Virus record (IMG/VR): IMGVR_UViG_3300010354_000388
Coordinates: 1 to 30,024 of that record
Direction: 5' to 3' (one strand)
Origin: a virus
DNA length: 30,024 nucleotides
Shown here: piece after piece, positions 1 through 30,024 of the stretch
How positions within the stretch are numbered: the first letter of the stretch is position 1
How the letters are laid out: each line of letters begins with the position of its first letter
Notes under the pieces: model-generated
Told to the model about the DNA's origin: nothing
Databases searched by the model: none
The model's input: the letters and a program-made list of their open reading frames with translations, nothing else
Translations under genes and position numbers: made by a program

Positions 1-147
1 CACGATCTTCACATAGTTCTTGATGAAATACAGCGGGTCTTGGGAGCATTTCACATACTCCTCAATCTGCTCGGGCGAGAAGTTGACATTCACTCCTGCT
101 GCCTTCAGATTGGAGTTGCCCAGATACTTCGTGCTCTTCTTACTCAT
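1..147 (-). CDS. 17: Terminase large subunit gp17, N-terminal 49 residues (partial)
   Basis: The reading frame starts with ATG at 147 and runs off the window edge, leaving exactly 49 codons. The visible N-terminus begins MSKKSTKYLGNSNLKAAG and continues with an FSPEQIEEYVKC segment followed by DPLYFIKNYVKIV. This is the typical start of the large terminase of T4-like phages, the ATPase/nuclease motor that packages DNA at the portal. The ATPase and nuclease domains lie outside the window, so the call rests on this N-terminal signature and on position right after gp16. It overlaps the end of gene 16 by 8 nt, consistent with translational coupling, and a GGAAGA Shine-Dalgarno-like sequence lies 8 nt upstream of the ATG inside gene 16. 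Confidence 0.9.
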   Translation of the reverse strand, partial: MSKKSTKYLGNSNLKAAGVNVNFSPEQIEEYVKCSQDPLYFIKNYVKIV

Positions 148-637
148 TGTTCTTGTCTTCCGCTATGGTGTCACGCACATCAGGGCGATTGTCAAACGCC
201 TTCGTGGACGAACGAGCGGAGTTGATAATGTCCTGTAGTTCCTTCGTGGAACCCACATAGATGGACTGATTGGTAGTGGTGTTGTTCGTGACGCTCTGAT
301 CCACCTTGCGGATGGTTTTCACACGATTGTGCAAGTCCATGAGTTCACGGTTGGTTTCCGATAGGGTCTTGATCATTTGGGCTACCACTTCGTAGGCGCG
401 AGGCGAGTCGCCTTCTTGTGCCACCTGTATCACGCCGTCCAGAGCGTTCTTGCCCATGTCCACAAGTTCGCGCAGATTGTCACGCACCACCTCGTAATCG
501 CTCTTCAGGTCTTTGTCCAACCGCTCGTCCGTGAGTGGAACAGTATCAACCTTCACCAGCGTTGCGTTGGGGGGAACAACAATGGTTTTCTGTGGCTCTG
601 TTTTCAGAGCCTTGTCAATGCTGTCAAATCCACTCAT
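140..637 (-). CDS. 16: Terminase small subunit gp16
   Basis: This 165-aa protein matches the length of T4 gp16 (about 164 aa). The small terminase forms a ring that recognises phage DNA and regulates the gp17 motor. The central part (roughly residues 45-110) is a predicted helical pair with the family pattern DYEVVRDNLRELVDMGKNAL, then PRAYEVVAQMIKTLSETN, then a DLHNRVKTIRK heptad-rich stretch. The C-terminal tail is polar and probably flexible. A strong Shine-Dalgarno (GAGGAG) sits 6 nt before the ATG. The gene lies 10 nt after gene 15 and overlaps gene 17, the T4 order 15-16-17. Confidence 0.92.
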   Translation of the reverse strand: MSGFDSIDKALKTEPQKTIVVPPNATLVKVDTVPLTDERLDKDLKSDYEVVRDNLRELVDMGKNALDGVIQVAQEGDSPRAYEVVAQMIKTLSETNRELMDLHNRVKTIRKVDQSVTNNTTTNQSIYVGSTKELQDIINSARSSTKAFDNRPDVRDTIAEDKNNE

Positions 638-647
638 GGTCTACTCC

Positions 648-1526
648 TCAAATATCCCAATCAACAGTCACGCCAATCACGGGAGAATTCATTCCCGCAG
701 CGTATGTGCTGCCACCAGCATCAGGATCGTTTTGATACACTCGCGCAAACGGTGTGTAGTTGTTTGCATTAGAACTCGCACCGCTTGGTCCACTTATGCC
801 AATGATGACATTTGCGAAAGACGGAACATCGGTGGTGTTTCCGGGACTGTAAGTGATGCCGCCAACAAACTCTGAATCAAACACATTCTGATTCCACAGT
901 GCAGCCTGAACAACGCGGATTTCCTTGTAGTTCTTCTTCGCACCAAACAGGTAGGTTTTCATAGTGAAGTTCAGAGTGAATATGATGGAACGCCGAGTCT
1001 CAAAATCTCCCTCGTAGTCCTCTTCTGACGACACGGAATTCAGGTAGATGGGCACATCTATCTTCTTGTTGATGTCATCAAAGTTCACTGTTGCCACGAA
1101 CTCTGGCGTGAAATAGGGCAGTATCTGTTCCACAATACGCAGCCCGTCTTCCATGTTTCGCACATAGATGTACAGTCCGAAATCAATGTTGTACGGCACT
1201 TCAGCAAATGTGTAGTCAACCTTCGTTGGATTGCTTGTTGTCGGGCGAACAAAAAGCCGATTGGTGCTGTTGCGCTTTCGTGCGGAATCGTACACATATC
1301 CAGTGATCTCAAACGCCATGCGCGGAAGTGTGATCTGATTGGGATTCTGAAACTGTGGATCGCCTGACAACCGAACCTTGTACTTCTCTTTGGGGGCATA
1401 CGAGATGGGCACAAGCATGGTTTTTGTGCCACCGCTTTCAGCCCGATCAATGTAGATTTGGTTGAACAGCGAGCCAAATGCTACCACCATGCGCCGTATA
1501 GAGCCGTTGTAGAACTTGGTGAACAT
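648..1526 (-). CDS. 15: Tail sheath stabiliser / tail terminator gp15
   Basis: This is a 292-aa protein, close to T4 gp15 (about 272 aa). gp15 forms the hexameric ring that caps the tail tube and last sheath ring and joins the tail to the neck. The family-like N-terminus (FYNGSIRRMVVAFGSLFNQI) is followed by a VPISYAPKEKYKVRL segment, a PRMAFEITGYVYDSARK segment around residues 75-95, and a YIYVRNMEDGLRIVEQILPYF stretch around 120-145. These fit the gp15 pattern I recall from T4-like phages. The C-terminal 60 residues are Gly/Ser/Asn-rich and less characteristic. The start ATG overlaps the gene 14 stop by one base (TAATG), with a GGAGGG Shine-Dalgarno about 9 nt upstream. Confidence 0.9.
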   Translation of the reverse strand: MFTKFYNGSIRRMVVAFGSLFNQIYIDRAESGGTKTMLVPISYAPKEKYKVRLSGDPQFQNPNQITLPRMAFEITGYVYDSARKRNSTNRLFVRPTTSNPTKVDYTFAEVPYNIDFGLYIYVRNMEDGLRIVEQILPYFTPEFVATVNFDDINKKIDVPIYLNSVSSEEDYEGDFETRRSIIFTLNFTMKTYLFGAKKNYKEIRVVQAALWNQNVFDSEFVGGITYSPGNTTDVPSFANVIIGISGPSGASSNANNYTPFARVYQNDPDAGGSTYAAGMNSPVIGVTVDWDI

Positions 1527-2416
1527 TAGTAGTTGCCCTCCGAGAACGGATCAACTTCGGTGAAGTCAAATATGTCATCCACCTTTTGCTCCAGTTCCAA
1601 CTGCTCGTTGTCCTGCACATCCTGATGGGACAGCCGTATGTCGGTTTCGTACACGCCGCTGATGGCGTATGTGTATCCGCTGTTCTTGCCCGTGATGATG
1701 TCACCAACCTCAAACTTGCCGCTTTGCATATTGATGCGTGCATAGTAACTACCCGCCACTGGGTGCGGATACGGACGATACTCCACGCGACCGTATGCGT
1801 GCTTGTCTGCGGATGTTCCGCTGTACACCTCTTCACCCGAGTACAGATCACCGATCCATGTGCCAAGCGTGAGTCCAACTGCGTAACTGGACTCAACACT
1901 GACAACCGCATCCAGTTCGGATTCGCCTGTCTGTATCTTCTCTTTGGTGTACTTGAACGCCTCGCACGACAGTTTAAAGCAGTACCGCTCTCCCGCAGGA
2001 TAGAACGGGTTGTCGTGCTCCACGAACTTGATCTCAAACAGGCTATACGGGTAGTCAAAGTAGATGAGATCGCCTTCGCGGGGACGCCCAATCTTCTGTA
2101 TTTCAGGATTGTGCCCCATGACATCCATGAACCGCTTGCGAGACACCACGAACACCGCGTTCTCGCGGATATCCAATCCAAAGCGCGACATTTCTGAATC
2201 GCCTTGATAGCCGTCCGCGTTCTCAAGATACATCTCAATGCGGTTTGCGTCCGTGAATTCGGACACCTCTTCACCCAAAATCAGGTCTTCCGTCACTTTC
2301 TCTCGCGGAATGTACAGCATCTCGTGACCGTGGATTTTGATAGCCTCGGTCGTGAGAGATTCAAGAAGGCTTTGCTCGCCCTTCTTGTTGCGGCGAAAGT
2401 ACGGGTTTACTGTCAT
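1526..2416 (-). CDS. 14: Neck protein gp14
   Basis: This is a 296-aa protein, somewhat longer than T4 gp14 (about 256 aa). gp14 acts with gp13 in the neck, sealing the DNA-filled head and forming the docking site for the tail. The N-terminus NPYFRRNKKGEQSLLESL, then EAIKIHGHEMLYIPRE, EDLILGEE, NRIEMYLEN and a RFGLDIRENAVFVVSRKRF segment (about residues 80-105) form the characteristic gp14 pattern. A GDLIYFDYPYSLFEIKFVEHDNPFY segment follows. The gene starts 2 nt after the gene 13 stop, with a CAGGAT Shine-Dalgarno, and touches gene 15. A long out-of-frame shadow reading frame lies inside it and is not a gene. Confidence 0.92.
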   Translation of the reverse strand: MTVNPYFRRNKKGEQSLLESLTTEAIKIHGHEMLYIPREKVTEDLILGEEVSEFTDANRIEMYLENADGYQGDSEMSRFGLDIRENAVFVVSRKRFMDVMGHNPEIQKIGRPREGDLIYFDYPYSLFEIKFVEHDNPFYPAGERYCFKLSCEAFKYTKEKIQTGESELDAVVSVESSYAVGLTLGTWIGDLYSGEEVYSGTSADKHAYGRVEYRPYPHPVAGSYYARINMQSGKFEVGDIITGKNSGYTYAISGVYETDIRLSHQDVQDNEQLELEQKVDDIFDFTEVDPFSEGNY

Positions 2417-2418
2417 GC

Positions 2419-3183
2419 TTATCCTGTGATGAAGTCAGGCGGCTCTTGGTACTTCAACAGCACATCTTCCTCTATTGCGCGTATGGCTTCGGTGGCTTCC
2501 TCGTAAATGCGTGTGCCGTTGAATGTAATGTTGCCTGGCAGGGGAATGCCTTCATACTTGGACATATTTGCCCCCCACTGCTGCTTTATGAGTGCAGTGG
2601 CGTACTTCTTAAGCATGGGGTCGTTCCACGCCTCGCTGTACTCCGCAGGATCAACAATGGCATACGCCTCTACAAGTATCCATTGACCCGGCGCAAAATC
2701 GCTCCAGTTCATGTCCAACTGCAAGCGGTTCTTGTACTTGTTGAATCGTATCTGCTTCTCGGGATCAAGAAGTTGCTGCAACATTTCAATGTACTGCATG
2801 GTGGACACATAGTAGTTCATGTTCATGTTGCCTGTCCGCAACCCGTAGAAGTCCGTGAGTGCCATCTGATAGCGGATATTGAAGATGTTGTTGATCTGTA
2901 GGTTGAACCCTACTTGAAACACCCGCAGGACATTGGAAATCTTTGGACCGTTTGCGTCAAGCGTATCAGTGTCAATGTACTGATTGGTGATGTCCTGCTG
3001 CGTGATCTGATACTTCCAGTACTGCCTCTGCATACCGAGCGAGTTCCAGTCATTGAAATACTGAACTGCTTGGTCTATGCGGTCTTCCACCTGTGCGTCA
3101 TCCACATTGATGTCAATAACGGGCGCACCAAGTGCGCGTAGGCAGTACTCTTTGAATTCTTGTCGTGTGGTAGGCTTCGCCAT
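2419..3183 (-). CDS. 13: Neck protein gp13
   Basis: This 254-aa protein is shorter than T4 gp13 (about 309 aa). gp13 binds the portal side of the neck during head completion. The N-terminus TRQEFKEYCLRALGAPVIDI followed by NVDDAQVEDRIDQAVQYFND is the recognisable gp13 signature. The middle has the common YYVSTMQYIEMLQQLL stretch and an LDMNWSDFAPGQWILVEAYAI strand region. It is the first gene of the neck/packaging segment. It has its own strong Shine-Dalgarno (AAAGGAG, 6 nt before ATG) and a late-promoter-like box 18 nt upstream, so it can probably be transcribed independently of the variable adhesin block before it. Confidence 0.9.
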   Translation of the reverse strand: MAKPTTRQEFKEYCLRALGAPVIDINVDDAQVEDRIDQAVQYFNDWNSLGMQRQYWKYQITQQDITNQYIDTDTLDANGPKISNVLRVFQVGFNLQINNIFNIRYQMALTDFYGLRTGNMNMNYYVSTMQYIEMLQQLLDPEKQIRFNKYKNRLQLDMNWSDFAPGQWILVEAYAIVDPAEYSEAWNDPMLKKYATALIKQQWGANMSKYEGIPLPGNITFNGTRIYEEATEAIRAIEEDVLLKYQEPPDFITG

Positions 3184-3201
3184 CCGTGTCTCCTTTCAGA
3201 G

Positions 3202-3209
3202 TATTTAGG
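3202..3209 (-). promoter_or_regulatory. Late-promoter-like box upstream of gene 13
   Basis: On the minus strand the octamer reads CCTAAATA, followed by CTCTGAA. It differs from the T4 late consensus TATAAATA at the first two positions. It lies 18 nt before the gene 13 ATG, so transcription would start near 3196, at the edge of the AAAGGAG Shine-Dalgarno. The 13-mer TAAATACTCTGAA (3195-3207) is repeated exactly near the box at 14787, which supports a shared control element. Promoter activity is inferred. Confidence 0.5.
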
Positions 3210-3211
3210 AG

Positions 3212-3234
3212 ATCGGAACGGCTAATTTTCCGAT
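3212..3234 (-). other. Hairpin at the adhesin/neck module junction
   Basis: ATCGGAA (minus strand, 3234-3228) pairs perfectly with TTCCGAT (3218-3212), a 7-bp stem around a 9-nt loop. The TAG stop of the 88-aa gene falls in the loop. No run of T follows on the minus strand, so it is not a standard intrinsic terminator. It ends two bases before the late-promoter-like box. It could weakly terminate or stabilise the 3' end of the upstream transcript, or could be chance. Confidence 0.3.
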
Positions 3235-3488
3235 TCGCTTTTCAACCGCATTACAAGCCTAGCCAGTTCACCTTCTCGCTCACATATGCTGTCGCAATAC
3301 GGGTCAACAAGTTTCAAATACAGTGTGTTGTTGCCGTCCGTGATGTAATGCCGAACACCGCGCTCGTACACTCTGCTGGAGAAGCCCCAAGGAACACAGT
3401 AGTTGGGTTCAACTTTCAGAAAATCTTCAAAGGCGTAGGTGTTTTCATTCAACTGTATTGTTGAACGGTCATAATGTACGAGTTTCAT
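3222..3488 (-). CDS. Hypothetical protein, 88 aa
   Basis: I do not recognise this 88-aa protein. It has no membrane segment or signal peptide. It is rich in aromatic and charged residues, with the stretch VPWGFSSRVYERGVRHYITD in the middle and a charged, probably helical C-terminus (EREGELARLVMRL). Three cysteines (about positions 31, 64, 68) are present without a clear metal-site pattern. Evidence that it is real: it fills the space between the LamG protein (stop 16 nt upstream) and gene 13, and a good Shine-Dalgarno CGGAGTG lies 4 nt before the ATG. As the last gene of the adhesin block it might be a fibre-assembly helper, but that is only a guess from position. Confidence 0.7.
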   Translation of the reverse strand: MKLVHYDRSTIQLNENTYAFEDFLKVEPNYCVPWGFSSRVYERGVRHYITDGNNTLYLKLVDPYCDSICEREGELARLVMRLKSESEN

Positions 3489-3504
3489 TTAACACTCCGA
3501 TTTA

Positions 3505-5412
3505 TCAATCCAAAGGACCAGCGAGCGTAAAGTTACTTGTCTTGGGCAAATACTTTGATTCTGGATTGTTGGATACTTTGGTGGATTTAGCCTTGGTGGA
3601 CACCAACACAGCCGGATTACTCTGCGAATACGGAGCAAGTTTAAGAACCGCACCAGTTGTGCTTATGCCTTGAATTGAGTTCAAAGACTGATGGGTGGTT
3701 GAGGAGTTTATTGTGCCCGTTATCTGTGAGACAAGAGTATTCATGTCTGTTCTGTATGTAACAACATCTTCGTACAGTTCTTTCACATATGTGGTTCCAA
3801 AATTGTTTTGTACACCATAATAATCCTCAATAACTGTATTGCCCGTGTAACCAACAACAACAATGTTGTCGTATAGATTTTTCAGGTAATCAATATTTGT
3901 CTGAACCGGCAGGAACGAAAAAGTCGTTCCAGTCCATCCACTGCTGAACAGTTTCGGGAAGTCTCCAGAGTTTCCAGAACTACCCTGCATGACTGTGATA
4001 CCAAACAGGAAATAATTCGTGTGTTGCAAAGCGTTCAGTCTTTGCTGACGGGCTGCGGTTATTCCAGTCAGTTGGGTCACGGAAGAAATCTCAAAGCACC
4101 CACCCGATTCCATCCCGAACAACCTGCCTCCAGAACCACCAGTGGCTGTGAATCCGCTGCACACTCCGCTAAACAGTGTTATACCAAGAACACTAGACTG
4201 CTCTCGCGTAATTGCTCCAACACCGAGCACAGCGGCATCCCCATTAAAATATGTGCAAGACCCTGAAACACGGCACAGCGTGTCCACAGGGAACAGCGAT
4301 GTCCCGAAAGGACCGTTCATCGACAACAGGTAAACCGTGTAGTCTCCTGCTTGGTCTGCTTCAAACGGATTTTCAGCAGTGCTACCCATAAAAGCGTAGT
4401 TTGCAAGAGCAAGCGTCACTCCGCCCATGCGGATGTGGACATCTTCAAGCCATCCCTTGAGGGGATAGTCTCCTGACGCACCGCTTCCAATCATCAGAGG
4501 TGCTGTGCTGTTCCGAATCCAGCCAGAAAGACCAGATGCGCTGTACAATGAGGTTCCGTTCCAATAAGTCTTAACGGTCGCAGATCCACCTTGTGAAGCC
4601 CAAGCAATGGCAAAGTGGTTCCACTGTCCAGTGCTTATCCCTGATGGAGACACATTCACGATTCCCTGATACCCAGCAGAAGCATAAGATGCGGCAGAGT
4701 AATGGAACTGCACTTGATCTGATGATGTGTCGTACTCAAGACGGAAAGAGTCGTTTGTGCTGCCAACCACCCCGTCCGCACTTCTGGTAACGATTATTGG
4801 ATCGTAATTGTTGCTTGGTTCTTGTTCAAAATACATCCACCCCTCAAGCAAGAAATACGGAGTAGAAGCAGATGTGGTGAAAGCGGGCAACTGTATTCCT
4901 GCTGCTTTCTGTGATGCAGTGTCATTCAGTGTTCCTGCAAATTTTGCTGCACGAGAACCAATTCCTCCGCTCTCTCCAATCGAACCTATTGAGGGCACAA
5001 ATGTGTCAAGCGTTACTCCACCAACCACATAGTTGTTCACTATTGTGGGGGTTATTGTTGACTGAAACACCGGCTCGCCCATGATAAATGTTCCGAGCAA
5101 TGCTCCACGAACAATTTGTTCTGTCAGAGGATTTATGGAAACGGAAAAAGATGATGACGGCGAAGTGGTAGGCAAAATCACTTCAGGATCAACGGTTTCG
5201 GATGAACCAGGTTCTGCCAAAATGTCTATGAATACTTGGGTTGCTCTAACCGAATCGTTCAGGGTGTATTCTACGCTCTGTCCGGACAGAGTGTCATCCA
5301 GCAGAATTGTTTTTTCCGAGTATTGAGTCGGAATGTAGTTTTCTGGATCGGTGATCGGTGTGGTCCGAACGACGGAACCATCCGAATTTAGATAAATTAG
5401 GGCTTTAGCCAT
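3505..5412 (-). CDS. Tail adhesin with LamG/concanavalin A-like domain
   Basis: This 635-aa structural protein is probably exposed on the tail. Residues about 1-150 are an unassigned N-terminal part rich in Ser/Thr, likely the attachment region. Residues about 156-345 look like a LamG / concanavalin A-like jelly roll: AAKFAG, then PYFLLEGWMYFE, SFRLEYDTSSDQVQFHYS, the hallmark TGQWNHFAIAW with a following KTYWNGT, and finally GWLEDVHIRMG. Such domains often bind glycans, which would suit a receptor-binding role. The remaining ~290 residues are unassigned; near the end there are alternating polar segments that may trimerise. It starts 11 nt after the tailspike-like gene, with a weak GAGAA Shine-Dalgarno. 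The substrate cannot be predicted. Confidence 0.75.
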   Translation of the reverse strand: MAKALIYLNSDGSVVRTTPITDPENYIPTQYSEKTILLDDTLSGQSVEYTLNDSVRATQVFIDILAEPGSSETVDPEVILPTTSPSSSFSVSINPLTEQIVRGALLGTFIMGEPVFQSTITPTIVNNYVVGGVTLDTFVPSIGSIGESGGIGSRAAKFAGTLNDTASQKAAGIQLPAFTTSASTPYFLLEGWMYFEQEPSNNYDPIIVTRSADGVVGSTNDSFRLEYDTSSDQVQFHYSAASYASAGYQGIVNVSPSGISTGQWNHFAIAWASQGGSATVKTYWNGTSLYSASGLSGWIRNSTAPLMIGSGASGDYPLKGWLEDVHIRMGGVTLALANYAFMGSTAENPFEADQAGDYTVYLLSMNGPFGTSLFPVDTLCRVSGSCTYFNGDAAVLGVGAITREQSSVLGITLFSGVCSGFTATGGSGGRLFGMESGGCFEISSVTQLTGITAARQQRLNALQHTNYFLFGITVMQGSSGNSGDFPKLFSSGWTGTTFSFLPVQTNIDYLKNLYDNIVVVGYTGNTVIEDYYGVQNNFGTTYVKELYEDVVTYRTDMNTLVSQITGTINSSTTHQSLNSIQGISTTGAVLKLAPYSQSNPAVLVSTKAKSTKVSNNPESKYLPKTSNFTLAGPLD

Positions 5413-5423
5413 GTGAGTTCTCG

Positions 5424-8400
5424 TTAAAGGCTACCGTAATAATAGGTGGATACCTGTGGACCAGGATATCCATTTACATATCCCGTGTATACAGCCGCAC
5501 CGGTGTATCCTGGCGGGTCTGCCGTGAACCCTCCCGACCGCTGCGGTCTTAGAGTGTTGAACACAGCAGGACTATACCAGTCTTCTGAAGCGGCGGGACC
5601 AAGGGTAAAACCGATACGACTCATATACAACCCATTGTTGCTTCCATTGGTAGGAGTGCTGGTGCCGTACCATCCATGCAGATTTCTCGTCTTGCCGGTT
5701 CCGGTTGGATACGCAATAAACCACATGGACGCACCACGGGGAGAGTTGTAGAGCAGTTGCTGATTGTTTGTAGCATTCGTTCCATACGGCTGTCTGGTCA
5801 TCAAACCAGGTGCTCCACTTCCCGCAAGACCCGCTTTAACCTGTGTTGTGTTCCAGAAATTCATAAGTGAACCGTATCCGTGAAGTTTGGCGTTCAAGTA
5901 CACGGAAAGTTCTGCACCCTTGGTTGTAGTATCATTAGTGGTATCAGCGTATGCCGTGCTGTCCACCCCGCCTTCGTACCCAACAATAAAGGGGTAATTG
6001 CCTTTATCATCACTGGTCAGATGCAGTTCACCGTCGTGGCTGATTCGTGGACAGTTGACCAAAGAACTGCTGTCAAACACGGTTTTTATGGTAGGTTCTG
6101 GTCCAAGAGTAGTTCCCAATCCCAGTGTGTATCCACCAAATTGTGCAGAACTTGTGATTGCGCGCCGGGCAAGTGGTGAATTTATCGACACCGCAGTTCC
6201 AGCAAATGTTAGTTTGCCCGAATAACCAACAAACACAGGATACGCACCACGCGAGTTAATCGAATCATATCCAAACAACTGACACTGCCTGGTCAACAGC
6301 GCATTGGCTGAATCAATCACTTCCATTTTGGAATTTTCAATATACAGATTTGTGTGCGCGCCGTTCATAATGTGCATTAAACTGCCTCGACCGTACCAGT
6401 TAGAAGCCGAAAGCATATAGATTTGGATGTAATTCTTTCCGCTCATGTCCAGCGTTCCGCTGTGCGTACATCTGCTGGTTCGCAGATTTATGCCGTACCC
6501 CTGAGCGTTGTAATAGTGGCTCAAGAATGTTGATGGTAGACTGTCTTTTGCCCAAGGACCGTAAATTCCGTATGAAAAGCCCATTCCCGATTTGCTGAGT
6601 GTCAAAGTAATACCTGCGGGAGTTCGGAAAAAACAACCATTTGGACCAACTGCATAGCCACCAGGCGCGGTGATTCCCTCTGCAATATCCTGATACGCAT
6701 AGAACTCCAGCGTGTTTCCTGCTGCGAAAAAGTTCTTCAGAGTGAGGTAAGAGTCGTTCTGATGCTGATTCAACATGATTCCATAAGCCAACACGGGCTG
6801 ATTTTGTATTGAAGCCAGTGTCGGGGCAGTTCCAGAAGAAACAGTTACGGTTGTACCTGCGTTGGTCCATCCTGTTTCCTCATTTGCTGGTGAAGCCACG
6901 CTTGCGAATGTTTCTCCGTTGGTGGTAACATACAGTATTCTGGCAAAGGGTGTTCTTCCGCCGCTTGGCGTTACTGAATACGCCACTATGCTTGAATAGG
7001 TTACACCTCTGCCTCCACTGTTATTCAACACGCTCGGGTGCAAGAACATGGCTGTTGCGCCACCGAAAACCGTTGCACCGGAAAACACCGGAAGGGTCAA
7101 AGACAATCTTACACCACCTGGCAGAGCACCGTAATTATGCACGGCGGTGGACGGCAAGTTTATTTCACTTTGATTTGCGATGATTCCACTGTGACCGTTC
7201 CAAGGAGATGTTTGTATCCATATGTTGAACAAGCCATACAACAACGACCGGGGCACAAGAGCGGTGCTTGCGTCAAAACTTTCAAGCAAAGAAATCTTTG
7301 AGCCAGCATCACAGTGTATGCCACCGCCGTTCGTGGTCAAAAATATTGGGGTGTTGTACAATCGACCCAACTCAGCATAAGTATTGGGGGTTCCAGCCAG
7401 TTGCGCTCCCTGCCTGTTGTAATAAGAGTCTTCTTCAAACACTAGGTCTGCACCCAGTTCAGAACCGTCAGTAATCATTATTGCGGCGGAGTTGGTGACC
7501 GTTCCCCAACCAACCATTCCTAGATTTCGTATCTTTACTTTTGCGCCGTTCAGCAGCATCATTCCAGCAAACGAACGGGTTCTGTTGTCGTATATTGCGG
7601 TTCCGGCAGCAGTGTCCATCATGTGACACGGTGCAAGAGTTTGACCATTGGGCAACCGCGAATACGATATGCCTTCTATGTCGCCGTTGACCAGCATGAT
7701 ATTGCGTATTGCCCCCACTCGTCCACCGTCAATCAAGAACGGAACAGGTTTTTGCTGATAACCGTCACCTGTGGCTGACTGTGCGTACACCTTGATGACC
7801 ACAGGGAAATTCGTTAGTACATGGGGGTCGTCAGTGATGTGAACATCGCCTGACTCACGATCCGGATAACTAAGACTCACACCACCAGGAATCACTGAAG
7901 TGGGTGGATACACACCATAAGTTACTGCACCATTGTCGTTTCCCCATGTGGTCCCTACAAGTGTGCAGTTGTCCAAAACCCCTAGCGTGGGACCGTAGTA
8001 TCCATTTGGTTCACTGTACTGAGGCTCAGGATAGTTGTTTGGTATAATTACCGTACCAGAACCAATAAAAGACAGAGTGTTGTCCAGTCCCCCGTTTACT
8101 TTTCCGTTGAGTGTTGTGCCCGGATACACTGCAATACGAGCGTCCAGGTTCAGGTTCTTGAACTGCAAACGAAGATCGTTTGAATTTGCACTGGCATTTT
8201 CTATGCGTGCAATACCCTGTATTCCCTTTGCTTCCTCATATGAAAGCCCGTGATTCAGATGTGAACGGAACCACGGTGAACCAGAAGACATACTGTATCT
8301 GCCATTGGTGTAGATTCCGTTGTATAAGTCAGTATAACTTCTGTTGCACGGCGTGCTTTGAGCAGCGTTAACGATGGACACATAGCCCATTTCGTCCTGT

Positions 8401-8945
8401 GCACTGAAACCGTGAGCGGTTGTTCCTGTTCCGTTTGGATACGAAGAAGAAGTCAAGCCGAGCGCGTGCTGTCCGTACCACAGGTTCACGGTGCCGGTGT
8501 GCCCGTAGTACGCCAAACGAGACAAGTCCCATGCGTAGTCTTTTACTCGGTACAGGTAACGCTGCCGTATGGCTTCAAGGTCGCCCTGAATAATGATGCG
8601 CTCGCCCTGTGGGTGGTACAGGTTGTCGGGGAACGGGTTTGTGCCAGCCCGATCATTGAAATCGAATGTGTACCCGTAGATGCCCTTCTGAAACTGAATG
8701 TACATACGGGCATTGCCCTGTATGATGTACTCCTGTGCCTTCTGCCATGCCTTGCGTAGCGTGGCATACGGACGAGAAAACGATCCGTCACCGGTGCTGT
8801 CGCTTCCGAATGTGGCTCCTGTCCACGATCCTGCTGACCCTGTTTTGCCCATCGGGTGATTGGGCGGGGCAATGTAGATATAGGTGTCCGTATCAATGAT
8901 ACGGGTGGACGGGGTGTTGGGAATTGGTAGGTGTGAGTATGGCAT
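5424..8945 (-). CDS. Tailspike-like beta-helix protein
   Basis: This 1173-aa protein has a short N-terminal arm (residues 1-35). It is followed by a pectate-lyase/tailspike-type entry motif: GSAGSWTGATFG around 36-47, then GDGSFSRPYATLRKAWQKAQ at 52-71 and a MYIQFQKGIYGY strand. HPQGERIIIQGD follows near 112-123. The long central part is a series of short hydrophobic strands, Gly/Asn turns and 'IRNL', 'IYIEN' type rungs, consistent with a right-handed beta-helix. This suggests a trimeric spike that binds or cleaves surface polysaccharide. No catalytic residues can be assigned by eye. The last ~30 residues are Gly/Tyr/Pro-rich. The ATG has no clear Shine-Dalgarno but sits 6 nt after a late-promoter-like box. 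Confidence 0.72.
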   Translation of the reverse strand: MPYSHLPIPNTPSTRIIDTDTYIYIAPPNHPMGKTGSAGSWTGATFGSDSTGDGSFSRPYATLRKAWQKAQEYIIQGNARMYIQFQKGIYGYTFDFNDRAGTNPFPDNLYHPQGERIIIQGDLEAIRQRYLYRVKDYAWDLSRLAYYGHTGTVNLWYGQHALGLTSSSYPNGTGTTAHGFSAQDEMGYVSIVNAAQSTPCNRSYTDLYNGIYTNGRYSMSSGSPWFRSHLNHGLSYEEAKGIQGIARIENASANSNDLRLQFKNLNLDARIAVYPGTTLNGKVNGGLDNTLSFIGSGTVIIPNNYPEPQYSEPNGYYGPTLGVLDNCTLVGTTWGNDNGAVTYGVYPPTSVIPGGVSLSYPDRESGDVHITDDPHVLTNFPVVIKVYAQSATGDGYQQKPVPFLIDGGRVGAIRNIMLVNGDIEGISYSRLPNGQTLAPCHMMDTAAGTAIYDNRTRSFAGMMLLNGAKVKIRNLGMVGWGTVTNSAAIMITDGSELGADLVFEEDSYYNRQGAQLAGTPNTYAELGRLYNTPIFLTTNGGGIHCDAGSKISLLESFDASTALVPRSLLYGLFNIWIQTSPWNGHSGIIANQSEINLPSTAVHNYGALPGGVRLSLTLPVFSGATVFGGATAMFLHPSVLNNSGGRGVTYSSIVAYSVTPSGGRTPFARILYVTTNGETFASVASPANEETGWTNAGTTVTVSSGTAPTLASIQNQPVLAYGIMLNQHQNDSYLTLKNFFAAGNTLEFYAYQDIAEGITAPGGYAVGPNGCFFRTPAGITLTLSKSGMGFSYGIYGPWAKDSLPSTFLSHYYNAQGYGINLRTSRCTHSGTLDMSGKNYIQIYMLSASNWYGRGSLMHIMNGAHTNLYIENSKMEVIDSANALLTRQCQLFGYDSINSRGAYPVFVGYSGKLTFAGTAVSINSPLARRAITSSAQFGGYTLGLGTTLGPEPTIKTVFDSSSLVNCPRISHDGELHLTSDDKGNYPFIVGYEGGVDSTAYADTTNDTTTKGAELSVYLNAKLHGYGSLMNFWNTTQVKAGLAGSGAPGLMTRQPYGTNATNNQQLLYNSPRGASMWFIAYPTGTGKTRNLHGWYGTSTPTNGSNNGLYMSRIGFTLGPAASEDWYSPAVFNTLRPQRSGGFTADPPGYTGAAVYTGYVNGYPGPQVSTYYYGSL

Positions 8946-8951
8946 CGTGTG

Positions 8952-8959
8952 TATTTATG
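8952..8959 (-). promoter_or_regulatory. Late-promoter-like box upstream of the tailspike-like gene
   Basis: On the minus strand the octamer is CATAAATA, one mismatch from the T4 late consensus TATAAATA, and it is followed by C as at the other two boxes. It lies in the 18-nt gap between the collar fibre and the tailspike-like gene, ending 6 nt before the ATG. With T4-like spacing the transcript would begin at or next to the start codon, so a message made from it would be leaderless or nearly so. Activity is inferred. Confidence 0.5.
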
Positions 8960-8963
8960 TGAA

Positions 8964-11399
8964 TCAGCCTATGAAGATTCCACCAAAGCAGTTGTGGTTT
9001 GCATTAAACGGTTTTCCGTAGTAAACTACCCTAACCGTGTCTCCTGCCGTGAGGTTTGCGTAGCCGTCTGCGTTAACCTGAATATGAACCAAATCCACCG
9101 TAGTACTGTTCGGTGTGACAGCCGCAGGTCCAATGCTTGCCTCGCTTGCAGTACCAAAGTTTTTTGCAATATAGAATCCTCCACCGCCCTCTGTTCCATT
9201 GAGTCTCCAAGAACCAGAGGAGTGAGCAAACAGTATGCGGGCAGAGAAGTAGTACCTGCCTGTGATGGGTGCGGTAAAAACTCCAGTGCTTGGATTGTAC
9301 ACATTAACCCCGTTGTATGTGTCGTTTATGGAAGTGGTACTGTATACCAAAGTGGTGTAGTTTACTTGCTTGGTGGTTACTATGTCTGCTGCTGCCGTAC
9401 CTGCTAAGAACGCAGGATTCTTGTGCTTAAGCGTACCGTTCACATCAAGGGACGCGCCTGGCGTGGCTGTGCCGATTCCCAATCTTGAATCTGAAGTAAA
9501 GCGCATACCCTCTGCGCCAGCAGACCTGCCCCGTGGGGTGAATTCAAAAGACAAAGCCGTGCCGTGGGTATTTGAAGTAAAAGCCTCTTCAGCAACCACA
9601 TTAAATCCGCCGTTTCTGCCGCCCACACCACTCAAATTTCCGTAAATTGTGCCGTCCCAACCAAAACCACTAATCCGAGACAAAACATCACCACTTTGAA
9701 CAGCCAGTGGAGCAGCAACGGTTCCACGGCTGGAATAGCACCGCAACGAAACACCCACATCCACTCCACTTGGGTCTGCTTTCACCAGTGCAATCTCGGA
9801 GTTTCCGTTGTGTCTCAATACAAAGTTGGCGAAATCACCAACAGAACTACTGGAAACCGCGTTTCCAATCGCAAAGGTTCCTCCCTGCGTGAACACCGCA
9901 CGAAGCGTTCCGGTGCCAGCATCACCTGGAGTGTTGGTGTAGATTCCCAAGTCACCGTTTGAGCCACCCACATTCCGTGTCCGCAGGTCACGAACAAGCA
10001 GGTTGTTGTACGGCAGGTCGATGCCGTCCACGATAGCCGCTCGGGTGTACGACTTGGCTTTTATGATGTACCGCACCGCAAGGTACGGTGGCAGGTTGTT
10101 GTGGGGGTCATTACCACCTTGAGAATCAACACCCCGTCTTGTCGAGAGTTCGTAAGCGGGATTGGTTCCCGCAGAAAAACTAAAATCTTTGGCTGTACTT
10201 GACTCATTGCCCAGCCAATAGTAATCACTGGCATTTCCTCTTGGGTGGTCGTGAGCAGGCATCTCTGCCGTGGTGAGCGTGTGCTTCTCTTCGCCGCCGA
10301 ACGCGCCCATGCTGTACACATTGTTGCGCGACTCATCAAGACCATTGCTACCCAACGAGAAAGTGAAATTATCTGGTTGACCACCAACTGGAACAAGAGC
10401 AGAACCATCAGCACCAACAAGAAAACGAGAAGTCAAGTCAGGCGTATAGAAATGCGTAATTGCAACGGCTGTGACCGTTGTTGCATTAATAGTACCGCGA
10501 ACATTTGCTGGTACCCAGGTACCCGCAGTAATGGTGTAGTTGGACGCTGGCTTAAATGCAGCATTCACATACTCAAAGTACTTTTTGGTGGTGTTGTATC
10601 TCCAAGCAGTAGAAACAGTGAGTTTGTTGTTTGCCGTGTCTATTGCCCGAATCTGCCCCTCAACAAGAATCAACGCGTTAAGAGTGTCCTCTTCTCCAGT
10701 TGAACTTACGGTTCCAGGAAAACTCTGACCAGTTTTGGGCAACAGAATGTAATCACCAACAGTGGTTCCTGACGGAATCGCAGAAAGCGTGAGTTCCACG
10801 ATGTGCCCGTACATGGGAACACGATCACCTGTGTCATAGCACAGTTTGGAATACAGTTCAGGATAGTCTGTTACTCTGTACGAAGTGGCATTGCACGGCA
10901 ACCATGTGTCAGGAATGGCTGTTCCTGCAAACGGCATGATCGTGCCCACAGGCTGAATCTCGTCCACGGAGATGGTGGACGAGCCGCCGATCTGCGTGCC
11001 CAGGTAGTTCATCACCAAGTGTCCGCTGCCGTTGGTGTTTCGGGTAAGTATTGGCTTTACTACCGTGCCAACAGCACTGGGTGGGGTGGACGACAGGCTT
11101 CCTCCTGCAACAGACGACAGGAACATCACTGGTGCGGAGATGCCCGAAAACTGTGGCAGGTCAATGTACCCGTGATAGGTTACCTCAAAGTTGTTGGAGT
11201 CAGTACGGCTGCTGACCACGCCAGCCACCTCTGCATTGGCGGCGGAATCAGCCTGTGCCAGCACATACTTTGGCGGGGAAGAGGTAGGATTCCACCGAAT
11301 CACATCACCAACAGTGAAACCGTGAGCAGTCTGTGTGATGGCTTCTTTGAGTGTCTTGGTTACGGCTGCGCCGCCTGTGAGTATTAGTGATGATCCCAT
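8964..11399 (-). CDS. Modular tail fibre: shared domain, tail collar, His-rich tip motif, C1q-like domain
   Basis: This 811-aa fibre is built from recognisable modules. Residues about 20-134 are a domain that also occurs twice in the next-upstream fibre (AHGFTVGDVIRW ... AEVAGVVSS ... VVKPIL). Residues about 149-190 match the phage tail collar domain (IQPVGTIMPFAG, then PDTWLPCNAT, YPELYSKL). Around 370-455 is the collar-fibre tip pattern GGEEKHTLTTAEMPAHDH, then NDPHNNLPPYLAVRYIIKA, with a possible metal-binding HDH, similar in style to T4 gp12. A LGIGTATPGASLDVNG linker lies near 645-660. Residues about 661-811 look C1q/TNF-like (YNPSTGVFTAPITGRYYFSA), ending GGIFIG. The Shine-Dalgarno AGGA is 7 nt before ATG. 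It likely binds the host surface, in the T4 gene 12/wac position. Confidence 0.83.
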   Translation of the reverse strand: MGSSLILTGGAAVTKTLKEAITQTAHGFTVGDVIRWNPTSSPPKYVLAQADSAANAEVAGVVSSRTDSNNFEVTYHGYIDLPQFSGISAPVMFLSSVAGGSLSSTPPSAVGTVVKPILTRNTNGSGHLVMNYLGTQIGGSSTISVDEIQPVGTIMPFAGTAIPDTWLPCNATSYRVTDYPELYSKLCYDTGDRVPMYGHIVELTLSAIPSGTTVGDYILLPKTGQSFPGTVSSTGEEDTLNALILVEGQIRAIDTANNKLTVSTAWRYNTTKKYFEYVNAAFKPASNYTITAGTWVPANVRGTINATTVTAVAITHFYTPDLTSRFLVGADGSALVPVGGQPDNFTFSLGSNGLDESRNNVYSMGAFGGEEKHTLTTAEMPAHDHPRGNASDYYWLGNESSTAKDFSFSAGTNPAYELSTRRGVDSQGGNDPHNNLPPYLAVRYIIKAKSYTRAAIVDGIDLPYNNLLVRDLRTRNVGGSNGDLGIYTNTPGDAGTGTLRAVFTQGGTFAIGNAVSSSSVGDFANFVLRHNGNSEIALVKADPSGVDVGVSLRCYSSRGTVAAPLAVQSGDVLSRISGFGWDGTIYGNLSGVGGRNGGFNVVAEEAFTSNTHGTALSFEFTPRGRSAGAEGMRFTSDSRLGIGTATPGASLDVNGTLKHKNPAFLAGTAAADIVTTKQVNYTTLVYSTTSINDTYNGVNVYNPSTGVFTAPITGRYYFSARILFAHSSGSWRLNGTEGGGGFYIAKNFGTASEASIGPAAVTPNSTTVDLVHIQVNADGYANLTAGDTVRVVYYGKPFNANHNCFGGIFIG

Positions 11400-11451
11400 G
11401 TGTGTTCCTGTTAGTAGACTGCTTTATTCCGCAAAAACTCCGTGGACGCCA

Positions 11452-14400
11452 TCAACAAATTCTGACGATACTATAAGACATTCCGAGATTTGCACCACCA
11501 ACCACTGAGATGGTTCCGCCGAACATATGCTTAATGACTCCTTTTACGGTAGCGGTGGGGGAGGTGACCCACATAATAAATGGAACCATTTCGTATACTT
11601 CTGGAGAATAGAGGTCGGAATTGTGTTTTGATCCACTCGCATTAAAATTGAAGTGGATGTTTTTTCCAGGAAATGTTTGCACTGCCAAAGTTCCAGACAC
11701 TGCTTGTATCCCTACTCTTCCGTAATAAGCAGCACTCGCTCTGAAATTGGTGGAGTATGTAATGTTGTTGTACGGCTGCACGAAATACACCCCGCGCGGA
11801 ATAGTTACGCTATATGAACTGTAAACAGCAGTGAGATCGGTAAAGTCTCCTGTGTATACTGTGGTTCCGCTCAAACTGTCGGTCCACCCTCTAGTTGTAT
11901 CGGTGGCGGGAGAATTTGTGTTTATTTTTACAGAATAGACAGTACCTCCAGATATCAGATCCGTGTCCCACTCTACGGTTCCGTTAGTGGCTGACGCAAC
12001 CAACCGATCACCGATGGCTGGTGCACCGCCGCCGTATATCGTGGTGGTTCCGGTCACTTCAAGGTCTGTGGTCTTGATCTTTCCGTTTACATCAAGAGTT
12101 GTGGTTGGATTGTGCTTGTTTATGCCGATATTTACCGTTGTGCCATTGTAATTCATCAGCATACCGACTTGCTGACCACCCGCTGCTGCCCACGGACCAA
12201 GACCGAACGCTTGAGTTACCCCGCCGCCGCCCTGCTTGCCGAAGATCAGGTAAGCACCACCACCGTATTGGTTGACGCCGTTGTAATCTCCAGTCTGACC
12301 ACTTGCGTTCATAAGTATGAAGTTGCCGTCCGTTGCTTTCATGTATATTTGAGGACGGGGACTTGTGTTGGTGTCACCCTGTATCAAAAGACGAGGCTTA
12401 TGTGTCGCCAGACTCGCAATATCAGTTGTGGTTCCGATGTTTACTGCGTGGGCAAAAGAGGCGGTGAATCCTGTTATGGTGAAAACATCGGACATGGACA
12501 CCGTGTCTCCGAGATTGCCCGCAGAATCGTTTGCGATGCCCCACCGCAGCATAGGGGAAGTTCCACTGACACCCAACACAAAAACAGATCGGTCAAGTGT
12601 TCCATTCAGACTGCTCATGTATCCGACTGCACCGACTCGTGGGCGCACTCCGCGTCCTATCACCAAGTTTGCATCAGAATAATCCGTTCCAATCACTATG
12701 CGAGAAGCAATGGTTACTCCGTTGATGGTGTCGGTATCATTCCTAACTGTTATGAGGTCTTGCCCCTGCGGTGTGCCTGCAAGGGTTTTTCCGAGTCTCA
12801 AGTCTCCATTCACATCTAGTTGTGCCATTATTCGGGCTGAACCAGCCGCTGCATCGGTGATGTATCGACTCCATCCTCCACCGATACCAACCAGTGTCCC
12901 TGTTCTTCCACGAGTATCAGAATAGTATGTGGTTCCTGCTGCTACACGAATGGACTCTTTTCCGTATTGATTGCCGTCATAGTGACCAATCACCAAATCT
13001 CCGCTGAAACCGTCGCGGATGTCAGTAACCAAGAAACGAGTCACATCAGCAGAAGCACCTGTTATGCCAACTTCTGCGCGAATGTCTCCACGATACGAGA
13101 ACAGGTATCCTGACTTTGGTCCTGTAGCCATGAAAAGCGGCTTGCGTATGCGACCAAATGCAACAGGAGGATTCAGCGTTTGACAAGCAGCACCGGACTC
13201 GAAAGAACCTGTTGAACCAGCGCAGCCGGTGTTCAAAAAATACACGGAGCCAGCATTAAGCGCAAAAGTTGATCCAGCAGAAGACAGGTCAAAGAAACCG
13301 TCCATGAGAACATCAAAGCCGGTATAGGTTTTGTAACCTGATTCTCCGGTTTCTCCTGCAAATCCAACCACCATGCCAGCCACTTCTGCTTCTTCTTCAG
13401 AGTCAGCCTGTGCCTTTACGAAAATTCCGTAATCGTGATACTCTGCGTATGTGTTACCGCTGGAATTGTAAATGTACGACAGTGTTACACCCGGCGAATA
13501 CGGCTTGAAGCGCACCATATCGCCCAACGAGAATTTGTTTGCTTGATTTATTCTGGTGGAAACAGAGGTGGCGTTAGACAACACCAGTGGACTTGAGAGA
13601 ACTCCTCCAGTAAAAGGCAGCACCACGCCTGATGTGGCTGAAGTGGCAATCAGGACAGCCTTGTGCACGACTCCCGAAGCGGTCGGTTGACTGCTTGTCA
13701 AGTTTCCTGCCACATACGGAGACAGGTAATATGTTGTGCCTGGAATGAGCGGCTGACCATCGTTTATGGGGGTGAAGTCCCCGAATATCTCTCCCAAGAA
13801 TGTGAGTTCAAAATCGTGGCTTCCAATCACCTTTGACACCAAACCAACCACTTCTGCGTTTTGACCGTCTGTTGCTATGGCTGATGCGTATGTTGCGCCA
13901 TTCAAGCGCACAGGCATTCCAAACTGAAGTCCGTGAGAGATTTGACGGACTGTTTTTCGGTTTGCGCCGTCCTTGATGTTCATAAACGGACGAGCACCGT
14001 AAGTGGCTCCGCTTAAAACCTCTGCAAAAACTGTTGCACCAGCGGGATAGTAACGAGAAAACTCAATGGAGCGATTCGATGTTGTTCCATTGATATCGTT
14101 TACGGTGAACATGAGTCCGTGCGCGGATGTGATGCCGCCATTAAACTCCAATCCGTATCCATGAATGATCAGATTGCCGTTGTTGTAAGGAATGATTCCG
14201 TATGTGTCACCATCAAATCCAATGTGTGCATTACCCTTCCAAGTTCCAGTCAATCCAGCCACTTGAGTGGGAGTCCACAACCACTCTGCGGTGGCTCCAC
14301 TGCTGCCGCGGTCAATAAGCAGACCGCCGCCGCCTGCGGCTGTGATCTTGCTGTCGTCTGATCCCGCTGCGGTGTTGCCAAGCACGATTGCGTAGTCGTC

Positions 14401-14721
14401 AATGGTGACAATGCTTGCATTAACGGTGAAAGTGTCTGCATTGAATGTGACTGGACCGTTGAATGTGACACCGCTGCTGAAGTTGACGGGTTGCAGGAAT
14501 GTAATGCCTTTGTTCACATTGGTGCGAATGTCTGCCGTGAAAACACCAGAAGCAGAAATGCCAACATCAATAGAATCAGAACTGATACCATCGTATATCC
14601 GCATTTTGTTGAGTTTGTAGGTCTGCGTGTTTGTGGTATCACGCCACACATTGAATGTGTCACCCAACTCAACATTGTCGATCTGATAGGTATTTTCGTC
14701 TGGTCCGGTGCTTGCTGCCAT
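11452..14721 (-). CDS. Large modular tail fibre with two copies of the shared domain
   Basis: This 1089-aa protein has a fibre-like N-terminus (residues 1-165) with a VTFNGPVTFNADTFTVNAS strand repeat, then IDDYAIVLGN and a GGGGLLIDRG segment. That arrangement is common in fibres of T4-like environmental phages. Residues about 257-373 and 389-546 are two copies of the domain also found in the following gene. Later there is a VNIGINKHNPTTTLDVNGKI motif, typical of fibre stems. The last ~140 residues (VTIPRGVYFVQPY ... MFGGTISVVGG ... SIVRIC) resemble a C1q/TNF-type jelly roll, but weakly. I see no S74 self-cleaving chaperone at the end. The start follows the 63-aa gene by 3 nt, and a late-promoter-like box lies 65 nt upstream. 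A 52-nt gap with nothing recognised separates it from the next fibre. Confidence 0.78.
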   Translation of the reverse strand: MAASTGPDENTYQIDNVELGDTFNVWRDTTNTQTYKLNKMRIYDGISSDSIDVGISASGVFTADIRTNVNKGITFLQPVNFSSGVTFNGPVTFNADTFTVNASIVTIDDYAIVLGNTAAGSDDSKITAAGGGGLLIDRGSSGATAEWLWTPTQVAGLTGTWKGNAHIGFDGDTYGIIPYNNGNLIIHGYGLEFNGGITSAHGLMFTVNDINGTTSNRSIEFSRYYPAGATVFAEVLSGATYGARPFMNIKDGANRKTVRQISHGLQFGMPVRLNGATYASAIATDGQNAEVVGLVSKVIGSHDFELTFLGEIFGDFTPINDGQPLIPGTTYYLSPYVAGNLTSSQPTASGVVHKAVLIATSATSGVVLPFTGGVLSSPLVLSNATSVSTRINQANKFSLGDMVRFKPYSPGVTLSYIYNSSGNTYAEYHDYGIFVKAQADSEEEAEVAGMVVGFAGETGESGYKTYTGFDVLMDGFFDLSSAGSTFALNAGSVYFLNTGCAGSTGSFESGAACQTLNPPVAFGRIRKPLFMATGPKSGYLFSYRGDIRAEVGITGASADVTRFLVTDIRDGFSGDLVIGHYDGNQYGKESIRVAAGTTYYSDTRGRTGTLVGIGGGWSRYITDAAAGSARIMAQLDVNGDLRLGKTLAGTPQGQDLITVRNDTDTINGVTIASRIVIGTDYSDANLVIGRGVRPRVGAVGYMSSLNGTLDRSVFVLGVSGTSPMLRWGIANDSAGNLGDTVSMSDVFTITGFTASFAHAVNIGTTTDIASLATHKPRLLIQGDTNTSPRPQIYMKATDGNFILMNASGQTGDYNGVNQYGGGAYLIFGKQGGGGVTQAFGLGPWAAAGGQQVGMLMNYNGTTVNIGINKHNPTTTLDVNGKIKTTDLEVTGTTTIYGGGAPAIGDRLVASATNGTVEWDTDLISGGTVYSVKINTNSPATDTTRGWTDSLSGTTVYTGDFTDLTAVYSSYSVTIPRGVYFVQPYNNITYSTNFRASAAYYGRVGIQAVSGTLAVQTFPGKNIHFNFNASGSKHNSDLYSPEVYEMVPFIMWVTSPTATVKGVIKHMFGGTISVVGGANLGMSYSIVRIC

Positions 14722-14724
14722 GTT

Positions 14725-14916
14725 TTACTCGCGGTTTTTTAAGTGGTTCAGTGCGGTTATGAGTTCTTGAAAACTGTGCTTCAGAGTATTTATCTCCGTT
14801 TCCAGTGCTTCTATCCTGTCTTCGAGCAGCCTTTTGGAGCGGTGTGCGTCCACGACTTCTCGCTCTGGAAGCACCAAAGACTGATTGCTCGTGTGTCTGA
14901 AATATCGTATGCTCAC
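14725..14916 (-). CDS. Small coiled-coil protein, 63 aa, GTG start
   Basis: This 63-aa protein starts at GTG, 3 nt after the stop of the 1741-aa gene, with a clear GAGGT Shine-Dalgarno 6 nt upstream; no ATG fits as well. Residues about 28-60 form a heptad-patterned helix (RLLEDRIEALETEINTLKHS, then FQELITALNHL), so it probably forms a coiled-coil oligomer. It has no membrane segment. Sitting between the large DUF4815-like protein and the first fibre, it may be a trimeric connector or a fibre-assembly chaperone. T4 uses a long coiled-coil (wac) and small chaperones in this part of the genome, but there is no visible sequence match. The coding sequence contains a late-promoter-like box for the fibre downstream. 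Confidence 0.75.
   Translation of the reverse strand: MSIRYFRHTSNQSLVLPEREVVDAHRSKRLLEDRIEALETEINTLKHSFQELITALNHLKNRE
14787..14794 (-). promoter_or_regulatory. Late-promoter-like box before fibre 1
   Basis: The minus-strand octamer GATAAATA has one mismatch from the T4 late consensus TATAAATA, and is followed by CTCTGAA. It lies inside the 63-aa gene, 65 nt before the fibre ATG at 14721. The 13-mer TAAATACTCTGAA (14780-14792) is identical to the one before gene 13. It is placed to drive the fibre genes. Activity is inferred. Confidence 0.45.
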
Positions 14917-14919
14917 GGA

Positions 14920-17900
14920 TTACCTCAAGTAACTAATGGCTTTCAAGTTCTTTACGGAAGGAATCCACTTCCAAACCGGCGCAGCCTCACAAATAAGATC
15001 AATGCGGATCTGATACTTGCAGAACTTGGGCAGGGCATCCTGCTTGAAAGCGTACTCAATGTACTGTGATTCTGAATAACTGAGAGCGTTTTCGTTTGGA
15101 CCTGGCTTTATTCTTGCGGGGAATTCTTTCCAAGATTTTGCAAAGATTCCACCCGGACTAATAGCGTCATCAATATCGTCTTCTCCTGGAAGGGCAGTGC
15201 GATAGTAGACTTTTACTCGGTTCATGTTTTGAGTGTTCGGATTTCCCACTAGTGGGAGATACGGGTCGCGGATGTCCGCAGCCAAATACAACCCATCAGA
15301 CTCATAACCCTCTGGCAATTCAACAACACGAGAAATGTAAGAAGAAATGGTGGGCTGATTAATGGTAAACAACTTGATGGCGGTGATGCAGGCAGCGGAA
15401 ACATCCACCACAGGAGAAACAGCAGTGTTTGAACCACGGAACAAATCATATTTCAAAGTACCATCTCGCGGAAGAGAAGAATGCGTAAAATATGATGTCT
15501 CGTTGTTTTTTACCGATCTGCTGTATCCTGTACCTGTAATGGTTCTCCGTATGGAGCAACCCGCAGGAATAATCTCTGGAGCGTAGACACGGATGCCTTG
15601 AGAATACGCCAATTCATTGGTGATGGTGTATTGAGCAGATTCGATTGCATTGGACGAAAAGTCACACCGCCGAACAGTAAACATCAGGTCAACAGCCTTG
15701 TCTTGAATGGATGTGCCCAGTGCATTGGGCTTGAAAAGGGAACCAATAAGTTGGTTGTTACCCACTCTTCCGTTGTCTGAGTCTCCACCAGAAGTGCTAG
15801 GAGTTGAACCGTTTCTTGAGGTGGTCGCTGCAAACACACGATACTTGTCGCTGTTTGTCAGTATGCAAATGGCGTACTCACCAGGCTCAAGATAAACTGG
15901 ACTGCTGAACTTGAAGTTTGTTGTTCGCGGACTTGTTGGACTAGTAAACACTTGATACGGCATTTTTGTTACCGTACTGAATGGCATGACCACTGATGGT
16001 GAGGGATATCCACCGACTGTGGGACGAATCTGAATGGTAACGGGCAAACGAGAGTCTTTGTGAGTGAAGAACAAATCCACCGAACTCAAGAAAATTCCGC
16101 TTGGATGTGTCTTCTTGTCAACAAAGAATGTCTGTGAAAGTGGATCGGTCCACTGTATTCCTTCAAGAGTATCAGTGTTTCGATTGAACGGGTCTTTGAA
16201 TATGGTTTCTGTGTCTGGAGTCTGCCTACGCAGTTCTATTGGACGGGTAGAATGAACTCCAGAGGACTTTTGCTCAAGCAATCCTGTGCAATGCAGGGTT
16301 GTTTCAGCAGACATACTGGAATTGGCAACAACAGAAGAGTCTGCAATACGCACCACTTTGCTGCCGGTGAGAAATGTTCCGCTAGAAATTCCAAACCGAA
16401 CGGTACAAGAGCCGTAGCCATCGGTGGTTATTCCGCTGACCAGTCTTTCTCCGTCCAAGTACAGAGCGAGTCCCGTTGCATTTGGTTTCAAACCGTGAAC
16501 CGTAGCGGTAATTCCAGAAACAAACGGAATATACGGAACAACGCTACGGTCTACAATCCGATTTGCGATTTTTTGCTTGATTCGATTTTTCAGCCTGCTT
16601 GATCGAATGTAGTTGTCTACTTTTTGATCAACACTCTCTACTTTTCGGGAAACGCCGACCTTTTCACTTCCACTCAACCATCCAGGAACAGCGGAATCGT
16701 TGGTCGAGTGTGGAAGTTCCAGCATTTTTTGCTGTATGTCGTCCTGTTCTTCCTCTATTTGCTCTATTCCTGTCCAAAGACTTTCCCACTGATTGAACTG
16801 TGTTCCAAAACCACGGTCATTGTTTGCATTGGAAGACAGCCAGTTGTCGTTTTCCATCAAAGCATTTGTCTTGACTACTGGACGATAGAAAGAGTCAAAG
16901 TTCGGTATGATAGGCATCGACAGTTTCATAAAACCCAGGAAGTTCACGATGTTTGACGGATTAACCTGTATTCTTCCAGTGAACTTTTTGTTGCTGATGT
17001 ATTCCTTTTCCGCATACCTCAGCATCATAAGTCCATCAGAAGTGAAGGTTACACCACCGCTAGTTGGAGATGTGAGAGTGATGTCTTCTGTTCTGAAGAA
17101 AGGATACAGTATACCGCGCTCATAATCAATCGAACAACGGTGTCCCGTATCGCAAACATCGGCAACAGAGTGCCCGTAAAACTCATCAACCAGTATTGAT
17201 GTTTTGATTGGTTCTGATGCAGTAGCGGTGCTCTTCATTGAACGAGATGACAGTTCACTTTCTTTGATTGACAGTTTGGTGAAAACCTCAACCTCGTCAA
17301 TTCGCTTCTGAATTTTACCAATTTCAGACATGGTGAAGCGTCTGTTGTCCACCGGAGTGACAATTACATCATCAGCAGAATGCGTGTACGCAGGAACAGT
17401 AATGGTGGCTAAAACCAGTCCATCGTCTGGATCTACAGGAGGAACAGGAGACAAGTCTGGTTCTCCTTCAATGATGTAGAACACGGCAGATCCGTCAATG
17501 GGGTCTTCTTTCAAGCACAGTTTGTCTATGCGTGGAAGCCAGTGGGTGTAACTAACGGATGTGTCTCCCTCTATGGAGAATTCCGATCTTCCGTAGGGCT
17601 TCATCATCTGATTTCCAGTACCGCGACGGAAATCCACGCAGTTTGCTAGGGACACAACAGGAATTCTTCCTGATGTGTTGTTGAACAGAGGAATCTGCTC
17701 GTACTTGAAACCAGGATTCTCATTGTGCACATAAGAGTGCTTGCCTATGAATGGAGCACCAGCAAGACCTTTGTGCTGAAAATACTTGTACTGAACTTCA
17801 AGACGAACTTGGGAAGCAGCAGTAGTATAGATGGCTTTGTTGTCTTCGCTTTCCTTTACAATTATTCTGCCTGTCCCGTAATAGTATGTGCGCTGTCCAT

Positions 17901-20145
17901 TGTCCAACTCAAAATCGTCCGTAACATCTGTTCTGATCGGAGGCACACTGTTGTCAACAGCAGTGATCTTTGTTATGGAATGAATGTCTGAGTGACCAAG
18001 AGGGAAAGATTTTCTCTGTCCTCCATATGCAGTGCTCAAATTGATGTTCGTGTCTTGATTTCCAACAGAACTCTGTATGGTGAATGTCGTACCCGTCAAA
18101 ACCTTGTATCGGAAATCCGTTGGAGCAGACCCGTCTGTTGGAATATTCGGCGTGTATTCTATCGGAACAACGGCACGAATAGGCGCGGTGCTCGCCGTAA
18201 ATCCAGCCGGATACAGGTTTGCTGGCATTGCAAATTCAAGATACGATCCATTTTCATCGGTTCCTGTGTTAAGCACAGCATTTGTGCCGTTGGGAACAAA
18301 CGCAAGTCCTGCACTATTTCCGCTTCCAGCCCACACAAACGCTAGGTGCTTGAATATGTTGGAGTTTCCGCTGCCTGTCACATTGGTGTATTGTGGGAAA
18401 TTGTAAACATTATCGCCAGCGGTGGAAATGTCATAAAGGCTGCTCTTGTACACCTTGTAGTAGGTGGTTATTCCAGAGGGCGAAGTGCTGATATTGACAT
18501 AACTGTTGGTAGTATTGTCCTGACCACTTGCAACCTTGAACCGAGTGCGGAAACTGGTAATGTTGTCCACGGCATTTCCTGGCTTGAGTGGGTATACCAG
18601 TGTTTGAGAATCAAGTGCTCCACGAGTTACAGCAAAATTGGAACCTGCCGCGGTTCCGCTTATGTAACCAGCCGTAATTCCGCTCAAATAGATGTATCCC
18701 GACAATCCGGGACCACCACTAATACCGTTGAAATACATCCGGTAGTGGTTGCCAATTTTGCCAACACCACCGCTCATGTTGTTTTGCGGATACGGAATCA
18801 TGCCGTGCACAGAGGATCTATTTACTATTGCACCGGTGGAACCGTATGCAGTTATCTGTGATTGCCCACCACAAATACGACCAAAGTATCTTCCAAAAGT
18901 TTCGCCAAAAGAGTTCGAACCACCAACAGAAACACCGGTATACAAAGACACACTGAATTGATATGTGTTGCCCTCCGATGCCTTGTACTCCACATCTCTA
19001 GCCTTTGGGAGATCAACAAAAACCGTGTTGTTGTTTTCAAGTTCGTGACCAAGAACATAGGACTTTCCAGGTCCAATCTGCACGGACATGGTGTTGCCCG
19101 AGCCTTCACGAATCTGTACCTCATTCAATGAAACAGTATACGATCCAGACTCATCGTAGGTGCGAATTGCTAGGGCTTTTTCGATTTCACCGTATGCAAC
19201 CCGCTCAACCTTTCGTATCACCCGCCCGTCTTCGTACTTTACCAATTCAACAAAATCAGGAACTTCATCGTCACCGTCCAACTGATCCATAGACAGCACT
19301 ATTTTGTAACGATCTGCTCCAGGCGCGTTGTAATTGTATGAGCCAATTGCCGGATCGCGCAGAGTTGTGTCTTCTTGATCGGTAACATTGTCTCTCTCAA
19401 CAGAAAATCCAATCTTCTTGTTCAACAAGGCAAAATTGCCGAAACCAAGATCACGCACCTTTCCGCTTGGAACGGTTGTGTCGGGTGTGGAAAGAGTGAT
19501 TGGACGATACGGAGAAAAATTCTGCTGCTGTGAATACACGAAAAAACCATCAACATAAAAAATTCCATCATCAACAGTCACCAACTTGCACCGTCCGCTA
19601 GCCCACGACTTGGTTTCAACCTGAAGCGTTTCCGTTCTTACAATGGATGTCAAAGCCGCTTCTGGAGGAAGATCATCGTCATCTGAAGCCCACTTTACTG
19701 TTGTTTGACCCGCAAACGAAGTTCCAGACAAAAAATCAAGAATCAGTATCAAACGATTGTCTGTTTCCGGATCGGGTTCTATGTAGTGGACAACCTTTGC
19801 AAGTGTTGATGCCGATCCGGAGCCAACGCTTACATAACCGCCGACCAAGAAAGAAAAATCCGTAACGCCCTGCAACACATTCGGAGCGGCGGGTGTTCCC
19901 GTGATTTTAATCATCAAGTAATCAGCATTTCGGATGCTGATAGCACCACCGGCTATTCTTGCACCATCCTTAAACAAGTGATCCGCAACGGACGACAACT
20001 GATTCTGCAAAATAGACTGTATCTGAGTGGCTTCACGGGCTTGCAGGGCGTAACCAGGCTTGAACAGTACACGCAAAAACCCCTTCTGTGGGTCGTAGTC
20101 GTCGTAGTAGGGGTTGATGTTAAAAATCGTGGGATCGTATGGCAT
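14920..20145 (-). CDS. Giant baseplate/tail structural protein, DUF4815-like
   Basis: This 1741-aa protein has an N-terminus (NINPYYDDYDPQKGFLRVLF, then KPGYALQAREATQIQSILQN) typical of a large virion protein family in T4-like environmental phages; I recall it as DUF4815, but the family name is from memory. The first ~600 residues fit that family. Around 1125-1140 is a charged helical segment (IEQIEEEQDDIQQKMLE). Near 1190-1235 is the recurring pattern DRSVVPYIPF ... HGLKPNATGLALYLDGE, then alternating beta segments to a C-terminal domain with YYRTALPGEDDIDD. The function is unknown; by position after gp8 it may take the place of T4 gp9/gp10 in linking wedge and fibres. Shine-Dalgarno AGAGGA lies 6 nt before ATG, 13 nt after gene 8. 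It is one of the largest proteins of the phage. Confidence 0.8.
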   Translation of the reverse strand: MPYDPTIFNINPYYDDYDPQKGFLRVLFKPGYALQAREATQIQSILQNQLSSVADHLFKDGARIAGGAISIRNADYLMIKITGTPAAPNVLQGVTDFSFLVGGYVSVGSGSASTLAKVVHYIEPDPETDNRLILILDFLSGTSFAGQTTVKWASDDDDLPPEAALTSIVRTETLQVETKSWASGRCKLVTVDDGIFYVDGFFVYSQQQNFSPYRPITLSTPDTTVPSGKVRDLGFGNFALLNKKIGFSVERDNVTDQEDTTLRDPAIGSYNYNAPGADRYKIVLSMDQLDGDDEVPDFVELVKYEDGRVIRKVERVAYGEIEKALAIRTYDESGSYTVSLNEVQIREGSGNTMSVQIGPGKSYVLGHELENNNTVFVDLPKARDVEYKASEGNTYQFSVSLYTGVSVGGSNSFGETFGRYFGRICGGQSQITAYGSTGAIVNRSSVHGMIPYPQNNMSGGVGKIGNHYRMYFNGISGGPGLSGYIYLSGITAGYISGTAAGSNFAVTRGALDSQTLVYPLKPGNAVDNITSFRTRFKVASGQDNTTNSYVNISTSPSGITTYYKVYKSSLYDISTAGDNVYNFPQYTNVTGSGNSNIFKHLAFVWAGSGNSAGLAFVPNGTNAVLNTGTDENGSYLEFAMPANLYPAGFTASTAPIRAVVPIEYTPNIPTDGSAPTDFRYKVLTGTTFTIQSSVGNQDTNINLSTAYGGQRKSFPLGHSDIHSITKITAVDNSVPPIRTDVTDDFELDNGQRTYYYGTGRIIVKESEDNKAIYTTAASQVRLEVQYKYFQHKGLAGAPFIGKHSYVHNENPGFKYEQIPLFNNTSGRIPVVSLANCVDFRRGTGNQMMKPYGRSEFSIEGDTSVSYTHWLPRIDKLCLKEDPIDGSAVFYIIEGEPDLSPVPPVDPDDGLVLATITVPAYTHSADDVIVTPVDNRRFTMSEIGKIQKRIDEVEVFTKLSIKESELSSRSMKSTATASEPIKTSILVDEFYGHSVADVCDTGHRCSIDYERGILYPFFRTEDITLTSPTSGGVTFTSDGLMMLRYAEKEYISNKKFTGRIQVNPSNIVNFLGFMKLSMPIIPNFDSFYRPVVKTNALMENDNWLSSNANNDRGFGTQFNQWESLWTGIEQIEEEQDDIQQKMLELPHSTNDSAVPGWLSGSEKVGVSRKVESVDQKVDNYIRSSRLKNRIKQKIANRIVDRSVVPYIPFVSGITATVHGLKPNATGLALYLDGERLVSGITTDGYGSCTVRFGISSGTFLTGSKVVRIADSSVVANSSMSAETTLHCTGLLEQKSSGVHSTRPIELRRQTPDTETIFKDPFNRNTDTLEGIQWTDPLSQTFFVDKKTHPSGIFLSSVDLFFTHKDSRLPVTIQIRPTVGGYPSPSVVMPFSTVTKMPYQVFTSPTSPRTTNFKFSSPVYLEPGEYAICILTNSDKYRVFAATTSRNGSTPSTSGGDSDNGRVGNNQLIGSLFKPNALGTSIQDKAVDLMFTVRRCDFSSNAIESAQYTITNELAYSQGIRVYAPEIIPAGCSIRRTITGTGYSRSVKNNETSYFTHSSLPRDGTLKYDLFRGSNTAVSPVVDVSAACITAIKLFTINQPTISSYISRVVELPEGYESDGLYLAADIRDPYLPLVGNPNTQNMNRVKVYYRTALPGEDDIDDAISPGGIFAKSWKEFPARIKPGPNENALSYSESQYIEYAFKQDALPKFCKYQIRIDLICEAAPVWKWIPSVKNLKAISYLR

Positions 20146-20158
20146 GGTTTCCTCTGTA

Positions 20159-22492
20159 TTAGAAGCCCAAACGGATTCTGAATTCTTCTTCCTGACCTAT
20201 GGCTCGCTGAATGGGTCGCACATTGTCTATGTATAGGATTTCTCCGGAACTGCGGTCTATTTCTGGAAGCGTAACACTTGCAACAATGTAAGATCCAAGA
20301 GTGGAACCGGTCAGTCCATCGTTCTGAACATTCTTGAAAGTTCCAAGAACATCGGTAAGATACAGTTTGCCGCTTCCGCTGCTCTCGAAATCCCAACGAT
20401 AAACGGTTCCGCTTGCGTAGTGTCCAAACTGTCCGGTCACTCCCTGATGAACGGTGTCACCGAAAGAATATGAATTTTGAGTAAGTGGAGAACTAGTGAC
20501 ATCAAACGCGCCCACCGCGGTATTAATGCTGGTTGTCAGATGCAGGACATGAAGCCCGCTGTAAGCAACAAGATTGGAGGAGTCGGAATACGGAACACCC
20601 ACATCAACAACTCGATATTCTCCATCGGAAACAACCACAGGCAAAGAATCTTGCAATTTCGTTATGTAAACCCTTTCTCCGTAAGATGGAGCCACGCCCA
20701 AGACTGACTTGGATTCCCTAGAGATTTTTCCGGTCATTGTGAATCCAGCCAAAAACACACTGTTTGACTGCTGACGAACACCAATCGTGTAGCCTTGAGA
20801 ATACAGGACTGTTCCGGTGGTTGTTACAGGAAATCCATAAGATATTCCTTGAGGATACCCTAGAACCGGTATGATGGTTGCTGCCGGAATAGTTTGTGTA
20901 ACGGTTTCTCCGTCTTGAAAACTGGTTTCAGACGCATCCAGAGTTATCAAAAAATCAGATGCACGGTCTTGCTTGGTTATGAATTTTCCAGAAGAATTTT
21001 GCGTTTTCAGTGTTATGGTGCTTGCTCCGGTGGATCGGATTCCCAATATCTTTGCAACAGAATACGATTCAGATCCAACAACAAGATTGAAAGTATCACC
21101 ACTAAAATTAGAAAGTTCATTATCGCCAGAAACTGGCGAAAGCGTTATATCACGGTAGAACAGGTTTTCTTTTCCTGCAAGATTTTTTGTGGACGAAAGT
21201 AGAGGATTTTTCACTATTCCGAACTGCCTGTATGACCCACCGTCAAGAATCTTTTGACGATCTTCTTCCGTGATCTCTACAATTATGATGATGTCTTTTG
21301 AGTTTAGTTCCTTCAAAATATTGCTGCCGTGACCACCTTTGGGGGAAACAACGGCACGAATGCTAGGGTGGTTTGTTACTGCTGTTTTTTCGCTTGTGAC
21401 TTCAATAAAAGTCTTTGAGTAGTCTTTTCCACCGTTCACGACAACGGCAGAAGCAATTTGTTTACTAGAGTTCATCACGGGATAAGAATACGCGCCTGTT
21501 CCGTTTCCGACAATTTTAATGTGCGGTATTATTTCTGCAACAACTTCTCCCTGAACAGTTCCAGAAGACGGAGTGGTTAGATAAAAATCAATAACATCGT
21601 CTTTCAACTTTAAGATGTATTCGGTTGTGGAAGTTCCGGCAACAGATTCTATCACGGCATAGTTACCAATCTCAGTCTTGTTTACACTGCTGTCGGTTAT
21701 CCTGATGATGTAACCGTCGATCACTGTTTGCACAGGCTGAATTCTGCTGCGAGAAGTTGGATCGCTGATCGTGACAAACTTTCCGTCCGTGTTCGCGGTA
21801 AATCCAGATATTCTCAATGGAACGCTCAAGGCATCGGTTATGGTGTTTTTGGATATCGCTCCAGTATATGTGCCTGCGCTACCACCGGAAGAATTGGTCA
21901 CAACCAGTCGTGTTATTGAACCGTTTACCGACTGTTCCTGAGCGTTGTATTGGTTGGTCGTTTCCGTGTCAACACTACTGTACGCAAAATCAATCGGAAT
22001 GTAGTCTGTCAGTTCGTAAGGCAAATCACTGTCGCGCACGGTTCCAAGATACTGCCACACATATCCACCAGTGACTCCGAAAGGAACTGAAAGAACCTGA
22101 TCTGGCTTGTGTGTTGACGGTGATCCATTGTTGTTGCTCAAACATTTGTAGATGTTATTCTGATCCGTGACCACATAAAAAACTGATGGGTTGTTCTCGT
22201 CAAACAGATCAATCGTGTCGTCGTACTGATCGTATGTGGTTCCGGCAATCCACTCGTATCTCGGCAAGGCAAACACTATGTTTGATGGGTTTAGTTTTTT
22301 GTACCCAATGATGTCATTCATCACCTGATAATCACTCTTTATCGAATTGTCATAAGACGAGGGACTGTTTTCGTTGCTCCAAGGGGTAGCCTTGCCAATG
22401 AAAAAGAAGTACTGATTCTCATTCCTTTCCAGTTCGGTAAGGAGATTTTCAGCGTATGACCTTTTAATGGATGCTGTCAGGTAACTAGCCAT
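20159..22492 (-). CDS. 8: Baseplate wedge subunit gp8, extended
   Basis: This 777-aa protein is over twice the length of T4 gp8 (334 aa). gp8 is a dimeric baseplate wedge protein. Matches to T4 gp8 as I recall it: a FFFIGKATPWSNENS segment at about 29-43 (T4 has a similar FG..PWS.NEN stretch), PRYEW at about 77-81 (T4 PRRDW), GGYVWQYLG at about 142-150 (T4 DGYVWEYL), and the C-terminus GEILYIDNVRPI (T4 GEMIYMENRPPI). The two ends are therefore gp8, and the extra ~440 residues lie between them as an insertion rich in beta strands. It is downstream of the gp7 homologue by 10 nt, with an AGAGGA Shine-Dalgarno 6 nt before ATG. The order 25-6-7-8 supports the call. Confidence 0.87.
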   Translation of the reverse strand: MASYLTASIKRSYAENLLTELERNENQYFFFIGKATPWSNENSPSSYDNSIKSDYQVMNDIIGYKKLNPSNIVFALPRYEWIAGTTYDQYDDTIDLFDENNPSVFYVVTDQNNIYKCLSNNNGSPSTHKPDQVLSVPFGVTGGYVWQYLGTVRDSDLPYELTDYIPIDFAYSSVDTETTNQYNAQEQSVNGSITRLVVTNSSGGSAGTYTGAISKNTITDALSVPLRISGFTANTDGKFVTISDPTSRSRIQPVQTVIDGYIIRITDSSVNKTEIGNYAVIESVAGTSTTEYILKLKDDVIDFYLTTPSSGTVQGEVVAEIIPHIKIVGNGTGAYSYPVMNSSKQIASAVVVNGGKDYSKTFIEVTSEKTAVTNHPSIRAVVSPKGGHGSNILKELNSKDIIIIVEITEEDRQKILDGGSYRQFGIVKNPLLSSTKNLAGKENLFYRDITLSPVSGDNELSNFSGDTFNLVVGSESYSVAKILGIRSTGASTITLKTQNSSGKFITKQDRASDFLITLDASETSFQDGETVTQTIPAATIIPVLGYPQGISYGFPVTTTGTVLYSQGYTIGVRQQSNSVFLAGFTMTGKISRESKSVLGVAPSYGERVYITKLQDSLPVVVSDGEYRVVDVGVPYSDSSNLVAYSGLHVLHLTTSINTAVGAFDVTSSPLTQNSYSFGDTVHQGVTGQFGHYASGTVYRWDFESSGSGKLYLTDVLGTFKNVQNDGLTGSTLGSYIVASVTLPEIDRSSGEILYIDNVRPIQRAIGQEEEFRIRLGF

Positions 22493-22502
22493 GCAAGTCC
22501 TC

Positions 22503-25500
22503 TTATATGCCTATGTTAGAGTATGTATCTCCCGACAGGACGGTTCCATCGGACAACACAGTGCCCTCCGATTTGTAAACCGCATACGGTAATGACACAA
22601 AATTGGAAAGTGTTATCCCATCAAAACAAATTCCTTCAGGTATTGTGGTGATTGTTCTTGAATTTGGGTGATGGTCTATCACCCAATAAGTGGTGCCAGC
22701 AATATACGAACTATTGTGTGATGAGTAATACGAGTCAGGTAATTTTTGGTCCATTTTGTATTTACGCGATATGTACCCGTAGATTTTCTGCCGTTCCGCC
22801 TCTGTCAATTTACGGTCGAACACCAAAACCTCGTATAGAACACCCATGAAGTTGTACGGCGTATTGGTTTTCAAATCTTCTATCCAAGCAGTAGAGCCAA
22901 ACGGTTCACTGCTAACAGCAGTTGGTCGAATGTACCCTCCACCAAACTCACCAAACGAGAAAGACAAACCGCTTGTAGCCGGATATCGCATCTGTGTGGA
23001 TGGAGATGTTGGCAGAGAACAGAATATTCCAGTGGAAGGAGACTGATTGACTCCCTCTACACCATTCAAGTAACACGCCAATCGGTCAGATGTGTCCCTG
23101 CTCACTTCTGCCACAACAGAACCCATGCTTGCGCCCGATATGTGCGGATCGTAAGAAACAGACCGCAAATCGCTGCTGGTGCGAGACAGGGTTTCCCACT
23201 GATCTGCCCACGGATTGAAATTCACCGCACCTGCATACCAAGGATAGAATCTAGTGTTGTCAATTGTGTTGTATGTGTAGGACGATGGGTTTCTGTCAGC
23301 CAAATTCCAACTCTGCACATTCATAACCAATCCATTCACATACGACCAATCATAAAAGTGCAGTTGCTTTCCACTTCCAACAAAACCCAATCCGTGAGAA
23401 AGACTATCGGTGGCGTTTCTGTACACAAAAAACGCATCCATGTCTTCTGTGAATTGTATGGGAGTCTTAAATCTAATATGCCTGCCTGTGAGTATCTGCT
23501 CACCGCTGCTGCCAGGACCAAATGTTATTCCATCGGCTGTGTAACCATATCCTATGGTAAACAGATCCGCAGAAGTTGATGTTAGTCTGGCTGTTGTTTG
23601 CGGACCGAACAGAACTCCGCCATTGAAAGATATTCCTGTTGCTCCCACGATTCCATTATCGTTTATGACAAGAGTGGGGCGCAGTTTGTCTATGGTGACT
23701 CCTGCGTATTTGTCTACCTGCATACCGCTGGTTGCGGTAAAAGACGGAATCACATTTGAACCGTGATACGAAAGTTCTGTTATGGTCACAGAATGTCCAA
23801 CCGAACCAAGTGAATCTCCGTAGAAACTAGAGTCAAAGTAGAATGTCTTTTCGTATCCCGCAAAGACGCGGCGGAATTCTTCTCCGTCTTTTCGATATAC
23901 AATGTCTGGTTCCAAATACTCTACTTCAAACACAGAATTGTCGTATGCCGCGTTGTCGAGAGTCGAATAAGTTGTTCCCTTATTGACGCCACTTTCGTAA
24001 ACAACAACCAATCGTGAGTTTGTACTCCCACCATATGATCCAAACAAGTATATGGCGTAGTCTAGTCCGTCAAAACTAGGATTGGACAATCCAGAAGACT
24101 GATTCAAGCCGAGCATCATCAGTCTTCCGCTTGTAAATCCTCCACAAAGACCGTTCGGCACAAATGAAACTTTGGTGACTGGATTGGCACTGTCGTACAC
24201 CTGCATGGTCCAGCCAAAAGATACTCCGGTTTTTGTTAGGTGCGCCACCCCATTCCACTTGTCCCACATTGGAGGATAAGCGTGGTTGCCTTTGGGAGAA
24301 GAATCCGTCCACACATCCATGCTTGCGCCGTTTGCAACAGCACCGCAAACACCAATATTTTCCGGTTTCAACCACAGCACAAGACCATCTATATTAGATG
24401 GATTGAATGTTGTTTCTTGACCAAGATACCACGAAACAGTTCCACCAAGAGGCGCACCGATGGGATTGTGTGCCGTGCGTCCACCTTCAGGAACATAGCA
24501 CCAAGTGTATCCAAGACTGCTGCCCACGAAAACCGTTCCCAAAGATGTTGTGCTGCCGTTTGGACCTACCTGTGCGGTGTTACCAATGTACGGATTGTAC
24601 CCAAGCGGATACAGATCGCCGGTTGAACCCAACCAATAGCCAGCAAGTGTAACACCATTGTTTCGCAGATTCAGTGTTGTTCCTGGCGTATACGGAGTGT
24701 ATTTTCCTATGACCGGACTTTCATAGAATGTTGCCTGTGCAGCGGAGGACGCCGCGTTTTCAAGTGATTTTTTGACAAGAATAGAACCAAACATTCTAGT
24801 TCCTGAAGGGTGTATGAGTTTCCTCAACACCTCGAAGTAATTGTCAAACGAAACCTCAGACTTCAATTCATATGAAAAGTCCTGATAGTAGTTCCCATCA
24901 GGTATCTTTTTCGTGGACGATATTTTTCCGCGATTTCCAGAAAAATAGCCAGGATAATTGGTGATCGCTGATCGCAAACCAATAACCCGCGCAGACCGAT
25001 TTTCACCGAAAGTGTTCAACACCACATCAGCACCGTAATTCAGTCCAGAATTTATGATACTGATTTTCTTGATGCCTCCAGCCAAATCTGTTTGCTCAAT
25101 CTTTCCTGAAAACCCCATCCCACGAGCATCAATCACCGTGACAGAATCACCGATTTTGTATTTTTCACCAGGAATATCAACAAAAAACTGACCCAAAACG
25201 GAGTACGCGGTTTCTCTGTATTCGGTGTTTTCTTTGACAACCCGAACCTCTCGGTCAGGCACAAACGGAACGCCTGATATTTCGCTAATAAAAAATTCTG
25301 TGACAGGAAATCCAGAGAACGAATACTGCACAACAGAATCAATGAATGCACTGGCAACAATGGTCGAACCACTGTACTGAACCAACTGCCCACCAACTCC
25401 GTTAAACAGATCGGCTCCATTCACACTGGTTGTTTTCACAGAGCGTGGTTCAATCCATTTGCCATCAGATGTTTTCAGTATGTCTGTTTTTGGGTAGTAA

Positions 25501-25910
25501 ATCTCAAGATCGCTGTCATACAAAACTCGAAACAAAAATCTATACGCGCTTTCCGTTCCCTTGTTGCCGTAAAAATCCCGTATTTTCTTCAGTATGGTCT
25601 TTCTATTGGGTTTGAAACCGGTTGTATTTGTGGCAAGTGCTATAGGCAGTGACTGAATGTATGTGTTCTCAAAGTGTGAAAGAAACTGATCAAGATTCCT
25701 GTCAATATCAAACGCCGTGTCAAGGTGCGATGTAACAAAGGATGCGTTTCCGTTTTGGTCACACCACTCGTAATACGCTTTGATAAACAGTATGAGTTTT
25801 CCATAGTCACTACGCATGAAAGAAGGAAACTGCTCCTTGATGAAAGGAGACAGTATGTTCTCAAGTTCTTCTTCTTTAGTATTGAGAATGATGTTTGTTA
25901 TGGCGTCCAT
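22503..25910 (-). CDS. 7: Baseplate wedge gp7 homologue fused to LamG-like domains
   Basis: This is 1135 aa from the ATG at 25910. That start is preferred because it lies one base after the gene 6 stop with GGGG 5 nt upstream; an upstream GTG at 25961 would overlap gene 6 by 50 nt and has no Shine-Dalgarno. Residues about 18-55 (ILSPFIKEQFPSFMRSDYGK, then FIKAYYEW) and 112-139 (DFYGNKGTESAYRFLFRVLY) match, from memory, the C-terminal third of T4 gp7, which has DFYSTKGIEASYKFLFKVLY. VLRKLIHPSGTRMFGSI at 361-377 likewise resembles a T4 gp7 segment. T4's large N-terminal part is missing. From about residue 509 (GLVLWLKPENI ... WTDSSPKGNHA) the rest looks like one or more LamG/concanavalin A-like domains, which suggests a baseplate protein with a carbohydrate-binding extension. 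Confidence 0.82.
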   Translation of the reverse strand: MDAITNIILNTKEEELENILSPFIKEQFPSFMRSDYGKLILFIKAYYEWCDQNGNASFVTSHLDTAFDIDRNLDQFLSHFENTYIQSLPIALATNTTGFKPNRKTILKKIRDFYGNKGTESAYRFLFRVLYDSDLEIYYPKTDILKTSDGKWIEPRSVKTTSVNGADLFNGVGGQLVQYSGSTIVASAFIDSVVQYSFSGFPVTEFFISEISGVPFVPDREVRVVKENTEYRETAYSVLGQFFVDIPGEKYKIGDSVTVIDARGMGFSGKIEQTDLAGGIKKISIINSGLNYGADVVLNTFGENRSARVIGLRSAITNYPGYFSGNRGKISSTKKIPDGNYYQDFSYELKSEVSFDNYFEVLRKLIHPSGTRMFGSILVKKSLENAASSAAQATFYESPVIGKYTPYTPGTTLNLRNNGVTLAGYWLGSTGDLYPLGYNPYIGNTAQVGPNGSTTSLGTVFVGSSLGYTWCYVPEGGRTAHNPIGAPLGGTVSWYLGQETTFNPSNIDGLVLWLKPENIGVCGAVANGASMDVWTDSSPKGNHAYPPMWDKWNGVAHLTKTGVSFGWTMQVYDSANPVTKVSFVPNGLCGGFTSGRLMMLGLNQSSGLSNPSFDGLDYAIYLFGSYGGSTNSRLVVVYESGVNKGTTYSTLDNAAYDNSVFEVEYLEPDIVYRKDGEEFRRVFAGYEKTFYFDSSFYGDSLGSVGHSVTITELSYHGSNVIPSFTATSGMQVDKYAGVTIDKLRPTLVINDNGIVGATGISFNGGVLFGPQTTARLTSTSADLFTIGYGYTADGITFGPGSSGEQILTGRHIRFKTPIQFTEDMDAFFVYRNATDSLSHGLGFVGSGKQLHFYDWSYVNGLVMNVQSWNLADRNPSSYTYNTIDNTRFYPWYAGAVNFNPWADQWETLSRTSSDLRSVSYDPHISGASMGSVVAEVSRDTSDRLACYLNGVEGVNQSPSTGIFCSLPTSPSTQMRYPATSGLSFSFGEFGGGYIRPTAVSSEPFGSTAWIEDLKTNTPYNFMGVLYEVLVFDRKLTEAERQKIYGYISRKYKMDQKLPDSYYSSHNSSYIAGTTYWVIDHHPNSRTITTIPEGICFDGITLSNFVSLPYAVYKSEGTVLSDGTVLSGDTYSNIGI

Positions 25911-25911
25911 A

Positions 25912-27741
25912 TCAACCCCGTATGGACTGCTTGCGGTTGGTTTGTGTCTGCAAAGACACACGGACAGAATCTGCGTATCCGCGATTTACACGGAGTATCT
26001 TGTTCTCAAAAACGAATATGTCGTCGTTCTTTGGTTGAACAGTAATGGTGAACAGAGAGTTACTTGAAACTGGAGCAAAGTTACTTTTGAAGTTGACCAC
26101 TCCCTTTTCGTAATCAACGGTTCCAATTTTCTCGTAAATCATTACCCGTCTGCCTTTTTCATCGGTTGTTATGAGGTTGATGTTTCCATAGCCATCATCA
26201 ATCGCACTGACATCAGAAATCAATGTTCCGCTGTTGTCTATATGGGCGAATGTGCTGCTGCCAAGAATCGGCTCTTGATCCTGTGAGTAACCATCGTACT
26301 CGTGTTTGAACGGATTCTTGAATTCCAAGGCAATTCCTTTTGCGGCAAGGAGTTTGCTGGTGTTTACAGTCTTTCTCAACAAGATGTTTGTTTCGTTTCC
26401 GAGTATGGATGTATCAAGGCTGTTTATGCCCTGCACCAATTTGGAAAGGTACATATTTGAACTGAATGCTTCCAAAAATGTAGAAGAGTGGGTATAAATG
26501 TACGCTACTATGAGGGACTTTATCGTGCCCGCTCCGTAACTTGTGATAGAAGAATCAAATGTCACAAGAGAATCCACCACAATGTCAACATAGTCTGCAT
26601 CCACTATCTCTGGAGTGACAGTGACAATCGACCTATTTTTACGAAGTTTTTCTTCAAGACCAACTTTGTCGGCAACCGACAGTGCTGATCCTGACTTTGG
26701 CTTGATTGCTATGAACACCTTGCCGTATTGAGGTGGAGTGATAGTTTCTCCACCGTAAACATACACCGAATCGGCGTTTGGATACTCTTTCATAACAGCG
26801 GATGTGTAGTCGTTTTCAGTGACCGCACGGGACTGTGACTGATAGTAACGAGGAGCCAAGAACTTGATGCGATTTACGCTTTCGGGAAGAGAACCGCCCG
26901 CAGAGGGACTAATCACAGTGATTGCACCCAAACCGTTTACTGCTGATGTGAAATCTTCTATTCCGTTTGCGACATCTCCATTGGTTTCAAGATACTCAAT
27001 GATTACCACATTTCCTGCCGCTGGTTGCTTTCCAAGAAAGTTGTCCCCGAAGAACAGTTCGTACATTCCGTATTCTTTCTCTTGCAAGAAGAACACCTTT
27101 GATGTTGGGGTCAAGTCTATGTACGATTCCGCATATGTCCACTTGTCCTCTATTCCCGTATTGTCTGTAGCAGAAGCCTTTACCCGAACCCGTATGGATG
27201 TGGTGTCTATCTTGTTGTTGGGAATCAGGAACACCGAACTGGTCTTTCGCGCAGGATCGTAGACATAACTCATTCGGCGCAGAGTGCCTTCGTGTACTTC
27301 TATTTCAGAAAACTCATCGTCTTGACTATTTGCGTAAGCGGTGTCAAGTAGGACAAAACGATATTGTGTTCCGCCAAGATCGGTTCCGATGAATTCCGAT
27401 CCGCGAGTCAAATATGTGCTGTCTGAAGCACCAGGAGCAGCAACTGTGAGAACCGCCTTTGCAGCGCGGTGAGAAGACGGGACATATCCCAGAGCCTTGG
27501 CATGGGACACCACGGACGGACGGATCACAGCACTGTCCAAGAACATCTCATTAGCCACCATGTTGGCATAAAAAGCCTGATAGTGGGTGTTGTACGCAAG
27601 AACATCAAGAATGGTGGACAACACGGAGCCGTCAAAGTTGTAGTCCTTGAGAGTGTCCTGTGACTCCAAAAACGCCTTCAGAGAAGCCTTGGCTTCATCA
27701 AAGTCCAGCCCTATGATGTTGAAACTGTTCTTGTTAGCCAT
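25912..27741 (-). CDS. 6: Baseplate wedge subunit gp6
   Basis: This 609-aa protein is near T4 gp6 (660 aa). gp6 dimers form the continuous ring that holds baseplate wedges together around the hub. The N-terminal segment DYNFDGSVLSTILDVLAYNT at about 38-57, followed by SAVIRPSVVSHAKALGYVPS, matches the T4 gp6 stretch I recall (DYDFEGS ... LLAYNT ... RSSVVQAA ... GYLPTS). The middle has the baseplate J-type pattern: FFGDNFLGKQP, VVIIEYLETNGDVANG, RAVTENDYTSAVMKEYP and VFIAIKPKSG. The start overlaps the gene 25 stop by one base (TGATG). Together with gp25 and gp7 this is the standard wedge set. Confidence 0.93.
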   Translation of the reverse strand: MANKNSFNIIGLDFDEAKASLKAFLESQDTLKDYNFDGSVLSTILDVLAYNTHYQAFYANMVANEMFLDSAVIRPSVVSHAKALGYVPSSHRAAKAVLTVAAPGASDSTYLTRGSEFIGTDLGGTQYRFVLLDTAYANSQDDEFSEIEVHEGTLRRMSYVYDPARKTSSVFLIPNNKIDTTSIRVRVKASATDNTGIEDKWTYAESYIDLTPTSKVFFLQEKEYGMYELFFGDNFLGKQPAAGNVVIIEYLETNGDVANGIEDFTSAVNGLGAITVISPSAGGSLPESVNRIKFLAPRYYQSQSRAVTENDYTSAVMKEYPNADSVYVYGGETITPPQYGKVFIAIKPKSGSALSVADKVGLEEKLRKNRSIVTVTPEIVDADYVDIVVDSLVTFDSSITSYGAGTIKSLIVAYIYTHSSTFLEAFSSNMYLSKLVQGINSLDTSILGNETNILLRKTVNTSKLLAAKGIALEFKNPFKHEYDGYSQDQEPILGSSTFAHIDNSGTLISDVSAIDDGYGNINLITTDEKGRRVMIYEKIGTVDYEKGVVNFKSNFAPVSSNSLFTITVQPKNDDIFVFENKILRVNRGYADSVRVSLQTQTNRKQSIRG

Positions 27742-28148
27742 CAGCGTACCCTTTCTAAGACGACAGTGACGCGATCTATTTTTCCGAGCGGTCTTATGGA
27801 GTACTCCACATTCACCGTGTAACTGTTTTCGTTTGGTTGAGCAATCACATCAACAAGCACACGGGAAACGCGAGGCTCGTGTCGTGCTATGGTGTTCAAT
27901 ATACGATCACGAATTTCCATCGTGGTTATGGCATCAATGGGTTCAAACAACAACGGACGGAGCGAACCGCCGATGTGTGGCTGAAACAGGCGTTCACCAA
28001 AAGCCGTAGCCAACAGATTCCGCAAGGATGTCCTGATTGCAGAGTCGTCACGAACAGTCAACAGGTCGCCAGTCTTTGGACTGCGCGTGAACAACGGATC
28101 AATGTCCGTGTAGATGGGTTTCTGTCCTGCCGCTATGCGAACACTCAT
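27741..28148 (-). CDS. 25: Baseplate wedge subunit gp25 (lysozyme-like fold family)
   Basis: This 135-aa protein is almost the same length as T4 gp25 (132 aa). gp25 sits at the inner end of the wedge, holds gp6 and gp53, and resembles the first sheath ring, where contraction starts. The pattern DIDPLFTRSPKTGDLLTVRD, then IRTSLRNLLATAFGERLFQP, GGSLRPLLFEPID, and ARHEPRVSRVLVDV is diagnostic, including the 'EPR' core motif at about 90-92. It overlaps the preceding gene by 4 nt (ATGA) and the following gene 6 by 1 nt. An AGGAAG Shine-Dalgarno lies a few bases upstream. Confidence 0.95.
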   Translation of the reverse strand: MSVRIAAGQKPIYTDIDPLFTRSPKTGDLLTVRDDSAIRTSLRNLLATAFGERLFQPHIGGSLRPLLFEPIDAITTMEIRDRILNTIARHEPRVSRVLVDVIAQPNENSYTVNVEYSIRPLGKIDRVTVVLERVR

Positions 28149-28816
28149 TGCTTCCTGCCTGCCTTGAACCAGAAATACGAGTTAATGTTGCGAACGCTGT
28201 CCCCGATCAACTGCTCCAGTGCCGTCTGCGCGATTCCCTCTTTTTCAATCTCGTCCAGTTTGTCTGCCGAACACCAGTGGCAGCACACAAATCCCATCGG
28301 GGTGAGGCTGTCAGAGCATTGCAAAGGAGAAACGCTGAAGTACTCCACGCTATTTATCTCAAGTCCCGAACGAAACGATGACGGGGCAAGGCTGCTTACA
28401 GGAAGAATTTTGTGTGGTGCGTCTTTCATGGTCTGCACCAGTTCAATGTATCGGGTAAGCAGCACATCCTGCGATTCAAGAATCATGCTGGTCACCCCTG
28501 CCTCACATGATTCGTGAGTCACCGAAAACCGCTTGATGGACACCCCGTCCGCAAAAGAACCGCCGTTATGGAACTGAAACACCAAGCAACGAGAAGCACG
28601 CACCATGACCCGCAGTTCCGTTAACTGCTCGTGGATTCGGCTGTGTTTCTCTACGAAAGTTCTCTCTTTTGAAGTATTCCACTTTAGGTTGATTTTTCGC
28701 TTACGCACAGCACCAACCACACCGATCAGCACCCCGATCAGGAGACTGCCAGCAATTTCTCCAAACGACAACACGAACTGCTTGATGCTGTCCAAGTTTT
28801 GAAATATGCTGCTCAT
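28145..28816 (-). CDS. Membrane-anchored protein with GAF-like domain
   Basis: This 223-aa protein has an N-terminal hydrophobic segment at about 19-37 (GEIAGSLLIGVLIGVVGAV) followed at once by the basic stretch RKRK, so it probably spans the inner membrane once with its C-terminal part in the cytoplasm. Residues about 64-215 look like a GAF/PAS-type sensor fold: a helix (ELRVMVRASR), the strand LVFQFHNGG, a variable middle, then SVEYFSVSPL and TPMGFVCCHWCSAD followed by a final helix. Cysteines at about 104, 167, 178, 179 and 182 are notable. The gene overlaps both neighbours by 4 nt, so it is firmly in the baseplate operon. I do not know its role: virion part, membrane-acting factor or superinfection control are all possible. 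Confidence 0.72.
   Translation of the reverse strand: MSSIFQNLDSIKQFVLSFGEIAGSLLIGVLIGVVGAVRKRKINLKWNTSKERTFVEKHSRIHEQLTELRVMVRASRCLVFQFHNGGSFADGVSIKRFSVTHESCEAGVTSMILESQDVLLTRYIELVQTMKDAPHKILPVSSLAPSSFRSGLEINSVEYFSVSPLQCSDSLTPMGFVCCHWCSADKLDEIEKEGIAQTALEQLIGDSVRNINSYFWFKAGRKQ
28351..28358 (-). promoter_or_regulatory. Possible late-promoter-like box before gene 25
   Basis: The minus-strand octamer GATAAATA is the same as the box at 14787, but the bases after it (GCGTGG) do not match the CTCTGAA or C-rich context of the other boxes. It lies inside the GAF-like gene, about 200 nt before gene 25. It may be a chance match produced by the codons for EIN. Confidence 0.2.
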
Positions 28817-29568
28817 CGGGTGCTGGTTCCTCCCTGTGGTGTGGCGTTGGCGGTAGCCACTTGATAAAATTCCGGACTGATAAGACTGGCATTTACTGCT
28901 GCCCCCAGTTTAAAGCACGAGTCTTCGTTTGACAGATTCACCAGATTAAACAGTCCGTTGATGCTTGTATATTTCTGAACGAAATCAAGAGCCTGTTTTT
29001 GAGCCTGTTGTGTTTTGGCAACCACATCATTGATGGCTGCGTTTGCTTGATTAAGAGCGTCACCAGCAGCGTTCAATCCGTTTATAATGTCGTTAGACAA
29101 AGCGGTTGCCCCTGACGGTATTTGCTTCAAGATACTGCTCAACTGTATTTGTGCATTTAGTCCCACTTGCAACGACATCTGCCCGTCCCGCTGAACAACA
29201 CCCAGTCCTGCCGTGACATCAAGACCGGGAATACCCAAAGCACAGGTCAAATCCGCGTACAGCCCCATAGAACTAATGGTACGCAACAGGTTTTGTGGGT
29301 CTGTGAGTTTATTACACTCCCCTACAAATTTGGTTAAAGACTCGTCAGCCTTGTCAAGTGTAGTTAGCGCATTGTTCAGAGAAGTAATAGTACCGGGCAA
29401 CGCAGCACCAGTCAACCTGTTTGACTTTATCAGTCCATCCATCGCATTTATTGCTGCTTGATTGGGATTTTGCAGTATGTTGACAACATCATTCAACCCA
29501 AAGTTGATGACATCTTTCTCGTTTTCTGATAGTTTTTGCTTGCATGGACACGGTGCTTCTTCTGCCAT
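28813..29568 (-). CDS. Hypothetical structural protein, 251 aa
   Basis: The preferred start is the ATG at 29568 (MAEEAPCPCKQKLSENE). It lies 4 nt after the PAAR gene stop with GGGG 7 nt upstream; the longer open frame beginning at 29706 only reads through the PAAR gene in another frame. I do not recognise the family. The protein is mainly helical, with repeated polar/Ala-rich heptads (for example ALNQANAAINDVVAKTQQAQ near 190-210). It has a CPC pair at residues 7-9 and three further isolated cysteines. The LTCALGIPGLDVTAG segment near the middle may be a beta region. Its position directly after PAAR, in the same operon and overlapping the membrane/GAF gene by 4 nt, suggests a spike- or hub-associated protein. 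Confidence 0.7.
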   Translation of the reverse strand: MAEEAPCPCKQKLSENEKDVINFGLNDVVNILQNPNQAAINAMDGLIKSNRLTGAALPGTITSLNNALTTLDKADESLTKFVGECNKLTDPQNLLRTISSMGLYADLTCALGIPGLDVTAGLGVVQRDGQMSLQVGLNAQIQLSSILKQIPSGATALSNDIINGLNAAGDALNQANAAINDVVAKTQQAQKQALDFVQKYTSINGLFNLVNLSNEDSCFKLGAAVNASLISPEFYQVATANATPQGGTSTR

Positions 29569-29572
29569 ATGA

Positions 29573-29839
29573 TTACCCCACGAAAAAAGTGTTTGATCCT
29601 GTTGGCGGATGCCCGCAACTGGCTTGACTTGCCATTGTGCACACCGGAATGCCACCCAATACAAAACTCGGAACCCCCTGCACCATGATGGCATTGTCGT
29701 GCTCATTGTTGCCGTGATCTTCCACAGGATTCCCCTCCACGCTCACCGGAAACCCGTCCACGAAAAAGTACGGATTGCCCACAAGAATGAGTCCCCCCGC
29801 TGTGTCAATGTTGGCTCTGCACACTCCTAATCCTGGCAT
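29573..29839 (-). CDS. PAAR-domain tail spike tip protein
   Basis: This 88-aa protein spans almost only one PAAR fold. It is Gly/Pro/Val-rich with short strands: GNPYFFVDGFPVSVEGNPVE, then IMVQGVPSFVLGGIPV, ending GSNTFFVG. His42, His47, Cys67, Cys75 and His77 could supply the zinc or iron site that PAAR tips use. In T4 the small protein gp5.4 (about 97 aa) has this role: it caps the gp5 beta-helix needle and forms the sharp tip that contacts the membrane. The position a few genes before gene 6 is like that of 5.4 in T4. A CGGAGTAA Shine-Dalgarno lies just upstream of the ATG, and the gene starts 12 nt after the stop of the preceding small gene. Confidence 0.85.
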   Translation of the reverse strand: MPGLGVCRANIDTAGGLILVGNPYFFVDGFPVSVEGNPVEDHGNNEHDNAIMVQGVPSFVLGGIPVCTMASQASCGHPPTGSNTFFVG

Positions 29840-29851
29840 GGGTTACTCCGT

Positions 29852-30024
29852 TCAGCCCGTGTGGGGCAAAGTCTTCAACTGAACAAGAGTGGTTTCGGTC
29901 TGAAATATCTCCGTGTCCAATTGCGAAACGCGAATCACATCACCAGTGGCTATTGCCTGCGTTTTCTGTTCGTTCAGGATAGCCAAGCGGTTTTGTGCCA
30001 TGCTAATAAGTTGGTCTACGGTCA
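29852..30024 (-). CDS. Small hypothetical protein, 5' end at window edge
   Basis: The frame is open from the window edge to a TGA at 29852-29854. The first two bases seen (TG) plus a preceding A would give an ATG, so the gene probably starts one base outside the window and encodes about 58 aa: TVDQLISMAQNRLAILNEQK followed by TQAIATGDVIRVSQLDTEIF and ending TLPHTG. It is one or two amphipathic helices and likely oligomeric. I do not recognise it. It precedes PAAR by 12 nt in the same operon. Confidence 0.6.
   Translation of the reverse strand, partial: TVDQLISMAQNRLAILNEQKTQAIATGDVIRVSQLDTEIFQTETTLVQLKTLPHTG

Follow-up and report, generated by a model that had tools for sequence, protein, structure and literature searches.

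The protein described here joins a single predicted membrane helix to a GAF domain (hence TM-GAF) and is encoded in the baseplate operon of a T4-like myovirus. We consider the chances evenly balanced that it is a late inner-membrane controller of lysis, resembling the T4 holin T in architecture and inverted in topology. The gene order of its relatives makes lysis control the likeliest form of a late action at the membrane. The original prediction had offered two roles for this protein, either at the host membrane during late infection or in the virion with an action on entry; the first of these fits the findings best, and lysis control as its form is proposed here.

The window, i.e. the entire 30,024-base virus record that was analysed, encodes the tail and baseplate of a T4-like myovirus, with sheath stabiliser, head closure, gp8-like, gp7-like, gp6, gp25 and PAAR proteins recognised through Pfam and PHROG. 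As had been predicted, the TM-GAF reading frame is embedded in the baseplate operon, where the order is PAAR, a hypothetical protein, TM-GAF, gene 25, gene 6 and further wedge subunits, and it overlaps its neighbours by 4 nt on each side, its start with the end of the upstream frame (28813-28816) and its stop with the start of gene 25 (28145-28148). The frame, for which no strand had been named, lies on the minus strand and is a real gene rather than a chance one, because a single scan of IMG/VR returned 70 relatives at 50-100% identity. The overlaps suggest that TM-GAF would be co-translated with the late structural genes, as also proposed originally. The features are collected in Table 1.

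Table 1. Position and basis of the TM-GAF gene, its parts and its neighbours in the window.
Feature	Position	Strand	Basis
TM-GAF gene, 223 aa	28145..28816	minus	ORF; 4-nt overlaps on both sides; 70 homologues
Shine-Dalgarno-like GGGAGG	28829..28834	minus	Sequence; 12-14 nt before the TM-GAF ATG
Predicted transmembrane helix, residues 15-37	28706..28774	minus	Hydropathy, topology, conservation, model helix 2-72
Predicted GAF domain, residues 59-223	28148..28642	minus	AF2 pLDDT 89.5; Foldseek PDB 1.2e-7; VIA Z 16.3
beta1-beta2 hairpin, residues 76-104 (FQFHNGG...SVTHE)	28505..28591	minus	16/29 positions invariant in the family
CCHWC, residues 178-182	28271..28285	minus	At a beta strand of the model (173-181)
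Gene 25, baseplate wedge, downstream neighbour	27741..28148	minus	Pfam GPW_gp25 1.9e-14; PHROG 261
Gene 6, baseplate wedge	25912..27741	minus	Pfam Gp6-like_1st 8.1e-18; PHROG 219
Hypothetical protein, upstream neighbour	28813..29568	minus	Start by homology at MAEEAPCPCKQ; conserved in synteny
PAAR spike-tip protein	29573..29839	minus	Pfam PAAR_motif 3e-7

Several other reading frames deserve comment. The upstream hypothetical gene, listed as 28813-29706, starts too early in that form; its homologues in L006 and L027 begin M..CPCKQKL, which places the true start near 29568, right after the PAAR gene. The gp7-like wedge gene (22503-25961, 1152 aa) has its best wedge PHROG stretches within about the first 410 residues, and the rest of the protein may be an inserted adhesin-like part. 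Three long late frames of 635, 1173 and 1089 aa (3505-8945 and 11452-14721), with no PHROG match, are probably fibre or adhesin genes. In two related contigs (L289, 2757-4001; L297, 2778-4001) the gene 25 frame is about three times its usual length, which suggests a fusion or extension.

Scanning with gene 6 yielded 78 tabulated contigs, 73 of them informative in that they included enough upstream sequence. TM-GAF immediately precedes gene 25 in 62 of these 73, often with overlaps, and the pairing persists down to 36% gene 6 identity; the gene was single-copy in each of three large genomes checked. A baseplate wedge subunit would be expected in every phage with this gene set, whereas 11 informative contigs lack TM-GAF although genes 25 and 6 are both present. 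These contigs are more distant, all at or below 40% gene 6 identity, and in several the upstream gene runs directly into gene 25. Because of this absence, TM-GAF is to be regarded as an accessory late gene and not as an obligatory part of the baseplate, in keeping with the initial impression that such a protein is not expected of a baseplate component.

The single strong transmembrane segment and basic stop that had been reported are present: residues 15-33 form the only hydrophobic stretch (Kyte-Doolittle 2.06) and are followed by RKRK, and hydropathy and topology calculations both support the proposed membrane anchoring. Within the helix E20, G28 and G32 are invariant and G19 and G23 nearly so, and conservation is higher in the helix than on either side of it, a pattern that would suit oligomerisation. 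In the window clade, in most of its divergent marine relatives and in the Mel-JY01 group, there are 4-10 Lys/Arg among the first 20 residues that follow the helix and 0-1 among those that precede it. By the positive-inside rule, this charge bias predicts that the GAF domain is cytoplasmic, which was also the original assignment.

An AlphaFold model built from 27 close sequences was weak (pLDDT 62) yet already GAF-like, and the model from 35 more diverse sequences reached pLDDT 89.5, with a continuous helix over residues 2-72 followed by the GAF domain. Foldseek against the PDB returned cyanobacteriochrome and phytochrome GAF domains (E 1.2e-7), VIA gave 2.5 A over 144 residues, and nearly all the PDB structure matches listed were GAF, so that the fold named in the original prediction proved right. 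The sequence itself matched no Pfam family up to E 10, the GAF profile included, and NCBIfam and PADLOC searches gave nothing useful; in a PDB sequence search one family alignment returned chance rows only, while another had a cyanobacterial GAF protein as its best hit (E 0.0095). Both motifs noted earlier were located. FQFHNGG (residues 80-86, with H83, N84, G85 and G86 invariant in 27 family members) belongs to the FQFHNGG...SVTHE hairpin, the most conserved part of the protein, and C178, C179, W181 and C182 of the CCHWC cluster are invariant in the same 27. Metal binding by the CCHWC cluster was set aside, as the cluster maps to a beta strand and relatives outside the window clade do not conserve it.

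More distant relatives were sought with a profile of the window clade only and with a wider profile built without the gut-phage members, with negative controls in the set. The window-clade profile matched Mel-JY01 (2e-12), LE1 (2e-10), MaMV (4e-10) and cr127_1 (7e-9), and more weakly L204 (1e-6), P12024S (9e-6) and Arash (2.8e-3), while BS-TP1-type proteins were matched by the profile without gut phages (1e-6 to 1e-8); neither profile had a significant match to T4 T or to the negative controls. No bacterial or prophage relatives were found in two scans of genome contigs, and the GAP32 and RaK2 members listed in BFVD were not placed by a family profile. Four unannotated PHROGs (14038, 30125, 38864 and 29276) are relatives or counterparts of the window protein, with gene neighbourhoods that differ from that of the window gene.

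The survey of neighbours in other phages, which had been suggested at the outset, put endolysins beside TM-GAF in several of these profile-related groups. In the Leptospira phage LE1, TM-GAF is immediately upstream of an M23 endolysin with a 4-nt overlap; in the Nonlabens phage P12024S the endolysin follows directly; in the Polaribacter phage P12002L (L320), for which BFVD lists a structural match of matching length, a TM-GAF-like gene at 26905-27528 precedes an M15 endolysin; and in the crAss-like L204 a CHAP endolysin, itself a weak match, lies directly downstream. Among the BS-TP1-type gut contigs, a partly redundant set, the endolysin starts between -3 and +25 nt after TM-GAF in 19 of 22, and about 790 nt later in two, while the last contig stops too early. 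These gut endolysins are Amidase_3, GH108 or M15 enzymes, often with Rz-like or lipoprotein genes after them, and no further small TM gene was noticed upstream within the lysis cassettes of L303, L304, L312 and L316. The position of TM-GAF is thus kept while the endolysin family changes, as expected of a holin slot. Elsewhere the gene lies between gp23 and PhoH (the Microcystis phage Mel-JY01), adjoins a tail ring protein gene (cr127_1) or is among structural genes (Arash). Just upstream of the lysis cassettes of L303 (786-1820) and L304 (3587-4585), a frame that by eye resembles a reverse transcriptase may belong to a diversity-generating element.

Set against lysis control is the fact that late genes cluster anyway, which makes a chance adjacency more likely, and that small two-TM holin candidates apart from TM-GAF occur in P12024S, L098, L204, L313 and Mel-JY01. 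The one in L313 (2980-3270), a 96-aa protein directly before TM-GAF, could be a separate holin. In the T4-like clade itself TM-GAF adjoins no lysis gene, and no endolysin was located there with PF01510, PF00959, PF13539 or PF05838, the last of which was silent in control genomes too and is therefore uninformative; PF00182 matched only in Mel-type records. A listing of TM frames in two genomes (G001 and G002) was too noisy to single out a holin. The T holin family PF11031 had no match in any of 14 related records, which favours a role for TM-GAF in lysis.

If TM-GAF does control lysis, each chain would contribute a single membrane helix near the N-terminus, running without a break into a bridge helix, and a GAF domain for regulation. 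The Gly/Glu-containing helices may form oligomers in the membrane, and the GAF domain, on the predicted cytoplasmic side, would hold or release the assembly depending on a bound ligand or partner, and by this release would set the time of endolysin exit. A bolder version can be envisioned, in which the family is a widespread and undescribed type of holin or lysis timer with a single inverted TM helix, whose GAF domain in the cytoplasm would sense a metabolite or nucleotide and tie the moment of lysis to the state of the host, in T4-like phages of freshwater and marine origin as well as in gut, Leptospira and flavobacterial phages; taken together, this proposal and its range are doubtful. Our literature search found no paper that connects phage holins with GAF domains. 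Since it occupies the holin slot elsewhere, this conserved single-TM GAF family would be a direct candidate for lysis timing in the related T4-like environmental phages, and lysis timing would then be tied to a ligand-sensing domain.

The strongest competitor, which we regard as rather unlikely, is a sensor or shield that works late at the inner membrane and has no part in lysis: its GAF domain would recognise a signal of the host or of a defence system, such as a nucleotide, or the protein would exclude superinfecting phages. Binding of small ligands is frequent among GAF domains, the HNGG...S..THE hairpin varies very little, the domain is predicted to be cytoplasmic in the T4-like members, and the P12002L member has a weak match to a SieA-like PHROG for superinfection exclusion (E 0.0014). 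However, that likeness is weak and restricted to this one member, PADLOC offered no convincing match, and a sensor or shield would leave the holin-slot position of the relatives unexplained.

That the protein is carried in the virion, within or close to the baseplate, and goes into the host membrane when the phage enters, seems improbable. This part of the original prediction draws some support from the place of the gene within the baseplate operon and from gp232 of the Salmonella phage Arash, a distant relative (E 1.5e-11 to the wider profile) annotated as a structural protein. Like the window protein, gp232 has a TM segment and the homologous domain, although with HDGK where the window family has HNGG, and is encoded in a late operon, flanked by structural genes; it was detected in purified virions with 100% coverage, 9 unique peptides and 172 spectra (PMC10585845), an observation that also counts against lysis control. 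On the other hand, the Arash virion list comprises 116 proteins, including many enzymes, metabolic ones among them (PMC10585845), and a membrane protein can co-purify. The charge bias of gp232 is the reverse of that in the window protein, and the 11 T4-like contigs without TM-GAF keep the neighbouring baseplate genes. Least probable is an ordinary structural part of the baseplate or tail assembly with a chance hydrophobic helix, for which the strict place before gene 25 would speak, but which is contradicted by those same 11 contigs, by the other genomic places of the gene (gp23/PhoH, lysis cassettes) and by the TM helix with its basic stop in nearly all complete members.

Two further known systems can be compared with TM-GAF. 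The GAF sensors, i.e. cyanobacteriochromes, phytochromes and the PDE GAF domains, have the same fold as its residues 59-223, but the window protein has no Pfam GAF match and no output domain, and identity is about 10-16%. The second is the T4 holin T (class III, PF11031; PDB 6pxe, 6px4 and 6psk). It is described as consisting of a short helix at the N-terminus, a single TM, a bridge helix and a globular domain that takes part in regulation, a domain structure unique among holins (PMC12162936). T is of similar length, about 220 aa, the model of the window protein suggests the same succession of N-terminal TM, long bridge helix and C-terminal globular domain, and T4 t is likewise a late gene that does not adjoin the endolysin gene. 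The BFVD matches of the model include a class III holin of Proteus phage Stubb (5.7e-5), the T holin of Serratia phage PS2 (4.3e-4) and the holin of phiP4-3 (9.4e-4), while no solved T chains were among the PDB structure matches listed. With hhalign, 128 columns of the broad family profile aligned co-linearly with the C-terminal domain of T (P 0.002) and scored higher than each of 60 column shuffles, and narrower profiles failed. HMM searches between the family and T were negative in both directions and the window protein matched neither PF11031 nor the T profiles, so membership in PF11031 was rejected by sequence. T holins are N-in/C-out (PMC9636201), whereas the C-terminus is predicted to be inside here, and T has neither the Lys/Arg bias seen around the TM of the window clade nor the HNGG hairpin. 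The topology thus speaks against membership, and the findings support a likeness to T in the way of working, which, if TM-GAF does time lysis, would provide a fold-level context for the T4 holin.
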